Origin: a virus | IMG/VR virus record: IMGVR_UViG_3300022752_000083 | Location: 1 to 56,808 of that record | DNA length: 56,808 bases | Direction: 5' to 3' (one strand) | Part shown: positions 1-56,808 of the stretch, piece after piece | Numbering within the stretch: the first letter of the stretch is position 1 | Layout of the letters: each line of letters opens with the position of its first letter | Program-made: the position numbers and the translations under genes | The notes under the pieces: generated by a model | Told to the model about the DNA's origin: nothing | The model's database searches: none | Seen by the model: the letters and a program-made list of their open reading frames with translations, nothing else

Positions 1-145
1 TATCCTAGAAGTGTAGGTATCCGTGCGGAGCCTACCCGGTTCGCCGGTTTTGCGCCTCTTTAGGGGATTTTGCGGAATGAATGCTGTATCAGTACTTGCC
101 ATGCCTACGTCGCATGCGCCCATTCCGCTTGAGGTGACCCAATGA
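1..145 (+). other. Left edge: possible gene end and a short overlapping reading frame
   Basis: Two readings are possible. A frame open from base 1 stops at 61-63 and could be the last 20 codons of an upstream head or neck gene. Another frame holds a short ORF, ATG at 77 (or GTG at 23) to the TGA at 143-145, that overlaps the next start as ATGA. Neither has recognisable protein features, and neither can be settled without the upstream sequence. Confidence 0.25.
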
Positions 146-441
146 GTATCGCAAAGTTTATCCACAATCTTAAGCACCAGACTGCTCAGGAACTGACGTC
201 TGAGTTGCGCAACCGCGCTTTGTCAAGTGGCTGGGACAAAGATGTTGTCAACAACATTCGCGTCGAGTACAAAGACCAGAAGATGGGCGTACACGTTCAC
301 CCCGATTACGCCGAGCAAGCTTTCAAGCATGAGTTTGGGCACGGGGATAACCGACCTACTGCTGTCATTCGCAAGTTGAACAATGACCGCGAGGCATCCA
401 GACGAGTTGTTAGTCGCGCACTTCGGGGAGGAAAGAAATGA
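142..441 (+). CDS. Neck/head-tail connector candidate (HK97 gp10-like pattern)
   Basis: This encodes a 99-residue basic soluble protein with no membrane segment. The middle ('YAEQAFKHEFGHGDNRPTAV') has the 'length-of-a-tyrosine-rich strand, then G..RP.A.' look of HK97 gp10-like head-tail joining proteins, but the match is weak. It lies directly before the tail-terminator candidate, with a 4-bp ATGA overlap (438-441), and two genes before the sheath. In contractile phages that position is usually held by neck proteins. The assignment rests mainly on position. Confidence 0.4.
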   Translation: MSIAKFIHNLKHQTAQELTSELRNRALSSGWDKDVVNNIRVEYKDQKMGVHVHPDYAEQAFKHEFGHGDNRPTAVIRKLNNDREASRRVVSRALRGGKK

Positions 442-1088
442 CATTCCTTCTTTCTGAGGACAAAGCGTTGCGTGAAAAACTTCAAGGCATGACGGTTGAA
501 GACCAAAAGTCCAACGGGGAAGTTGCCACACGAACTGTGGGCGTATGGTACGGACAACCGGACCAAGAAATCCGTAACCAGTCTTATCCATACATCACGA
601 TTGACATGATTGATGTTCAGCGGGATACATCTCGGGAACACCGAGGACTGACGTCTGCTTCGTACATTCCTCACACACCGTCTTCCCCATCTGTAGTTGG
701 GTTTATTACCAATCTTCCTATCCCGGTAAGCATTGATTATCAAATTACTAGCTATGCTCGTCACCCCCGTCATGACCGAGCAATTGTTGCTCAGTTGCTC
801 ACGACTAAGTTCCCCCTCAGATTTGGCTACCTTGAAACGGATGATGGAACTATCCGCCGATTGGATGTCATGGATGTCACAAAGCGTGACGTCACCGAAC
901 AAGCAAAACGCTTGTACGTAAATGCAATAACAGTACGGGTCTCCTCGGAGGTCGTGCAAGGAAAACTAACAGAACTTTACGAAGTTCTATCGGTCAAAAT
1001 CAATACCCCACCTTTGGTTGTGGAACAGGGAGGGCGTCCAAGCGACCCCTACTTTACTCCAGTTCCAAACTTTACTATTACGCAATAA
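438..1088 (+). CDS. Tail terminator/completion protein candidate
   Basis: This 216-residue protein sits immediately upstream of the sheath gene, the usual place of the tail terminator, which caps the finished tube and sheath before head joining. It is mostly beta-strand-like, with a central 'PVSIDYQITSYARHPRHDR' stretch typical of tail-completion proteins, where a strand ending in 'Y.I...a......d..i' precedes a helix. It is translationally coupled to the preceding gene by ATGA. About 40 bp separate it from the sheath gene, the first real gap in the cluster, so a separate promoter for sheath and tube is possible. No catalytic motif is present. Confidence 0.45.
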   Translation: MTFLLSEDKALREKLQGMTVEDQKSNGEVATRTVGVWYGQPDQEIRNQSYPYITIDMIDVQRDTSREHRGLTSASYIPHTPSSPSVVGFITNLPIPVSIDYQITSYARHPRHDRAIVAQLLTTKFPLRFGYLETDDGTIRRLDVMDVTKRDVTEQAKRLYVNAITVRVSSEVVQGKLTELYEVLSVKINTPPLVVEQGGRPSDPYFTPVPNFTITQ

Positions 1089-1129
1089 TTTGTTCCCCCC
1101 AGAATAAAAATCTAACCTAAGGAGAAATG

Positions 1130-2695
1130 ATGGCTTACGGTCGTCCCGGCGTTTATGTATCAGAACGCCTTCTTCCTGCGCCCATTACTGCGGCTGGTGG
1201 AACCGAGGCTATCGGTTGCGCTGTCGGACAATTCGCGCAGGGTCCAGTTACCCCGGTTCTCGTGAACTCGTGGTATCAATTTACCCAAGTATTTGGTGGG
1301 TACAATGCCGCTTACCCCGCTACGTTTGGCGTTGGACTGTTCTTTAAGAGCGGTGGCTCGCAACTTTATGTTCAGCGGGTACTAAACAGTAACGCTGTAA
1401 AAGCAACGGTTTCTATTCCGGCAAGCACCAGCACACAGCAAACTCCGGTAAACCTTGGAACTATCACTGCTCTTGACCCCGGAACTGCTGGCAATGACCT
1501 CCGCGTTGTATTCACGTCGTCAAACCAAGGTGACAACTATTACAACATGCTTGTTTACAAGGAAACTATCTCTGGTTCTACTACCAGTTCAAATATTACG
1601 GATGACGTCCTTGTTGAGCAGTTTAATAACGTTGTGTTCAATGATGTGAACTCTGGAGACTACATTGTTACTGCGGTAAACCTTCAGTCACAATATGTTT
1701 CAGTAGCCATTACTGACACGACGCACCTTTTGCACCCCACGGCGCAAGACCCCACGAGTAGTACCCCCACGGTTCTTGTTCTTTCCACAGGAGCTAACGG
1801 TACGACTCCGGTTGCTGCTGACTATGTTTCGTCGCTTGCAAACCTCAATACCATTGAGACCCCCCTTGTTATTTTTGCTCCGGAATTGTTCCGAAGCATT
1901 GCCTCGGGGTATAACACGGTCCACGACGGTCTTACCGCTTGGGCAGAGGCTCACAATGGATTTGCCGTTTTGGAGACTGCACCGGACTTAGCTGTCGGTA
2001 CTAGCTCTACTTCAGGAACCGCGTTGGCTTATGCAGAAGGATTGCAGAACTCCAGCTACGCCGCTGTTTACTACCCGAACATCTACATTGCTGACCCGTT
2101 GGGGCGTAATGCTGGTTCGATTCGTAAATGCGGTCCTGCTGGTGCTGTTGCTGGTCTTTACTTGTCAACTGACCGAGACTTTGGTCCGTTCAAGTCTCCT
2201 GCTGGTCTTCGTGCCGAGCTTGGCGGAGTTGTTACGACGGAACGTCGTCTCAGCGATAACGACCTTGACTTGCTAAACTCTGCTTCCTCTCCAATTAACG
2301 CAATCCGCGATATTCCGGGTGCGGGAGTTGTGGTCATGGGTGCTCGCACCCTGAAGCAGGATGGTACGGCTAACCGATACGTTTCGATGCGTCGTTCGCT
2401 CATCTACTTGAAGCAAAGCCTTAAAGAGATTACGCGTTTTGCGTTGTTTGAAAACAACGACGAGCGTCTCTGGTCGCAGATTCGTACGGCAATCTCGGTG
2501 TTCTTGAACACGTACAGCAACAACGGCGGTCTTGCAGGTACGACGCCGGACGAGGCTTACTACGTCAAGTGTGACTCTGAGAACAACCCGTTCGAAACCA
2601 TCGCCAATGGCGAGGTACACATTGAGGTCGGTGTCTCGCTTGAGTACCCGGCTGAATTCGTAGTCATCACGCTCAGCCAAAAGACTGCAAACTAA
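1130..2695 (+). CDS. Contractile tail sheath protein
   Basis: About 521 residues, forming the contractile outer cylinder of the tail. The N-terminus 'AYGRPGVYVSE' is the conserved start of phage sheath proteins (P.PGVYv.E). The C-terminal part, with 'RYVSMRRSLIYLKQSLKEI', 'ALFENNDERLW' and 'EVHIEVGVSLEYPAEFVVITL', matches the conserved sheath core and the strand that threads into neighbouring subunits. The central ~residues 120-260 are Ser/Thr-rich and probably form the exposed variable domain. Two adjacent ATGs exist at 1127 and 1130. AAGGAG at 1119-1124 is only 2 nt from the first and 5 nt from the second, so 1130 is the better start. The tail tube gene follows, as in nearly all contractile phages. 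Confidence 0.95.
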   Translation: MAYGRPGVYVSERLLPAPITAAGGTEAIGCAVGQFAQGPVTPVLVNSWYQFTQVFGGYNAAYPATFGVGLFFKSGGSQLYVQRVLNSNAVKATVSIPASTSTQQTPVNLGTITALDPGTAGNDLRVVFTSSNQGDNYYNMLVYKETISGSTTSSNITDDVLVEQFNNVVFNDVNSGDYIVTAVNLQSQYVSVAITDTTHLLHPTAQDPTSSTPTVLVLSTGANGTTPVAADYVSSLANLNTIETPLVIFAPELFRSIASGYNTVHDGLTAWAEAHNGFAVLETAPDLAVGTSSTSGTALAYAEGLQNSSYAAVYYPNIYIADPLGRNAGSIRKCGPAGAVAGLYLSTDRDFGPFKSPAGLRAELGGVVTTERRLSDNDLDLLNSASSPINAIRDIPGAGVVVMGARTLKQDGTANRYVSMRRSLIYLKQSLKEITRFALFENNDERLWSQIRTAISVFLNTYSNNGGLAGTTPDEAYYVKCDSENNPFETIANGEVHIEVGVSLEYPAEFVVITLSQKTAN

Positions 2696-2714
2696 CCGAA
2701 GGAGATAACAGATA

Positions 2715-3392
2715 ATGCCAACCATTATCAACAACCGGTCTAATCTTACGACCGACCCGATTAGGAACTTTCGGTTCCTAGTCTTGTTCAAGCCGTTTGA
2801 CCCTACGGTGCTTGACTTCCGCATGGGGGGCAACGCGCTTGGGTTCACCTCTGTTACGGGTCTCGGTGTCACCACCGACAGCATCCCGTACCGTGAGGGT
2901 GGCTACAACACCACTGTTCACCAGATTCCGGGTCAGACCACGTTCTCTCCGGTTCAGTTCCAGCGCGGAGTCACTCTTGGCACCACGCAGAACTGGGATT
3001 GGATGCGTCGCCTGTTCCGCACGGTTCAGTCTTCAGGAAGCAGTGGTACTCTGTCGGACTTCCGTTGTGACATTGAGATTCAGGTTCTTAGCCACCCTAT
3101 TGCTGGTGCTAACCCTGCTGACCCAACACAAACAACGAGTGCCGACCACGTTGCAATGCGGTTCAACATTTACAATGCGTGGGTTACCTCCGTGGCGTAC
3201 TCTGACTTGAACGCAGGTGACAATGCTCTGTTCGTTGAGCAGATGAACATTGTTCACGAAGGCTTCGATGTCAACTGGGCACCGTCGCTGACTGAAAGCG
3301 CACCGAACTTCGATGCCGCTTCTACCACAGCCGGTACCAAGGCTGCCACTGCCAAGGCAAAGAAGACTCTTCGCCCGCAGGTCATTCGGTAA
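2715..3392 (+). CDS. Tail tube protein (T4 gp19-like)
   Basis: A 225-residue protein forming the inner tail tube. The fold signature of the gp19 family is visible: 'DPIRNFRFLVLF' (first strand), 'GFTSVTGLGVTTDSIPYREGG', which is the typical 'f..vsGl....e.i.y..G' segment, then 'PGQTTFSPVQFQRGVT' (k...l.lkRG), and late 'WVTSVAYSDLNAGDN.LFVEQMNIVHEGF' (the conserved subunit-interface strand that ends the family). The last ~30 residues are an Ala/Lys/Thr-rich tail. An AAGGAGA ribosome-binding site precedes the ATG. Position between sheath and tail chaperone/tape measure fits. Confidence 0.93.
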   Translation: MPTIINNRSNLTTDPIRNFRFLVLFKPFDPTVLDFRMGGNALGFTSVTGLGVTTDSIPYREGGYNTTVHQIPGQTTFSPVQFQRGVTLGTTQNWDWMRRLFRTVQSSGSSGTLSDFRCDIEIQVLSHPIAGANPADPTQTTSADHVAMRFNIYNAWVTSVAYSDLNAGDNALFVEQMNIVHEGFDVNWAPSLTESAPNFDAASTTAGTKAATAKAKKTLRPQVIR

Positions 3393-3415
3393 ATAACTAA
3401 CACAGGAGTATAACT

Positions 3416-4237
3416 ATGGAATCCAACACGATTAACGCCAGTGCCAACCCCGGTTTGGCAAACGAGCTTATTACCAAAGCTCTGGCAGACGTAGAAGAAA
3501 TCGAAACATCAACTGAAGTACCTGTAATCCTTCCTTCGGATACTTTGGTTGACCTCCCCGCTGGGTATATCACGCCTGACGGGGAGGTCGCCAAAACCGC
3601 CGAAGTACGTGAACTTACAGGCAAAGATGAGGAAGCAATTTCTCGGGCAACGACTCTGGGGCGGATGTTCAACATCATCCTTAGTCGTGGAGTCGTATCT
3701 GTAGGAGGAGTTCCTGTTACAGAAAAGATGCTTGACGAGATGTTTGCGGGAGACCGTGATGCATTGTTGTTGGGCATTTATCGGGCTACGTTCGGAAACC
3801 CTTCCGAGATGAAGGCATACTGCGGTGGCTGTGAAGACCTCAAGGATGTACTTGTGGATTTGAACACAGACATCAAAGTTAAACCTTTGATTGACCCAAT
3901 TGAGGAACGAGCATTCACCGTAGAAGGAGCCAATCACGAGTACACCGTGATTCTTCCTACAGGAGTTGTTCAGCGAGAATTGAACAATGCTATGGAAAAG
4001 ACAATTCCAGAGCTAACCTCGATTCTTCTTGAGAACACAGTTACCGCTATTGACGGAAACCCTGTGTACAACAAAGTTCAGACTCAGAACATCGGCATCA
4101 AGGACCGCAGAGCGATTAGTGAAGCTATTGCAGAACGCGCACCCGGTCCCAAGTTCGAAGACATCACAGTTACTTGCCCCGACTGTGAGTCTGAGGTGGT
4201 GGTGCCGATTAATCTCGGCGCTTTGTTTCAATTCTAA
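3416..4237 (+). CDS. Tail assembly protein, T4 gp26-like (chaperone position)
   Basis: A 273-residue protein between the tube and the tape measure. Central residues contain 'CGGCEDLKDVLVDL' and the extreme C-terminus has 'CPDCESEVVVPINLGALFQF'. Two CxxC pairs, with a strand-rich 'EYTVILPTG' segment between them, are the pattern of the T4 gp26-type baseplate/tail assembly family ('C..C....v.i....lF.F' ending). In non-T4 phages this locus encodes tail-assembly chaperones. RBS: 'ACAGGAG' just before the ATG. The stop at 4235-4237 is followed by a short frame in another register (4260-4388), so reinitiation or a frameshift should be considered. Function is inferred from family and position. Confidence 0.65.
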   Translation: MESNTINASANPGLANELITKALADVEEIETSTEVPVILPSDTLVDLPAGYITPDGEVAKTAEVRELTGKDEEAISRATTLGRMFNIILSRGVVSVGGVPVTEKMLDEMFAGDRDALLLGIYRATFGNPSEMKAYCGGCEDLKDVLVDLNTDIKVKPLIDPIEERAFTVEGANHEYTVILPTGVVQRELNNAMEKTIPELTSILLENTVTAIDGNPVYNKVQTQNIGIKDRRAISEAIAERAPGPKFEDITVTCPDCESEVVVPINLGALFQF

Positions 4238-4259
4238 TCTTTCTAACTACGGAGTCCTC

Positions 4260-4388
4260 TTGACCGAATGGATTGCCTTGACTAGGGCATTCACTGGGTG
4301 GACTCTGTCTGAAATACGCGACCTCTCATACCGAGAGCGAAAGAACTGGCTAGAAGTTGCCAATAGCTATGGACAGGTAGGTGCCTAA
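4260..4388 (+). CDS. Small second tail-assembly ORF (TTG start), before the tape measure
   Basis: This frame encodes 42 residues from a TTG at 4260, with GGAG at 4251-4254 (5-nt spacing), ending in TAA at 4386-4388 that shares a base with the tape-measure ATG. The peptide reads 'EWIALTRAFTGWTLSEIRDLSYRERKNW' in part. That 'f..wt.eEi..l.yrer..wl..a' pattern is typical of the second component of phage tail-assembly chaperones, often made by frameshift from the first. Here the register is +1 (or -2) relative to the gene at 3416, and the frame is open back past that gene's stop, so a fusion is also possible. A TTC-to-TAA end and a TTT-C run near 4226-4229 are the only slip candidates seen. Confidence 0.6.
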   Translation: MTEWIALTRAFTGWTLSEIRDLSYRERKNWLEVANSYGQVGA

Positions 4389-7042
4389 TGAGTGACGGCA
4401 ATGAACTCGATGAGACCCTACAAGAATTAAAGGCTTTTGAATCTGGGGTTAAATCTGCTACCGGTGCTCTTGATGGATTTGCAAAATCTGCCAAGGGTGC
4501 TAGTGGTGGCACTTTTACTGGTTCAGGAGCCGTGGATTCTGGTCGCAATGGTCTTGCTGACTTCACTATTGCGCCTAGAGGGGACGGTTCAGGTCCGGGC
4601 ATGAACATGCCCAGTATTGGCAAACGACTGGGTCTTGGAACATTTGGAGTTCTTGCAAGCGCCATTCCTACCGGAATTGACGCCATGTACAAGGGAATGC
4701 CCGATGTACAGCAGACAATTGACCGAGCTACGCACTACTACAACGCGGGTATTTACGGCGGAATGGCTGGCGGCAGCAGTCGGATGCAAGCCGCCACCTT
4801 TAGTGCCATGCGAGGCGGGATTACGTCACTGGGTAGCGATGCTCGGGTGGCGGAGTACCTTCAAAGCCGAGGCATGACCCAATCCAAGAGTAACTATCTT
4901 GGGACTGTCTCTGCCGTAAGTAACGCGGCTAAGTACCTGAACATGAGCAACGAGCGTTCTGCCGTAGCTCTTGAAGGCTTGACTAGCGGTAAAACGTCTA
5001 GTGACCTTCTTCGTAACCTTGGCATCTACACCTCAGACCCTCGAAGCGGTCAGGCAAAAAGTCAGAGCCAAATATTTGGTGAGATTGCAAACCGATTAAC
5101 TGCTGGGCAATCTATGGCTACAGTAGACCAAGTTAATGAATCGTTTCGTCGAGGTAAGCTCGGAGCTTCATTGTCTGGTCTTGGGCTTAGCGAAGACCAG
5201 CAAAACATGATGCATATGTACATGGTCGCTCGTGCTCAGGGTGTAAACCTTGACTTGACTAACCAGAAACAAATGGACGCGTTTGCAAAAAAGAACGGTC
5301 TTAACCCAGCGTCTACCGGATATCAAAGCCTTACTTACGACACCAAGGCAATGAATGACGCTCAGCAAAACTACATTAAAGCAACTAAAGATGCTTTGCC
5401 TATAATTAAAGCTTTGAGTGATGCAGCGGGGGCAGCAGCATCCACTCTTCCGGGATACACCAAAGCATTTAGTGCAGCAATTCAAGGAAGCACCGCTGGA
5501 GCTGCGGCTTTCCAAGCTGCTGAAAGCATGGTTACCACCGCTTTGACCGCTTTGGCTGGTGGACTGGGGAGCCTGTTTGGTGGCATGGGCGTAGGTGGCG
5601 TAGGCGGTGGAGGCGGTGGAGGCGGTGGAGGCGGCGGTAAACCTGCTGGAAAATTTGGCAAGTTCATGAGTGTCGCTGGAAAAGTTGGCGGTGCCGCAGG
5701 AATTGTCGGAGGTGCGGCAAGCGCGATTGGTACCGGGATGATGGTTGCCAATAACGCTGACCAAGCAACTGTTACTGGGCAATCTATGCGCGGAATCAGC
5801 CGTCAGGACGCTGACCAAATGGCGTCTGCTGCTGCTTGGTCAAACGCTCTTTCAGGAGCCGGTTCCGGTGCCCTGAGTGGACTTAGCATAGGCGCAGGAA
5901 TTGGAACGTTATTTGACGCGTTTACTTTTGGTACGGGTACTTTAATTGGCGCTGGAATTGGGGCAGTCGCGGGTGGTCTTGCTGGGGGTATTTCTAGTTG
6001 GTTTTCAACGTATAACAACACTATGGCTGGTGCCGGTTACGGAGGTACCAATAGCACTATTAACGCCCAAGGTCCTACAGGAACTGGTCAACAAAATACA
6101 GTTAAGTTTACTTGGCCCGCAGGTAATGCCTCACTTGTTAGTGATGGGTTTGGTCCCCGTGTTCCCCCTAAGCCCGGAGCGTCTTCTTATCACCAAGGTA
6201 TCGACATCAGCGTAGGAATGGGTACGCCCATTATGGCTTCGGCTGATGGTGAGGTTATTCAGTCGGGCAACAACGGTGGTTACGGAAACTGTGTTCAGAT
6301 TAAACATGCCAACGGGTACGTAACGCTATATGGTCACCAGTCGCGTATTGCTACTTCTATGGGTAAAAAAGTTGTTCAAGGTCAAGTAATTGGGTATGTA
6401 GGTAGCACTGGTACTTCGACGGGTGCTCACCTTCACTTTGGTGTTAAAGACGCCTCTGGAAGGTTTATCGACCCAATGAAGGTCCTTAATGGAACTGCTA
6501 GCGCAACCTACGGCTCGCAGAGCAGTGCTAGTGCGTCTGGAAGCTCTTCCCCGGCTTCGGATATGGCGGGAATCAGCGACTCACGAGCCAAGGCTGGAAT
6601 TATGACGGTGTCTAGTTACCGTGGTGCAGAAGTTGGCGGTGGGGGTGCCAACAGTGGGTTCAAAGCTATGGCTATGGGGTCAAACTCCCAGACCAAGGGG
6701 AACATGGCTCTAGGAACGGGTGCAAGTGGGAAAAATAACTTGACCAGTAGCTCTATGGGGATTTACTTGCCCGGTGCTCGTCGAGCTAAAACTGGTGACC
6801 CGTATGTGGCAAACGACGGTCCCGTTAACGTTCACTCAGGTGAAGCTATTCTTACCGCAGAGCAAGCCGAGGTTTGGCGTACAGCGCTAAAGCAGGGTGG
6901 TCTTGGTAAAGGTGGAGGGAACAATGTCACTATCAACCTCAGCATTGCACAGGCTTCCGAAACCGAAGCTCGTCGTTTTGCAACCATTGTGAAAGACATG
7001 CTTGAAAAAGACACGATGATTAAGAACATGGGGATGAAATAA
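4388..7042 (+). CDS. Tape measure protein with M23 endopeptidase domain
   Basis: An 884-residue protein that sets tail length and is ejected through the tube. It is short for a tape measure. Residues ~1-330 are helical, residues ~400-425 are a glycine run, and ~430-540 have Ala/Gly-rich hydrophobic stretches typical of the membrane-active part. Residues ~580-702 are an M23 (LytM) zinc metallopeptidase: 'YHQGID' gives the ligands H602 and D606, and 'AHLHFG' gives H681 and H683. This domain would cut peptidoglycan cross-bridges as DNA enters. The C-terminal ~50 residues form an amphipathic helix. The start overlaps the previous stop by one base, and the stop overlaps the next start (TAATG). Confidence 0.88.
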   Translation: MSDGNELDETLQELKAFESGVKSATGALDGFAKSAKGASGGTFTGSGAVDSGRNGLADFTIAPRGDGSGPGMNMPSIGKRLGLGTFGVLASAIPTGIDAMYKGMPDVQQTIDRATHYYNAGIYGGMAGGSSRMQAATFSAMRGGITSLGSDARVAEYLQSRGMTQSKSNYLGTVSAVSNAAKYLNMSNERSAVALEGLTSGKTSSDLLRNLGIYTSDPRSGQAKSQSQIFGEIANRLTAGQSMATVDQVNESFRRGKLGASLSGLGLSEDQQNMMHMYMVARAQGVNLDLTNQKQMDAFAKKNGLNPASTGYQSLTYDTKAMNDAQQNYIKATKDALPIIKALSDAAGAAASTLPGYTKAFSAAIQGSTAGAAAFQAAESMVTTALTALAGGLGSLFGGMGVGGVGGGGGGGGGGGGKPAGKFGKFMSVAGKVGGAAGIVGGAASAIGTGMMVANNADQATVTGQSMRGISRQDADQMASAAAWSNALSGAGSGALSGLSIGAGIGTLFDAFTFGTGTLIGAGIGAVAGGLAGGISSWFSTYNNTMAGAGYGGTNSTINAQGPTGTGQQNTVKFTWPAGNASLVSDGFGPRVPPKPGASSYHQGIDISVGMGTPIMASADGEVIQSGNNGGYGNCVQIKHANGYVTLYGHQSRIATSMGKKVVQGQVIGYVGSTGTSTGAHLHFGVKDASGRFIDPMKVLNGTASATYGSQSSASASGSSSPASDMAGISDSRAKAGIMTVSSYRGAEVGGGGANSGFKAMAMGSNSQTKGNMALGTGASGKNNLTSSSMGIYLPGARRAKTGDPYVANDGPVNVHSGEAILTAEQAEVWRTALKQGGLGKGGGNNVTINLSIAQASETEARRFATIVKDMLEKDTMIKNMGMK

Positions 7043-8109
7043 TGGCGGAATCTAAATACAACGTAAGTTCTCTTTACAAAAATATTTTACCAAAACCGGG
7101 TAACCCGTTATTTCTTCCAGATAAGAGAACAAAAGCAATTATTGCTGCACAAAAAAAACAAGCTGCTAAAAATATAGTTGTAGCACCACGATATATTGCT
7201 CAACATGGTAGCCCAGACGCAGAAGAGCGCAAAGCTGAATTACACGCTGCGGGGGTCTACGACAACCCACCATCTCCCCCGCCTCAACTTGATTATTCTG
7301 GCAAAGGATTTCAGTACAATGTAGGGTGTGTTACTGATGCGTACTTTAGCCCCAAAGCATCGTTTCACAACTTGTTGTCAAAGGATGCTTCTGGGTCTAT
7401 TCAGGATAGACCTGTAAAAGTCACTTCTTCATCAGAACTTTGGAGTGCTGCCGGTAAGACTAAGGGGATGATTAGTTTATTCATCCCACCCAATCCAAGC
7501 ACAACGATGGACGCCATCACTCCTGCCGAGGGAAGTAATCTCAAGCCTTCTCAGTGGGAACAGTACGCTTTTCAATTCCATTACAACCCAACAAGTATCA
7601 GCATGACTTATTCGGGAACACCAGCTATTGACATCGGGTTGAGTGCTTCAGGTAATGACCCGTTTAATCTATTGGGAAGTGCTGGCAGCCAAAGTGTTGT
7701 TGACTTCGACCTCGTACTAAACCGTGTTGCCGATTTCAAATACTACAACGCAGATGGCACCATCAAATCTCAATACAAAACAAAAAACATTTACTCTCCT
7801 CGTATGCCCAAAGATATTACTGAGGAAAAGGAAATATATAACAAAGGAACTATGTACGATGTAGAGTTCTTGCTTTCTACTGTCATTGGTTTTAAATCTG
7901 ATACGTCTCTTAGAGGAACTACCGCTGACTTGGGATGGCTTACAGGTCGTCCTGTAAAACTAAGTCTGGGTAAGTCTCTAAAGTACGTTGGAACTATCGA
8001 TGGCTTTAGTGTTAACCACACAATGTTTGATGTTCGTATGGTTCCAATCTTTAGTACGGTAAAAATATCGTTCAAGCGTATCCCCGACTTTACTGGATTG
8101 GTGGCGTAA
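7042..8109 (+). CDS. Baseplate/tube-initiator candidate (CIS-tube-like 'FNP' domain)
   Basis: A 355-residue protein directly after the tape measure. Residues ~170-190 read 'QYAFQFHYNPTSISMTYS', the 'f.FnP..i....' hallmark of the hub-adaptor/tube-initiation proteins of contractile injection systems. In those systems a LysM domain often follows, and here the next gene supplies a LysM/gp53-like protein. Residues 1-90 are Lys/Ala-rich and likely flexible, and the C-terminal half is beta-rich. Role inferred: adaptor joining the tape measure/hub to the tube base, like T4 gp48/gp54. No enzyme motif. TAATG overlaps at both ends indicate one translational unit. Confidence 0.55.
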   Translation: MAESKYNVSSLYKNILPKPGNPLFLPDKRTKAIIAAQKKQAAKNIVVAPRYIAQHGSPDAEERKAELHAAGVYDNPPSPPPQLDYSGKGFQYNVGCVTDAYFSPKASFHNLLSKDASGSIQDRPVKVTSSSELWSAAGKTKGMISLFIPPNPSTTMDAITPAEGSNLKPSQWEQYAFQFHYNPTSISMTYSGTPAIDIGLSASGNDPFNLLGSAGSQSVVDFDLVLNRVADFKYYNADGTIKSQYKTKNIYSPRMPKDITEEKEIYNKGTMYDVEFLLSTVIGFKSDTSLRGTTADLGWLTGRPVKLSLGKSLKYVGTIDGFSVNHTMFDVRMVPIFSTVKISFKRIPDFTGLVA

Positions 8110-8387
8110 TGATTTACACAGATAGCCGTTATTCCAACGGAAAGCTGTACTCTGCGTGGAACAACCGTAAATTTGATACGGATGTTTTTGTATCTCGGGA
8201 ATTCCCTAGCGGACGCGCAGAGTACTTCATGTACACATGGAGAGAATCTGACCGAATAGACCTTGTTGCTAACCGGTTTTTTAAAACCCCAGCAGTGTGG
8301 TGGAAAATTATGGACTACAATCCAGAGATTGGAAATCCATTTCAAATCCCTGTGGGTACGGTCATTAGGATTCCTCATGTCCGTTAG
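8109..8387 (+). CDS. LysM/gp53-like baseplate wedge protein
   Basis: A 92-residue protein. Its C-terminal half, 'DLVANRFFKTPAVWWKIMDYN' followed by 'IPVGTVIRIP', has the 'la.r.yg.p..ww.i...N...p..i..G..l.iP' pattern shared by small LysM-type tail proteins and the T4 gp53 wedge family. Such proteins clamp the tube initiator to the baseplate. It is coupled to the previous gene (TAATG) and overlaps the hub gene by 11 bp. Confidence 0.65.
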   Translation: MIYTDSRYSNGKLYSAWNNRKFDTDVFVSREFPSGRAEYFMYTWRESDRIDLVANRFFKTPAVWWKIMDYNPEIGNPFQIPVGTVIRIPHVR

Positions 8388-9687
8388 TAAAACCTACAAT
8401 GAAAGCAATTCAAATAACCCTGTAATGAAAAATCGCAGGGGTACAACTTTTCGCATCACCTTTCCCACTATGCCTTCTTTAACAAGAGAGCCACGTCGGG
8501 TTGACTTGCACCAATCTCAGTACCACCATGATGTACTAATCATTTCATTTATGACCACTGGTCTTAACTGGTTTGAAGATATCCCCACGGGGTTACCTGT
8601 TCGTTTTTCTTGGACTCAAATTGGTATTACTAAAGATTGGTATGGGTACGTTTCTTTTGTATCCCGAACCAATGCGTCTCAACAAAAAGAACAGACAATG
8701 GAAGTCCACTGTGTCGGCTCCTCTTTTCCCTTGAAAGAACGGGCTAACCGGGTCTTTACCAACTCAACGATTCCCGAAGCTGCTGCAACTATTGCTAGGG
8801 AATTAAACTTAAGCTTTATTGGGGATAGTCACCCTCGACGTTTTCCGCAACTTACAATGGCTGGTCACTCGTATTGGGAATGGTTGGCAGAACAAGCAAA
8901 GCGCATTGGTTTTGTTCTTCGAGTAGACGGTTCAAATCTTTATTTCCGTCAGCTTGACAAGCATGTTGATTCAAAGATTACAAATGTACCCGTACTTTAT
9001 GCTGGAGACACTCCTTCTCTTTACAAGAACAACTTTATTGAAAAGACACTTGACAAGTTCGTGGTTCTTCGTGGGGATTACATTGAATCTGGTGACAACA
9101 TGCGGACTGAAAAAGTCGCTGGTGGTGTGGACATCAATACCTCGGAGGCGTTTTCTAGCAGTAACACCCCCACCAATGTTGGGGATAACCTACGCACTAA
9201 TTTGAGTGACGTATTGTTCTCTGAATACCGTTCCGACCAAGTAAACACCGTGATGTCGGATGCGGACCTTGTATCCGAGGGAGCGTCCCATCTTGCGCGG
9301 TTAAGTATGCCCGCTAAAGTTCACGCGCAAGGGGACCCAAGAATGGAACCCCACGCCCCTGTTTACGTAATGGGGACTAGCGAATTAACCGATGGGTATT
9401 GGCTCATCAAAGACATTGTTCACACGTTTAAAAAATACGACGACTATATTGCAACAATGACCATCGTTACGGATGGAACAGGTGTAAACAAGGTCGGAGC
9501 ATTTAGAGGGCGACAATCGCCTACAATGAGTACTGTAAATATAAATAGTCTTATTGAGCAAAGCAGCGGAGTAAACACTTTGAACACACGTTCTAACACG
9601 AGCCTTTCTCAACTTTCACCATCCATTATTCCTTCACAACAAGGGTTTAAAAGAAGCCCTGCCCTATGGGTTACTCGGGGGGTCTAA
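8377..9687 (+). CDS. Baseplate hub protein (gpD/gp27-like)
   Basis: About 436 residues. The ATG at 8377 lies 11 bp inside the end of the preceding gene. The frame is open further upstream, but that part would overlap the LysM-like gene extensively. The N-terminal domain ('FEDIPTGLPVRFSWT...WYGYVS') and middle ('PEAAATIARELNLSF', 'QLTMAGHSYWEWLAEQAKRIGFVLRVDGSNLYF') carry the 'w..l...a...g......g..l.f' signature of late-control D/VgrG-gp27-type hub proteins, which form the trimeric ring under the tube. Residues ~230-340 hold the second beta-barrel with 'VLRGDYIESGDN'. The C-terminal ~50 residues are Ser/Asn-rich. Its partner is probably the OB-fold spike at 12169. Confidence 0.8.
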   Translation: MSVSKTYNESNSNNPVMKNRRGTTFRITFPTMPSLTREPRRVDLHQSQYHHDVLIISFMTTGLNWFEDIPTGLPVRFSWTQIGITKDWYGYVSFVSRTNASQQKEQTMEVHCVGSSFPLKERANRVFTNSTIPEAAATIARELNLSFIGDSHPRRFPQLTMAGHSYWEWLAEQAKRIGFVLRVDGSNLYFRQLDKHVDSKITNVPVLYAGDTPSLYKNNFIEKTLDKFVVLRGDYIESGDNMRTEKVAGGVDINTSEAFSSSNTPTNVGDNLRTNLSDVLFSEYRSDQVNTVMSDADLVSEGASHLARLSMPAKVHAQGDPRMEPHAPVYVMGTSELTDGYWLIKDIVHTFKKYDDYIATMTIVTDGTGVNKVGAFRGRQSPTMSTVNINSLIEQSSGVNTLNTRSNTSLSQLSPSIIPSQQGFKRSPALWVTRGV

Positions 9688-10109
9688 TGTACGACAATCA
9701 ACTAAAAACTTATGAAAGTGCGATTTCTCTTCCGTTTAGGATTACTGCTCAAGGCGGAATCAAGGTTGCGCAAAGTCAGGCTCAAGTTTGGGCTGACCGC
9801 GTCAGGGGTGCTTTAAACACTCGATTTGATGAGCGCGTAATGTTTTCGCGGTTTGGAACACAAATAGCGTCGTATGAGTGGGACACCGTTACAAACATGG
9901 AAGAAGTCATTTTAACTGAAGTCGAGAATATGTTTACAGCTTTTTTCCCCACATTGGTTCTGGACCAAGTAACTGTGGAGCATGATGAGGTAAATAACGT
10001 CGTTGTGGTAGACGTAGAGTACACAACGCCCAACATGGACAAAATTACTACAAACGTTGGATTGGCAGTTGTCGCCGGTAACTTGCCACTATATGAGGAG
10101 CCACGATGA
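9687..10109 (+). CDS. Baseplate wedge protein, gp25/GPW family
   Basis: About 140 residues. The ATG at 9687 overlaps the previous stop (TAATG) and has a G-run (9677-9682) as ribosome-binding site; an in-frame ATG at 9666 lies upstream but has no such site. 'RVRGALNTRFDERVMFSRFGTQI' followed by an acidic helix and 'VTVEHDEVNNVVVVDVEYTT' is the gp25/GPW pattern (i..il.T..GeR.m.p.fG...). The family initiates sheath polymerisation at the baseplate and lies next to the gp6/J-like gene here, as in P2 and T4. Confidence 0.88.
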   Translation: MYDNQLKTYESAISLPFRITAQGGIKVAQSQAQVWADRVRGALNTRFDERVMFSRFGTQIASYEWDTVTNMEEVILTEVENMFTAFFPTLVLDQVTVEHDEVNNVVVVDVEYTTPNMDKITTNVGLAVVAGNLPLYEEPR

Positions 10110-12169
10110 CAGATATTCCTGCCGCCCCTATTCTTCAAATTCCCGTTATGGTGGATTACACCAACAGGGACTTCTACTCGTTGCGAGACCAACTCATTCA
10201 ACGCGTCAAAGACCGCGTGAATACGGGTACCGGAAATGCATGGTACGGTAATGACCCCGCTGATTTTGGTCTTGCTCTTATTGAGGCGTTTGCTTATATG
10301 GGAGATGTTACTAGCTATTATGTTGACCGCGTGGCAAATGAAAATACCCTGTTCACCGCGTCTCAACGCGATAGCGTTTTAAACCTTGCTTATACATACG
10401 GGTACATCCCTTCCGGGTACAAGCAAGCATCTTGCTCAGTAACTTTTGCCTCTGCTGGTATTGGTTCTGCTTCTGTTCCAGCAGGAACTAAACTTCGTGC
10501 AACCATTACAAAGAACGATGTTGTTGAGCAAGTAATATTTACCACTAGTTCTGTTGCCGACTTTTCCTCATCTACAAAATCTATTTCTTCAATATCTAGC
10601 TCTAGTGGAACGGTTACTTATACTTCAAATGGTCATGGGTTTACTTCCGGTAACTATGTGACGGTTACTGGCTCAACTAACTACAATGTAACTAATGCAG
10701 TTATTACAGGTGTAACTACTAATACTTTTAGCATTTCTAGTTCTTTGACTGGAAGTACTTCTACCGGTACTGCTGTTTCTGCTGCTAAAACCATCTTGGT
10801 AACAGCGACTCACGGAGAAGATGTTTCTACTAGAACGGCAAACGTAGCTTCATCTCCGGATATCTCCGGTGAAAAAATAGGTACATCAGACGGAACTGCA
10901 AGTCAAATTTTTCAACTTAAAGAATCTCAAGTTGTTGATGGAACAATTAAAATCTTTGTTGTCACTGGAACAGGTGCAAGCAAGACCTATGGTCAATGGA
11001 CCGAAGTCATTCATCTTGCTGATTATGGTCCTACTGACTCAGTATTCAAGGTAATTCGTGGAAGCAATAACTCCGTTTTTGTTCAATTTGGTGACGGTGT
11101 TTCCGGAGCTATCCCCAATAATTACTCAACCATTAAAGCACAGTATGTTTTTGGTGGAGGAATTGTAGGCAATGTTCCTGCTGAATCTATTAATGCTTTT
11201 GTAGCTGCGGCTCCAAGCGGCATTACAGTAAGCAATCTTGAACGTGCAACAGGTGGTCTTGACCCCGAGGGTCTTGACGCAATCCGAGTTAATGCCCCTC
11301 AAGCTTTTAGCGCACTTAACCGTGCCGTAAGTCTTACGGACTACGAAGGTTTAACTCTTCAAGTCAGTGGTGCGGGTAAGGCAAATGCTGTGGCTGATGT
11401 ATGGTCTTCCGTAACCGTGTATCTTGCTCCAACAAGCACAGACTCTTCGGATTTGTACCCCGGTAAAAACACAAGTAACACAGCAGTACTTGGTTCGTGG
11501 ACCACACTTCAAACATCCGTGCAAGACGCATTAAAGCCCAAACTACTCATTGGTACCACTCTTACTGTTTCTCCTCCTACTTATACTCCCGTTTATTTAA
11601 CAGTGCAATACAGCAAACAACCTGAAGTAACTGATGCTCAAATTAAAGCTTCTATAAAAGATTACATAAACACGTATTACGGATATGCTTCGAATACTTT
11701 TGCACAGATTATTCACCCTGAGGAAATTGAATTTATTCTTCGGTACGTTCCCGGTCTACTCAATGTCTGGGTTACAGAGCTTCGTCGTGACTCTGCTCCT
11801 TCGGGTGCTCTTGGTACGTTGGTTGGTTCTGCTAGTGAAATATTCGTGTTCAACCCTGACAACATTACTTCTACCCAGAGGAGTACTGATGCCACGCTGT
11901 CATCACTAACAAAGACAGTTGGAACTCTTAGCCCGAGCTTTGTTTCAACTACTTTGAACTACTTGTTGGACATTGGGTCAGCTACGTCTACAGCAATTAC
12001 AGCCGTAGCAAATGCTGCTGGAGCAACCGTTACCGTAAATGGTGGAACAAGCCCCCAAACAATTACCAATAACAGTGTTGGAACTACAGTGAATGTCCCA
12101 GTAGTTGTTACTGCTGCGGATGGTCGTACCCTACAGACATACACGGTAGCTGTTTACAAGTCCGCATAA
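10106..12169 (+). CDS. Baseplate wedge protein, gp6/J-like, with inserted beta modules
   Basis: A 687-residue protein. The N-terminus 'VDYTNRDFYSLRDQLIQRV' and 'PADFGLALIEAFAYMGDVTSYYVDRVANE' is the conserved start of baseplate J/gp6 proteins, which dimerise to form the ring around the hub. Residues ~155-230 are a Ser/Thr-rich insert with 'GHGFTSGNYVTVTG', a module common in phage tail proteins. Residues ~350-460 return to the J-like core ('RATGGLDPEGLDAIRVNAP..F......AVSLTDYEGL'). The last ~60 residues resemble a cadherin/Ig-like beta sandwich ending 'TYTVAVYKSA', probably surface exposed. ATGA coupling with gp25 and TAATG coupling with the spike gene. Confidence 0.88.
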   Translation: MTDIPAAPILQIPVMVDYTNRDFYSLRDQLIQRVKDRVNTGTGNAWYGNDPADFGLALIEAFAYMGDVTSYYVDRVANENTLFTASQRDSVLNLAYTYGYIPSGYKQASCSVTFASAGIGSASVPAGTKLRATITKNDVVEQVIFTTSSVADFSSSTKSISSISSSSGTVTYTSNGHGFTSGNYVTVTGSTNYNVTNAVITGVTTNTFSISSSLTGSTSTGTAVSAAKTILVTATHGEDVSTRTANVASSPDISGEKIGTSDGTASQIFQLKESQVVDGTIKIFVVTGTGASKTYGQWTEVIHLADYGPTDSVFKVIRGSNNSVFVQFGDGVSGAIPNNYSTIKAQYVFGGGIVGNVPAESINAFVAAAPSGITVSNLERATGGLDPEGLDAIRVNAPQAFSALNRAVSLTDYEGLTLQVSGAGKANAVADVWSSVTVYLAPTSTDSSDLYPGKNTSNTAVLGSWTTLQTSVQDALKPKLLIGTTLTVSPPTYTPVYLTVQYSKQPEVTDAQIKASIKDYINTYYGYASNTFAQIIHPEEIEFILRYVPGLLNVWVTELRRDSAPSGALGTLVGSASEIFVFNPDNITSTQRSTDATLSSLTKTVGTLSPSFVSTTLNYLLDIGSATSTAITAVANAAGATVTVNGGTSPQTITNNSVGTTVNVPVVVTAADGRTLQTYTVAVYKSA

Positions 12170-14718
12170 TGATTATCGACTCCTACGGTAACCGACGATT
12201 CTTCGGAATCTACCGAGGTGTGGTTCAGGATAACGCTGACCCCCTTGGTAAAGGGCGTGTCAAATTAATGGTTCCGCAGGTACTCTTTGACGCGATGACT
12301 GAGTGGGCGTCTATTCAAGACGCTCACGGTGTTCATGTAGACCCTTTCCAAAATGGGCAAGGTGTATGGGTGCAGTTTGAGGGGGGTGACCCTTCCTTCC
12401 CTGTTGTTGTAGGGGAATTTGGCGGAGACGCTACTAACCTCAATCTGGCATTGAATGACCTTACTGACGTAGACACCACAGGTGTGTACAACGGGCAGAC
12501 AATAATTTACCAAGAGTCAACAAACTCATGGGTACCCGGTGCCGGTTCTGGGGGTGGGTCTCAGGGACCTCAAGGAAGCCAAGGACCGCAGGGTACTCAG
12601 GGTGCTCAAGGACCACAAGGACCACAAGGAACTACTGGGTCGCAAGGTTCGCAAGGACCACAGGGTTCAACCGGAATTCAAGGCACCCAAGGTCCGCAGG
12701 GCACTGCCGGACTTGATGGTGACCGTTACCACACAACGTCCACTACCGCCCACACAATTACCAATAACGGGTCACTGACGTTTTACACGACTGACCTTAA
12801 TCTTGACTACTCGATTCAACAGCACCTCATTATTGCTTATGACGCATCAAATTACATGCATGCTTCGGTTACCTCTTACAACCCTGCTACTGGTCAACTA
12901 GTCGTAAACATTGATAGAAAGACGGGTTCAGGCACGTACTCCTCGTGGGAAATCAACCTCGACGGTGCGGTAGGTACTCAAGGTCCTCAAGGCTCGACTG
13001 GTGCTCAAGGTACCCAAGGTCCGCAAGGCGCACAGGGAGCTACCGGTAGTCAAGGACCTACGGGTCCTCAGGGACCACAAGGCTCAACTGGTGCTCAGGG
13101 AGCAACTGGAAGTCAAGGACCGCAAGGACCCCAAGGTTCTCCGGGAGCACAAGGAGCCACAGGAAGCCAAGGCGCAACTGGTCCTCAAGGTGCTCAGGGT
13201 CCTCAAGGTGTACAAGGTTCAACTGGTCCTCAGGGTTCCTCCGGAGCGCAAGGCGCTACCGGTAGTCAAGGAGCAACAGGACCGCAAGGTACGCAGGGAC
13301 CACAAGGGTCGGCTGGTACTAACGGAACCAATGGAGCTGCTGCAACAATAGCTGTTGGTACTACCACCACTGGTGCTGCCGGTACATCTGCCTCGGTAAC
13401 CAACTCGGGCACATCTTCGGCTGCAACCTTTAACTTCACAATTCCACAAGGTGTACAAGGTGCGCAAGGAGCCACAGGAAGTCAGGGACCGCAGGGTGCA
13501 CAAGGACCGCAGGGTACTCAGGGTACTCAGGGACCTCAAGGTCCGCAGGGGGCTGCCGGAACTAACGGAACTAATGGAACGCAAGGAAGTCAGGGACCGC
13601 AGGGTGCACAAGGACCACAAGGTGCTGCGTCTACAGTTGCTGGTCCTCAAGGAAACCAAGGCGAGTCTTCTGGGTTACAGTTCTATTGGAAATCTGCAAC
13701 AGCAGATGATGTACCTAATGGTTATGTGTATGGAATCACTGCAACAAATGCCACACCACCAACATCTATAAATCAAGTTGCATCTCTTCTTTTTAATGGT
13801 AACGACATATATGGAATGCAACTATATGACTTCATAAATACGTGGGATGACTCTACCTCAACCATAAAAGGCTACATCCATATAAAAAGTAATAGTAATG
13901 CTGATAGTGATTATGCAATATATAAAGTAAATTCGGTTTCAGACTATAATGCAAATAGTGGACCATATAACAGCGTTAACGTTACTTTCATCACAGGTAA
14001 TGGAACAATTTTTAGTCTTGATGAAAGAGTAACAATTGAGTTCTACCGTACTGGAGATAAGGGTTCTCAAGGAACGCAAGGAGCACAAGGAGTACAAGGT
14101 GTGCAAGGAGCCACAGGAAGTCAGGGACCGCAGGGTGCACAAGGACCGCAGGGTACTCAGGGTGCCCAAGGACCTCAAGGTGCTAGCGGTAATGGTCTAG
14201 TACCAATTGTGCCGTCGAGTGTGACTGTTGGTTCGGGTTCTGCGAGTGTTGGAACTAACGGTCTTGTCACGTTTACGAGTGCGTCAAGCGTGCGACTCAA
14301 TGGTGTTTTTAGCGCGACCTACAAGAACTACGTTATTTATTTTTCAGCCCCAATTGGAAATGCAAACAACACACTAGCTAACACAACCCTTGTTCGTTTT
14401 TCTACAAGTGGAACTGTAAACACAACTAGTTCCTATACACATACAGGCGCCTACACACAAGCCGTTGCACTAGCTTCTACAAGCCGAGGCACATCAACAG
14501 GAGCAACTTCTTCGGTTCTAGACTTTCTGCAAGACACCTGCATAACCCTATACGCGCCTTTTGAATCTCGTGGAACATCCGCGACATTTACCAATGCATA
14601 CGCTCAAACAAATATTTTTGGACAATTTGGATTCAACGCCGCAACATCTTTTGACGGTATTCAATTTTTCAACAACACATTTACAGGTACTGTTCAAGTT
14701 TACGGATTGGCTAACTAA
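12169..14718 (+). CDS. Tail spike/fibre: OB-fold spike domain fused to collagen-like repeats
   Basis: An 849-residue protein. Residues ~1-95 ('YRGVVQDNADPLGKGRVKLMVPQ', then 'GVWVQFEGGDPSFPVVVGEF') form a gp5/VgrG-type OB fold that would sit on the hub. After this come four Gly-X-Gln-rich collagen-like blocks at ~131-184, ~268-386, ~428-500 and ~632-680. They are separated by a beta spacer (~185-267), the widespread fibre linker 'SVTNSGTSSAATFNFTIPQG' (~405-426) and an AT-rich module (~503-630). The C-terminal ~170 residues form a compact head that probably binds receptor or host surface. The OB-to-collagen fusion makes one trimer both central spike and fibre. DNA repeats in the collagen blocks favour domain exchange. 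Confidence 0.8.
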   Translation: MIIDSYGNRRFFGIYRGVVQDNADPLGKGRVKLMVPQVLFDAMTEWASIQDAHGVHVDPFQNGQGVWVQFEGGDPSFPVVVGEFGGDATNLNLALNDLTDVDTTGVYNGQTIIYQESTNSWVPGAGSGGGSQGPQGSQGPQGTQGAQGPQGPQGTTGSQGSQGPQGSTGIQGTQGPQGTAGLDGDRYHTTSTTAHTITNNGSLTFYTTDLNLDYSIQQHLIIAYDASNYMHASVTSYNPATGQLVVNIDRKTGSGTYSSWEINLDGAVGTQGPQGSTGAQGTQGPQGAQGATGSQGPTGPQGPQGSTGAQGATGSQGPQGPQGSPGAQGATGSQGATGPQGAQGPQGVQGSTGPQGSSGAQGATGSQGATGPQGTQGPQGSAGTNGTNGAAATIAVGTTTTGAAGTSASVTNSGTSSAATFNFTIPQGVQGAQGATGSQGPQGAQGPQGTQGTQGPQGPQGAAGTNGTNGTQGSQGPQGAQGPQGAASTVAGPQGNQGESSGLQFYWKSATADDVPNGYVYGITATNATPPTSINQVASLLFNGNDIYGMQLYDFINTWDDSTSTIKGYIHIKSNSNADSDYAIYKVNSVSDYNANSGPYNSVNVTFITGNGTIFSLDERVTIEFYRTGDKGSQGTQGAQGVQGVQGATGSQGPQGAQGPQGTQGAQGPQGASGNGLVPIVPSSVTVGSGSASVGTNGLVTFTSASSVRLNGVFSATYKNYVIYFSAPIGNANNTLANTTLVRFSTSGTVNTTSSYTHTGAYTQAVALASTSRGTSTGATSSVLDFLQDTCITLYAPFESRGTSATFTNAYAQTNIFGQFGFNAATSFDGIQFFNNTFTGTVQVYGLAN
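13464..14163 (+). repeat. 61-bp perfect direct repeat flanking an AT-rich module in the fibre gene
   Basis: Bases 13464-13524 and 14103-14163 are identical over 61 bp. The match continues about 10 bp further left with a single mismatch. A partial third copy lies near 13580-13617. The offset is 639 bp, exactly 213 codons, so recombination between the copies would delete or swap the intervening module without a frameshift. The DNA between ~13680 and ~14045 is visibly AT-richer than its surroundings and probably has a different recent origin. Confidence 0.85.
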
Positions 14719-14942
14719 TGGAAGACATTACACCTGAAGACTCTGCTGCGCCGGTATACCTTGTTCCGCCAACTCAAGAGGAACTAGATGAACTTGCCAC
14801 CTTTGCCGAAGAGCAAAGACTTCTTGAAGCAGAACTGCTTGCTCAAGAGAACATGAGGCAGGAAGCGCGAAATGCTGCTTTGGCTAAATTAACTAAGCTT
14901 GGTCTTACAGAAGAAGAAGCAAAAGCTGTCATAGGTCTGTAG
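14718..14942 (+). CDS. Small acidic helical protein after the fibre gene
   Basis: A 74-residue protein, coupled to the fibre gene by TAATG. Residues ~18-74 are predicted continuous helix rich in Glu, Leu and Ala ('EEQRLLEAELLAQENMRQEA'), ending 'KLGLTEEEAKAVIGL', a UBA-like/helical ending often found in small proteins encoded behind phage tail fibres. It may be a fibre chaperone or a tail-associated peptide. The function is not known. Confidence 0.6.
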   Translation: MEDITPEDSAAPVYLVPPTQEELDELATFAEEQRLLEAELLAQENMRQEARNAALAKLTKLGLTEEEAKAVIGL

Positions 14943-14951
14943 ACTTAGTGC

Positions 14952-15752
14952 ATGATTTCAATAATTACACCGGCATATAATACTCCTCCAGATGTACTTG
15001 CCCGTACATGGGCATCTCTCAAAGCACAGAAATATACTGATTGGGAGTGGGTTGTTTGGGACGACTCCACTAAACCCGAGACGTGGGCACAGCTTTATGG
15101 CTTTGCCTCTGACGAGAGATTCCGACTCGTCACTCATCGTACCCACACTCATTCCGGTTCTATTGGAGAGGTGAAGCGTCGTGGGTTTATGGTTGCCGAA
15201 GGTGACATTTTGGTGGAGCTTGACCACGATGACGAGTTAACCCCAGATGCACTTGAACTGATTGCCAAGGCGTTTGAGGACAAGTCAGTTGGTTTTGTAT
15301 TTTCGGATTGGGTAGAGATTCTTCCCGATGGTCAGTCTGGAAAGTATCCTGACGGTTGGGCGTTTGGATACGGAGAACACTACTGGGATGAGGAGCTTGG
15401 CTTCTGGGGTTCTCGGGTTTCAGAAATTAACGCTACCACTCTGGGGCATATCGTCTCGGCTCCTAATCACGTCCGTGCTTGGCGGGCGTCTGTTTATCGC
15501 GAACTTGGTGGTCACAACCCTAAGCTAGACATTGCTGATGACTACGAACTTGTGGTTCGCACATCGTTGGTCACAAAGTTTGCGCACATCCCCAAGGTTA
15601 TCTACAAACAGCACATCGGTGGTCACACGGCTCAACGCCAAAAGAACGAACGTATTCAAGAACTGGTAGCCAGTATCTCTGCGGAGTATAAAGACCGTCT
15701 GGAAGCCAAGTTCCCTTTGCCCTATATGTCTGAGGATAATCCGTCAAAATAG
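14952..15752 (+). CDS. Family 2 (GT-A) glycosyltransferase
   Basis: A 266-residue GT2-type glycosyltransferase. The start 'ISIITPAYNTPPDVLARTWASLKAQKYTDWEWVVWDDS' is the canonical GT2 nucleotide-binding N-terminus. 'GDILVELDHDDELTPDAL' (~85-100) contains the metal-binding D91-H-D-D segment. 'NHVRAWRASVYRELGGHNPKLDIADDYELVVRTS' carries the late acidic acceptor motif (ADDYEL). No membrane segments, so it is a cytoplasmic enzyme. Set within the fibre genes, it may glycosylate virion proteins, or alter a host surface glycan to block superinfection; the sequence does not decide which. It follows the preceding gene after about 9 bp. Confidence 0.88.
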   Translation: MISIITPAYNTPPDVLARTWASLKAQKYTDWEWVVWDDSTKPETWAQLYGFASDERFRLVTHRTHTHSGSIGEVKRRGFMVAEGDILVELDHDDELTPDALELIAKAFEDKSVGFVFSDWVEILPDGQSGKYPDGWAFGYGEHYWDEELGFWGSRVSEINATTLGHIVSAPNHVRAWRASVYRELGGHNPKLDIADDYELVVRTSLVTKFAHIPKVIYKQHIGGHTAQRQKNERIQELVASISAEYKDRLEAKFPLPYMSEDNPSK

Positions 15753-15775
15753 AACTAAGACTTTAGGAGGTCGGT

Positions 15776-16216
15776 ATGGCTCAATACCCCGATAATCTTG
15801 CCAACTTTACTTTTGTACAAAACGGTATAGACACGGTTCAAGCTTCACACGTAAACGTTAGTTACCAAGAAATTACGGCAACTCAAACAGAACTTGGCGC
15901 AAATGCTTCTGACCGTTCTGGCTCGTGGTCCTCTACTCCGATGGTTGTTTCTAGCCTTACTTTTTCAGACGTCAAATCGCGCTTGGATAACGTCGAAAAT
16001 GGGGCTTACTACTCTCAGACATATTTGGTAAAGAATAACGGTGGAAGCACCATTACAACTTCTGCTGACAATATCAAGGGTCTTGTAATCAAAGCTTTCT
16101 CTGGCACTCAAAGCGCAAATCTTATGGAGGTTCAAACCTCTGCCGGAAGCGTAATTAGTTACTTTAAGCCAGACGGAACTTTCTACACACCAACTATTGA
16201 CGGCGGAACAGCGTAA
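15776..16216 (+). CDS. Small tail-fibre-like virion protein
   Basis: A 146-residue protein with an excellent ribosome-binding site (AGGAGGT) before its ATG. The first ~80 residues include 'VQNGIDTVQASHVNVSYQEITATQTELG', a stretch often found in fibre trimerisation or structural proteins ('D.v.a.h.N.....i.....lG'). The second half, 'IKGLVIKAFSGTQSANLMEVQTSAGSVIS', resembles repeating beta units of phage fibre shafts, where strands carry 'l.i.....q..nl.e....sG..l'. It probably forms part of a fibre or collar. It lies between the glycosyltransferase and a large fibre gene. Confidence 0.65.
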   Translation: MAQYPDNLANFTFVQNGIDTVQASHVNVSYQEITATQTELGANASDRSGSWSSTPMVVSSLTFSDVKSRLDNVENGAYYSQTYLVKNNGGSTITTSADNIKGLVIKAFSGTQSANLMEVQTSAGSVISYFKPDGTFYTPTIDGGTA

Positions 16217-16230
16217 CGGAGTAGCCTCTT

Positions 16231-18405
16231 ATGGCTCGGTATAATACCTTTAATTACGGAGACGTAGTCTATTATGGCGCAACAGCCGCTGCGCTTTACT
16301 CGGCAACCCCATTTACAGCAACTCCAATCGACTATGACAAAATAGCGGTTGAATGGGTGATGCCCGGTTCGATTGCAAATTATACGTATAGCCGACTTCG
16401 CTTAGTTCGTAATCAAGATTACCCGTCTGAAACACAAGAAGACGGAATCGTTATATATGACGTAGTAAGCCCATTTACAAACTCTGGTTATGCGTATGGA
16501 GTCGATGGGACTCTTAAAGATGCTGATGGGATTTTGTTCCCTGCTCTTAAACCGGGTAGGTATGTTTACTACTCTATTTGGATTCTAAAAACAACGGATG
16601 GGAATACTTTTTGGGACAAGATTGCAGATACCAGCACGGTACTTGCAAGGTCTCACGACACACTACTTAGCAATACTGACGACTCCGTTTCCCCGGCAGG
16701 ATTGTCAGCAGCAGAGGTAGAAGTTTTACGAACAAACTTAGTTAACAATGCCACAACGCGAACCCAGACTACTCATCAAAAATTCTTAGAACTTCTTCCA
16801 AGGGTATACACTACGGCAAATGAATCTCCGTTGGATATCGTGGATGAAACCTCCGATTTGTCTAGATTCCTCAAGGGATTTACTTACACTCTTGATGAGA
16901 TATTTACTTTTGCGGATTTGCTCTTGCCCACGCGAGACGCCACCAATTACTCGGCTGATTTGCTTCGTGCAAAATCATTTGAGTTGGGGATTACAGCAGA
17001 CAATCAACGTTCGCAAAAAATTCAACAGAAACTTGTTCGTGAGGCTAGGTACATAACCTCTCGCAAGGGAACCGCTCTTGCTCTAGAAACTCTTGCAGAA
17101 TCTATGACTGGATTTAACACAGTTGTTCAATCATTCTCTAATTTAATGTTGTCTGCTCAAGACAGCTCATTCTATAAAGGAATTGGTAACTGGAAGACTG
17201 TTGGCGGTTGCACACTTACTGTTGAAAAAGTCAACACACCTCCTGTAAAAACAGATTTTACACCTGATTTAGATAAAGCAATTGATTTTATATACTCTGG
17301 AAAAGTAGTTACGTCTGCTGCTAATGCCCAAATTACAAATGGAAATTTGTCTCCTATTACTCAGGGAATACCAGTAAAGGCAGGAACTTCCTACACTTTT
17401 TCGGCGTATGTTCAAAACTCAAATTCTGGGACCGTTACCCCAACTATTAGGTGGTATTCCGTTTCTGGAAGTTTTATTAGTTCGTCAACTACCACAGCGT
17501 GGTCAACCTCTTCAAGTTGGGTGAAGAGAACACTTACTGCAACAGCGCCAACCGGAGCTGTTTATGCTAGTACTGAATTAAAGTTCAACTCGTCTAGCCA
17601 AACGTACTACTTGGATATGATGCAGTTTGCCGTTGATAATGCAACTGTGTTTGAAGAAGCTCGCGTAGCTAATGTCCACTTATCTCCTGTAAAGATTAAC
17701 TACATAGTTAATCCGTCATTTGAGTCAAATAAATCCAATTGGACCATAACAGACTCGGGTTCTTCTACAGTTACGGACAGTCCTTCAGATATAGTTGCGG
17801 GAACAAAAAGTCTTTCTGCCACTATCTCTACTACACAAAAGATTGAAACAGTCGTCACTAGTGGTTCCGGGGAACTTGCCATTCCTTCTGTAGTTACCGA
17901 CGAACGCGTCGTGCCTAAGTACGGTGACTATTACACATATTCTTTTTATGCAAAAAAATCAACTTCAGGAACACTTAACGCCACAATTACATTTGCTGTT
18001 ACTTCTGGTTCTCTTTCAAAAAGTGTAAGCAAGTCTATTGCTATCACTAATACTTGGAAACGCTATTCCGTTCAGACATATATTGAATCAGCATATGTTG
18101 CACCTACTTTGACGTTAACTCTTTTGGGTGTTGACTCTGGAGTGATACTTTTTGATGCTGCTCAATTAGAGCGGGCATATTCTCCTACAGATTACTTTGA
18201 TGGCTCTATGTCAATTAATGGTGGAGAGTGGAGTGGTTCTCCCAACGCTTCGGCAACGTATGTTTTCCCAAACAAGAGCACAGTAGTATCTCGGCTTGCA
18301 ACAGATATGCCATCGTATCTTGTATCTGGAACGCCGTACCGAGTAATTACGGATTCTGGAATTGTTACTGGGAATTTGGGTGTTGTGCAGGGATTTGCGC
18401 CATAG
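16231..18405 (+). CDS. Minor tail/fibre protein with gpI-like core and two carbohydrate-binding-like modules
   Basis: A 724-residue protein. Residues ~20-110 look fibronectin III-like ('IDYDKIAVEWVMPG'). Residues ~185-305 ('LELLPRVYTTANE', 'LSRFLKGFTYTLDEIFTFADLLLP', 'ARYITSRKGTALALETLAESMTG') match the P2 gpI-type tail protein that links fibres to the baseplate. Two jelly-roll modules resembling CBM4/9-type domains follow: ~312-478 (weak) and ~489-660, the second starting with the classic 'YIVNPSFESNKSNW'. These would bind cell-surface sugars. The C-terminal ~50 residues end the protein without a known motif. It is likely the receptor-facing fibre connected to the gp6/J ring. Confidence 0.75.
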   Translation: MARYNTFNYGDVVYYGATAAALYSATPFTATPIDYDKIAVEWVMPGSIANYTYSRLRLVRNQDYPSETQEDGIVIYDVVSPFTNSGYAYGVDGTLKDADGILFPALKPGRYVYYSIWILKTTDGNTFWDKIADTSTVLARSHDTLLSNTDDSVSPAGLSAAEVEVLRTNLVNNATTRTQTTHQKFLELLPRVYTTANESPLDIVDETSDLSRFLKGFTYTLDEIFTFADLLLPTRDATNYSADLLRAKSFELGITADNQRSQKIQQKLVREARYITSRKGTALALETLAESMTGFNTVVQSFSNLMLSAQDSSFYKGIGNWKTVGGCTLTVEKVNTPPVKTDFTPDLDKAIDFIYSGKVVTSAANAQITNGNLSPITQGIPVKAGTSYTFSAYVQNSNSGTVTPTIRWYSVSGSFISSSTTTAWSTSSSWVKRTLTATAPTGAVYASTELKFNSSSQTYYLDMMQFAVDNATVFEEARVANVHLSPVKINYIVNPSFESNKSNWTITDSGSSTVTDSPSDIVAGTKSLSATISTTQKIETVVTSGSGELAIPSVVTDERVVPKYGDYYTYSFYAKKSTSGTLNATITFAVTSGSLSKSVSKSIAITNTWKRYSVQTYIESAYVAPTLTLTLLGVDSGVILFDAAQLERAYSPTDYFDGSMSINGGEWSGSPNASATYVFPNKSTVVSRLATDMPSYLVSGTPYRVITDSGIVTGNLGVVQGFAP

Positions 18406-18414
18406 AATAACCGT

Positions 18415-18687
18415 ATGGAACTATTAATCGTTGTAATCATTGCGGGCATGGCATCTGGATTCTGTGCCGAACTCATTTCTTTTTTCATAGAACGGTTCAC
18501 CATTCTTGATGAAAGACTGACTAAGCAAATCGTCTTAGCCCCATTTGGAGCACTTTTCTCTTGGCTTCTTGGTGCTCAGGGTTGGGATATCCTTGTTGCG
18601 GGTCTTGCTTCTGCTTTCTTTAACTTGCTCATCATGTACTACATGACGCGCCCAATGACGATTCAACAACTCACTACGCGTCGATAA
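18415..18687 (+). CDS. Small membrane protein, holin candidate
   Basis: A 90-residue protein with three hydrophobic stretches (about residues 2-20, 38-56 and 60-77) and a charged tail ending in 'TTRR'. Short proteins of this type at the end of a tail module are often holins, which permeabilise the membrane at lysis. No endolysin lies next to it. The nearest candidate cell-wall enzymes are the M23 domain in the tape measure and the leftward M23 gene at 47350. The call rests on topology and position only. Confidence 0.5.
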   Translation: MELLIVVIIAGMASGFCAELISFFIERFTILDERLTKQIVLAPFGALFSWLLGAQGWDILVAGLASAFFNLLIMYYMTRPMTIQQLTTRR

Positions 18688-18701
18688 GGTGGTATATTCG
18701 A

Positions 18702-18721
18702 TTCCCTACGAACAGAGGGAA
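18702..18721 (+). promoter_or_regulatory. Hairpin overlapping the initiator's ribosome-binding site
   Basis: TTCCCT (18702-18707) pairs with AGGGAA (18716-18721) around an 8-nt loop. The right arm contains the AGGGA Shine-Dalgarno of the initiator gene at 18724, so the hairpin could limit its translation. A TATATT at 18693-18698 is a possible -10 element. A matching -35 is not obvious. Confidence 0.35.
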
Positions 18722-18723
18722 CT

Positions 18724-19761
18724 ATGAATTTACCACCAGAAATATTTGACTCCAAGCTAACATCCTCGGAGTTCAAAACCATCATTGCGATGTATCATCT
18801 GGCAAGCCCTGAGGGGCTGGTTGACGTGTCTAAAGATGAGTTAACCATCCTAACTGGGTACAGTGCTGAAACTTTGCGACGCTCATTCAGGGGTCTGGAG
18901 AACGCCGGGTTATTGGAGACCCAGAGAACAAAACGCAATCTTGGAAAGTGGTCTCGGAACATTTACCACCTCGTTTCACCATCACACAATTCTGTGGAAA
19001 CAGGGGTTTTACCATCACACATTTCCGAGGATTTTACCCCTCAACCATCACCCATTTTGGTGGAAATCGCAGGTATACCATCACACAATTCTGTGTGGTC
19101 AACAGCTAGTAGTAATAGTAATAGTAGTAAAACTACCAAATTAAATACTTCGTATTTAATTGGGGACGCGTCCGTCCCCACAAAGGAGGTCATTGTGGAG
19201 AAGTGGAGACCTCGTGGTGAAGACACTGCGGGAGATGACGAGATTGGCGGAGTAGGTCTTTTTGAAGATGAGGCTCTCCGGAAACAACCCCAAGCCAAGA
19301 TTGACAAACGGGATGTCCGTACGCGTTGGAAGCGTCCAGAAGACGAGTGGACCCCCGGCGATGTTGCTGCGGAGTTCTCTTACCGGCTTTCAATGCACTA
19401 CCCCATGACCCCCGCGTTAGTGAACACCAAAGACATTCGTGGTGCGCTATCCCGGTGGCGGAAGCAGTACGGAATCACTCCGCAAATCGAGATGGAAATC
19501 ATGCGGATGTTTTTTGAAGACGAGCGAAACTTCCGAGATGCCGACAAGAAAGCCTCACAGGTTCACACGTGGTATTTGCACATGTTCAAGACCCACATGC
19601 AAAGTGCTTTTGACCGACTTGGCATTGAGTACGAGAAAGACACGCCTACCCAAGAGGTCACAGACGTGTTGTATGCTTCGGACGGCAGGACGTTCGAGAA
19701 TAACATTGCTGGGCGTTCTGCACTGAAGAACTACGAGGAAAGGATTTCCAAGAATGCTTGA
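18724..19761 (+). CDS. Replication initiator with winged-helix N-terminus and internal iterons (lambda O-like arrangement)
   Basis: A 345-residue protein. Residues ~10-85 are a winged helix ('LTSSEFKTIIAMYHLASPEGLVDVSKDELTILTGYSAETLRRSFRGLENAGLLE') of the type found in phage replication proteins and GntR/DnaD-like initiators. Residues ~85-130 are an 11-residue repeat ('PSHNSVETGVL', 'PSHISEDFTPQ', 'PSPILVEIAGI', 'PSHNSVWSTAS') that is simply the translation of DNA iterons. Residues ~158-330 are a helical C-terminal domain with many charged residues, and could bind the loader or helicase. The helicase loader gene overlaps its end. The layout (initiator with the origin inside, then loader) mirrors lambda O/P. 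It may also be made in a short form from GTG 19195. Confidence 0.72.
   Translation: MNLPPEIFDSKLTSSEFKTIIAMYHLASPEGLVDVSKDELTILTGYSAETLRRSFRGLENAGLLETQRTKRNLGKWSRNIYHLVSPSHNSVETGVLPSHISEDFTPQPSPILVEIAGIPSHNSVWSTASSNSNSSKTTKLNTSYLIGDASVPTKEVIVEKWRPRGEDTAGDDEIGGVGLFEDEALRKQPQAKIDKRDVRTRWKRPEDEWTPGDVAAEFSYRLSMHYPMTPALVNTKDIRGALSRWRKQYGITPQIEMEIMRMFFEDERNFRDADKKASQVHTWYLHMFKTHMQSAFDRLGIEYEKDTPTQEVTDVLYASDGRTFENNIAGRSALKNYEERISKNA
18978..19096 (+). repeat. Four 20-bp iterons at exact 33-bp spacing (putative origin)
   Basis: Copies start at 18978, 19011, 19044 and 19077, each beginning ACCATCAC. Copies 1 and 4 are nearly identical (ACCATCACACAATTCTGTGG versus ...TGTGT); copies 2 and 3 are diverged but keep ACCATCAC.CA.TT and end in GG. 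A 33-bp period is close to three helical turns, so bound proteins would sit on one face of the DNA. Iterons inside the initiator gene, followed by AT-rich DNA, are the hallmark of lambda-type phage origins. Origin function is inferred. Confidence 0.7.
19102..19179 (+). other. AT-rich stretch and two hairpins next to the iterons (candidate unwinding element)
   Basis: Bases ~19107-19140 are AT-rich with a TAG/TAA trinucleotide character. A perfect 10-bp-arm inverted repeat follows: AATTAAATAC (19139-19148) and GTATTTAATT (19152-19161) around TTC. Immediately after, GGGGACG (19162-19168) pairs with CGTCCCC (19173-19179). The AT-rich hairpin is a plausible DNA-unwinding element beside the iterons. 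The GC hairpin lacks a T-tract, so it is not an ordinary terminator. Confidence 0.55.
19183..19197 (+). promoter_or_regulatory. Strong internal Shine-Dalgarno with in-frame GTG in the initiator gene
   Basis: AAGGAGGT (19183-19190) is nearly the complete anti-16S sequence and stands 4 nt before GTG 19195, which is in frame with the initiator. Translation from here would give a 188-residue product lacking the winged helix and the repeat segment. No other codon in this gene has such a signal. A short isoform could act as a regulator or a second initiator component, as dual starts do in some plasmid Rep proteins. That role is inference. Confidence 0.5.
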
Positions 19762-20473
19762 CATGCGAACAATCGGTCTCAACAAGGAGCACTGGTTGAC
19801 AAAAATGTCGAACATTCCTACGCGCTACCTGCGCTGGGATTTTGACAACATTCGGGAAAGTCAGGGGAAACTCCCAATTGAACTTGAGGACTGGTTCCAT
19901 GACCTCATGGAGGGCAAAGTAATTCTTAACGTCGGTGGTCTCGGCACTACTGGAGTTGGCGTTTTGCTTGAGGGACCTCCGGGACGAGGTAAAACCACAC
20001 ACGCCGTAGCATCTTTGATTGAGTTTGTAAAGAACCTTCCCGAAGACACAGACCAAGCATCCAAGATTCTCCACATTCCTCGTTCGGCGTATGGTCGAAA
20101 TATGCGACCTGTTTACTACCTGACATTTACTGACTTGCTTTACCGCAAGAAGGCACTGTTTGACGCTGACATGGACGACCGTAAACGTTTGCAAGAAGAG
20201 ATGGACGGGTTCCACGGTAGAGCCAAAGAAGACACGCTCAATGTTCGTTTACTAGTTTTAGATGACCTTGGAAAAGAGTACGGCTCTGAGTACGACAAGT
20301 TCACTTTTGATGACATTCTTCGGACTCGTTACGACAAGGGTCTTCCAACAATCCTGACTACCAACGTTTCGCGCGAGACGTGGAAGGAAGTTTACTCAGA
20401 AGCAATGGAGTCTTTCGCACATGAAGCCTTTCGACGCGTTAGACTAGATGGAAAGGACTTGCGTAAAAACTGA
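19754..20473 (+). CDS. DnaC-like helicase loader (AAA+ ATPase)
   Basis: A 239-residue AAA+ protein with a Walker A 'GPPGRGKTTHA' (~74-84), Walker B 'RLLVLDDLGKEYGSEYD' (~158-170), and a sensor-type 'LPTILTTNVSRE' further on. DnaC/DnaI/lambda P-type loaders deliver the replicative helicase to an initiator-bound origin. It overlaps the initiator's end by 8 bp and precedes the helicase at 21219. A second in-frame ATG lies at 19763. The N-terminal ~50 residues, preceding the ATPase, likely contact the helicase. Confidence 0.85.
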   Translation: MLDMRTIGLNKEHWLTKMSNIPTRYLRWDFDNIRESQGKLPIELEDWFHDLMEGKVILNVGGLGTTGVGVLLEGPPGRGKTTHAVASLIEFVKNLPEDTDQASKILHIPRSAYGRNMRPVYYLTFTDLLYRKKALFDADMDDRKRLQEEMDGFHGRAKEDTLNVRLLVLDDLGKEYGSEYDKFTFDDILRTRYDKGLPTILTTNVSRETWKEVYSEAMESFAHEAFRRVRLDGKDLRKN

Positions 20474-20778
20474 TGAGAGAGGCTAAGCCCATGGCAGAAT
20501 GGCGTTCCCTTCAGTTTTTTTTGTCTGATGATGGGGTACACGAAGTTCAAGCCAACCCCGATAACTACAAACAACTAAAGTGTGATTGCCACGTGTATAA
20601 AAGTGGTAAACGCTGTGCGCATGTGCGGTACGTACGAGACCAAATTACGTCTAAAAATGGTTCTTACAGCATTACCATTCCTGAGCACATTAGCGATGAA
20701 GATATTCAGCGGGCTTCAGAGAGCGCGGATTCTTTTCGTAATTTACTAATTCACAATGCTCGCATAGAGGTTATTTAA
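20473..20778 (+). CDS. Small SWIM-type zinc finger protein
   Basis: A 101-residue protein in which C37-x-C39-x8-C48-x-H50 ('KCDCHVYKSGKRCAHVRYV') has the CxCx(n)CxH form of a SWIM zinc finger, a DNA- or protein-binding motif. A downstream acidic helix follows ('ISDEDIQRASESADSFRNLL'). It starts at 20473 overlapping the loader stop (TGATG). An in-frame ATG at 20491 is the alternative. Lying between loader and helicase, it is probably part of the replisome set; its exact job is unknown. Confidence 0.65.
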   Translation: MREAKPMAEWRSLQFFLSDDGVHEVQANPDNYKQLKCDCHVYKSGKRCAHVRYVRDQITSKNGSYSITIPEHISDEDIQRASESADSFRNLLIHNARIEVI

Positions 20779-21197
20779 TGTTACGCGGGGATATCTCCAA
20801 CGAAACTCCGCCAAGAATAATAGTTAACATTGACGCGGTAGTATCCTCTGATGTTCAAGAAGAAAAGAAACTAATTGGTGCAAATAAGGTCTCAAGAAAC
20901 GTCGTGGGTCTTAATAACCCCGCCCTGTCCTTGCTGTGGAACAAGTCCTATCAATTTGGATTATCGGTAGAACTCGCGGCATTTGAGTCTGAGTTATGGA
21001 CCCAAAAACACTTAGACAACTTAATGGCGAGGTTAGACAGCAGGGGCGGAAACCCATTTAATTATGCAGAACTTTACCCGACCATTGATGACTTTATTGG
21101 CGAGTTGCCTTATAGGACTAACCTCAAAGGTGTGGTAGACATAGTGGAGCGTGTTGCACGCTATGGTTCATGGGGTATTGAACTACAAAATTTATAG
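20778..21197 (+). CDS. Unrecognised replication-cluster protein, possibly degenerate HAD-like
   Basis: A 139-residue protein, TAATG-coupled to the SWIM protein. An N-terminal strand, 'PRIIVNIDAVVSSD', and a later helix-turn resemble small HAD-type phosphatases, but the first catalytic Asp would be replaced by Asn (NID instead of DxD), so any such domain may be inactive. The C-terminal part ('GNPFNYAELYPTIDDFIGELPYRTNLKG', 'RYGSWGIEL') looks conserved but is not matched to a family here. No function is assigned. Confidence 0.55.
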   Translation: MLRGDISNETPPRIIVNIDAVVSSDVQEEKKLIGANKVSRNVVGLNNPALSLLWNKSYQFGLSVELAAFESELWTQKHLDNLMARLDSRGGNPFNYAELYPTIDDFIGELPYRTNLKGVVDIVERVARYGSWGIELQNL

Positions 21198-21218
21198 GTT
21201 TAAAACAAGGGAACAAAT

Positions 21219-22469
21219 ATGGCACACGATAACGAATACAGGTTAATCAGTAAAGTAATCACAGACCGGAACATCATTCCGGTAATTGAAGTGGGGATTC
21301 GGGATGACTGGATTGTTGACCCCGACCTTCGTCGTATATGGAAGTTTGTCCGAGAGCATTACGCCAAATACCGTGAAGTACCGACCTATACAGCGGTAAA
21401 GGATAACTTCCCCAACTTCACAGCACTCAATGTTGAGGACACGATTGACTATCTCATTGACCAGATGGTCGCTTTCCGCCGTCGTACTTTGGTTAATCAA
21501 GGTGTCGCTCAGGCTGTTGCCGAGATGCAACAAAATAACTTTGAGTCCGCTCTTTCTGAGATGTCGCGCACTATCTCTGTTGTTAATGAGCAAGGCATCG
21601 TTGGAACCCAACACGTTGACTTAACCAAAGACCCTGAGTCTCGTTTTCTTCACTATGAGGAAATGCAGAACAACGAGTTTCTTGGCATTCCTACTGGTTT
21701 TGCTGCTATTGACGAAGCTACCGCAGGGCTTCAAGGTGGACAGTTAATTACCGTTATTGCTCCTCCCAAAACTGGTAAATCGCAAATTGCTTTGCAGATG
21801 GCTATCAACACTCACGCCATTGGTAAAGTACCAATGTTTCAAAGTTTTGAGATGAACAACGCAGAGCAGACCCAACGTCACGACGCTATGCGGGCACATC
21901 TCTCACACAAGGACTTGCGTCTCGGTAAGTTGTCGGAGAGCGAAGAGAATCGGTATCGAAACATGCTTATCCAAATGGCAGACGCACCTCCATTTCATTT
22001 GGTTGATGCCGTTAACGGTTTGACGATTGACGCACTCGTGGCTAAGGCTGAGCAACTAAAGCCAGACATTATGTTTATTGACGGTGTGTACCTCATGCTG
22101 GACCAAGTAACGGGTGACTCCAACACTCCTCAAGCATTGACCAACATTACCCGTGGTCTCAAGCGAGTAGCACAGAGCATGGACATCCCAGTCGTTATTA
22201 CAACTCAGACCTTGCTGTGGAAAATGCGCAACGGCAAAGTTACCGCAGACTCAATTGGTTATTCGTCTTCCTTCTTCCAAGACTCCGATGTCATTCTTGG
22301 TCTTGAGCCAGTAGACGGCGATGAAGAGGTTCGACTTCTGAAAGTTGTGCAATCTCGAAACGCTCCTCCAGAGGAAACTTCCATTACATGGCGGTGGGAT
22401 ATAGGATGCTTCCATGATGAAAGCAAGAAGTTTGAATGCAAATACTGCACACCTTGGATTCAGCAATGA
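21219..22469 (+). CDS. Replicative DNA helicase, DnaB-like (RecA-fold)
   Basis: A 416-residue helicase. The N-terminal ~120 residues are helical, as in the DnaB primase-interaction domain. 'FLGIPTGFAAIDEATAGLQGGQLITVIAPPKTGKSQIALQMA' gives the helicase core with Walker A APPKTGKS at 181-188. 'PDIMFIDGVYLML' is the Walker B region, and 'VVITTQTLLWKMRNG' follows. The enzyme unwinds the fork on the lagging strand. It is slightly shorter than bacterial DnaB (about 450-470). Start ATG at 21219 with 'AAGGGA' upstream. The stop overlaps the primase start by ATGA. Confidence 0.9.
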   Translation: MAHDNEYRLISKVITDRNIIPVIEVGIRDDWIVDPDLRRIWKFVREHYAKYREVPTYTAVKDNFPNFTALNVEDTIDYLIDQMVAFRRRTLVNQGVAQAVAEMQQNNFESALSEMSRTISVVNEQGIVGTQHVDLTKDPESRFLHYEEMQNNEFLGIPTGFAAIDEATAGLQGGQLITVIAPPKTGKSQIALQMAINTHAIGKVPMFQSFEMNNAEQTQRHDAMRAHLSHKDLRLGKLSESEENRYRNMLIQMADAPPFHLVDAVNGLTIDALVAKAEQLKPDIMFIDGVYLMLDQVTGDSNTPQALTNITRGLKRVAQSMDIPVVITTQTLLWKMRNGKVTADSIGYSSSFFQDSDVILGLEPVDGDEEVRLLKVVQSRNAPPEETSITWRWDIGCFHDESKKFECKYCTPWIQQ

Positions 22470-23446
22470 TTGACATTGACATTGAAGAAGTCCTCATTCG
22501 TCTGGGCATTGATTTTGAAGAAAAAGGCAATGAAGCCCTAGGTCTTTGCCCCATGCACAAGGCTCGTACGGGCAAGGATGACCACTCACCGTCATGGTGG
22601 ATAAACCTTGATACCGGACAGCACATCTGTTTCTCCTGTCAATACAAGGGGAATGTTCTCCAGTTAATCTGTGATATCGAAGAGTTTTACGTAAAGAACT
22701 GGGGAGACACTTACAGTTATGATTACCAAGCCGCAAAACGTTGGCTAGCAGAACTTGGAGATATTTCCCCTGAAAGACTTGCGGAAATGCTGGCTGCTAT
22801 TCCACGGCGAATTGAGGAGACTCCCAAACCACTTGAAGTATCAGAGGCACATCTTGCGGTTTTTGTTTCCCCTCCTGATGACAAACTTCAAGAACGTAAC
22901 CTTTCCCGCGAGTCGGTTGAGGCATACAACATCCTGTGGGATGAGCGCAGGAAAGCGTGGGTTTTACCCTTCTATGACCCTTACACTAAAAAGCTATTAG
23001 GTTGGCAGGAAAAGGGGACCGTAGAACGGACCTTTATGAATAGACCAGCAGGGCTTCCTCGGTCCAAGACTCTATTTGGTTTTGGGCAAATGCAAGACAG
23101 TGTTGTTTACCTTGTGGAGTCTCCACTAGACTGCGCACGATTACACACCGCAGGATTCCCCGGAGCAGTAGCAATCTGTGGGTCGTCTATCAGCGAGACC
23201 CAACTTCGCATCATTCGCTATGCTGACCGTGTAATTGCTGCTTTTGACAACCCCAAAATAGACTCTGCTGGAAAGAAGGTTTCTAGTGAGTTGAGGCAAC
23301 AAGCAATCGTATACGGAATCAACTTGTCATTCTTTAACTACGGTGACACGGGCAAGAAAGACCCCGGAGATATGACCGACAATGAGATAGCATGGGGTAT
23401 ACAGAACTCTACCTCAAGCCTCCTAGGAGAACGCGCGTATGTTTAA
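22466..23446 (+). CDS. DNA primase with CHC2 zinc-binding domain
   Basis: About 326 residues from ATG 22466, which overlaps the helicase stop. 'GLCPMHKARTG' (C28, H31) and 'HICFSCQYKGNVLQLI' are the CHC2 zinc ribbon of DnaG-type primases. The middle ('ESVEAYNILWDERRKAWVLPFYDPYTKKLLGWQEK') is the DnaG N-terminal core part. 'DSVVYLVESPLDCARLHTAGFPGAVAICGSSIS' followed by 'RVIAAFDNPKID' is a TOPRIM domain (E of 'VES', D.N in place of DxD). It lays down RNA primers. Adjacent helicase and primase form the primosome. Confidence 0.9.
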   Translation: MIDIDIEEVLIRLGIDFEEKGNEALGLCPMHKARTGKDDHSPSWWINLDTGQHICFSCQYKGNVLQLICDIEEFYVKNWGDTYSYDYQAAKRWLAELGDISPERLAEMLAAIPRRIEETPKPLEVSEAHLAVFVSPPDDKLQERNLSRESVEAYNILWDERRKAWVLPFYDPYTKKLLGWQEKGTVERTFMNRPAGLPRSKTLFGFGQMQDSVVYLVESPLDCARLHTAGFPGAVAICGSSISETQLRIIRYADRVIAAFDNPKIDSAGKKVSSELRQQAIVYGINLSFFNYGDTGKKDPGDMTDNEIAWGIQNSTSSLLGERAYV

Positions 23447-25010
23447 GGGTTCTCTTCTTCCTTATCAGGTAGAAGCTGTGGACGCTATGGTGGATAAAAA
23501 GAAACTCCTCATGGCGTATGAGATGGGTCTCGGTAAAACACCGAGCACCATCGCAGCAATCGAAACATTACGAGAAGCCGGTGAGGTCACCTCCCCGGTT
23601 CTTGTGCTTTGTCTTGCTAGTTTGAAGTACCAGTGGCAAAAAGAAATTAACAAGTTCAGCGACCAAACTGCACTTGTAATTGATGGTACTCCCAAGCAAA
23701 GAAATATGTCTTACGAGACATATTTGGATTACAACTACATCATTATGAATTACGAGCAGGTGGTAAATGACTGGGACATTATTCGCACTAAAAGTTTTTC
23801 TGCAATCATTTGCGACGAAGCCACAGCAATCAAAGGATTCCGAGCAAAAAGAGCAAAAAAAGTAAAAGAACTTTCTAAATCAATTCCCATTAGATATGCG
23901 CTTACTGGTACCCCCATCGAAAATGGACGACCAGAAGAAATTTACTCCATCATGGAGTTTGTAAATCGTGAGGTACTCGGTCGTTTTGACCTATTCGACA
24001 AAACTTTCATTGTTCGCAATTACTTTGGTGGAGTTTTGCGCTACCGCAATTTGCCCACTCTCTACTCCACGCTGGCAGACCATACTGCCCGAAAGTCACA
24101 AAAAGACGAGGATGTAGCACCGTTTCTGCCAGACGCAGTTTACCGTGAGCCTTTACTAGTTAACTTTGATACAAAAACTAAAGCACTGTACAACTACATT
24201 GCTACCGATTTGCACTCCCTGCTCTTAGATGCCAGCCAATTGTTTGGAGCATCGTTCAGCATTGCTTCGCACTACGGTCAGTCGCAGGGACCCAATGACC
24301 CTGCGACTGAGATGCGGGGTAAGATTATGTCTCGCATCACTGCGCTTCGCATGCTGTGTTCACATCCTGACCTGCTCAAAGAGAGTTACGAAAATTTTTC
24401 GGCTCAACAGGGAAAAGGAAGTGCTTTTGTGCATTCCCTCGGAGAGGAAGGTTTATTAGAAGGTGTTGATAAAACCCCAAAGCTTGACGCTGTTGTTTCA
24501 TACTTGAGTGAGCACCTAGACATTGATGAGTCGTACAAAGCCGTTGTGTTCTCAAGTTATCTTGGCTCAGTTGACCACATCGTCAATCGTCTAGGTGCAA
24601 AGAATTTTAAAGCCCTCCCCTATACCGGGAAAATGAACGCCAAAGAAAAAGAAGCCAACAAGGTTTCCTTTCAAACCTCGACCGACATCCGCGTACTTGT
24701 AAGCAGTGACGCTGGAGGGTACGGAGTTGACTTGCCCCAAGCAAACTTGCTTATCAATTACGACCAGCCTTGGTCCTCCGGGCTTTCAGTTCAGCGTAAC
24801 GGTCGCATCAAGCGCACAAGCTCCACGTGGCAAACAGTGACTATTCAAGACTTTCTTATCAATGGCTCTATTGAGCAACGTCAGTACGACATGCTTCAGC
24901 AAAAGATGAGTGTCGCAGGGGCAGTGTTAGATGGAGAAGGTATAAACTCTGACGGAGGGGTTGACCTCACTGTTGGAAGTTTGATAAATTTCCTATCATC
25001 ACGAATTTAA
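23439..25010 (+). CDS. SNF2-like superfamily 2 helicase/ATPase
   Basis: A 523-residue SF2 enzyme. 'LLPYQVEAVDAM' is the Q/I region, 'YEMGLGKTPSTI' is motif I (GLGKT 30-34), 'IICDEATAIKG' is motif II (D126-E-A-T rather than the usual DEAH), and 'ALTGTPIENGRPEEIYSIMEFV' is motif III. 'KAVVFSSYLGSVDHI', 'VLVSSDAGGYGVDLPQANLLINYDQPWSSGLSVQRNGRIKR' are motifs IV-VI. SNF2-type phage helicases remodel protein-DNA complexes or branches during replication and recombination. It overlaps the primase by 8 bp. The DEAT variant is noted as a small departure. Confidence 0.9.
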   Translation: MFKGSLLPYQVEAVDAMVDKKKLLMAYEMGLGKTPSTIAAIETLREAGEVTSPVLVLCLASLKYQWQKEINKFSDQTALVIDGTPKQRNMSYETYLDYNYIIMNYEQVVNDWDIIRTKSFSAIICDEATAIKGFRAKRAKKVKELSKSIPIRYALTGTPIENGRPEEIYSIMEFVNREVLGRFDLFDKTFIVRNYFGGVLRYRNLPTLYSTLADHTARKSQKDEDVAPFLPDAVYREPLLVNFDTKTKALYNYIATDLHSLLLDASQLFGASFSIASHYGQSQGPNDPATEMRGKIMSRITALRMLCSHPDLLKESYENFSAQQGKGSAFVHSLGEEGLLEGVDKTPKLDAVVSYLSEHLDIDESYKAVVFSSYLGSVDHIVNRLGAKNFKALPYTGKMNAKEKEANKVSFQTSTDIRVLVSSDAGGYGVDLPQANLLINYDQPWSSGLSVQRNGRIKRTSSTWQTVTIQDFLINGSIEQRQYDMLQQKMSVAGAVLDGEGINSDGGVDLTVGSLINFLSSRI

Positions 25011-25020
25011 AGGACATAAC

Positions 25021-25464
25021 ATGGCACAGATTATCCCCGAAGAGGAAACACGGTTTGTTGACCCCAACAGCCTTGAAGCACAGGTGCGTGAATACGCAAA
25101 GCTTAAGGCTTCTATGAACTTCATGGAAACTCGACAAAAAGAACTGCGTGACCTGTTGTTTGCCAAGATTGAGCAAGAAGGTTACGAAGACGACAAAGGC
25201 AATATTATCCTCGACCTTCCTCAGTCTATTGAGGGTATTAGTGCACTTCAAAAAACTGCTCGAATTACTCCCTACCTTGATGACACCGTTGCAGACCGCA
25301 TTATTGAAGAAAAGGGCATTGGTGATGACGTGTACAAAATGGTTCGAGTAATCGACGAGGGTGCTCTCATGTCTCAACTTTACGAGGGTAAGTTGACTGA
25401 GGATGAAATTGACGAAATGTTCCCCAAGAAAACCATTTGGGCTTTGACTACCAAGAAGGGATAG
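25021..25464 (+). CDS. Unrecognised acidic protein with coiled-coil N-terminus
   Basis: A 147-residue protein with an 'AAGGACA' RBS. Residues ~17-60 form a long helix ('LEAQVREYAKLKASMNFMETRQKELRDLLF' in part), followed by strand-rich 'NIILDLPQSIEGISALQKTARITPYLDD' and a Glu/Asp-rich C-terminus. The helix-then-strand layout resembles phage proteins that protect or coat DNA, but no family can be named. It stands between the SNF2 helicase and a MerR-like protein in the same operon. Confidence 0.65.
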   Translation: MAQIIPEEETRFVDPNSLEAQVREYAKLKASMNFMETRQKELRDLLFAKIEQEGYEDDKGNIILDLPQSIEGISALQKTARITPYLDDTVADRIIEEKGIGDDVYKMVRVIDEGALMSQLYEGKLTEDEIDEMFPKKTIWALTTKKG

Positions 25465-25465
25465 C

Positions 25466-25954
25466 ATGCCCGGAATGCGTAGTGAAGAAGACATTCTTCG
25501 CGCTTTTGAAGGTCTAGATAAAGTTCCCGGCTCCAAGAAACCCCGTAGGGATACCACCCCTGTTGCTGACCGGCGACGAGCAAAAGCCCTTGGAGAATCA
25601 AACGGGTGGGACAGTAATCCCATCATTAAACACATGCAAGGCGTTCCTATAGAGGTCTTTACTATTAGCGCATTAGCAGATGCTCTGGAGAAAAAAGTAG
25701 TTACAATTAGGCTTTGGGAAAAGAAGGGGTACATCCCCATCGCTCCCTATCGTTTGCGGTCTAAAACCTTGAACGGTAACAAAGTCAACGGTAACCGAGT
25801 GTATACTCGGGAACTGATTGAAATAGCAATTGAGGAATTTGGCAAGCGAGGACTTCTTGGTTCTGCGCGTGTCGAATGGAATCAATTGGGTGACCTAACA
25901 TCTATACTTGTAAATAGATGGAAAGAAGCCATCAACCAAAAGCCGAGTGCGTAA
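25466..25954 (+). CDS. MerR-like helix-turn-helix DNA-binding protein
   Basis: A 162-residue protein. Residues ~52-85 ('EVFTISALADALEKKVVTIRLWEKKGYIPIAPYRL') are a MerR-type winged helix: recognition helix, 'R.WE..G.ipp', then a wing ('YRLRSKTLNGN...NRVYTRELIEIA'). The first ~50 residues are basic and flexible. No metal-binding Cys in the C-terminus, so it is unlikely to be a metal sensor. It may regulate the operon or help initiate replication. It starts one base after the previous stop. Confidence 0.75.
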   Translation: MPGMRSEEDILRAFEGLDKVPGSKKPRRDTTPVADRRRAKALGESNGWDSNPIIKHMQGVPIEVFTISALADALEKKVVTIRLWEKKGYIPIAPYRLRSKTLNGNKVNGNRVYTRELIEIAIEEFGKRGLLGSARVEWNQLGDLTSILVNRWKEAINQKPSA

Positions 25955-25972
25955 GTACTCATTACCGAAAGT

Positions 25973-26644
25973 ATGCCGATTATGCAATTGCCAAACATTG
26001 ATGCCGATGATTACGACATCCCAGCAGTTCTTGCTGAGGATTCGCCTACCGCTACACCTAAGTACGGAACTTCCGTACAGTCTGGTTGGGGAACCGCGCC
26101 TGTTAACAAGGACAAGAAGTACCCTACCGCTTTCAAATTCGGTCCTCAGACTCAAGTAGTCGCCTTTTTTGAGGACGCGCCGTTTGCTAACTACAAGCAG
26201 CACTGGATTGACCGTTCCGCAGGAAAGCGTTCTTTTGTCTGCGCACTTCCCGGACAGCCCTGCCCGTTGTGTGACAAGCCAGTCAGCAACGTACCTGCAC
26301 AGAAGTATGACTTCAACGTCGTAGTTCTTACAGACGAAGAGTGGGAAGTCAAGATTTTGACTGCCGGTGCCAGTTTTGGACGAGACTTGCAGACAGCTAA
26401 TGAAGACCCGATGCGTGGTCCTTTGACCAAGTCATTTTGGGCAATCTCTCGGCAGGGAATGGGTCCCACCACGCGCTTCTCCCTTGAGCGTGTTCGTCCC
26501 CGTGACCTAGCCGAAGAGTGGAAAATCGACCCTGACAAGGTTGCTGAGTTCATGGCAACCGCTACTCCGTACACAACTGACACAGTTTACGTTTCCCCCT
26601 ACGAGGAACTGGTCAAGCTTGCGGAGTCTTTCGGGGCTGCGTAA
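25973..26644 (+). CDS. Single-stranded DNA-binding protein candidate (gp32-like zinc pattern)
   Basis: A 223-residue protein of a type widely found next to phage polymerases. 'VAFFEDAPFANYKQHWIDRSAGKRSFVCALPGQPCPLCDKPVSNVPAQKYDFNVVVL' shows an aromatic beta-strand core with a C-x5-C-x2-C cluster inside an OB-like region. Similar proteins with 'F......pf..y..Hw......s..C....CplC' are considered gp32-like ssDNA-binding proteins. A separate SSB is encoded at 56391, so this one may serve recombination or the replisome. It ends the replication operon just before the terminator. Confidence 0.65.
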   Translation: MPIMQLPNIDADDYDIPAVLAEDSPTATPKYGTSVQSGWGTAPVNKDKKYPTAFKFGPQTQVVAFFEDAPFANYKQHWIDRSAGKRSFVCALPGQPCPLCDKPVSNVPAQKYDFNVVVLTDEEWEVKILTAGASFGRDLQTANEDPMRGPLTKSFWAISRQGMGPTTRFSLERVRPRDLAEEWKIDPDKVAEFMATATPYTTDTVYVSPYEELVKLAESFGAA

Positions 26645-26657
26645 CCACTCATAGAAC

Positions 26658-26709
26658 GGGGGCTGAGGTGGCTTTCTATCCTTTCTACACCTCAGCCCCC
26701 TTCTTAATT
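26658..26709 (+). terminator. Strong intrinsic terminator after the replication operon
   Basis: GGGGGCTGAGGTG (26658-26670) pairs perfectly over 13 bp with CACCTCAGCCCCC (26688-26700). The loop is 17 nt, and TTCTTAATT follows. This is the clearest intrinsic terminator seen in the window and separates the replication operon from the polymerase operon. Confidence 0.88.
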
Positions 26710-26749
26710 GGTGGGTAAGTAAAGGAAAACTTTAACAAGGGACAATAAA

Positions 26750-28753
26750 ATGAACATTATTACTACAAGGGAACAACTAGAAGAGTTTGTACAGGCGTAC
26801 AGCAAGGTAGAAGCTTTTGCTTATGACTGCGAAACTATTGGGGAAAACCGAGTCAATACCATCATCAATGATGTCTGCTGGTTATCTTTTGCCATTGATG
26901 ACAGAGTTGACGTAATCCCCATGGGTCATCCGAATGGGGAGTTTGAGTTTTGGACCAAACCGCTTCTTATCTCGGGCAAACGTCGAGTCGCAGAAGGTAA
27001 GTCCCTTAGTGATACTCATTTTTCCAAAAACTCTAAACTATGGATTCCCCAGTTTACAGACCCGCCAGAGCAATTGACTCCAGCAGAGGTATTTTCTGCA
27101 ATCAAGCCCATTATGTTTGGACCCGCATTGAAGGTCGGTCACAACTTGAAGTTTGACCTGAAGTCTGTGGCTAAATATTACAAGACCACTATCCCTAGCG
27201 GTCCGTACTTTGACACAATGATGGCTTCGTTTATCATTGATAACCGTAACCGTCATAAGCTGAGCCTACTCTATTGCGTAGAAAGAGAACTGAAGGTCAA
27301 GATTGAGAAAGGTGTTGGAGAAGACATCTCACAGCATTCCTTTGCAGACGTGGCGAAATACGCAGGTATTGACGCGGATGTAACGTGGAAACTTTACAAG
27401 GCTCTTGCACCTAAACTGCAAGACAACTTGAGTAAAGTTTGGAAACTAGAGATGGATTGTCTCCCCGCACTTTGCGACATGGAACTTGCCGGGGCGGTCA
27501 TTGACCTTGACCAACTTAAAGTTCTTGACGAGCAACTTTCGCACGACAAGCTTGAAGCAGAGAAACGTGTGTACAGGTTGGCTGGTGAAACGTTCAGCAT
27601 CAACTCCGTACCCGTAAAGCAAGAGCTATTATTTGCAAAGCGCGAGGGGGCTAAAGCACCCAGAATTCGTCCAAATCCAGCACTAAAAATTGCTCTTACC
27701 CCCAAAGGTCAAGAGGCACGGGCAGCAAACGCCCCAATTCTTCCGCATCACTACTCTGTTAGCGCAGAGGCATTGGAAATGTACCGGGGTCAGGATGAGT
27801 TGGTGGACGCCCTGCTGGATTACCAAGACCTCAACAAGATTATGACCACGTATGTTACCCCCTACGCTGGAGGGGAAGTAAAGCGTGTAAATAAAGGTAA
27901 AGAACGACTTATTGACAAAAAGAGTCTACTTATTAAAGGTCGCGTGCACACAGACTTTAAAGCCCACGGTGCCGAGACTGGTCGTTTGTCTTCCGCTAAT
28001 CCTAACTTGCAGAACATCCCGTCATCGGGAGAGTACGGAAAGCTTATTCGCAATCTTTTTGTTGCTCAGCCGGGGTACAAGTTAGTTGTAGCAGACTACT
28101 CTCAGATTGAGCCACGAATTATTGCTTCGTTTTCAAACGACCCCGTTATGACAGAGACCTACCGAACGGGCGGGGACATCTACACGGCTATTGGTGACAC
28201 TATGGGTGTTGACCGTAAAGCAGGTAAGGTTTTAGTTCTCGCCATCTCGTACGGAGTGGGACCGGACAAGATTGCCTCCAGCATTGGGTGCTCAGTAAAA
28301 GAAGCCCGAGAACTTCTTGCCAATTTTGAGGCTGCATTTTCCTCGGTCACTAAGTACAAGGGCGAGGTAGTTCGTCTTGCTCGACAAACAAAACCAGTGC
28401 CGTATGTGGAGACTATCTTTGGACGTCGGAGATACTTACCAGACCTTTTGAGTCAAGAACAAGGTTTCCTTTCCAGAGCAGAGCGTCAAGCATTTAACAC
28501 TGTTATACAAGGTTCTGCTGCGGATGTTATGAAGTTGGCTATAGTTCGCGCCCACTCCTGCTTTATCGATGAACCAGACATTAATGTGGTGCTCACGGTG
28601 CACGACGAACTAGTCACCATGTGCCCTGAAGACCGAGCAGACGAGACCGTAGAAGCAATTCGCGTGTCGATGGAAGGCATCAAACTAAAGCAGATTACAA
28701 TACCTCTTGTGGCTGGAATTACCGTAGTTGATAAATGGGGCGAAGCAAAATGA
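26750..28753 (+). CDS. DNA polymerase I family A with 3'-5' exonuclease domain
   Basis: A 667-residue polymerase. The exonuclease domain is N-terminal: 'FAYDCETIG' (D26, E28) is Exo I, 'KVGHNLKFDLKSV' is Exo II and 'YAGIDADVTWKLY' is Exo III. No 5'-3' nuclease is present. The polymerase core has motif A 'KLVVADYSQIEPRIIAS', motif B 'DRKAGKVLVLAISYG' and motif C 'VVLTVHDELV'. In motif B the residue equivalent to E. coli Phe762 is Leu (Leu497), a class discussed for environmental phage polymerases. It replicates the phage genome. The gene starts a new transcription unit after the terminator, and the next gene overlaps by ATGA. Confidence 0.95.
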   Translation: MNIITTREQLEEFVQAYSKVEAFAYDCETIGENRVNTIINDVCWLSFAIDDRVDVIPMGHPNGEFEFWTKPLLISGKRRVAEGKSLSDTHFSKNSKLWIPQFTDPPEQLTPAEVFSAIKPIMFGPALKVGHNLKFDLKSVAKYYKTTIPSGPYFDTMMASFIIDNRNRHKLSLLYCVERELKVKIEKGVGEDISQHSFADVAKYAGIDADVTWKLYKALAPKLQDNLSKVWKLEMDCLPALCDMELAGAVIDLDQLKVLDEQLSHDKLEAEKRVYRLAGETFSINSVPVKQELLFAKREGAKAPRIRPNPALKIALTPKGQEARAANAPILPHHYSVSAEALEMYRGQDELVDALLDYQDLNKIMTTYVTPYAGGEVKRVNKGKERLIDKKSLLIKGRVHTDFKAHGAETGRLSSANPNLQNIPSSGEYGKLIRNLFVAQPGYKLVVADYSQIEPRIIASFSNDPVMTETYRTGGDIYTAIGDTMGVDRKAGKVLVLAISYGVGPDKIASSIGCSVKEARELLANFEAAFSSVTKYKGEVVRLARQTKPVPYVETIFGRRRYLPDLLSQEQGFLSRAERQAFNTVIQGSAADVMKLAIVRAHSCFIDEPDINVVLTVHDELVTMCPEDRADETVEAIRVSMEGIKLKQITIPLVAGITVVDKWGEAK

Positions 28754-29187
28754 CGTTTCGTCGTAAACGTTTTCGTCCCGAAGAAATGTCTCTTCCAGAA
28801 TTAACCGCAAGAATTAGAGAGTTTATTTACGATTCTCAACTCCCGGAAGCAAATGAAGTAGTTGCGTATTTAGGTATGCCCGAGATTAGTGAAGAAGTTT
28901 TAGAGAAAGAATACGAAGAAAGCGAAAATCGAGTATCTGAAATATCTCACTTAATTCCCTTGCTGTACGCTTTTGCCCACACTATGGCAGAAGGAATCAC
29001 AGAGTATCAAAAAGCAGATGTAGATGACGAAGATATTCTGCCAGCTTCCGCATGGATAATGACTCGCAAAGTTTTTACGCAAGTTTCCGTCAGCACCTTG
29101 GTTGGTGCATTATCTCAGCTTGTTGACTTAGGAATAATAAAAATTGTAAACAGAAAAGGACATTGGTATGACATCTTCAAACGTTGA
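28750..29187 (+). CDS. Unrecognised protein with possible winged-helix C-terminus
   Basis: About 145 residues from ATG 28750, which overlaps the polymerase stop (ATGA). The first ~10 residues are basic ('TFRRKRFRPEE'), residues ~45-90 are acidic and helical, and the last ~40 ('FTQVSVSTLVGALSQLVDLGIIKIVNRKGHWYDIFKR') read like a winged-helix with 'v....L..lv..Gii......g.wy'. It may be a transcription or replication accessory factor. No family is recognised. Confidence 0.6.
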   Translation: MTFRRKRFRPEEMSLPELTARIREFIYDSQLPEANEVVAYLGMPEISEEVLEKEYEESENRVSEISHLIPLLYAFAHTMAEGITEYQKADVDDEDILPASAWIMTRKVFTQVSVSTLVGALSQLVDLGIIKIVNRKGHWYDIFKR

Positions 29188-29437
29188 ACTTCCTCATGAG
29201 GTTCTCGACAAAGCTCTTGACAAGCTTCGTGAATGGAAAGAGCACCACCCAACTATGGTGATGTACTCTGAGGCAAAAGTTCTCTACCGAACAGTTCCTT
29301 GGCTCATTGATTTGTTGGAACTTGGTAAAAAGTTTCTTGACTCTTCAGCTCTTATGGAAGACGGTTCTCTTGACCCTGACGATGTATACGCTTGCCGAGA
29401 GTTCATTGGCTTGGCAAATGCAATCTTGGAGGACTAA
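29168..29437 (+). CDS. Small helical protein of unknown function
   Basis: An 89-residue protein, overlapping the preceding gene by 20 bp. It is largely helical and acidic ('HEVLDKALDKLREWKEHHP', 'PWLIDLLELGKKFLDSSALM'). No motif recognised. It is followed by a TAATG overlap, so it belongs to the polymerase operon. Confidence 0.6.
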   Translation: MTSSNVELPHEVLDKALDKLREWKEHHPTMVMYSEAKVLYRTVPWLIDLLELGKKFLDSSALMEDGSLDPDDVYACREFIGLANAILED

Positions 29438-29658
29438 TGCGTGAGGAACACATCAAAATGCAAGAGTACTCAATTGAGTACGCGCAAGCTCACCCCGCAA
29501 AGTGGTGGAGAGCACGTACTTATGTCATTATTGAGGCTCCCTCAGACGATGACGTAATTGCTGCATCAGATACTTTATTTTCTGACTGGAGTGTCGTTTC
29601 TATTACGACTACCGGAGACAATAACATGAAGAGAGTAGTTTGGAGCATTTATGAATAA
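29437..29658 (+). CDS. Small protein of unknown function
   Basis: A 73-residue protein from ATG 29437 (TAATG overlap with the previous gene). It has the shape 'WWRARTYVIIEAPSDDDVIAAS...WSVVSITT...KRVVWSIYE', a strand-helix-strand-strand fold of ferredoxin-like size. No known family. Confidence 0.55.
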   Translation: MREEHIKMQEYSIEYAQAHPAKWWRARTYVIIEAPSDDDVIAASDTLFSDWSVVSITTTGDNNMKRVVWSIYE

Positions 29659-30028
29659 CGCTGACTGGTGGGCAAAGAAGCTTGCTCAAAACACGCCACA
29701 GGCTCCCCCACGTTCGGACGGAGTTCTCCCCGCACCACCTAGCCAACAGCCATTGGCTCCCATGCCTAATTTTCAACCTCAAACAACTACGAGAGCGCAA
29801 AGTGTTAATCAAACTGCTTCGTGTCCCGACTGTGGGTCTGGCAACTTTATGTCGGTTTCTAATGCTGCCCCCCGTTGTTTTGATTGTGGATATCCCCTTG
29901 AGCAGTCTGGTTCTCGGTACGGTTCTTTGGCGGGTGCTCACGTAGAGGGTTCAACAAAGATTTCCACCGGCAACGACCCCACAAATAACTGGAACCCCCA
30001 AGGAATAATTGGAAGGATTAGCGACTAA
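29651..30028 (+). CDS. Proline-rich protein with zinc ribbon
   Basis: A 125-residue protein. The N-terminus 'NNADWWAKKL' is followed by a Pro/Gln-rich flexible segment (~15-55) and then a zinc ribbon (~58-85: 'CPDCGSGNF' and 'CFDCGYPLEQSGS'). The C-terminus is Gly/Asn-rich. The layout suggests a tethering or adaptor role, but no function is known. It overlaps the preceding gene by 8 bp. Confidence 0.6.
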   Translation: MNNADWWAKKLAQNTPQAPPRSDGVLPAPPSQQPLAPMPNFQPQTTTRAQSVNQTASCPDCGSGNFMSVSNAAPRCFDCGYPLEQSGSRYGSLAGAHVEGSTKISTGNDPTNNWNPQGIIGRISD

Positions 30029-30429
30029 TGAGTAAAGCATTTACTAACTTTGACCGCAAGTACAAGCAAGGTGAGATTGCCGAAAAACAACTTGATGCTA
30101 TTTTTCATGGCGAAGTCACTATTGAACTAAAGAGCGACCAAAAGTGGATTAATACAGGCAATCTTTTTGTAGAGGTCTCGTGCTACAAAGCCAGCAAAGG
30201 CGGTTGGGTCCCCTCGGGTATCTACGAGCCAGACATGGAAGTGGACTTGTTCTGGTATGAGTTCTCCGGAATTCACCTCGCAGCACCGCCTGAATGCTGG
30301 CGGTACGCCGTAGAAACCCAAGGAGTTGCCGTACCCGGTGGTGACGAATCCAACCCTTCTAGAGGCGTACTTCTTCACACCATTAACTTGTTTACCGCCT
30401 TTAGAGAATGGGCAAAAGATAACCGATGA
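30028..30429 (+). CDS. PD-(D/E)XK-like nuclease candidate
   Basis: A 133-residue protein. 'GEIAEKQLDAIFHGEVTIELKSDQKWINTGNLFVEVSCYK' has the E...D..ELK..W..TGN.f.E layout of small phage PD-(D/E)XK-like proteins related to resolvases (strand ending in E-x-K, then TGN-hydrophobic-x-E). It lies directly before recA, with a 4-bp overlap. Nuclease activity is inferred. Confidence 0.55.
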   Translation: MSKAFTNFDRKYKQGEIAEKQLDAIFHGEVTIELKSDQKWINTGNLFVEVSCYKASKGGWVPSGIYEPDMEVDLFWYEFSGIHLAAPPECWRYAVETQGVAVPGGDESNPSRGVLLHTINLFTAFREWAKDNR

Positions 30430-31484
30430 CAATTAGCCCAGAAGCCAAAAAGATTATTGCTTCTATCAATAAGAAATTTGGTGAGAACGTAGTAGTCATT
30501 GGCGAGGACATTCGCCCCGGATTGGTCTCCAAGATTACGACTGGCTCCACAACGTTTGACTACATTCTTGGTGGTGGGTTCCCAGCTAATCAATGGAACG
30601 AACTTATTGGTGAAGCCAGCCACGGCAAAACTGCCGTTGCCCTCAAGTGCATTGCGGCAAATCAGGCGGTCAATCCAGAGCATGTCACCGTGTGGGTGGC
30701 TGCTGAGCAATGGGTTCCTGAGTACGCAGACATGTGTGGCGTCGATACTAGCCGTGTAATTGTCGTTGAAACCAACGTGATGGAAGAGGCGTACCAAGCC
30801 GTTCTTGACTTTGCTGAATCCAAGTCCATTGACGCTATTGTCATTGACTCACTCCCCGCCCTTGTGCCGTCCCCAGAGATGGACAAGAACATGGATGAAC
30901 TTACCGTGGGTCGTGGTGCCATGATTACCAACAAGTTCTTTCGCAAGGCAGGGGCTGCAATGAAGCGTAGCCTTGTCGAGGACGAGCGACCAATTCTGGG
31001 TCTGGTAATTAATCAGTACCGCATGAAGATTGGCGTGATGCATGGGGACCCTCGCACCACCCCCGGTGGAGAAGGTAAGAACTACGCATTCTTTACCCGT
31101 AGTGAGATTCGTCGTGATGAGTGGATTGAGGCTGGCTCTGGGGTTAACAAGTCCCGAGTTGGTCAACGCATCAAAATTCGTACGATTAAAAACAAAGTTG
31201 CTCCACCACAGCGTGTAGCCTACATCGACTTTTACTTTTCCGACCACGGCATGTACGAAGCTGGTGACTACGATTTTGCTAAGGAAGTCGCAGCAATGGC
31301 AATCGTCAAGGAGATTGTAGACCGTAAGGGTGGCTGGATTTACTACGGAGAACGCAAGTGGCAGGGTCAAGAAGCCCTTATTGCGTCTATCCGAGAAGAA
31401 GTTGACTTCATGGAAGAACTTCGTGAAAAAGTATTGACTACGCCAGATTCAATCATAGGAGCAATCAATGAACAGTCAGAGTAA
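30426..31484 (+). CDS. recA: RecA-like recombinase
   Basis: A 352-residue RecA-family recombinase. 'GLVSKITTGSTTFDYILGGGFPANQWNELIGEASHGKTAVAL' contains the linker and Walker A (GEASHGKT 62-69). 'SIDAIVIDSLPALVPSPEMD' is Walker B. 'LGLVINQYRMKIGVMHGDPRTTPGGEGKNYAFFTRSEIRR' is the region of L2 and the ATP-sensing Gln, with 'TTPGG' like the bacterial 'eTTTGG'. It pairs homologous DNA during phage recombination. The surrounding genes are nucleases and a DNA-binding candidate, so this is a recombination module. Confidence 0.93.
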   Translation: MTISPEAKKIIASINKKFGENVVVIGEDIRPGLVSKITTGSTTFDYILGGGFPANQWNELIGEASHGKTAVALKCIAANQAVNPEHVTVWVAAEQWVPEYADMCGVDTSRVIVVETNVMEEAYQAVLDFAESKSIDAIVIDSLPALVPSPEMDKNMDELTVGRGAMITNKFFRKAGAAMKRSLVEDERPILGLVINQYRMKIGVMHGDPRTTPGGEGKNYAFFTRSEIRRDEWIEAGSGVNKSRVGQRIKIRTIKNKVAPPQRVAYIDFYFSDHGMYEAGDYDFAKEVAAMAIVKEIVDRKGGWIYYGERKWQGQEALIASIREEVDFMEELREKVLTTPDSIIGAINEQSE

Positions 31485-31710
31485 GTTCGTTATTAAAGAC
31501 ACCGCTTGGGCGCACTACATCTCCGCAGAGCTATCAGAATACATGGAGAATTGCGCTGCTTTAATCTTTGATGACCCCGCACCCGACTTCACCACCTTGT
31601 CTGGTGTAGATTACTGTGGCTGTGAAGTATGCGATTCTCGGGAAATACTCCACTTTCTCATTCCTCGAATTCTTGACGCCTATAAAGAAGGCAAGGTGGA
31701 CTTTGCGTAG
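31468..31710 (+). CDS. Small acidic cysteine-containing protein
   Basis: An 80-residue protein, overlapping recA by 17 bp. It has a 'DYCGCEVCDSRE' cluster (CxCxxC) that may bind zinc, set between two helices. Unknown function. Confidence 0.55.
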   Translation: MNSQSKFVIKDTAWAHYISAELSEYMENCAALIFDDPAPDFTTLSGVDYCGCEVCDSREILHFLIPRILDAYKEGKVDFA

Positions 31711-32017
31711 CGAGGGACAAAAGCAGAGTCAGGCGCACGAAAAGCGTATTGCCAAGGCAATTGGGGGCAGCACAACCGCTGCCTCTGGTGCTTTCTGGTC
31801 TCGTAAGGGAGACGTAAGAAACGCTGACTTGCTTATTGAACACAAGTGGACCGGCAAAAAAACCAAGACCATTAGTTCGGCAGAGCTAAAAAAGATTACC
31901 AATGAAGCAATCATGGATGGTCGCCTTCCCGTATTTGGCATCCACCTTGACGGCGAAGACTACGTAATTCTTCTTGAGACCGACTTCCTAGAGATGTGGG
32001 AAAAGAATGCGGGATGA
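31703..32017 (+). CDS. Holliday junction resolvase/endonuclease candidate, PD-(D/E)XK fold
   Basis: About 104 residues if the TTG at 31703 is used (AAGGTGG just upstream). 'SQAHEKRIAKAIGGSTTAASGAFWSRKGDVRNADLLIEHKWT' is the pattern of small phage endonucleases of the PD-(D/E)XK type (E..ia...GG....gSGa....gDv....llie.K.t). Catalytic candidates are D/E and K in 'DLLIEHK'. No ATG lies close upstream in this frame, so the TTG start is a best guess. It overlaps the next (WhiB) gene by 11 bp. Confidence 0.65.
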   Translation: MRSEGQKQSQAHEKRIAKAIGGSTTAASGAFWSRKGDVRNADLLIEHKWTGKKTKTISSAELKKITNEAIMDGRLPVFGIHLDGEDYVILLETDFLEMWEKNAG

Positions 32018-32321
32018 ATCATGGCGTGAACAAGCTCGGTGTAGAGGGGAAGACACCGAGCTATTCTTCCCACCCCGTGATAAAGACAAATACAAGTCAA
32101 TTGCAGACCAAGCAAAAGTTTACTGTTTTGGGGTAAATGGCAAGACACCGTGCCCAGTCCTAAACGAGTGTCTGTGGTATGCGATAGACTCCGATGAAGT
32201 GCACGGAATCTGGGGAGGAATGAGTCATAGAGAACGAAACGCCTTGGTTAGAAAATGGCGGAGACTTTACAAAAACAAAATGACTCTTGAAGAATACGTG
32301 CTAAATGAAAGGACCGTCTAA
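32007..32321 (+). CDS. WhiB-like regulator with widened cysteine spacing
   Basis: A 104-residue WhiB-family protein: [4Fe-4S] protein that partners sigma-A/region 4 in Actinobacteria. Cys12, Cys40, Cys49 and Cys55 are the four ligands. Typical WhiB proteins have CxxC between the second and third; here it is C-x8-C ('VYCFGVNGKTPCPVLNEC'). The 'GIWGGMSHRERNALVRKWRR' tail is the usual G(V/I)WGG turn plus basic DNA-contact segment. Presence of this family points to an actinobacterial host. Confidence 0.9.
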   Translation: MRDESWREQARCRGEDTELFFPPRDKDKYKSIADQAKVYCFGVNGKTPCPVLNECLWYAIDSDEVHGIWGGMSHRERNALVRKWRRLYKNKMTLEEYVLNERTV

Positions 32322-33190
32322 TGTCTATTAAAGACCCTGCACTAAAAGCTTATTTAAATGCAAAGAAACCTTCTAGTCGTCTAATTGGAGATGTAGAACG
32401 CTACTTACTTTTGCGTCCACCCGGAGACCGTTCCACTACAGTTCTTCATCCATCAGAGATTATTAAAAAAGATTGGTGTTTGAGGGAATCTTGGTTTTTA
32501 TTAAGTGGGTATGAAAAGTTTGCCGAAACTCCCAGTCTTAAACTTCAGTCTATCTTTGATGAAGGTCATGCCATCCATACTAAGTGGCAACGTTGGTTCC
32601 AAGACATGGGTGTTCTTCACGGTCAGTTCCGGTGTCAAGTCTGTAACGAAACTACGTGGGGTACTTCCCCCGAGGTGTGCAGTAAATGTACATCTTATGG
32701 TCATAACAACCTCCATTACGAAGAGGTTACGTTGCGAGACGACGATTTGCGCATCAAGGGTCACACCGATGGTTGGATTAAAGGTATTGGTAATGATTGT
32801 CTGATTGAAATTAAGTCAATTGGACCCGGAACACTGCGTTTTGAAGCTCCTACTCAAATGTACGAGGCATACGGAGACTTCATGAAAGCGTGGACAAAGG
32901 TTACTCAACCTTTCCAGTCCCATGTTCTACAAGGTCAAATGTATCTTGAGTTAATGAAGCGCATGGGGAATCCAATTGATGAGATTGTTTTTATTTACGA
33001 ACTTAAAGCAGACCAGTCCTACAAAGAGTTTTCGGTCAAGGCTGACTACCGATTTGTTGAAAAGATTTTTGACAATGCACGGACTGTCGTAGACGCTGTT
33101 GAGGCGGGAACTCCCCTAGCTTGTAATGTAAATGAAAGTGGGTCATGCAAAAAGTGTGCCCCCTATAAGGAGAAACAGGATGCAAATTAA
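32321..33190 (+). CDS. Cas4/RecB-like exonuclease (PD-(D/E)XK)
   Basis: A 289-residue nuclease, TAATG-coupled to WhiB. 'IFDEGHAIHTKWQRWF' (H83) and 'IKGHTDGWIKGIGNDCLIEIKSIGPG' (D150, E163, K165) are motifs of the Cas4/RecB family, followed by 'FQSHVLQGQMYLEL' (the QxxxY helix). Cys105, Cys108, Cys120 and Cys123 form a zinc ribbon inserted before the core, and 'CKKCAPYKEK' lies near the C-terminus with an early Cys53 in 'DWCLRESWF'; these could be Fe-S ligands as in Cas4. It probably processes DNA ends for RecA. Confidence 0.85.
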   Translation: MSIKDPALKAYLNAKKPSSRLIGDVERYLLLRPPGDRSTTVLHPSEIIKKDWCLRESWFLLSGYEKFAETPSLKLQSIFDEGHAIHTKWQRWFQDMGVLHGQFRCQVCNETTWGTSPEVCSKCTSYGHNNLHYEEVTLRDDDLRIKGHTDGWIKGIGNDCLIEIKSIGPGTLRFEAPTQMYEAYGDFMKAWTKVTQPFQSHVLQGQMYLELMKRMGNPIDEIVFIYELKADQSYKEFSVKADYRFVEKIFDNARTVVDAVEAGTPLACNVNESGSCKKCAPYKEKQDAN

Positions 33191-33647
33191 TATGGACGCT
33201 ATTCAAAAGTTTAATCAGTTGGGGTTCAAGTTTGAAGAACCCAAACTTGGTCAAGTAACAATGCCCGCCGACATCACTGAGTTAACCAGCGACCAACTAG
33301 CCGCTAAATTTACGGCGCTAACAGCATGGGCAGATTACATTGCCTCCAAACTAACCTTGGCAATTCTGGAGGAACGTCAGGCACAGAAGTTGCTGGATTT
33401 TGAGGAAAGCAAGCTTCTCGTCACTCGCATGGGAGCCTCGGTTCGAGGAGAACGAGTTACCACTGTTAAAGCACAAATCAGCATTGATGAAAATATTCAA
33501 GCTCTTTCTCAGGATTACGAGAATAAGTACGCATACCGCAAGATGTTAGAGATGCTATTCACCAATCATGAGCGTGATATCTCACTTATTTCACGAGAAA
33601 TTACTCGTCGTTCTAATGAAAATAGGTTCACTAGGAAAGAATTCTGA
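33180..33647 (+). CDS. Helical protein, possible recombination mediator
   Basis: About 155 residues from ATG 33180, preceded by AAGGAG with 7-nt spacing. A long helical region with 'LTAWADYIASKLTLAILEERQAQKLLDFEESKL', and later 'ALSQDYENKYAYRKMLEMLFTNHERDISLISREITRR', looks like UvsY-type mediator proteins that load RecA-like recombinases (last segment 'lsreltRR'). Similarity is by eye and not secure. It sits between the Cas4-like nuclease and DUF3310. Confidence 0.55.
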   Translation: MQINMDAIQKFNQLGFKFEEPKLGQVTMPADITELTSDQLAAKFTALTAWADYIASKLTLAILEERQAQKLLDFEESKLLVTRMGASVRGERVTTVKAQISIDENIQALSQDYENKYAYRKMLEMLFTNHERDISLISREITRRSNENRFTRKEF

Positions 33648-33856
33648 TGAAAGAATCCGTAAATCCAAAACATTATTTTCACCCCAGTGGTATTGAGGCA
33701 ATTCAAATAACAAAGTTTGAAACGTTTCTTCGTGGAAACATTTTGAAGTACATTCTTCGCGCCCCGTATAAGGGCGAAGAACTTCAGGACCTATTAAAAG
33801 CACAGCAATACTTGGAATGGGAAATAGAGCGCGTTAAAGGAAAAACAAATGAGTAA
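33647..33856 (+). CDS. DUF3310-family protein
   Basis: A 69-residue protein. 'VNPKHYFHPSGIEAIQITKF...FLRGNILKYILRAPYKGEELQDLLKAQQYLEWEIE' is the DUF3310 pattern ('hp.HY...g.E.i.......f..Gn..KYi.R...K....dl.KA..yl.'). This family, abundant in phages, is sometimes called a nucleotide kinase, although the basis is thin. The start overlaps the previous stop (TGATG). Confidence 0.85.
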   Translation: MKESVNPKHYFHPSGIEAIQITKFETFLRGNILKYILRAPYKGEELQDLLKAQQYLEWEIERVKGKTNE

Positions 33857-34115
33857 AGAATTATCACGTCGCCGTGAAGTGCGTAGTGAACATAATGACG
33901 CTAGATGGTGGTACCACTGCGACGTCCATGATTGGTCGTATGAAGAATCCACCCCAGAGGACGTGTGTCCCGTATGTTTGGGGGAATCAAGTGAGCGCAA
34001 ACGCATCGTTGCTCTACTGGAAACACTTAAGTGTAAGTGCGACGATGACTGTGACATGATAGAAAGTCCTTTTCACATCCTCATCCCATTTCTGAAGGGC
34101 GAAGTTGATGCGTGA
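33849..34115 (+). CDS. Small zinc-binding protein of the 'ERxRI...KGE' family
   Basis: An 88-residue protein with two parts. The N-terminal part ('WYHCDVHDWSYEE...DVCPVC') looks like a zinc ribbon. The C-terminal part ('SSERKRIVALLETLKCKCDDDCDMIES...LIPFLKGEVDA') shares with nearby genes the pattern E-R-x-R-I, a leucine-rich helix, C...DC, and a final hydrophobic helix ending KGE. Related copies are at 34108, 34907, 35181 and in part at 50697. No function known. Confidence 0.6.
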   Translation: MSKELSRRREVRSEHNDARWWYHCDVHDWSYEESTPEDVCPVCLGESSERKRIVALLETLKCKCDDDCDMIESPFHILIPFLKGEVDA

Positions 34116-34350
34116 CTCATTTACTCCTGAAGAAGTAGACCGAATTGAAGACAAAGCCTATGAAGTAGGCGTCGGCATTGGGGCAAGCCAAGAGCGTGAG
34201 CGCATCAAAGTAAATATTGAAAAACGTATCGAAGAATTGTCTTCATGCAATAAAGACGACGACTGTGCAAAGATTGCAGACTACATAGAGTCTTATCTAC
34301 CAGAGTGGCTTGAGTCAGTTGTTGCAGATATCAAGGGAGAGAACGAATGA
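34108..34350 (+). CDS. Small protein of the 'ERxRI...KGE' family
   Basis: An 80-residue protein from ATG 34108, overlapping the previous gene by 8 bp. It has 'GIGASQERERIKVNIEKRIEEL', then 'CNKDDDC', and ends 'VVADIKGENE', the family pattern described for the previous gene. It is probably a diverged tandem duplicate. Function unknown. Confidence 0.6.
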   Translation: MRDSFTPEEVDRIEDKAYEVGVGIGASQERERIKVNIEKRIEELSSCNKDDDCAKIADYIESYLPEWLESVVADIKGENE

Positions 34351-34910
34351 GCCAAAAATATGATGTGGTTTTATGTGACCCGCCTTGGTCATACTATGGG
34401 CAACAAGACAAGTGGGGTGCTGCCGCAAAGTTTTACCCAACAATGAGCGACGATGATTTGCGCAACTTTCCTATCAAAGACTTTTTGAATGACACAGGCG
34501 TTGTTTTTATGTGGGCAACATCCCCCCGCTTAGACTTTGCTATTGAACTACTAACACATTGGGGGCTACACTACAGGGGGGTTGCTTTTGTATGGGTAAA
34601 AACCAAGCAAACCGGGGAACCCATTGGAGCGCAGGGCGTAAGACCGTCGTTTATCAAGCCAACTACTGAGTATGTTATTATTGGTGCTACTTCCGACAAA
34701 GGTCGCGTATTGAAATTGAACGACGAATCAATCCGGCAAGTAATAATGTCTCCCAAGCAAGAACATTCACGCAAGCCGGATGATGTTCACATTGCTATTT
34801 CAAAGATGTATCCCAACGCATCTAAGATAGAGTTGTTCGCTAGGCGACCTTTCGAGGGGTGGGACGTCTGGGGGAATGAAGTGCCGATTATCAAGGGGGA
34901 GACTGAATGA
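34347..34910 (+). CDS. MT-A70-type adenine N6-methyltransferase
   Basis: A 187-residue methylase: 'YDVVLCDPPWSY' (DPPW 11-14) is the catalytic motif of MT-A70/Ime4-like enzymes, followed by 'PIKDFLNDTGVVFMWATSPRLDFAIELLTHWGLHYRGVAFVWVK' and 'PTTEYVIIGATSDKGRV...EHSRKPDDVHIAISKMYP...KIELFARRPFEGWDVWGNEV', the usual family core. It probably methylates adenine in phage DNA, which could avoid restriction. It overlaps both neighbours by 4 bp. Confidence 0.9.
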   Translation: MSQKYDVVLCDPPWSYYGQQDKWGAAAKFYPTMSDDDLRNFPIKDFLNDTGVVFMWATSPRLDFAIELLTHWGLHYRGVAFVWVKTKQTGEPIGAQGVRPSFIKPTTEYVIIGATSDKGRVLKLNDESIRQVIMSPKQEHSRKPDDVHIAISKMYPNASKIELFARRPFEGWDVWGNEVPIIKGETE

Positions 34911-35119
34911 GTAACCCGTGGGAGGCAACCGAATTATTCGATAAGATGCTTGGTGAATATACTGATAATGGGTATCGAATGGGGACGCTTGATGAGCGTG
35001 AGCGTATTATTGCAATTCTAGAACGTGACGCTGACGAATGGTACAGGCTTGGCAATAGGCACACAGGCAACGCAATCAAGCTCGCTATCTGGCTCATCAA
35101 GGGAGAGGATGAATCATGA
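34907..35119 (+). CDS. Small protein of the 'ERxRI...KGE' family
   Basis: A 70-residue protein with 'YRMGTLDERERIIAILERDADEW' and ending 'AIWLIKGEDES'. It belongs with the neighbouring small proteins but has lost the Cys pair. Function unknown. It overlaps the methylase by ATGA. Confidence 0.55.
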   Translation: MSNPWEATELFDKMLGEYTDNGYRMGTLDERERIIAILERDADEWYRLGNRHTGNAIKLAIWLIKGEDES

Positions 35120-35184
35120 CTGCCGTATTAATAGTGGCAATTATCGTCGCTGTTATCATAATTTCTATGGGACAGAACAAGTGA
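35116..35184 (+). CDS. Tiny single-span membrane peptide
   Basis: This frame encodes 22 residues: ATG 35116 to TGA 35182-35184. It is almost all hydrophobic (a Val/Ile run of ~15) with 'SMGQNK' at the end. It overlaps both the previous stop and the next GTG start (GTGA), so it fits perfectly in the operon. Function unknown; possibly a membrane-targeted inhibitor. Confidence 0.45.
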   Translation: MTAVLIVAIIVAVIIISMGQNK

Positions 35185-35360
35185 GTGAAAACGACAACAC
35201 TCGCGCATACCGCCAAGGTACGCAGCATGAGCTTGACCGCATCATAAAGTTGCTCAACCATCTTCGTTGCGAGAAACCTCACGATTGCCGAAAGTGGCAT
35301 GACCACTACGCCTACAGCCCCGACGAATTGATTGAGATTCTAAAAGGTGAAGTGGACTAA
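35181..35360 (+). CDS. Small protein of the 'ERxRI...KGE' family (GTG start)
   Basis: A 59-residue protein from GTG 35181 (GTGA overlap). 'YRQGTQHELDRIIKLLNHLRC' followed by 'PHDCRKWHDHYAYSPDELIEILKGEVD' is the fullest version of the local family: gly/Glu-rich entry, RI..LL helix, C...DC and L I..LKGE ending. No function known. Confidence 0.6.
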   Translation: MSENDNTRAYRQGTQHELDRIIKLLNHLRCEKPHDCRKWHDHYAYSPDELIEILKGEVD

Positions 35361-35457
35361 GCCGGACCACGAGTTCGAGGCGTGGGCATGGTGGGCAATT
35401 GTTATCATTACAATCCTAGGCTCACCAGTAGCCGTATTTTTTCTAGTAAGAAATTAG
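35347..35457 (+). CDS. Tiny membrane protein
   Basis: This frame encodes 36 residues from GTG 35347 (weak AAAGG upstream) to TAG 35455-35457. Charged N-terminus ('VKWTKPDHEFEAW') then one hydrophobic span (about residues 15-34). It overlaps the previous gene by 14 bp and ends 7 bp before the RuvC-like gene. Uncertain because of its size and weak start. Confidence 0.35.
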   Translation: MKWTKPDHEFEAWAWWAIVIITILGSPVAVFFLVRN

Positions 35458-35464
35458 GTACACA

Positions 35465-36052
35465 ATGGTAGGGAAAGAGAAACACTTCGGCACTGGTCTC
35501 CAGAAAGCCAAAGATATCGCCATTGGTATCGACCAATCCCTTACCGGGTTTGCATTCTCAGCGGTGTCCGTAAACGACCCCAACCTCCACGAAACGTGGG
35601 TATATAAATCGCCATATAACGGGGTACAGCGTTTGTACGATATTTCCCGATGGATGCGTGGGAAGTTTTTAATGTTGTCAGCTCACCGCATCGTAGACAT
35701 CGCTATGGAAGGCACCGTCAATGCGTCATTTTCCGCCAGTGTTCTTGGCGAACTAGCCGCGACCGTAAAACTGACTTTGTGGGTCATGTTTTCAGAAAAT
35801 GAAAAGCTGTTGGCAACCCCACTTCAGATTCCGCCCATGACTCTCAAGAAGTACGCAACAGGAAAAGGCACATCCAAAAAGCAAGAGATGCTGATGCAGA
35901 TTTACAAGCGTTGGCAAATTGAGTTCAACGACGACAACGCAGCGGATGCGTATGCCCTTGCACGTCTCGCAGGTAAGGTCTCAATCGACGCCACAGAACG
36001 CGCGATTGTTGACCAAATACTAGATTCTAAATATAGAGACGCCATTCAATAA
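35465..36052 (+). CDS. RuvC-like Holliday junction resolvase
   Basis: A 195-residue RNase H-fold resolvase. 'IGIDQSLTGFAFS' (D23) is the first motif, 'RIVDIAMEGTV' (E82) the second, 'PLQIPPMTLKKYATGKGTSKKQEMLMQIYKRW' the DNA-binding helix region (G.g...K.......) and 'NDDNAADAYALARLA' (D156/D157 and D161) the last. It would resolve recombination or replication branches before packaging. Catalytic acids are all present. Confidence 0.85.
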   Translation: MVGKEKHFGTGLQKAKDIAIGIDQSLTGFAFSAVSVNDPNLHETWVYKSPYNGVQRLYDISRWMRGKFLMLSAHRIVDIAMEGTVNASFSASVLGELAATVKLTLWVMFSENEKLLATPLQIPPMTLKKYATGKGTSKKQEMLMQIYKRWQIEFNDDNAADAYALARLAGKVSIDATERAIVDQILDSKYRDAIQ

Positions 36053-36107
36053 CTGCTGTACGCTGTATCACGAGGTGGGCACCCCTCACATTTAAGGACT
36101 ACCACTC

Positions 36108-36401
36108 GTGTCAGAAGACGTTGCTGTTTTTTCATCTAAAGAACCGTTTCTCAAAGTAAGCGCTGGTTCAAACCCGCAGTCTGTTGCCTCCGCAATTGCC
36201 TACGCGATTTATGAGAACCATACAGTTAAATTGCGTGCTGTTGGCGCTGGGGCAGTAAACCAAGCGTGTAAAGCCATGGCGATTGCTCGTGGGTACGCAG
36301 CCCCAAGAGGACATGACCTGAATTTTAAGGTTGGTTTTGCCACAATTGAGTCACGTGATGGTCAAATTTCTGCACTTGTTTTTACTGTGACCTCAAGTTA
36401 A
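36108..36401 (+). CDS. SpoVS-like protein (Alba superfamily)
   Basis: A 97-residue protein from GTG 36108 with AAGGA upstream. 'LKVSAGSNPQSVASAIAYAIYENHTVKLRAVGAGAVNQACKAMAIARGYAAPRGHDL' is very close to bacterial SpoVS ('lkVsa.s.p.sVAgAla......g...l.aiGAgAvnQAvKAiAiArgy.ap.G.dL'). SpoVS belongs to the Alba nucleic-acid-binding superfamily and influences spore/septum development in Bacillus. In a phage it may bind DNA or RNA, or act on host development. A 55-bp leader precedes it. Confidence 0.88.
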   Translation: MSEDVAVFSSKEPFLKVSAGSNPQSVASAIAYAIYENHTVKLRAVGAGAVNQACKAMAIARGYAAPRGHDLNFKVGFATIESRDGQISALVFTVTSS

Positions 36402-36409
36402 TTTAAGCG

Positions 36410-36429
36410 TACTCTTATTAGTAAGAGTA
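36410..36429 (+). promoter_or_regulatory. Hairpin upstream of the 36443 gene
   Basis: TACTCTTA (36410-36417) pairs with TAAGAGTA (36422-36429) around TTAG. AAGGAG follows immediately as the ribosome-binding site of the next gene. There is no T-tract, so this is more likely a translational or transcriptional control element than a terminator. Confidence 0.4.
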
Positions 36430-36442
36430 TAAGGAGTCTCTC

Positions 36443-36862
36443 ATGGCAAACTGGGCAAGTATCGGTCACGGCATGCGCCGTCGAATGGGCGTTCCTTCCA
36501 ATCACCACGAGTCGGCAGGAAGTCCCATGAACCGCACCCACAAGACCTCGGACGAAGCTATGCAGGACCACGCTGCTGCCAACAGCGCACGTGTTCCAAT
36601 TGGCATGGCAGCTCCCGTTATGCCCACGGCTGGTACTATGATGCCTCGCCACAACACTCAGGCAGGTGACCCCACCAACCCCGGCTCGAAGCAGAACCGC
36701 CAAAACATCGAGCGTATTGGTGCAACCTACCGTGTGACGGCAAACATGGGTGTCCCACTTGACCCCGCAGCAGGACAAACGATGGCAAATGCTCGTATCG
36801 TTCCGTCTATTCAGGGTCGTGTTGCTCCCAACTTTAACGCGAGCATCAGCGAACTGTACTAG
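36443..36862 (+). CDS. Unrecognised basic, low-complexity protein
   Basis: A 139-residue protein with a good RBS (AAGGAG). Rich in Ala, Met, Asn, Pro and Arg with little predicted secondary structure ('GMAAPVMPTAGTMMPRH'). It and the next two genes look like disordered virion-associated proteins, but no motif confirms that. Codon use and spacing fit a real gene. Confidence 0.6.
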   Translation: MANWASIGHGMRRRMGVPSNHHESAGSPMNRTHKTSDEAMQDHAAANSARVPIGMAAPVMPTAGTMMPRHNTQAGDPTNPGSKQNRQNIERIGATYRVTANMGVPLDPAAGQTMANARIVPSIQGRVAPNFNASISELY

Positions 36863-36875
36863 GGCGCGATAACCA

Positions 36876-37160
36876 ATGGCTGGTTATGGCGTAGAGGATA
36901 TTCACTCCGCTCTTAAGTCTGTTTCGTCAATTCAAATACCGCCCGCTGACCCCGGAGCGGGGTTTGCTTTGCAACGCGCCGGTCAGCCCGGTGGCGCAAT
37001 GCACGTTGCTCCGCTGGGTGCCGCAAATTACGGTGCAAACCGTTTTACAGCATGGGATACCTCACAGTTTGGCGCAAACCGTGGCGCAGCAAACGTTAGC
37101 GGTTCATTTGTGAACTTTAGCGCAGGTAAGACTCCTTTCCCAAATAATGGAGACACTTAA
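36876..37160 (+). CDS. Unrecognised Gly/Ala-rich protein
   Basis: A 94-residue protein. Low complexity: 'GFALQRAGQPGGAMHVAPLGAANYGANRF' and repeated 'GANR' units. Probably disordered. The stop shares a base with the next ATG (TAATG). Confidence 0.55.
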   Translation: MAGYGVEDIHSALKSVSSIQIPPADPGAGFALQRAGQPGGAMHVAPLGAANYGANRFTAWDTSQFGANRGAANVSGSFVNFSAGKTPFPNNGDT

Positions 37161-37693
37161 TGGCTGGTGGCGTTAACAACATGTCACCCAGCCAAAACTG
37201 GCAGTCACTGGGTGGCGGTGGATTTAGTGGGTACAACAACCAAGGCGGTTCCGGTACGCCGGTTGCTCGTAGTGACCTTGACGGCATTCGCATTGGTACT
37301 GGGCGTGTACCATCGGCGGAGTATCCTGACGGCTATCTTGGGACTATACGTTCACGCCGTGATGACCGTCTTCTGGATTCCATTAAGAATCGCGTCGGTC
37401 AAAAGGCGTACCAGCGAGGCGTCCACAAGGGCGAGCGAATTGAGCCTTCATCCTACTTCTGGGCACCAGAGTTTGGCGCACAAGACGGTTTGAAACGTCA
37501 AATGAAAGCTGTCCCCGTTATGAACAACGGTGTTGTGACGTACCAGATTCCTCGATTTACGCAAGACATCCGCCTCACCCCAGCTCCACACCTTGTCAAT
37601 GACGGCAAAGCAAACATGCGTTCCGATTCTCCCGGAACCATCAACGTTCGTCGTGCCGATATGTTGAACTACCTCAAGCCTGTTTGGAGTTAA
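37160..37693 (+). CDS. Unrecognised protein
   Basis: A 177-residue protein. The N-terminus is Gly/Asn/Ser-rich and disordered, and residues ~60-177 are more structured ('RSRRDDRLLDSIKNRVGQKAYQRGVHKGERIEPSSYFWAPEF'). No family recognised. Possibly virion-associated together with its two upstream neighbours. Confidence 0.6.
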   Translation: MAGGVNNMSPSQNWQSLGGGGFSGYNNQGGSGTPVARSDLDGIRIGTGRVPSAEYPDGYLGTIRSRRDDRLLDSIKNRVGQKAYQRGVHKGERIEPSSYFWAPEFGAQDGLKRQMKAVPVMNNGVVTYQIPRFTQDIRLTPAPHLVNDGKANMRSDSPGTINVRRADMLNYLKPVWS

Positions 37694-37694
37694 T

Positions 37695-38525
37695 GTGGCA
37701 ACCGAACAAACTGAAGATAACGAAGGACCAAAAACTCTGGCGGTACCATCAAGTGCCAACATTAAACTTCGTTCTAGAAAAAAGAACGGACCCCCCATTG
37801 CCGCCACCTCACGCACAGCGGATACTTGCGCTCCAGATTGTCCGTTCCTTGACAAAGGACCGCATAACGACCAAGACGGTGTACCTATTTGTTACGCTAA
37901 TGAACGCACTCGTCGTCCCGCTATTTTTGACGTTGCAGCACGTTTTGGGTTAAAAATTACGCGAGAAGCACTTGATAAAATTCGTGTAGGAACAGCATAC
38001 AAAGCACCTGTAAGACACCTTGTTTCCGGAGACATTGCCGGTCCTGATGATGATTACTTAAAAGAAGCAAACCACTTGCATGAGATTCGGCAAGATTTGG
38101 AAGGATGGGGATACACCCATCATTGGCGGCATATTTCTCCCACTGATGTAAAAGGATGGACGCTAAACGCTTCAACAGAAAGCCCCGCTCAAGCAAAAGA
38201 AGCTATTGGAAAAGGTTGGCAAGTAGTAATTGAGTCTCCAGAAGGAGAAGAACTTGCCGGACAACGAATTGCTGGGCGTAAAGTTGTTGCGTGTCCCAAC
38301 CAATCTACTCATGGTTTGGTTGGGTGCGCAGACTGCACACTTTGTCGAAAAGATACCCCCACTCGCCCCATTGTTGAGTTTACTATCCACGCCCGTTCAA
38401 AAGCCCGAAAAGAACAAGTCAATGATATTGTTCGAGGAATTCGTAACCAAGGACCTGTTGATTTAGGTATGCCTACTATCCGTAAAGCAGACGCGTTTAA
38501 AACAGGGTTTACGGACAGAGGTTAA
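37695..38525 (+). CDS. Cysteine-rich protein, gp88/DUF7227-like
   Basis: A 276-residue protein from GTG 37695; an ATG two bases earlier (37693) is in another frame. 'SRTADTCAPDCPFL...GVPICYANERTRRPAIFDVAARFG' and 'VACPNQSTHGLVGCADCTLCRK' have the clustered Cys of phage 'gp88-like' proteins (T C...CPf.....C.y.....). Such proteins are conserved in phages but their function is not established. 'PGHD'-like helices fill the middle ('LKEANHLHEIRQDLEGWGYTHHWRHI'). Confidence 0.6.
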   Translation: MATEQTEDNEGPKTLAVPSSANIKLRSRKKNGPPIAATSRTADTCAPDCPFLDKGPHNDQDGVPICYANERTRRPAIFDVAARFGLKITREALDKIRVGTAYKAPVRHLVSGDIAGPDDDYLKEANHLHEIRQDLEGWGYTHHWRHISPTDVKGWTLNASTESPAQAKEAIGKGWQVVIESPEGEELAGQRIAGRKVVACPNQSTHGLVGCADCTLCRKDTPTRPIVEFTIHARSKARKEQVNDIVRGIRNQGPVDLGMPTIRKADAFKTGFTDRG

Positions 38526-38527
38526 TT

Positions 38528-39040
38528 ATGCCAGAACAAGAAGATTTTAAAGAGCACAAGGAAGACGCTCAAACACGAGCAAAACAAACCTCTGAAAACC
38601 CGAGGTACAGAGGGGATGACGGCTACCTTACTCCTGAATGGTATGCGGAGAAAGCGTTCCCCGAATATCACGAGACGCTAAATTCTACCTTGGCTGCAAA
38701 CTACGCCAACATCAATGACGTTCAACACACCCCAATGCAAGAGTCAGAGTTTAATCAAGTTCATCAACTAATGAGTGTGGGTCAAAACCACGCCTCTAAA
38801 GCGATTTATCACAACTCTAAAGGTAACCACCAAGAAGCACACGCAGCCATGGTTGCCGCTGCCGCATCCTACGACACAGCAGCGAAAATTCTTTATGACG
38901 TGAACACTCGTAACCATGGTTTGGGGAAACTTCCGGGGAATGAACTTGGGTCACTTACTGGTCGGGGAAAAGGGTGGGGAGCAACTATTGCGAACGCTTA
39001 CCGACAAAATTTACAGCGCAGAGGTGTGCAGTTTAGATGA
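38528..39040 (+). CDS. Unrecognised helical protein
   Basis: A 170-residue protein. Acidic N-terminus ('PEQEDFKEHKEDAQTRAKQ') and a helical, Ala/His-rich middle ('ASKAIYHNSKGNHQEAHAAMVAAAASYDTAAKILYDVN') reminiscent of ferritin-like or TPR helices. No family recognised. Overlaps the next gene by ATGA. Confidence 0.55.
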   Translation: MPEQEDFKEHKEDAQTRAKQTSENPRYRGDDGYLTPEWYAEKAFPEYHETLNSTLAANYANINDVQHTPMQESEFNQVHQLMSVGQNHASKAIYHNSKGNHQEAHAAMVAAAASYDTAAKILYDVNTRNHGLGKLPGNELGSLTGRGKGWGATIANAYRQNLQRRGVQFR

Positions 39041-39429
39041 CAACTCGATTTGACGGTCAATACGACAAGACTAAGCCGTGGCAAGGAGCGTTTGATTCCA
39101 GTGGAACGGCGAGTAGTCGTTATGCGCCGACTTCTTCCGAGAAGTCATGGTCGTATCTGGGACCGTGGGCATCCAACGAAGAACGTTTGACGCAACAGGC
39201 GTTGGTTGTTGCTTCAATTCCGGGGTACAAGATTCAAGAAATGGTAAGACCCAACCTCCCTCAGATTAGATTGTTTCCCGACCGATTCGGTTACGGAGAG
39301 CGTACACAGCCTGAAATTGACGATGTAGTGAGCATTGACCGAGTTTACACTGAGCCACGAGTTTCGTGGTATTCAGGAGGAGTAGGCTCATACTCCGGTT
39401 CTTCTCGAAACAGTTTGGCAGGTGACTAA
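39037..39429 (+). CDS. Unrecognised protein
   Basis: A 130-residue protein, ATGA-coupled to its upstream neighbour and TAATG-coupled downstream. Tyr/Ser/Gly-rich ends with a middle 'EERLTQQALVVASIPGYKIQEMVRPNLPQIRLFPDRFGYG'. No recognised motif. Confidence 0.5.
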   Translation: MTTRFDGQYDKTKPWQGAFDSSGTASSRYAPTSSEKSWSYLGPWASNEERLTQQALVVASIPGYKIQEMVRPNLPQIRLFPDRFGYGERTQPEIDDVVSIDRVYTEPRVSWYSGGVGSYSGSSRNSLAGD

Positions 39430-39629
39430 TGGATACAGAGGGTGGCGGATACCCGCTCGAACTTCAGGCACGACAAATCATGGAAAATGCTACTCTATAT
39501 AGAGGGTCAGCTCCGTGCCCACAATGCGGAGTCATTATGAATCCAGTTGAATTTATGATGAGCAAGGGTCTGTGTCCAGAATGTTTAAACAACAAGATGG
39601 CACAACGAGTTAAAGGAAAAATGGCGTAA
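39429..39629 (+). CDS. Small zinc-ribbon protein
   Basis: A 66-residue protein with 'APCPQCGVIMNPVEFMMSKGLCPECLNNKM' in two parts (CxxC ... CxxC), a zinc ribbon. TAATG-coupled on both sides. Confidence 0.6.
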   Translation: MDTEGGGYPLELQARQIMENATLYRGSAPCPQCGVIMNPVEFMMSKGLCPECLNNKMAQRVKGKMA

Positions 39630-39889
39630 TGGACAACAACAACCCGCCTAATCGCGCAGCAGGTACTCATCAGAAGTACGTCGAGGCGTTGACTAACCCA
39701 TCATACACCGCTGGTTCTCCTCAAGATATGGCGCAGATTATGGGGTTCATTAATCGAACTCGCCCCTTGGAACACACGTATGATTACTCCGACGTTGACC
39801 CTGAAACGGGAGCGGGTCCGTCCATTCATACAGACGACTGCCCTGCATGCGTAGCCGCCCACAATGCTTCAAAGCCGTACGGAGAATAA
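39629..39889 (+). CDS. Small unrecognised protein
   Basis: An 86-residue protein with a possible metal site near the C-terminus ('HTDDCPACVAAH'). Start shares a base with the previous stop. Function unknown. Confidence 0.5.
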   Translation: MDNNNPPNRAAGTHQKYVEALTNPSYTAGSPQDMAQIMGFINRTRPLEHTYDYSDVDPETGAGPSIHTDDCPACVAAHNASKPYGE

Positions 39890-39891
39890 TC

Positions 39892-40107
39892 ATGGGTGCG
39901 TATGACCCTGTTCCTAATCGCGCAGACGCGTATTACAACAACCATGATTTAGATATCACTGGTATTGATATTAACCAACACATTTATACTCCAAAGAAAA
40001 AGAAAACTACTCCAGAACCAAAGTACCGTGTCAGTGCTGACCCGTCACGGGGTAGGCGCACGTTGCCGTGGGGACAAAACCATAAGACAGGAAATGCCCG
40101 TGACTAA
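39892..40107 (+). CDS. Small basic unrecognised protein
   Basis: A 71-residue protein from ATG 39892. Basic C-terminal half with 'YTPKKKKTTPEPKYRV'. The ribosome-binding stretch (GGAGAATAATC) resembles those of other genes in this region. Overlaps the next gene by 14 bp. Confidence 0.5.
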   Translation: MGAYDPVPNRADAYYNNHDLDITGIDINQHIYTPKKKKTTPEPKYRVSADPSRGRRTLPWGQNHKTGNARD

Positions 40108-40408
40108 TAGCGAACCAAAGTCCGTATCATCCGGACTCCCATTGCGTCAAGAACTTAAAGAAGCAGGGTTTCTTGAGGATGAAGACGCAGAAAACTATGT
40201 CATACACTACGGGTTGACATCCGACGTACACCCCATGCGCAGTAACTACGGTGGCACTGAGCTTCGTTGGTGTCCCGCACCTCACGGTCAGCCGTCAGAG
40301 TGCGAATCGTGCGGTTGGAATGGTGCTTTTCCATCGAACAACCCCCGAGGCGGTAGTCACGATTGTCCGGGTTGTGGTCGAGAACTAGATTACGAAGGAG
40401 CGTACTAA
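40094..40408 (+). CDS. Zinc-ribbon protein
   Basis: A 104-residue protein from ATG 40094. 'RWCPAPHGQPSECESCGWNGAFPSN...SHDCPGCGREL' forms a C-x2-C ... C-x2-C zinc ribbon. The first half is charged ('RQELKEAGFLEDEDAEN'). Function unknown. Confidence 0.55.
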   Translation: MPVTNSEPKSVSSGLPLRQELKEAGFLEDEDAENYVIHYGLTSDVHPMRSNYGGTELRWCPAPHGQPSECESCGWNGAFPSNNPRGGSHDCPGCGRELDYEGAY

Positions 40409-40752
40409 TGAGTGAAACCCCCGGCGAATTGTTCGTCAATCGCAATGTTAGAGACCGACGCTCTCCTAAAGAGATATTGCGTTACCATGTTTCTGGTGCA
40501 ATCGAGCGCGGAGAGAAAGAGCCGATTGTTGGCATTACTGCGGATGACGTAAAAGACGACTATTCAGAAGACGATGAGTTCGATAACACCGATTTGCGCT
40601 ACATGATGAATGAGCACGAAGGCGATGGCGTTATGGTTGGCGGTACCGCAATCTGCGAGACTTGTGGCGCAAAGTTGAACCGCGTCACGGACAAGTGCAA
40701 AGACCCTAACCACAATCGCCCCATTTCAACCAGCCAGCAATCTGGGTATTAG
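40408..40752 (+). CDS. Small zinc-binding protein
   Basis: A 114-residue protein, TAATG-coupled. 'AICETCGAKLNRVTDKCKDPNHNRP' (CxxC ... C...H) near the C-terminus suggests a zinc site; the preceding ~50 residues are strongly acidic. Function unknown. Confidence 0.55.
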   Translation: MSETPGELFVNRNVRDRRSPKEILRYHVSGAIERGEKEPIVGITADDVKDDYSEDDEFDNTDLRYMMNEHEGDGVMVGGTAICETCGAKLNRVTDKCKDPNHNRPISTSQQSGY

Positions 40753-40761
40753 GAAGTAATC

Positions 40762-40989
40762 ATGACTACATTCCACGACCGTCGTAACGGAAGCCACAGC
40801 AACTTGCCCGACGACTACGATGCCCAAGACTTTTTCAGCAGCGCCAAGTGCGACAACTGCGGAGCTACCGGCATGGTGGTCGGTGTTGGTAGCAAAGACT
40901 TGTGCCCAGACTGTGCAAACAAAACCCGAGGCAGCCGCATAAGTGACGACGAAAAGGCAGACCGCAAAACACTCGGTTACGAAGATTAA
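40762..40989 (+). CDS. Small zinc-ribbon protein
   Basis: A 75-residue protein with a zinc ribbon ('KCDNCGATGMVVGVGSKDLCPDCANK', CxxC...CxxC, split here). RBS: AGGAAGTAATC before the ATG. Function unknown. Confidence 0.6.
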   Translation: MTTFHDRRNGSHSNLPDDYDAQDFFSSAKCDNCGATGMVVGVGSKDLCPDCANKTRGSRISDDEKADRKTLGYED

Positions 40990-40999
40990 GGAAGTAATC

Positions 41000-41209
41000 A
41001 TGGCAGTTAACACTTCGCGTTCGATGAACGCCAGCCTCAACGAAGGCTCGACAGACGGTAAGTACCGTAAGGTACGCCCCAACACCGAAGTCATTCCCGG
41101 TGCTCCCGATGCTACTTTAGAGAACCGCCAGAGCCTGAACCCGTTCTACAACTACGGTTTCGCCACGTCAGAGTACCCGGATTCGGCTAAGGTCAACCCC
41201 GGTAAGTAA
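41000..41209 (+). CDS. Small unrecognised protein
   Basis: A 69-residue protein from ATG 41000 with the same ribosome-binding stretch as its neighbour (GGAAGTAATCATG). Basic and Asn/Ser-rich, ending 'VNPGK'. No motif recognised. Confidence 0.55.
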   Translation: MAVNTSRSMNASLNEGSTDGKYRKVRPNTEVIPGAPDATLENRQSLNPFYNYGFATSEYPDSAKVNPGK

Positions 41210-41211
41210 TC

Positions 41212-41967
41212 GTGGGCTACCGTTTCGAAAGCGAAGAAGAGGCAGACCCAGAAGAGCCACCAGCCTCTCTGGGTAACCTCAATCCTAAGCAATTCGAAAA
41301 ACGCCAAGAACTTTTGTCGGAGTTTACTCCGCTTACGCCGGAGATGCAGGTAAACGCTGCCCGCAATCGAGAGACACGGCGAGCAAACAAAGCCGCTCCT
41401 GCCAGAATTAACGAGCACTACCACGTAGGAATCGTAGACCAACAAAGTAAAGACAACTACGAATTGGGTGACGGGAACACCCCGTACAACTTTGAACACA
41501 TTATCCCTGTAGACATTGATGCTGCACAACGTTTGTACCCTCGTGCATCCAAAGAAATGTTGGTTAAAATCGCTCACGCAACAGCTCAGCGCACCGCTAA
41601 AGCTGTTTTAGAGAAACATTTCCAATCAATACCTAAAAAGAACGTAACTACTGCCGAACGCAGCCCCGAAGGGTTTATTACGCACAACACTCGTTTTGGT
41701 GTCGGTGCCCGAGCGGACCTAGAGGCATTTATTACTCACAGGTATCAACTTGAGGGCGACCCTAAGCATGAGGAAGAACCGGGTTCTTTCTACGCAGATT
41801 ACGGCTCTCAAGGTTACGCGCTTTCAGGTTCTACTGCCACTCCAGTTTCTCCCGTTGTTGGACGGTATGTTCAAAGCACCCGTAAAGATGGAAGCAAAAC
41901 CATGCGAGTAAGCGAAGCTACCAGACAACCGGGGCAAATTAATGTTGGAGCAAATCCTTACCGGTAG
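41212..41967 (+). CDS. Unrecognised protein
   Basis: A 251-residue protein from GTG 41212. Acidic N-terminus ('ESEEEADPEEPPA'), a middle with 'EHIIPVDIDAAQRLYPRASKEMLVKIAHATAQRTAKAVLEKHF', and a Ser/Thr/Gly-rich C-terminus. No family recognised. The next gene begins after a short non-coding leader. Confidence 0.6.
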   Translation: MGYRFESEEEADPEEPPASLGNLNPKQFEKRQELLSEFTPLTPEMQVNAARNRETRRANKAAPARINEHYHVGIVDQQSKDNYELGDGNTPYNFEHIIPVDIDAAQRLYPRASKEMLVKIAHATAQRTAKAVLEKHFQSIPKKNVTTAERSPEGFITHNTRFGVGARADLEAFITHRYQLEGDPKHEEEPGSFYADYGSQGYALSGSTATPVSPVVGRYVQSTRKDGSKTMRVSEATRQPGQINVGANPYR

Positions 41968-41993
41968 TTTCAAATATTGCAAATCAGGTGTAT

Positions 41994-42013
41994 GATTCCC
42001 TTAGAAAGGAATC
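41994..42013 (+). promoter_or_regulatory. Hairpin with ribosome-binding site before 42017
   Basis: GATTCC (41994-41999) pairs with GGAATC (42008-42013) around CTTAGAAA. The right arm includes the GGA of the ribosome-binding site of the next gene. A TATGAT at 41991-41996 could be a -10 element. The same layout is seen before 18724. Confidence 0.35.
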
Positions 42014-42016
42014 ATC

Positions 42017-42577
42017 ATGGCAAATAATACGTGCCCCTATTGCGAGAGCAAGAACTGTCTCCAGAACATTGGGATACTAATAGACTCGGGAACATCGAGT
42101 ACCAACACGTTTGGTCTGACCTATAATTCCGAAGAGGGCATGACTCCCGGAATGTATTGGTCATCAACTGCTTCGGGATTAGCCCAAAGGTTTGCACCTC
42201 CCGGAATACCCGGAGACATTACTTTCTGGAACTTTTTGGGCTGGTGGGTACTTACAACTCCCATTATTGGGTGGATTGCGTTTACTTCGTTTTTTCGAGA
42301 CTGGAATACATGGGAATCATCGGGTAGTGTTTGGATGACATACATTATCTTTGGGATTCCGGTGGGTATGCTGTTTGGTTTAGCGGCTTCTTGGTCAATT
42401 CAAATGTTAATTTTTGCATCCAAGAAAGAGCTGCGGAGACGTTACGGTTGGGGGTATTACTACCTTCGAAACGCTACTTTTTGCATGAGGTGTGGAACCG
42501 CTTTTGACCTGTGGCATTCGGGTTCCCCAGAAGAATTTGTTTCAAAGAAGTTTGACCTGAGCCAGTACGCTCAATGA
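42017..42577 (+). CDS. Membrane protein with zinc-binding ends
   Basis: A 186-residue protein with two membrane spans (about 70-90 and 108-130). An N-terminal 'CPYCESKNC' and a C-terminal 'NATFCMRCGTAFD' could bind one zinc. The position between hairpin and next gene suggests independent expression. Function unknown; it resembles bacterial zinc-ribbon membrane proteins of unassigned role. Confidence 0.6.
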   Translation: MANNTCPYCESKNCLQNIGILIDSGTSSTNTFGLTYNSEEGMTPGMYWSSTASGLAQRFAPPGIPGDITFWNFLGWWVLTTPIIGWIAFTSFFRDWNTWESSGSVWMTYIIFGIPVGMLFGLAASWSIQMLIFASKKELRRRYGWGYYYLRNATFCMRCGTAFDLWHSGSPEEFVSKKFDLSQYAQ

Positions 42578-42607
42578 ACTAGGATTACAAACTGTTAGGA
42601 GCACAAT

Positions 42608-43168
42608 ATGGCTGATGTACCACTTCTCGGTAAACGCGAAATGCACGACGGACCGGTTATCCGGCTGTTGTACTGCCTCGTATGCAACACGATGGAAGAA
42701 CTGCCCCCTTTTGAGGGAAAACCGGAGCATGATTATTTGCTTGAAATCTCTGTAGAGAAACACGTGTTTCCGTCTGGAGAACCTCACAAAGGTAAGCTGT
42801 TTATTCTCCCGGTAAAAACATGGGGCAACCCAGCGTACCGCAAAGAGATTATCAATCAACTTAAGGGCGGTGGAGCCGAGGGTCTTGATGCTATGACCCC
42901 CGAGAAGGATTACTACTCCAGCAAAATGCAGTTTGCTGAAGATGCCATGTCGTGTTACGAAAAACACAACAGACCACAAATTGGTTGCAATGATTACAAG
43001 TCCCCCGAGAAACGCCTTTTGCCTAAGACGGCAAAGGAGCGTAAAGATGTAGGCTTGGAGTCTCCGGAGAACGCTCCGGGTCCAAAGGTCTACCTTTGTA
43101 ACTTTTGTCCATTCCATAGCGTTGCCATTACCAACGCCCGTATGAAGCAGGGTCTCTATGACAATTAA
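42608..43168 (+). CDS. Unrecognised protein with Cys pairs
   Basis: A 186-residue protein with a GGAGCAC RBS. 'LLYCLVCNTMEELPPF' near the N-terminus and 'KVYLCNFCPFHS' near the C-terminus form two CxxC sites that could bind zinc together. A long charged middle links them. Function unknown. Confidence 0.6.
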   Translation: MADVPLLGKREMHDGPVIRLLYCLVCNTMEELPPFEGKPEHDYLLEISVEKHVFPSGEPHKGKLFILPVKTWGNPAYRKEIINQLKGGGAEGLDAMTPEKDYYSSKMQFAEDAMSCYEKHNRPQIGCNDYKSPEKRLLPKTAKERKDVGLESPENAPGPKVYLCNFCPFHSVAITNARMKQGLYDN

Positions 43169-43433
43169 TTATCAGTACAGCATTACTGTTGACGAAGACG
43201 GCTCGATTAAAATTGACACCAAAGTTCCCGAAGGTGTTGAGGTAAAGAAAGAAGCTGGAATCTTCGACATCATTGATTCCTCACGCAAGTGTGTTGCTGA
43301 CCTTGAACGGTCACTGCTCATAGAAGGAATTACCCAAGCGGTAAACTCCCTCATGCCTACTCCCGAACCAACGGTAGCAGACAAAGTGTCTAACGCCCTT
43401 AAGGAACGAACGGCTACACCCGATACCGAGTAA
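43158..43433 (+). CDS. Small acidic protein
   Basis: A 91-residue protein, overlapping the previous gene by 11 bp. N-terminal beta part ('YSITVDEDGSIKIDTKVP'), then an amphipathic helix. Function unknown. Confidence 0.55.
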   Translation: MTINYQYSITVDEDGSIKIDTKVPEGVEVKKEAGIFDIIDSSRKCVADLERSLLIEGITQAVNSLMPTPEPTVADKVSNALKERTATPDTE

Positions 43434-43462
43434 AGTCAGCATATATGCACTAAACTTTACTT

Positions 43463-44359
43463 ATGGATATAACCGGTTCGCCTACATCGTATTTTAGCGA
43501 GCCGTCAACCCATCTTGACCCCAACTTGTTTGAAGGTCGCCACCTCAAAAGCTGGGCACGACAGGGTATTCAGTCACTGTTGGTTGGCTTTTTAAGCCAT
43601 AAGTACCGTCACCCAGAACTGTGGTCCCACGCATGGCTGGCTGGGTCAGGGGTTTCGTACCAGTGGGAAGCCGCCAGACAGCCCGGAGACCTTGACTGTT
43701 TATTCGGTGTGGACTACATCCAGTTCCGCAAAGCCAACCCAGAATTCACGGGTTTATCAGACCGTGAAATCGCAGAGCAGATTAACGATGATATTCACGA
43801 GGGATTGCACCCCCAGACTGAGAACTGGAACGGTTACGAACTGACGTTCTACGCACTACAAACAGATGATATTCGCACCATCCACCCGTACGCGGCATAT
43901 GATGTTAAATACGATGAGTGGACTGTCATTCCAGACCCAACAGAACGTGCGTCCTACAACCCAGACTGGGAAGAGGTTGTCAACAGCGACCGAGCAAAGA
44001 CACAGCAGGTAGTCACTCGATTCCAAGCTGCGCTTAACGAGTCCGCCACCGCGTACAACGAGGCACTTCGCCGTAACGCAGAGACTCGTTTGGAAGCCGC
44101 GTCTCAGCAAGGTGCAGCACTCTACGACGAGATTCACGGCAACCGCGCTCTGGCGTTCTCAGACACGGGCGAAGGTTATTCAGACTTTAATAACTACAGA
44201 TGGCAAGCAGGAAAACGTGAGGGCACGGTTCAGGTTTTGCGCCAGATTCGCCAACGAGTGGACGCCGTCAAGGAACAGCGAGAGAAGTCCCTGTACGGGG
44301 CTAGTCTACCCGACGCTCATCTAGCACTTCGCACATCCGCACTTTACGGCAGGTCATAA
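43463..44359 (+). CDS. Nucleotidyltransferase-like protein
   Basis: A 298-residue protein. 'HAWLAGSGVSYQWEAARQPGDLDCLFGVDY' (G61-S62 and D76-x-D78) has the GS...DxD signature of the DNA polymerase beta-like nucleotidyltransferase fold. A 'WNGYELTFYAL...DIRTIHPYAAYDV' segment follows; this third beta strand would normally give the last carboxylate. The C-terminal ~120 residues are helical. Substrate unknown; could modify a small molecule, RNA or protein. Confidence 0.7.
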   Translation: MDITGSPTSYFSEPSTHLDPNLFEGRHLKSWARQGIQSLLVGFLSHKYRHPELWSHAWLAGSGVSYQWEAARQPGDLDCLFGVDYIQFRKANPEFTGLSDREIAEQINDDIHEGLHPQTENWNGYELTFYALQTDDIRTIHPYAAYDVKYDEWTVIPDPTERASYNPDWEEVVNSDRAKTQQVVTRFQAALNESATAYNEALRRNAETRLEAASQQGAALYDEIHGNRALAFSDTGEGYSDFNNYRWQAGKREGTVQVLRQIRQRVDAVKEQREKSLYGASLPDAHLALRTSALYGRS

Positions 44360-44856
44360 TGGATATCAGCGCACAGTTTCTCCCGTACAAAAACCCGTGG
44401 ACAGACACATGGCACAAAAACATTGGTGACCCAACTCCCGCTGACCCAGACACCATAGAAACCCCTCACGGGTATTTGACCCATCACCAGTACACAGGTT
44501 CGCTGTTTCATGTAACAGGCAGCAATTACCAAGAGTTGTTTGACAGCGAAGATGCGCATGAGAAAGCCATGTCCCGTTACTTAAGGAGTAAAAGTCCAGA
44601 AGACTACAACGCCGTAGTTGATTTGCACGGTGGCAATGAAGAGTCCGCCCTCAGCGCACTTCGAATTCACAACGGCAGAAGGATTGAGCGCGAACGTCAG
44701 GGTGAAATGCGCGCAGAGTACGGCGCAGGATTCTACACCGACAAAGAATATGTAAACGGTCTAGCAAATGCAGCGTCTGAGTACCCAGAAATTCAACGCC
44801 CAAATACTTTAAAAGTAGTTAGTGCTCGTACGGTACAGAAACGAGAGCTTAAATAA
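44359..44856 (+). CDS. Unrecognised protein, weak ADP-ribosyltransferase-like pattern
   Basis: A 165-residue protein, TAATG-coupled to the nucleotidyltransferase. 'GSLFHVTGSNYQELF' and later 'EYGAGFYTDKEYVNGLANAASEY' recall the 'lyHvT....' and 'G.GFYtt.....a..yA' motifs of ART-fold proteins, but the final catalytic Glu is uncertain. Treat the family as a suggestion only. Confidence 0.5.
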   Translation: MDISAQFLPYKNPWTDTWHKNIGDPTPADPDTIETPHGYLTHHQYTGSLFHVTGSNYQELFDSEDAHEKAMSRYLRSKSPEDYNAVVDLHGGNEESALSALRIHNGRRIERERQGEMRAEYGAGFYTDKEYVNGLANAASEYPEIQRPNTLKVVSARTVQKRELK

Positions 44857-45311
44857 TGAACCCCGAAGATAGCAAGCAGTTTGATGAAATCATGGGCAGA
44901 AACTACACCCCTGAAGAACGCAAAAATTTACACGCTAAGGGTCTAGCAGAACAGATTCACGCAATTGGTGAAAGTTTATTTGGTCCCCCTCTCTCTGATG
45001 AGGAACAAAAATCAGTTAATGACACACGATTTTTGTCTCGTGTACGCAACTTCCCCGAGAATATGCTGAGAAAAGATAAGAACGGGGAAATGGAAGTGTT
45101 CCACAAAGACCCCGATGGCTGGGAGCACACTTGGGGTGGCGGACCCTACATTGAGCACACCCACCCTAGTGGAGCCGAAGCAATTACTAACATTCACGAC
45201 TATTCATTGCGGCACGGAGAACAGCCGTATGAAAAAGGGTTGTTCACTCCTCACGAGTTCCTCCAGCACGTTCAAGACTTTGAGGAACAGAAACAAGATT
45301 ACAAAGACTAG
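44856..45311 (+). CDS. Unrecognised acidic protein
   Basis: A 151-residue protein, TAATG-coupled. A charged, helical sequence with His/Trp-rich middle ('DPDGWEHTWGGGPYIEHTHP'). No family recognised. Probably works with the two preceding genes, with which it is coupled. Confidence 0.55.
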   Translation: MNPEDSKQFDEIMGRNYTPEERKNLHAKGLAEQIHAIGESLFGPPLSDEEQKSVNDTRFLSRVRNFPENMLRKDKNGEMEVFHKDPDGWEHTWGGGPYIEHTHPSGAEAITNIHDYSLRHGEQPYEKGLFTPHEFLQHVQDFEEQKQDYKD

Positions 45312-45320
45312 ACTCCCACT

Positions 45321-45806
45321 ATGCAAATACTGGTGCAACTAGACGGCGTTCTGCGGAATTCTGACGACCAAATCATCCCCACGGGGATAATCATGGCGTC
45401 TACATTGACTGTCTATAATCAGTTGACCTATATGTCAACGATGACGAGAGCCGAGACCGAGCGTTGGCTCAACGTAAACAAAATCGTTGACTTCGATAAC
45501 GTAATTGATAACTCTGTGGCTTTGGCTGGGGAAAGTCTGGAAGAGCGACAGATTAACTATGCTCGCTCTCGTGGTGCTATCGACTTGTTCATCACCGGAG
45601 ACCCCCACCTGTGGGCTTACGCTTTTGACCTCGGCATTGCATCCGTGATGTTTGCTCAACCTTCTTACCTGCGACCTGAGTTTCGACCTGATGCTCCTCG
45701 TAAAGTACGTGCATGGTCTGAGATTGAAGAGGCTGTGGAAAAGCAGAACGAGCTTCGGACCACCGACCGTCGCCTTACTCGCACAGAAACTTTAAACTTC
45801 GAGTGA
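45321..45806 (+). CDS. HAD-like hydrolase candidate
   Basis: A 161-residue protein. 'MQILVQLDGVLRNSDD' begins like a HAD phosphatase, but the first Asp of the DxD is Gln (Q-L-D), so activity is doubtful. 'YARSRGAIDLFITGDPHLWAYAFDLGI' fits the later 'D' strand of the fold. It precedes the TGT-like gene with a GTGA overlap. Confidence 0.6.
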   Translation: MQILVQLDGVLRNSDDQIIPTGIIMASTLTVYNQLTYMSTMTRAETERWLNVNKIVDFDNVIDNSVALAGESLEERQINYARSRGAIDLFITGDPHLWAYAFDLGIASVMFAQPSYLRPEFRPDAPRKVRAWSEIEEAVEKQNELRTTDRRLTRTETLNFE

Positions 45807-47305
45807 TTATCTTTGGTGGCGTAGAGATTCCAAGTAACCGCACTCTTTTGGAGAGGAGCGGTGTTCAACACGTCATGCTCAACTACTGGGGCTTGCGCAA
45901 ACGTGGGCTTCCCAAAACCAAAGAGTATTTGATTGGTGAGCACTTTTTGCCTGACATGAAAGTGTGGGTAGACTCTGGAGCTGTCCAAGCTGATAAGGCT
46001 AACCTGTCTCGTCAGGAGTTGGAAGACTACGCTGCGGACTACGAGGACTTCATCGCTATCAACTACGACCGCATCGAGGGCTGGGTAGAGTTCGACAGTC
46101 AGGTGCTCGGGCTTCCTGCTATTCAGCAGAACCGAGCTGCCTACGAGAACGACCCCAAGCTCTGGGTAGTCTGGAGAGAGTCCTACGGGCAGATGCTCTT
46201 GCAACGATGGGCTTCTGATTATGCTAACGTTGCTATTCCTTACGAGACTATAGAGTCTGTGACTAACCTTTCTACGGTTACGCGCTCCTTGACTCAGAAG
46301 CATGGTGTTGCTTTCCATGCTCTTGCTACTGCTAAACCTGACAACCTGCGCCAGATTCCATTTGCTACTGCATCTACACTTGCTTGGATTTCCCCCATGC
46401 GTAGAGGCGAAACAATCGTTTGGGATGGCATGAAGCTCATGCGGTATCCAAAAAAGATGAAGGCACAGGCTCGACCAAGATACCGAGCGCAAGTGCTGTC
46501 TGCTGGATTAGACTTTGATTTGTTTGTTGCGGATGACACTTTGGAATCTACACGGGTTGCTATCTGGTCATTTTTACAGTTGGAGAGGTCAATGGATAAA
46601 GATAAACCAGAATTACGCGCTATAAAAGGTGGCAAAGATGACTTGTTATCTGATAACAGTGATGACACCCTATACAGCGGTTTGATGGAATTAGGGGTAG
46701 GGTCTTCTAATAACAGTGGGTCTGAGATGCGGAAACATGAAGCCTCAGAAGTGATTCCCAGAGACCCCTCAGAGGTCACTCCGCTACCTGTTTTCGGGTA
46801 CTCAATGAAGACTATTGTAGACGTAGATGATGCCGGTAACGAGGTGCTTAGAGACGCGCCTGTGGTGCAGTCCAACGGGGTGTCTTTGCGCAACTGCAAC
46901 ACCTGTTTTGTGGCTTCCAATTGCCCTGCTTTCAAGCCTGATACGACCTGTGCCTTTAACCTGCCAGTAGAGGTTCGTACCAAAGAACAATTAAAGGCTC
47001 TTCTTACTGCAATCATTGAAATGCAGGGGCAAAGAGTAGCATTTATGCGCTTCCAAGAGGAATTGAACGGCGGGTATGCTGACCCCAATGTGTCCCAAGA
47101 AATGGATAGATTATTCAAGTTAGTTAAGTCCGTCAAAGAATTAGAAGAGAATAAAGAGTTCATCAGAATCACTGCTGAACGCCAGTCCTCTGGTGGAGTA
47201 TTGAGTGCCATTTTTGGTGATAGGGCTGCTGCTCTGAGAGAGATGGAACAACCTCTAAATGAAGAGCAAACCACTATGGTTATTCGGCAATCCATCGAAA
47301 ACTAG
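45803..47305 (+). CDS. TGT/DpdA-like N-terminal domain fused to a Cys-rich C-terminal domain
   Basis: A 500-residue protein from GTG 45803. Residues ~1-260 look like the TIM barrel of tRNA-guanine transglycosylases/DpdA: 'MKVWVDSGAVQAD' (D57-S-G), 'WVEFDSQVLG', then 'HALATAKPDNLRQIPFATASTLAWISPMRRGETIVWDG'. Residues ~270-345 are a low-complexity acidic linker. Residues ~360-480 ('NCNTCFVASNCPAFKPDTTC', then 'RTKEQLKALLTAIIEMQGQRVAFMRF', '...LFKLVKSVKELEENKEF') form a helical Cys-cluster domain that I recall from actinophage proteins encoded near terminase; it may relate to packaging. No deazaguanine-synthesis gene is in the window. Confidence 0.6.
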   Translation: MIIFGGVEIPSNRTLLERSGVQHVMLNYWGLRKRGLPKTKEYLIGEHFLPDMKVWVDSGAVQADKANLSRQELEDYAADYEDFIAINYDRIEGWVEFDSQVLGLPAIQQNRAAYENDPKLWVVWRESYGQMLLQRWASDYANVAIPYETIESVTNLSTVTRSLTQKHGVAFHALATAKPDNLRQIPFATASTLAWISPMRRGETIVWDGMKLMRYPKKMKAQARPRYRAQVLSAGLDFDLFVADDTLESTRVAIWSFLQLERSMDKDKPELRAIKGGKDDLLSDNSDDTLYSGLMELGVGSSNNSGSEMRKHEASEVIPRDPSEVTPLPVFGYSMKTIVDVDDAGNEVLRDAPVVQSNGVSLRNCNTCFVASNCPAFKPDTTCAFNLPVEVRTKEQLKALLTAIIEMQGQRVAFMRFQEELNGGYADPNVSQEMDRLFKLVKSVKELEENKEFIRITAERQSSGGVLSAIFGDRAAALREMEQPLNEEQTTMVIRQSIEN

Positions 47306-47317
47306 TTATCTGATAAC
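46645..47317 (+). repeat. Two copies of the palindrome GTTATCTGATAAC
   Basis: A 13-bp palindrome, GTTATC-T-GATAAC, occurs at 46645-46657 inside the TGT-like gene and at 47305-47317 across its stop codon and the gap beyond. In both cases AGT follows, so 16 bp are identical. The 660-bp separation and the location at the convergence of the two transcription directions suggest a protein-binding site. A chance match within the reading frame is possible. Confidence 0.5.
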
Positions 47318-47349
47318 AGTCAACTGCTGTAGATGAAACATGGTAGTCG

Positions 47350-48339
47350 CTATTTTGCGTACTTTTGAAGCAAAGGAAGCGGGTCAACAAACGTTTCACC
47401 GTCTTGGATACCAAAGTGCAAATGCGCCCCAGTTGATAGACCTGTGTTACCGACTAATCCAATCTGCTGACCCATCTGAACTTTGCTTCCTACAGTTAGA
47501 CCAGCCGGTGCTGAACCGTTAATCATGTGCCCGTAGTAAAGATGCCATGTGCCAGCGTCTTGAATAATGACGTGATAGCCAAGTGAGCCTTCATACCCTA
47601 TCCATGTGATTACCCCATCGGTTGCCGAGTATACGGGGCTTCCATATCCGGGGTTGAAGTCAATCCCTTCGTGATAAGTAGAGCACGTTGGGCAAGGGGC
47701 ATCTCGATACCCAAACCCAGAGGATATTGGGGCACTACTTCCCACAGGGTAAACCATCTTTGGAATGTAAATGCCCATTCCACGAGTAGCATCCGGCACG
47801 GGTGAAGACTCTACAACTAAAAATTGAGAGTTTGACTTTATGCTTTCCCAGTCAGAGTTGTAAGCAAAAGCAGGTTGAGACATTGGTGCAGTTGATGAAG
47901 CCAGTACAAGACCCGCAATGATTGCGCTAGTAGAAACTTTGGTTTTGTTTCTTGACTTTACATTTGTTTTGGTTTGAATGATTGGTTTTTGTTCTTCTTC
48001 AGGCAAGTCTGGTGCGGGAATGATTCCATAAATATCTTCCGCCATTAGTTCAACCAACACTTTCATGATGTTGTCGTCTGTAACTTCACGAAAAAACCTT
48101 TTAAGTATTGATACGGCTCTTGCTCGCTCTTCTTCCCGAAGTTTGAATCCTGCTAGGTCGTATCGCTTTAGTACCCCTGCTTGCCATTTTTGTAGACCAA
48201 CTTCATTTCCAACAACTTTTAGGTATTCTCTGCGAGAGCGTTGTAATGCGTATAGCACAGGGTCTGCTTTTGCAGACTTGCTATTGAATTTCCATCTTTG
48301 TTGTAAGACTTCAAGTTCTAGTTGTTGTTTCTTGTTCAT
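47350..48339 (-). CDS. Secreted/anchored M23 peptidase (lysin candidate)
   Basis: A 329-residue M23 metallopeptidase. Residues ~1-130 are charged, helical and cytoplasmic. A hydrophobic segment (~138-149) followed by 'APMSQPAFAY' (cleavage after A159) is a signal anchor or internal signal peptide. The catalytic domain (~200-320) has 'YHEGIDFNPG' (H223, D227) and 'AHLHFG' (H306, H308). It should cut peptidoglycan peptides outside the membrane, probably at lysis. The unusual long N-terminus is notable. AAAGGA ribosome-binding site. Last gene of the leftward operon, converging on the rightward genes. Confidence 0.85.
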   Translation of the reverse strand: MNKKQQLELEVLQQRWKFNSKSAKADPVLYALQRSRREYLKVVGNEVGLQKWQAGVLKRYDLAGFKLREEERARAVSILKRFFREVTDDNIMKVLVELMAEDIYGIIPAPDLPEEEQKPIIQTKTNVKSRNKTKVSTSAIIAGLVLASSTAPMSQPAFAYNSDWESIKSNSQFLVVESSPVPDATRGMGIYIPKMVYPVGSSAPISSGFGYRDAPCPTCSTYHEGIDFNPGYGSPVYSATDGVITWIGYEGSLGYHVIIQDAGTWHLYYGHMINGSAPAGLTVGSKVQMGQQIGLVGNTGLSTGAHLHFGIQDGETFVDPLPLLQKYAK

Positions 48340-48535
48340 TGCGTTCCTTTCTAGTTCTGCGATTCCACTCGAAATGCCACGACTCGATAAGACTGCGACT
48401 CCACAGGGGCTTGTTGCCGATGTAGTGGTCGGGCATTGGAAGGATGCCTCGCTTTTGATAAGTCCAGAGGTGTGGGTAGGGGATATTTGCGTACTCTGCG
48501 ACCTCGTGTGCGGTTAGCCACTCGTTTAACTGCAT
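48311..48535 (-). CDS. Excisionase/MerR-like helix-turn-helix protein
   Basis: A 74-residue protein: 'EWLTAHEVAEYANIPYPHLWTYQKRGILPMPDHYIGNKPLWSRSLIESW' is a small excisionase-like winged helix ('lt..EvA....v....l..y...g.lP.pd.....plW....ie.W'). It may regulate transcription. No integrase is present nearby, so an excisionase role is not supported. It overlaps the M23 gene by 29 bp. Confidence 0.75.
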   Translation of the reverse strand: MQLNEWLTAHEVAEYANIPYPHLWTYQKRGILPMPDHYIGNKPLWSRSLIESWHFEWNRRTRKERNEQETTTRT

Positions 48536-48549
48536 TTGTTAGTGTGTCC

Positions 48550-48822
48550 TTAATTGTCGTGTAAAGCATTGTTAGTCCCCTCTAGCAATCTGTATTGCCT
48601 ATTCCTTTCTTGGCGTAACCCTCTGCGTTCTTGCCTTGTTGTTCCGCCCCATACCCCGTAGTCCTCTGGATACGGTGTTTTTAGTGCCGTTTCAAGACAC
48701 GCTTCTTTTAGTGGGCATTGTCTGCATAATCTCAATGCAAAGTTAAGGGCTGTCGAAGCGAAGTCCACAAAGAATGCGTCAGGGTCAGTTTGGGCGCAGA
48801 GTGCATCTTCCAGATTGTGCAT
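48550..48822 (-). CDS. WhiB-like regulator (canonical cysteine spacing)
   Basis: A 90-residue WhiB protein: C9, C33, C36 and C42 with the standard CxxCx5C ('RLCRQCPLKEAC'). 'YGVWGGTTRQERRGLRQER' is the turn and basic tail. It contrasts with the widened copy at 32007. AAAGGAA ribosome-binding site. Likely an actinobacterial transcription regulator acting with the host sigma factor. Confidence 0.9.
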   Translation of the reverse strand: MHNLEDALCAQTDPDAFFVDFASTALNFALRLCRQCPLKEACLETALKTPYPEDYGVWGGTTRQERRGLRQERNRQYRLLEGTNNALHDN

Positions 48823-48840
48823 TTATAGTTCCTTTTGATA

Positions 48841-48939
48841 TTACTTAGCATGGCATTCACATTCGCAGATTGTTCCGGGTTGTGAAACGAGTTCGTAGGG
48901 GCATTTGTCGTGAGTGCTAGTCATGCACCAACCAAACAC
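48841..48939 (-). CDS. Tiny cysteine-rich protein (probable zinc binding)
   Basis: About 32 residues from GTG 48939 or 27 from ATG 48924. With the longer form the peptide reads 'FGWCMTSTHDKCPYEL' and ends 'CECECHAK', giving C-x8-C and C-x-C-x-C-H clusters typical of tiny phage zinc peptides. The extra Cys favours an upstream start. Weak ribosome-binding site. Confidence 0.4.
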   Translation of the reverse strand: MFGWCMTSTHDKCPYELVSQPGTICECECHAK

Positions 48940-48949
48940 CAATGGTTGC

Positions 48950-49198
48950 TTATTCTTTAACAATGCTCTGTGCCATTCTGATTGCGCTGGAGTAATGCTC
49001 TACAAACCCATCGGATTCCCACTCTTCTGCGCCAATGGCGTCGTTGAGGATGCGAAGTGTGAGTCGTGTGGTAGATGACAAGTCGTGCACACCGTGACAT
49101 TTGATGAGTGTTTGTACTGCCTGACTCATGACTGAAACTGCTTCTTCGTTAGTCATTGTTTTATTTTTGGTTGTGTTGGACAAAGTTAGATTCTCCAT
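48950..49198 (-). CDS. Small helical protein
   Basis: An 82-residue protein with alternative in-frame ATG at 49156. Helical and acidic in the second half ('WESDGFVEHYSSAIRMAQSIVKE'). No motif recognised. Overlaps the preceding gene by 13 bp. Confidence 0.5.
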   Translation of the reverse strand: MENLTLSNTTKNKTMTNEEAVSVMSQAVQTLIKCHGVHDLSSTTRLTLRILNDAIGAEEWESDGFVEHYSSAIRMAQSIVKE

Positions 49199-49329
49199 TC
49201 TATGACGATGCTACGGATACTTGACAGGGCTTCGAGAGGGTTGCAGTACCCAGCGTCAAAATCTGCCACGATGTCCTCAATGGCATCCATTGGTGCGGTC
49301 TGTGAGCGTGGGTCAGAGGGTATTATCAT
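49186..49329 (-). CDS. Small protein of unknown function
   Basis: A 47-residue protein from ATG 49329, which overlaps the preceding stop as ATGA, to TAA at 49186-49188. 'DAIEDIVADFDAGYCNPLEALSSIRSI' in part; amphipathic helical. The exact coupling on its upstream side supports a real gene. Confidence 0.5.
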   Translation of the reverse strand: MIIPSDPRSQTAPMDAIEDIVADFDAGYCNPLEALSSIRSIVIEWRI

Positions 49330-49568
49330 CAGTATTCCGACGTGGGGTCGCTGTCGATGTAGTCATCTTCGGAGTAATCCCCTTCTTCTTCGTGGCTCTC
49401 ACCACAGTCGGGACAGTCCCAGACGAAGTTCATGGAGTACCGGCTAAGGCTCACCTCAACGTCGAGAGTGCCATTCCAGCCACAGTCACACTCAAGGTTC
49501 TGTGCCATCTCTTTCTCAGCGTATGCGTCGTTGGGGTTGGTCGATAGCCAAGTATCGTAATCAGACAT
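49329..49568 (-). CDS. Small acidic zinc-ribbon protein
   Basis: A 79-residue protein. 'CDCGWNGTLDVEVSLS' and 'WDCPDCGESHEEEGD' form a CxC ... CxxC zinc ribbon; the C-terminus is strongly acidic. Unknown function. Confidence 0.6.
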   Translation of the reverse strand: MSDYDTWLSTNPNDAYAEKEMAQNLECDCGWNGTLDVEVSLSRYSMNFVWDCPDCGESHEEEGDYSEDDYIDSDPTSEY

Positions 49569-49589
49569 TGTATTTATCCTTTCAGTAGG

Positions 49590-49727
49590 TTAATTGATTG
49601 GGTCTAAACAGTCTTCGCACATCGTTTCGTTGATGTCTTCGTCCAAAACCACCATGCGGTCTACCGCGCATGACCAGCACACGCCAAGTTCCCATGACTT
49701 GGTTTGATAAAAGTCAATCTTGTTCAT
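49590..49727 (-). CDS. Small zinc-ribbon protein
   Basis: A 45-residue protein from ATG 49727 to TAA 49590-49592. 'VCWSCAVDRMVVLDE' and 'TMCEDCLDPIN' form a CxxC ... CxxC zinc ribbon. Fits the gap between its neighbours. Confidence 0.55.
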   Translation of the reverse strand: MNKIDFYQTKSWELGVCWSCAVDRMVVLDEDINETMCEDCLDPIN

Positions 49728-49739
49728 TGGAGTTCCGTT

Positions 49740-50078
49740 CTAAATGAATTGTTTTACGAATGCAAGAACGCGGTCGGGCACCGCATCGCCGTAGACCTCT
49801 AGGAAGCCAGCAGGGTCGATAAAGAAGTCCTCGTCACTACCGTACTTGCCCCCCTGCTCGGGGTCGAGACCCAATGTCAATTGGTCAGACTCTTCCAGAG
49901 TGAGTGGCAGTTCGATACCCTCAATCCATTCGCCAGTCTGTAACTGACCATCGTATCCACGCTCAAGGTGGTGGACAAGGATTACCCACTCCGTAGAATC
50001 CTCTGCGTAGTTGTTAAGGTATCCGCCACGGTCATAAACGTTAAGGTCGTAACCTAGTTCATTCTTTGGTATTTCCAT
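49740..50078 (-). CDS. Unrecognised acidic protein
   Basis: A 112-residue protein from ATG 50078, which shares one base with the preceding stop (TGATG). Beta-rich and acidic ('YLNNYAEDSTEWVILVHHLERGYDG', 'EWIEGIELPLTLEESDQLTLGLDPEQ'). No family recognised. Confidence 0.55.
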   Translation of the reverse strand: MEIPKNELGYDLNVYDRGGYLNNYAEDSTEWVILVHHLERGYDGQLQTGEWIEGIELPLTLEESDQLTLGLDPEQGGKYGSDEDFFIDPAGFLEVYGDAVPDRVLAFVKQFI

Positions 50079-50704
50079 CAGTTGTTCTCCCAAAAGTGTT
50101 CAGTATCCATCCATCCAATGTTACGAAGAACATTGATTACTGTTGTATCTCCAGACAGGTACAGTCCACCTGCTGTATTCGGCTGTACATCTTCAGCACG
50201 TTCCCAACGAATCAGGGTCTTACCAGTTTCGGCAAGGTACACAGTACGTTTCTGAATTTGAGCCATGTACACATCCCCACGCCACCAGTTCGTGAGTTTG
50301 CTGGCGTGGTTGTCTAGTTTGTTGCGGGCGATATCTACGGGGTCTTTGACTGTGTTGTACAACAGTACAACTCCCCATTGACTGTTTAGATACCCATTCA
50401 TTTCGCAAAGGCAAGCCTGAATACCAAGAGATTTAAAGTATTTAAACATACTTTGCTCAAGTTCATCGCTGTGTGCGCCCGTGTAAATGTCTACATCTGC
50501 GTAGTGATTGACAAGCCATTCACTAACTGACTCTGCACCCACAGGGGTGTGATAGATAGGTGTGTTGTCCTCACTCATGGTCAGCGTATGAATACCCACA
50601 CTCTCCCATTCTTCGTATGGGGGATACCATTCGGCATCAGGGTCAATATAGACTGCGACTCGGTAGGTATCCCCCAAAGGGAACGCATAGACTGGCTCAG
50701 ACAT
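50078..50704 (-). CDS. Unrecognised protein, paralogue of 54932-55519
   Basis: About 208 residues from ATG 50704. The reading frame is open further upstream, but the MSEP start overlaps the previous gene by 8 bp and matches the start of its paralogue (MSEA). The segment 'NWWRGDVYMAQIQKRTVYL' aligns with 'AYSKGEVYLVSLEKRVTY' of the gene at 54932, and both proteins carry Tyr/Trp/Asp-rich N-termini. Function unknown. Confidence 0.6.
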   Translation of the reverse strand: MSEPVYAFPLGDTYRVAVYIDPDAEWYPPYEEWESVGIHTLTMSEDNTPIYHTPVGAESVSEWLVNHYADVDIYTGAHSDELEQSMFKYFKSLGIQACLCEMNGYLNSQWGVVLLYNTVKDPVDIARNKLDNHASKLTNWWRGDVYMAQIQKRTVYLAETGKTLIRWERAEDVQPNTAGGLYLSGDTTVINVLRNIGWMDTEHFWENN

Positions 50705-50888
50705 TGGTGGTCTCTTGGACACGTTTGGTGATGTCGCAAGCGACGCACAGCGTGTGTTCTTCATTAGGGAGTCCCTCGTGAAAGTCAGAGAGCAACGCGA
50801 TAATTCGTTTACGCTCGGCTTCTTCTCCACTCTCCCAGCCAGCGACAAAGTGTTCTTGCCTAATGATGTGTTCGCTTTTCTCAGCCAT
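50697..50888 (-). CDS. Small 'ERxRI' family-like protein
   Basis: A 63-residue protein: 'GWESGEEAERKRIIALLSDFHEG' has the G...ER.RI..LL core of the family at 33849-35360, followed by 'LCVACDITKR' (CxxC) instead of the KGE ending. Unknown function. Confidence 0.55.
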   Translation of the reverse strand: MAEKSEHIIRQEHFVAGWESGEEAERKRIIALLSDFHEGLPNEEHTLCVACDITKRVQETTNV

Positions 50889-51360
50889 TGTTTTGTTCCT
50901 TTCGTGCGATGATGATGTTTTTCAGGTCGTTACGGTGCTTCATAATGCGTGAAGCAGAGGGGAACATACGACCATTGGAGAGTTCCCACGGTGCATTTTT
51001 GTGAAGCACTCCGTTCTTGACACATTCGTGAACGATTGATTCCAAAGTGTCAAGAGACTCGAAGTAACGTTCTGTTTCTTCGGCTACACACTTGTCTACC
51101 TGCGCCTGAGTTTCATTGATTCCACTCAGTAGGATGACAAATTTGCGTTCCCCCATACGCACAAGAGCGTCACGGAAACTGTTGCGTTTAGAAAGACTGC
51201 GTAACTCGTCTTGGAATTCCCACAGAGCGTCAATGTTGTTAAGCATGGTCTGTGATTCGTCATACGCGGTCTCAAACTCAGACTCAAGAATGAGCAGTTG
51301 TTCTTCGGTGAAGCCGGATGCGTCACGCACGGCTTGCAGTTCGTTGTCAAAAGTTAGCAT
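50881..51360 (-). CDS. Unrecognised helical protein
   Basis: A 159-residue protein, strongly helical and charged ('LLILESEFETAYDESQTMLNNIDALWEFQDELRSLSKRN'), likely coiled-coil. No family recognised. Overlaps the following gene by 8 bp. Confidence 0.55.
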   Translation of the reverse strand: MLTFDNELQAVRDASGFTEEQLLILESEFETAYDESQTMLNNIDALWEFQDELRSLSKRNSFRDALVRMGERKFVILLSGINETQAQVDKCVAEETERYFESLDTLESIVHECVKNGVLHKNAPWELSNGRMFPSASRIMKHRNDLKNIIIARKEQNNG

Positions 51361-51369
51361 TGGGTGTCC

Positions 51370-51849
51370 TTACCACGAAGCCACATACTCAAAGTCGCAG
51401 TCTGCAAACTTTGGGTTATCGAGAATGGCGGAGACCATGTCCAGCGTGTACTGGATACTCCACCAGTAAGTGTCATCAATGTCGGTAGAGCCAAAGAAGA
51501 ATCCACTAATAGGGGGCAAAATGTCTGGGTTCTTGTCGGCAAGAGCAGACTGGCACAAAGAGACCAATTCATCTAGGTCGGAACGACTGACATAGTATGG
51601 TTGGCAGTTGTCCTCACCCTTGCCTACGGCATTGACAAACCAGTTGTGGATTGCGTTCTGCTTACGCCAATACCCAACTTTAAATGAAAGTTGTACAGAC
51701 GGATAATCGTTCTGAAAGTCGCTACGTTCCATGCCGGTGGCACTTAGAATCGCATCGAATTCGGGAGTGGGCAACGGCACATCCGTTTTCCAGTCGTAGT
51801 CAGTACCTCGCACATATTTGTTGGCGAATAGGTACATATCGAGTCCCAT
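51370..51849 (-). CDS. Conserved 'MGLDMYL' family protein
   Basis: A 159-residue protein beginning 'MGLDMYLFANKY', the conserved start of a family found in phages and bacteria. Middle: 'VGYWRKQNAIHNWFVNAVGKGEDNCQPYYVSRSDLDEL'; late: 'PPISGFFFGSTDIDDTYWWSIQYT'. Function of the family is not established. Good RBS (AAAGGACAAATC). Confidence 0.75.
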   Translation of the reverse strand: MGLDMYLFANKYVRGTDYDWKTDVPLPTPEFDAILSATGMERSDFQNDYPSVQLSFKVGYWRKQNAIHNWFVNAVGKGEDNCQPYYVSRSDLDELVSLCQSALADKNPDILPPISGFFFGSTDIDDTYWWSIQYTLDMVSAILDNPKFADCDFEYVASW

Positions 51850-51908
51850 GATTTGTCCTTTCTATGGGGTTGTTGTTAGTTCCAACTTACAGGGTTGTAA
51901 GCAGGGTG

Positions 51909-52019
51909 TCAAGACACGCAATCGGGGCAAAGGTAGTTGCCGGTCTCGGGAAAATACTTGAGAATCATGTACTCCTCGCAAGAGTCACAAGTACCACTAA
52001 TCAATGGTTGCTCAGACAT
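51909..52019 (-). CDS. Tiny zinc-ribbon protein
   Basis: A 36-residue protein from ATG 52019 (overlapping the upstream gene by 8 bp) to TGA 51909-51911. 'GTCDSCEEYMIL' and 'YLCPDCVS' form CxxC ... CxxC. Confidence 0.55.
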   Translation of the reverse strand: MSEQPLISGTCDSCEEYMILKYFPETGNYLCPDCVS

Positions 52020-52206
52020 TGTTTGCCTTCTCTTTCACTTTCTTGAGCAGACTGCTCTCGTCGAATCCGTACTGGTCGCACAGACGTGAAACCCACGTTG
52101 TGTATTCTTGCTCGGTCAGACTTCCGTGCGTGTAGATGATTGCTACTGCACCGATGATTTCTTCGTCAGTCATTGAGTAGACCGACGAGTTTTCTTGCTT
52201 ACTCAT
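52012..52206 (-). CDS. Small acidic helical protein
   Basis: A 64-residue protein from ATG 52206 with GGAG 10 nt upstream; a GTG at 52215 (GTGA overlap) is the alternative. 'TDEEIIGAVAIIYTHGSLTEQEYTTWVSRLCDQYGFDESSL' in parts, a helical protein. Function unknown. Confidence 0.5.
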   Translation of the reverse strand: MSKQENSSVYSMTDEEIIGAVAIIYTHGSLTEQEYTTWVSRLCDQYGFDESSLLKKVKEKANNV

Positions 52207-52211
52207 TGTTG

Positions 52212-52376
52212 TCACACTCCAGTTACATACTGGTCAAGCGTGGATGCGGATGGGTTGTCGAAGTAAAACTTCAGCACACAGGTATCACAGCACTCACTTG
52301 GTCGAACCATGTGAGTCGCGCCACAATCGGGGCATTGATAGTCCTTAGTCAATCCCGATGTTGTACTCGTTGCCAT
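52212..52376 (-). CDS. Small zinc-binding protein
   Basis: A 54-residue protein from ATG 52376. 'YQCPDCGATHMVRPSECCDTCVL' in parts (CxxC ... CCxxC). AAAGGACA-type ribosome-binding site upstream. Overlaps the preceding gene by 32 bp. Confidence 0.55.
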   Translation of the reverse strand: MATSTTSGLTKDYQCPDCGATHMVRPSECCDTCVLKFYFDNPSASTLDQYVTGV

Positions 52377-52596
52377 TTTCTGATTGTCCTTTCTCAAGAA
52401 TGTCGGTTAGTTGACGGGTAAGGCTAGAGATGTCCTCGGCTAAGTCAAGATTGTTGTCAAGGTAGACCCACTCCTCGTCAACGGTGTCCCAAGTGTCGTG
52501 GGGGTACTTATCCGCAGACTCAAAGTTGTCTACGACAAAAGTTTGGTTTTCGTGGTCGTAGGCGACAACGAAGTAAGTGATTCCGCTACTGGACAT
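52345..52596 (-). CDS. Small acidic protein
   Basis: An 83-residue protein with a strand-rich start ('ITYFVVAYDHENQTFVVDNF') and acidic helical end. TAATG-coupled to the upstream gene. Function unknown. Confidence 0.5.
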   Translation of the reverse strand: MSSSGITYFVVAYDHENQTFVVDNFESADKYPHDTWDTVDEEWVYLDNNLDLAEDISSLTRQLTDILEKGQSENGNEYNIGID

Positions 52597-52850
52597 TAGA
52601 TAACCTCTCTGTAAATGAATTCGGTGGCGTGGTCGGAGAATGTCAAATGGTTGTGTTGGAACATCAGCGTACCGTTGTCATCACACTCTATGAGGACAGC
52701 AAGACGCATGAGAGCCACAGACAAAGCAGGGTAGGTCTCACTCCACTCATTGATACCGTCTGTGTAACGCAGATTAAACAATGTTCCATTGGGTTCGATG
52801 TAGGCAACGCCTAGACCGAGGTCAAGAGAGATTGGATAGTGTTTAATCAT
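52596..52850 (-). CDS. Small beta-rich protein
   Basis: An 84-residue protein, beta-rich ('YPISLDLGLGVAYIEPNGTLFNLRYTDG'). No family recognised. Overlaps its upstream neighbour by 8 bp. Confidence 0.5.
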   Translation of the reverse strand: MIKHYPISLDLGLGVAYIEPNGTLFNLRYTDGINEWSETYPALSVALMRLAVLIECDDNGTLMFQHNHLTFSDHATEFIYREVI

Positions 52851-53013
52851 TGGTTATTTCCTTTGTCAGTTCAGAGTTGATTCGGTCTCTTTGCTCAGGT
52901 GTGAGCGTGTAGTACAGGCGGTAGAGCAGGTGCAACTGTGCGCTTTTTAGGTCGTAGTCTTTGTGGATACCGGCAATCCGGCTAATCCACAGGTTGAGTT
53001 CTGTGTGGCTCAT
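52843..53013 (-). CDS. Small helical protein (56 residues)
   Basis: From ATG 53013 to TAA 52843-52845. Basic, helical: 'ELNLWISRIAGIHKDYDLKS' and 'LHLLYRLYYTLTPEQRDRI'. Overlaps both neighbours (ATGA upstream, 8 bp downstream), and fills what would otherwise be a gap of about 160 bp in the operon. Confidence 0.6.
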   Translation of the reverse strand: MSHTELNLWISRIAGIHKDYDLKSAQLHLLYRLYYTLTPEQRDRINSELTKEITND

Positions 53014-53186
53014 GCGAATTCACCGACCTTCGTTACAACAGTCTCCAGAGCGTCAATGCTGTCCATGCCTACGGAGTCGTACACCTGAATCTCTGCCATG
53101 CGTCGTGCTTGCCACTCGTCGTCTGCCACCACATAAGTGACAATGTTTACTAATTCGTAAACGAAACGCACTTCATAATCAATCAT
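53010..53186 (-). CDS. Small 'YxVxFxYxL...A.DE..A' protein, paralogue of 54335-54541
   Basis: A 58-residue protein from ATG 53186 with GGGAG upstream. 'YEVRFVYELVNIVTYVVADDEWQARRMAEIQV' matches 'YKVTFYYTLAKVAFVTAEDEQQAVDIADTLL' of 54335-54541 position by position. It is an alpha/beta fold of ferredoxin-like size. Function unknown. Confidence 0.55.
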   Translation of the reverse strand: MIDYEVRFVYELVNIVTYVVADDEWQARRMAEIQVYDSVGMDSIDALETVVTKVGEFA

Positions 53187-53197
53187 TGTCGTTCTCC

Positions 53198-53578
53198 CTA
53201 TGTGATGTTTTCGTAATCGGTCTCGGAACAGTAACGCCATTCTCCGTCTGCTTCATCCTCGATTTGGTCTGTGTATTCGTCAAGGTCAATCTCGTCAGCG
53301 TTGTCAAAGATTGATTGCTCAACCTCAATTGCTACGGTCATCTCTTTGGTGACGCGCACTTCGACGGTCTTGGTGACCATGATTGGCTCGATGAATCCCT
53401 GACGAGCCATTTCACTTAACGTCATACGAATGTCTGTCAGCGAGTGGTGCATACCCTGCGCCAAGTCAATCTTGCCGTCTTTGTGAAGCGTGATAAGGCT
53501 ACTGACCAGTTCGCGTACCCAATCCTCTGTGGGGTAGCGACGGGTCTCAACCTGTGCGTTCATTGCGTTGTATTCCAT
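53198..53578 (-). CDS. Unrecognised acidic protein
   Basis: A 126-residue protein with GGGAAA upstream and TAATG coupling. 'TEDWVRELVSSLITLHKDGKIDLAQGMHHSLTDIRMTLSEM' is helical; the C-terminal third is strongly acidic ('NADEIDLDEYTDQIEDEADGEW'). Function unknown. Confidence 0.55.
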   Translation of the reverse strand: MEYNAMNAQVETRRYPTEDWVRELVSSLITLHKDGKIDLAQGMHHSLTDIRMTLSEMARQGFIEPIMVTKTVEVRVTKEMTVAIEVEQSIFDNADEIDLDEYTDQIEDEADGEWRYCSETDYENIT

Positions 53579-53952
53579 TAGTGTTTCCCTTTCTTTGGGT
53601 TGGTAATTCCAACTATTACTACGCTAATCGTTCTGACCAGCGAATTCCATTTTCTGCGGTAACGAATTGGTAACGATTCCCTGTGAGTTTCCCGATAATT
53701 AGTCGAGATGAAGTCATTGTGAATACTCTTGCTACCGGCGATGTGCATTGCATTTGGTACGCTCAATTTGCGCGAAGTAAGTGTGATTACTCTTATGTAA
53801 TGAGTCGGTTTATTTGGTCTTACCAATGGCTCAAGAAACTCTGAATGAACATTCTTCTTGCCAACGATTGATTGATAAGTCTCAATAAGTTGAGAGACTG
53901 TTTGACGATTGTCGTCTGTGTATGCAATATGAAACTTACCTACTGGTTTCAT
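53578..53952 (-). CDS. Unrecognised basic protein
   Basis: A 124-residue protein, basic in its C-terminal half ('RESLPIRYRRKWNSLVRTISVVIVGITNPKKGKH'), which may bind nucleic acid. TAATG-coupled to the upstream 42-residue gene. No family recognised. Confidence 0.5.
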   Translation of the reverse strand: MKPVGKFHIAYTDDNRQTVSQLIETYQSIVGKKNVHSEFLEPLVRPNKPTHYIRVITLTSRKLSVPNAMHIAGSKSIHNDFISTNYRETHRESLPIRYRRKWNSLVRTISVVIVGITNPKKGKH

Positions 53953-54080
53953 TAGTTAATCTCCCTTGTCTCGAATTGGTAGACATCTTCGTCGTGCTGT
54001 GGGCAGACCGCGTAATAGCCGTCTGATACTTCGTCGAATACCACAGGCGTGGCGCACCGGCTACATACCGTCGTTGTCAT
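53952..54080 (-). CDS. Tiny zinc-binding protein (42 residues)
   Basis: From ATG 54080 to TAA 53952-53954. 'TVCSRCATPVVFDE' and 'YAVCPQHDED' form CxxC ... CxxH. ATGA and TAATG overlaps at its two ends strongly support a real gene. Confidence 0.6.
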   Translation of the reverse strand: MTTTVCSRCATPVVFDEVSDGYYAVCPQHDEDVYQFETREIN

Positions 54081-54331
54081 TGGTCATCCTCGCATCCGCA
54101 ACTACATCTGTACTCGGTGGCACAGATTAAACAGGCGTTGTCAATGAACGGCTCGACATTCTCGCATGGGGAACAACTAAGCCAGACTAATCCTAAGTTT
54201 TCTTTGGACAGAATCCGGTGAGCAAACTCCTCGACTCCCCATTGCCCAAAGCCTTGATAGATTAGATAACAAAGGTCGTGAACAGAGAGTAGTTGACTAC
54301 TGTCTAGATGTTGAAAGTAGATTGTTTTCAT
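54077..54331 (-). CDS. Small Cys-rich protein
   Basis: An 84-residue protein. N-terminal helical part ('SSQLLSVHDLCYLIYQGFG'), then 'WLSCSPCENVEPFIDNACLICATEYRCSCGCEDDQ' in parts, with seven Cys near the C-terminus that could bind one or two zinc ions. Function unknown. Confidence 0.55.
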   Translation of the reverse strand: MKTIYFQHLDSSQLLSVHDLCYLIYQGFGQWGVEEFAHRILSKENLGLVWLSCSPCENVEPFIDNACLICATEYRCSCGCEDDQ

Positions 54332-54334
54332 TGT

Positions 54335-54541
54335 CTACTCCATTTCCTCTGTGTCTGTGTATTCAAAGTCTTTGTAGACTGAGTACGACAAGACTCCCTC
54401 GACTGATTCGTCTGTCATTTCAAACTCTGGATTGGAAATCAAGAGTGTGTCTGCTATGTCTACTGCCTGTTGTTCATCCTCTGCGGTGACAAAGGCTACT
54501 TTGGCAAGCGTGTAATAAAAAGTGACCTTGTATGTTTTCAT
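54335..54541 (-). CDS. Small protein, paralogue of 53010-53186
   Basis: A 68-residue protein from ATG 54541 with GAGGAG upstream. 'YKVTFYYTLAKVAFVTAEDEQQAVDIADTLL' aligns to the paralogue at 53010-53186. The tail is acidic. Function unknown. Confidence 0.55.
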   Translation of the reverse strand: MKTYKVTFYYTLAKVAFVTAEDEQQAVDIADTLLISNPEFEMTDESVEGVLSYSVYKDFEYTDTEEME

Positions 54542-54849
54542 CGTGAATACTCCTCGTCGAATTGAGATATGAGGGACTCGAATCCCGCATTTGGATTGTA
54601 AGGGTGGGTACTGACCGCTTCGATGAACCGTAGTGAGCATGACTCTGACCACCACTTCTCAAGCCAGCGAAACATTATTTCTGGTGTGGCTTGGTTGTCA
54701 TTGACAGTAATCAGGGTGTCGTAACCATACCCTCGCATGAGCGAGACCTGCTCGTCATCCATGAGTACATAGATTTTGTGACAGGTGTCCCACGCGATAC
54801 CACGCGCGTCAGCGAGCCGTTCTTCGATTAATGTTTCGTTAGTTAGCAT
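54538..54849 (-). CDS. Unrecognised protein
   Basis: A 103-residue protein with an AAAGGATAATC ribosome-binding site. 'KIYVLMDDEQVSLMRGYGYDTLI' followed by a helical 'ATPEIMFRWLEKWWSES', and an acidic C-terminus. No family recognised. Confidence 0.55.
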   Translation of the reverse strand: MLTNETLIEERLADARGIAWDTCHKIYVLMDDEQVSLMRGYGYDTLITVNDNQATPEIMFRWLEKWWSESCSLRFIEAVSTHPYNPNAGFESLISQFDEEYSR

Positions 54850-54939
54850 TGTGATTATCCTTTCGTGATAATGCTTTGATAGTGCTTATGCTTGCTAGTG
54901 ATACTGCTTAGTAAGTCTTGCTTGCTCTTGCCTATGCTT
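54850..54939 (-). repeat. Intergenic AAGCA-rich leader
   Basis: The 82-bp gap (54850-54931), continuing a few bases into the next gene, contains six copies of TGCTT on the + strand (AAGCA on the transcribed strand) at 54872, 54883, 54889, 54905, 54919 and 54935. A ribosome-binding leader, TGATTATCCTTTCGTGA (+ strand, 54852-54868), matches 56293-56309 at 16 of 17 bases. It may be a binding site or an RNA element. Confidence 0.45.
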
Positions 54940-55519
54940 GGCTAGAGTACGCTGGCTTTTTCAGGTCTGTGTGTAAGCCAAAGTAATCTCTGGCTTCGTA
55001 CTCCAATGCTTCGTGAGTGCTGGACATGAGACCGCCAATGGCTTCGTGGCTTACCCAGTCGTATCGCACGTCGTTAGGGTCATCGTCGTTGCGGTAGGTG
55101 ACGCGCTTTTCCAATGACACTAGGTACACTTCTCCTTTGCTGTACGCTTCCCACTCTTGGACATGAGACATTATCCAATCAAGGGCAGGGTTTGTGTTGA
55201 TGTTTGTGCTGGCGGTTGCGTACCAGAGCGATATGCCATACTCGTCATGCAGGATGTAGTACGACTGTCCCTTACGCGCAAAGTGTCGCTCGATTGCTTC
55301 CTCTCGACCATAGCGGTCATTGTTCTCCCAGATGTTATCCAGAGTTTCTCCATCAGGGTCTGCGCCAAACGAAAATTCTTGATAGACGTATGAGTACAGA
55401 CTGTGAATAGATAGGGTCTGGTCATCCCACCACTCGCGTGGGTCTTGCGCGTGATTGTCGTAGTAGTACGCGATTCGCGTAGTTTCGTCAATTAATGTTG
55501 GTTCGTATGCTTCAGACAT
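54932..55519 (-). CDS. Unrecognised protein, paralogue of 50078-50704
   Basis: About 195 residues from ATG 55519 with GGAG upstream and TAATG coupling to the preceding gene. Tyr/Trp/Asp-rich N-terminus and 'AYSKGEVYLVSLEKRVTY', which aligns to the gene at 50078. 'GQSYYILHDEYGISLWYA' fills the middle. Function unknown. Confidence 0.55.
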   Translation of the reverse strand: MSEAYEPTLIDETTRIAYYYDNHAQDPREWWDDQTLSIHSLYSYVYQEFSFGADPDGETLDNIWENNDRYGREEAIERHFARKGQSYYILHDEYGISLWYATASTNINTNPALDWIMSHVQEWEAYSKGEVYLVSLEKRVTYRNDDDPNDVRYDWVSHEAIGGLMSSTHEALEYEARDYFGLHTDLKKPAYSSQA

Positions 55520-55656
55520 TAGATGGTCTCCGTTTCTTTGATACATTCTGGTTCAGGGTTGAGCGTGGGGATGACTCTGCGCTGTCCACACAGGTCGCAA
55601 GTCATCATCGCCACAGGGTCGCTGTACGCGATAACGCGCCATTCGTGCTTTGACAT
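55519..55656 (-). CDS. Tiny zinc-binding protein (45 residues)
   Basis: From ATG 55656 to TAA 55519-55521, TAATG-coupled downstream and upstream. 'MTCDLCGQRRVIP' and a later 'ECIKE' give CxxC and one more Cys. Confidence 0.55.
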   Translation of the reverse strand: MSKHEWRVIAYSDPVAMMTCDLCGQRRVIPTLNPEPECIKETETI

Positions 55657-55862
55657 TAGATGTCCTCTCTTGGTTCGTTGTTTACCCAGTCACACTCTGG
55701 ACATTGGTAGGTCTCGCCATTGGCGATAGGGTCGCGCCATGTCGTGTCGCACCAGTCACAGGCGTACTGGACTGGATAGCACGATAGGCAATTGTCTGCG
55801 CCACAACCGTAGGTTGACTGTCGTGACTGAAGTTCGATTACTTGCTCTTTGGTGAGTGGCAT
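55656..55862 (-). CDS. Small zinc-ribbon protein
   Basis: A 68-residue protein. 'GCGADNCLSCYPVQYACDWCDTTW' and 'YQCPECDWV' give several CxxC pairs; likely binds two zinc ions. TAATG-coupled to the upstream gene. Confidence 0.6.
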   Translation of the reverse strand: MPLTKEQVIELQSRQSTYGCGADNCLSCYPVQYACDWCDTTWRDPIANGETYQCPECDWVNNEPREDI

Positions 55863-56056
55863 TATGACTCCAATTCTGGTTGCGACAATTCGTAAACACA
55901 GATTGTCTGGTAGGCAGGTTTCATCTTTTGATTGAGTCGGTCATGATAATCAAGCGCGTCATTGAGCGCGTCTTTGCGACTCTGAGTGTCACTCAGCGCG
56001 TAGTCGAACACTCCATAAACGGAGTGTGGCTCTCTGCTATCCATAACAATAAACAT
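55862..56056 (-). CDS. Small protein
   Basis: A 64-residue protein: 'MFIVMDSREPHSVYGVFDYALSD' then a helical part ('DALNDALDYHDRLNQKMK') and a strand. Alpha/beta fold of ferredoxin-like size. Function unknown. Confidence 0.5.
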   Translation of the reverse strand: MFIVMDSREPHSVYGVFDYALSDTQSRKDALNDALDYHDRLNQKMKPAYQTICVYELSQPELES

Positions 56057-56059
56057 TGA

Positions 56060-56293
56060 TTACACTTCCTCTGGCGTGTAGACGATTACATCGTCGTTGA
56101 TTCGCTCGTCGAACACAGAGATTACTTCCTCTGTCGCTGTGACTTTGACCACGGCGTTAGCAGACTCCATTGTGGCTACTTGACGCTTTGCGTATCGCTC
56201 TAGGTACGACAAATCGTCAGAGTGGTATTTGTAACATTTTCCGCGTAGCGTATCGTCGATTGAGACTGTGTACCTTTTGATTGGTGTTGCCAT
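56060..56293 (-). CDS. Small beta/alpha protein
   Basis: A 77-residue protein from ATG 56293 with AAAGGATAATC upstream. 'KRYTVSIDDTLRGKCYKYHSDDLSYLERYAKRQVATMESANAVVKVTA' in parts. No family recognised. Confidence 0.5.
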   Translation of the reverse strand: MATPIKRYTVSIDDTLRGKCYKYHSDDLSYLERYAKRQVATMESANAVVKVTATEEVISVFDERINDDVIVYTPEEV

Positions 56294-56390
56294 GATTATC
56301 CTTTCATGAGTGTTTGATATGGCTTTGGTGTTGCCGTGCCTGTGTACTCCACGACGAGTACGCGCCAGCGGTCTGGTCAGGCTTGTCTTG
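56294..56390 (-). promoter_or_regulatory. 97-bp gap behind the SSB gene
   Basis: It holds a ribosome-binding leader for 56060-56293 and an inverted repeat, GTACTC (56344-56349) and GAGTAC (56356-56361) around CACGAC. No T-tract follows, so it is unlikely to be a terminator. A promoter for the small genes could lie here, but no convincing -35/-10 pair was seen. Confidence 0.3.
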
Positions 56391-56786
56391 TTAGACAGGT
56401 TGTAATTCTTCTTGCCTTGCCAATTCAGATGACGTGTTGCGAGTGTAGGTCGTTGTTCCCCACGATAGGTCATGCCCGATAGCGTCTGCTTCCACTTCCA
56501 CAGTCGTGCCAGACCGTGCTGAGGTTTCCCAGTCGCGGATACGCAACCGACCAACGACAATTACTCTGTCTCCTTTTTGGATTGAGAGTGCGCTGTTGAG
56601 TGCTAGATTGCGGAACATTGAGACCGTGTACCAGTTTGTGTCGGCGTCAACCCAGCGTTGCTGTACGCGGTCATATCGACGTTGTGAACAGGCAAGGCGG
56701 AATGACGTGATGGCGAGACCATCACTAGTTACAATGTGTCGCGGTGTCGTTGCCACCAGACCGGTGAGCGTTACGTTGTCAGTCAT
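56391..56786 (-). CDS. ssb: Single-stranded DNA-binding protein (SSB, OB fold)
   Basis: A 131-residue SSB. 'NVTLTGLVATTPRHIVTSDGLAITSFRLACSQRRYDRVQQRWVDADTNWYTVSMFRNLALNSALSIQKGDRVIVVGRLRIRDWE', taken in parts, carries the bacterial SSB OB-fold pattern ('v...G.l...p.......g.....f.la......r.......D..w....fr.lA.n....l.KGdrV.v.G.l'). The C-terminus lacks the usual DDDIPF tail, ending 'ELQPV', so the partner-binding tip is missing. It covers single-stranded DNA during replication and recombination. First gene of the leftward run, AGGAAATAAA ribosome-binding site. Confidence 0.88.
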   Translation of the reverse strand: MTDNVTLTGLVATTPRHIVTSDGLAITSFRLACSQRRYDRVQQRWVDADTNWYTVSMFRNLALNSALSIQKGDRVIVVGRLRIRDWETSARSGTTVEVEADAIGHDLSWGTTTYTRNTSSELARQEELQPV

Positions 56787-56808
56787 TTTATTTCCTCTTT
56801 CTTAGTTG

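Follow-up and report, generated by a model that had tools for sequence, protein, structure and literature searches.

Why should the middle of a phage gene be occupied by regular repeats, an AT-rich run and two hairpins, and does this stretch serve the protein, the messenger or the DNA itself? The question arises in a linear virus record of 56,808 bp (IMG/VR IMGVR_UViG_3300022752_000083), the whole of which we call the window and which encodes, by PHROG match, a tail sheath, its own DNA polymerase, a UvsX-like recombinase, a DNA helicase and a RuvC-like resolvase. A sequence-only reading had proposed a lambda-like layout, with iterons and an AT-rich tract inside an initiator gene and the loader gene next. 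That layout is confirmed, as are the four repeats at an exact 33-bp period (starts 18978, 19011, 19044 and 19077), the AT-rich run, the 10-bp-arm hairpin at 19139-19161 and the GC hairpin at 19162-19179. Each repeat also contains a dyad, CACA-N4-TGTG, which that reading had missed, as it had the core and the Shine-Dalgarno (SD) sequence with in-frame GTG directly 3' of the hairpins. The features are as follows.

18724..19761, + strand: O-like replication initiator gene, 345 aa (ORF; PHROG matches; AlphaFold2 model; PDB folds)
18978..18997, + strand: iteron 1, dyad CACA-N4-TGTG (repeat search)
19011..19030, + strand: iteron 2 (repeat search)
19044..19063, + strand: iteron 3, the most divergent (sequence)
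19077..19096, + strand: iteron 4, adjoining the core (repeat search; relatives)
19099..19106, + strand: core TCAACAGC (conserved in relatives)
19107..19138, + strand: AT-rich tract, candidate unwinding element (sequence; comparable tract in relatives)
19139..19161, no strand assigned: hairpin 1, AATTAAATAC-TTC-GTATTTAATT, 10-bp stem (bottom-strand C-GAA-G triloop)
19161..19180, no strand assigned: hairpin 2, TGGGGACG-CGTC-CGTCCCCA (folding; relatives)
19182..19189, + strand: internal SD AAAGGAGG (-12.7 kcal/mol with the anti-SD; in all 39 distinct loci)
19195..19761, + strand: nested start GTG, codon 158, of a predicted 188-aa C-terminal-domain protein (SD; separate ORF in the split clade)
19754..20473, + strand: DnaC-like helicase loader (phrog_50, 2.5e-26; 62-95% identical in L005 and L010)
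21219..22469, + strand: DnaB-like replicative helicase (PF03796, 1.5e-27; phrog_19)
22436..23446, + strand: DnaG-type primase, CHC2 zinc finger and Toprim (domain and PHROG matches)

The initiator and its neighbourhood

The loader gene lies directly 3' of the initiator and is followed by two small ORFs, the helicase and the primase, a synteny kept in relatives. The earlier claim of a winged helix in the initiator and a DnaC-like protein in the next gene held up, with an N-terminal HTH recovered and the next ORF matching phrog_50. Elsewhere in the window, positions 12169-14718 encode an 849-aa protein rich in collagen-like G-X-Q/G-P-Q repeats that adjoins the tail genes and is probably a tail or fibre protein, and a queuine tRNA-ribosyltransferase-like gene at 45803-47305 (phrog_887, 9.6e-57) suggests 7-deazaguanine modification of tRNA or DNA.

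In the AlphaFold2 model of the initiator (mean pLDDT 73), a winged helix (residues 1-83) is joined by a disordered linker (88-159), which has no confident structure, to a confidently helical C-terminal domain (184-344). The predicted disorder coincides exactly with the residues encoded by the iterons, tract and hairpins. Among 40 family members, the PHROG replication initiation/O-like families phrog_270 and phrog_678 are matched by 39 and 31, respectively (best 2e-9); the replication initiation match of the window protein itself is weak (1e-5). Neither the lambda O nor the RepA_N Pfam family matched the window protein, and neither appears among the families listed for the 40 members (25 of 40 families). 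The nearest PDB folds of the winged helix by Foldseek are the N-terminal domains of RepA initiators (4pql, 4pt7 and 5kbj; E 2e-3 to 3e-3, probability 1.0, TM normalized to the target of about 0.5), and no solved lambda O structure is among its fold matches; on the predicted model, then, the closest match would be plasmid RepA of the pSK41/pTZ2162 type rather than lambda O.

Selection on the repeats and the core

Protein-guided searches of viral contigs yielded initial relatives with 99%, 96%, 82% and 51% identity and a wider family of 73 loci at 31-99% identity. In addition, 2.9 million viral contigs were scanned blind, at the DNA level only, for hairpin 1 followed by GG-N-G-N-C. Of the 13 stretches recovered, 12 proved to be the same initiator gene, and some of these are so divergent that the protein searches had not yet reached them. 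No relative of the window initiator was found among 50,697 annotated phage records, where a relative used as query gave one weak HTH match, or in bacterial and archaeal genomes. Streptomyces phage GiJojo (DnaB 32%) was considered and rejected as a relative: the likeness between the C-terminal domain and the ORF preceding its DnaC-like gene is by eye only, and the profile comparison was not significant.

Within the window, a search with the 20-mer allowing up to three mismatches finds three of the four copies and nothing else in 56.8 kb (0.00 expected from shuffles). Between the window and L010 (82% protein identity), synonymous differences in unchanged codons number 26/68 in the winged helix, 67/144 in the C-terminal domain and 1/35 in the iterons and core, the last a figure that recombination within the element could have lowered (L004 looks recombinant). 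Synonymous change is thus 3% in the iterons versus 44% (93/212) in the two folded domains (Fisher p=3e-7; because the relatives are not independent, p values here and below are indicative), whereas amino acids change more in the iterons (22%) than in the winged-helix or the C-terminal segment. A repeat selected as protein would give the reverse pattern, and this argues that the iterons are selected as DNA. The sequence-only reading had named, as the outcome that would count against it, synonymous drift that destroys the DNA repeats while the protein repeat is kept; the opposite was found, with the DNA repeats kept and the amino acids drifting.

The same reading had pointed to an 11-residue repeat in the protein (PSHNSVETGVL / PSHISEDFTPQ / PSPILVEIAGI / PSHNSV). 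This repeat is real in the window but is not conserved as protein and is missing in many relatives; it is a by-product of the DNA within a linker predicted to be disordered. A purely protein-based account, in which an 11-residue repeat is selected and the DNA similarity reflects recent duplication, would explain why the 33-bp unit is codon-phased and why most other spacings are also multiples of three. Nevertheless, amino acids in the repeats vary freely and synonymous sites least, the segment is predicted to be disordered, and in the split clade described below the linker is not translated at all, so that this account seems very improbable. A frameshift in L004 was entertained as a case of DNA repeats outliving the reading frame and was dropped, as the near-identical L010 is intact. 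In L004 and L021, one extra A between iterons 2 and 3 runs the initiator frame into stop codons and is probably a recombinant junction or an assembly error.

Whether the 33-bp spacing is conserved had been left to an alignment of homologues, and a spacing of about 33 bp is kept in more distant relatives despite changed half-sites. In L005 and L022 (51%), three copies are still 33 bp apart with their letters changed in concert (TCA to TCC), and L025 and L066 have wholly different half-sites (GCCTC..GAGGC and CCAC..GTGG), again with 33-bp spacing. This is the commonest spacing (18 intervals), others being 24, 27, 30, 36, 42, 45 and 54 bp. Repeat number (1-5) and half-site sequence both differ between lineages. 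A counterpart of iteron 4 is present in nearly all relatives, including array-less lineages, which retain one site beside the core TCAACA. TCAACA occurs in 51/53 and TCAACAGC in 39/53 distinct linkers, also where the stretch is non-coding, and the core and the hairpin pair are more conserved than the iteron array.

The last site tracks the recognition helix, SxES occurring with TGTGGGGTCA, SRES with GGCATCA and SRTT with GAAACATCA. In the 22 loci that have a helix matching a simple motif, to which the comparison is limited, the partial correlation given C-terminal-domain distance is r=0.58 (permutation p=0.001). The correlation is support, though not proof, for recognition of the site beside the core by the winged helix. 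An alternative is that the element is an operator or another transcription signal (autoregulation, an internal promoter) and that replication starts elsewhere. The winged helix does resemble CRP/MarR-type regulators, and in one clade (L024, L027, L028, L032 and L036) a near-consensus promoter, TTGACT-17 bp-TATACT, lies over the core, possibly driving transcription through the origin. But only that clade has the promoter-like match, with a weaker form in L031; elsewhere it does not exceed shuffles, and no second iteron array of the same type exists within the 56.8-kb window. Moreover, an in-gene site beside loader, helicase and primase genes, with iterons and an AT-rich tract, is the arrangement of known in-gene origins. 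We regard the operator explanation as improbable.

The AT-rich tract opens with eight consecutive TAG/TAA triplets (19107-19130), as in bacterial DnaA-trio arrays. A DnaA-trio interpretation was rejected: it fits the window and a small number of close relatives (L010 and L103 retain the pattern in part), but not the family as a whole; the element contains no DnaA boxes. A separate cluster in the L022 record (G001, reverse complement, about 2909-2980) comprises three inverted perfect DnaA boxes (TTATCCACA/TGTGGATAA) and a 13-bp GC hairpin. It lies far from the initiator gene and is a possible second origin or DnaA-titration site in L022.

Hairpins, nested start and split genes

Hairpin 2, the GC hairpin GGGGACG-CGTC-CGTCCCC, has 8 bp when the pair T19161-A19180 is counted. 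Folded as DNA, the hairpin pair is unusually stable on either strand (z about -6; 0/200 shuffles as stable). Hairpin 1 is perfect, with 8-14 bp, in 61/66 loci, and hairpin 2 follows within a few bases. The loop of hairpin 1 is C-TTC-G in 42 loci and C-TAC-G in 19 (C-TWC-G in 61/61, also when loops were searched without constraint), so that the bottom-strand loops, C-GAA-G and C-GTA-G, belong to the C-GNA-G class throughout. In 32 distinct sequences, two-sided compensatory changes occur in 8/9 pairs of hairpin 1, to which this count is restricted, and 99.7% of cells are paired; with slid partners, pairing falls to 37-44%. The encoded amino acids do not explain hairpin 1, since synonymous shuffling almost never recreates the stem (mean p 0.001); by the same measure, hairpin 2 taken alone falls short of significance in several loci where its stem has 5 bp. 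Eight of 10 long relatives have a single copy of the core hairpin motif in the genome. Hairpin 1 is missing in five loci (L033, L037, L038, L061 and L080), and the pair is therefore not strictly required. TCAACA and an AT-rich tract persist in the first three and in L080; in L061 a single GGGTGCA-TTC-TGCACCC hairpin is present instead.

Just past the hairpins, an SD and an in-frame ATG (19), GTG (15) or TTG (5) are present in 39/39 distinct loci, preceding a conserved (N)KW motif. The mean anti-SD energy is -9.2 kcal/mol versus -2.5 for other in-frame NTG codons (p=2e-22), a comparison that is somewhat favourable because each locus is represented by its best candidate among a few starts. A separate C-terminal protein made from the nested start is implied by this signal.

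In one group of relatives the gene is divided at this very stretch. The first ORF of L095, L098, L099 and L101 ends after the winged helix (75 codons including the stop, ...AAAGTGA), and L100 is apparently of the same type. The next stretch, about 100 bp long, is non-coding and contains ATCAACAGC, an AT-rich tract, a hairpin 1 that reads AAAGATAATAC-TWC-GTATTATCTTT in three of the four, hairpin 2 and an SD; beyond it come a separate, ATG-started C-terminal ORF and the loader gene. The split rows included in the tree form one clade (100/98), so that a single change suffices, either a break in this clade or, as the root is not fixed, a fusion in the others. Because the element is non-coding in this clade, the fixed loop and the core persist there without coding constraint.

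The position of the hairpins, immediately 5' of a strong and universally conserved SD and start, raises the question of whether they act in the mRNA, insulating or regulating an internal ribosome site for the C-terminal protein and the loader; the origin would then consist of the iterons and AT-rich tract only. That the hairpins keep their place before the SD in the split clade is in keeping with such a role. An RNA stem, however, should show G-U pairs, and hairpin 1 has one G-T among 288 pair cells, at its outer edge; hairpin 2 has no top-strand G-T, and its three A-C or C-A mismatches are wobbles on the bottom strand only. This pattern favours DNA over mRNA as the acting molecule. Further, read on the bottom DNA strand, the fixed C-TWC-G loop falls into the special C-GNA-G class, and no Rfam match was found. 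An mRNA role for the hairpins therefore seems unlikely, if less so than the operator explanation.

A candidate origin and its counterparts

Of the explanations considered, a phage theta-type replication origin, placed between the DNA-binding and loader-recruiting halves of its own initiator and working by the route set out here, is probably the right one for this element. GC skew rises across the site in 8/9 genomes, but the site is not a global minimum, so that the skew is no more than weakly suggestive. The winged helix would bind every iteron at its dyad, the iteron that touches the TCAACAGC core being occupied in all cases, and the bound array would melt the adjoining AT tract; the C-terminal domain would then bring the DnaC-like loader with DnaB helicase, followed by primase. 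The hairpin pair, on the far side of the AT tract, would act as DNA, with hairpin 1 extruding from supercoiled DNA at the edge of the bubble, as do N4 hairpins of the C-GNA-G triloop class. Our best guess for the pair is a boundary of the bubble that also provides a single-strand site for entry or priming. The ribosome site right after the hairpins would yield a second, C-terminal-only protein, and in fused genes the element would be read through as a disposable linker. The fuller proposal combines these elements: a phage family that initiates at an origin whose supercoil-extruded hairpin pair serves as a single-strand loading or priming site, the same stretch doubling as linker and as ribosome site for a second initiator protein, in a gene that broke in one lineage (or fused in the others) exactly at the origin. 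This combination we put forward tentatively.

Lambda O and pSK41 RepA have already established that the linker-coding region of an initiator gene can house an origin. The literature searched yielded no description of the conserved fixed-loop hairpin pair, of the nested start or of a split of the gene at its origin. The lambda literature explicitly raises the question of a hairpin or cruciform (PMC7466680). The family described here is a natural series in which to ask why in-gene origins sit where they do and whether hairpins have a role there: sites number 1-5, half-sites vary with the recognition helix, a few lineages have lost the hairpins, and the element is coding or non-coding. Simple swaps could thus tell apart what the linker, the hairpins and the two protein forms do.

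The element is like the lambda-type origin (ori-lambda in gene O, with P downstream) in having inverted-repeat iterons and then an AT-rich tract mid-initiator, with the loader gene next. In both, the number of repeats is variable, and with it the linker of the protein; Stx phages, for example, have 6 iterons and 13 extra residues (PMC7466680). It differs in the lack of a Pfam lambda-O match among those seen, the approximately 33-bp spacing, the conserved twin hairpins with fixed loop, the internal SD and start, the split-gene clade and the complete phage-encoded replisome. In plasmid RSF1010, single-strand initiation (ssi) hairpins adjoin an iteron/AT-rich origin, and TrfA-44/33 are two initiator forms from one gene. 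These systems share with ours hairpins beside such an origin and two initiator forms, which are predicted here, and they belong to other protein families.

A further analogy is to the promoters of the N4 virion RNA polymerase. There, physiological supercoiling extrudes a short hairpin that has a sheared G-N-A pair in its loop, and SSB stabilises the hairpin on one of the two strands (PMC4496689). The C-G-closed G-N-A triloop on one strand is common to both, here in 61/61 hairpins. The analogy is not complete: in N4 the hairpin is a promoter for an injected RNA polymerase, whereas ours is a candidate, known from sequence, within a replication module.

Finally, the RepA_N replicons (pSK41 and pTZ2162) resemble our system in the separate helical C-terminal domain and in semi-palindromic boxes placed centrally in rep (PMC5703833, PMC7145576), and perhaps in the N-terminal winged helix, for which they give the best PDB match. 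They differ in that our phage has its own DnaC-like loader, and the hairpin pair and nested start have not been described in them. The pSK41 initiator can dispense with its origin-encoded linker, and replication is still supported by proteins that lack it (PMC5703833); the predicted disorder and the split clade suggest the same for the linker here.
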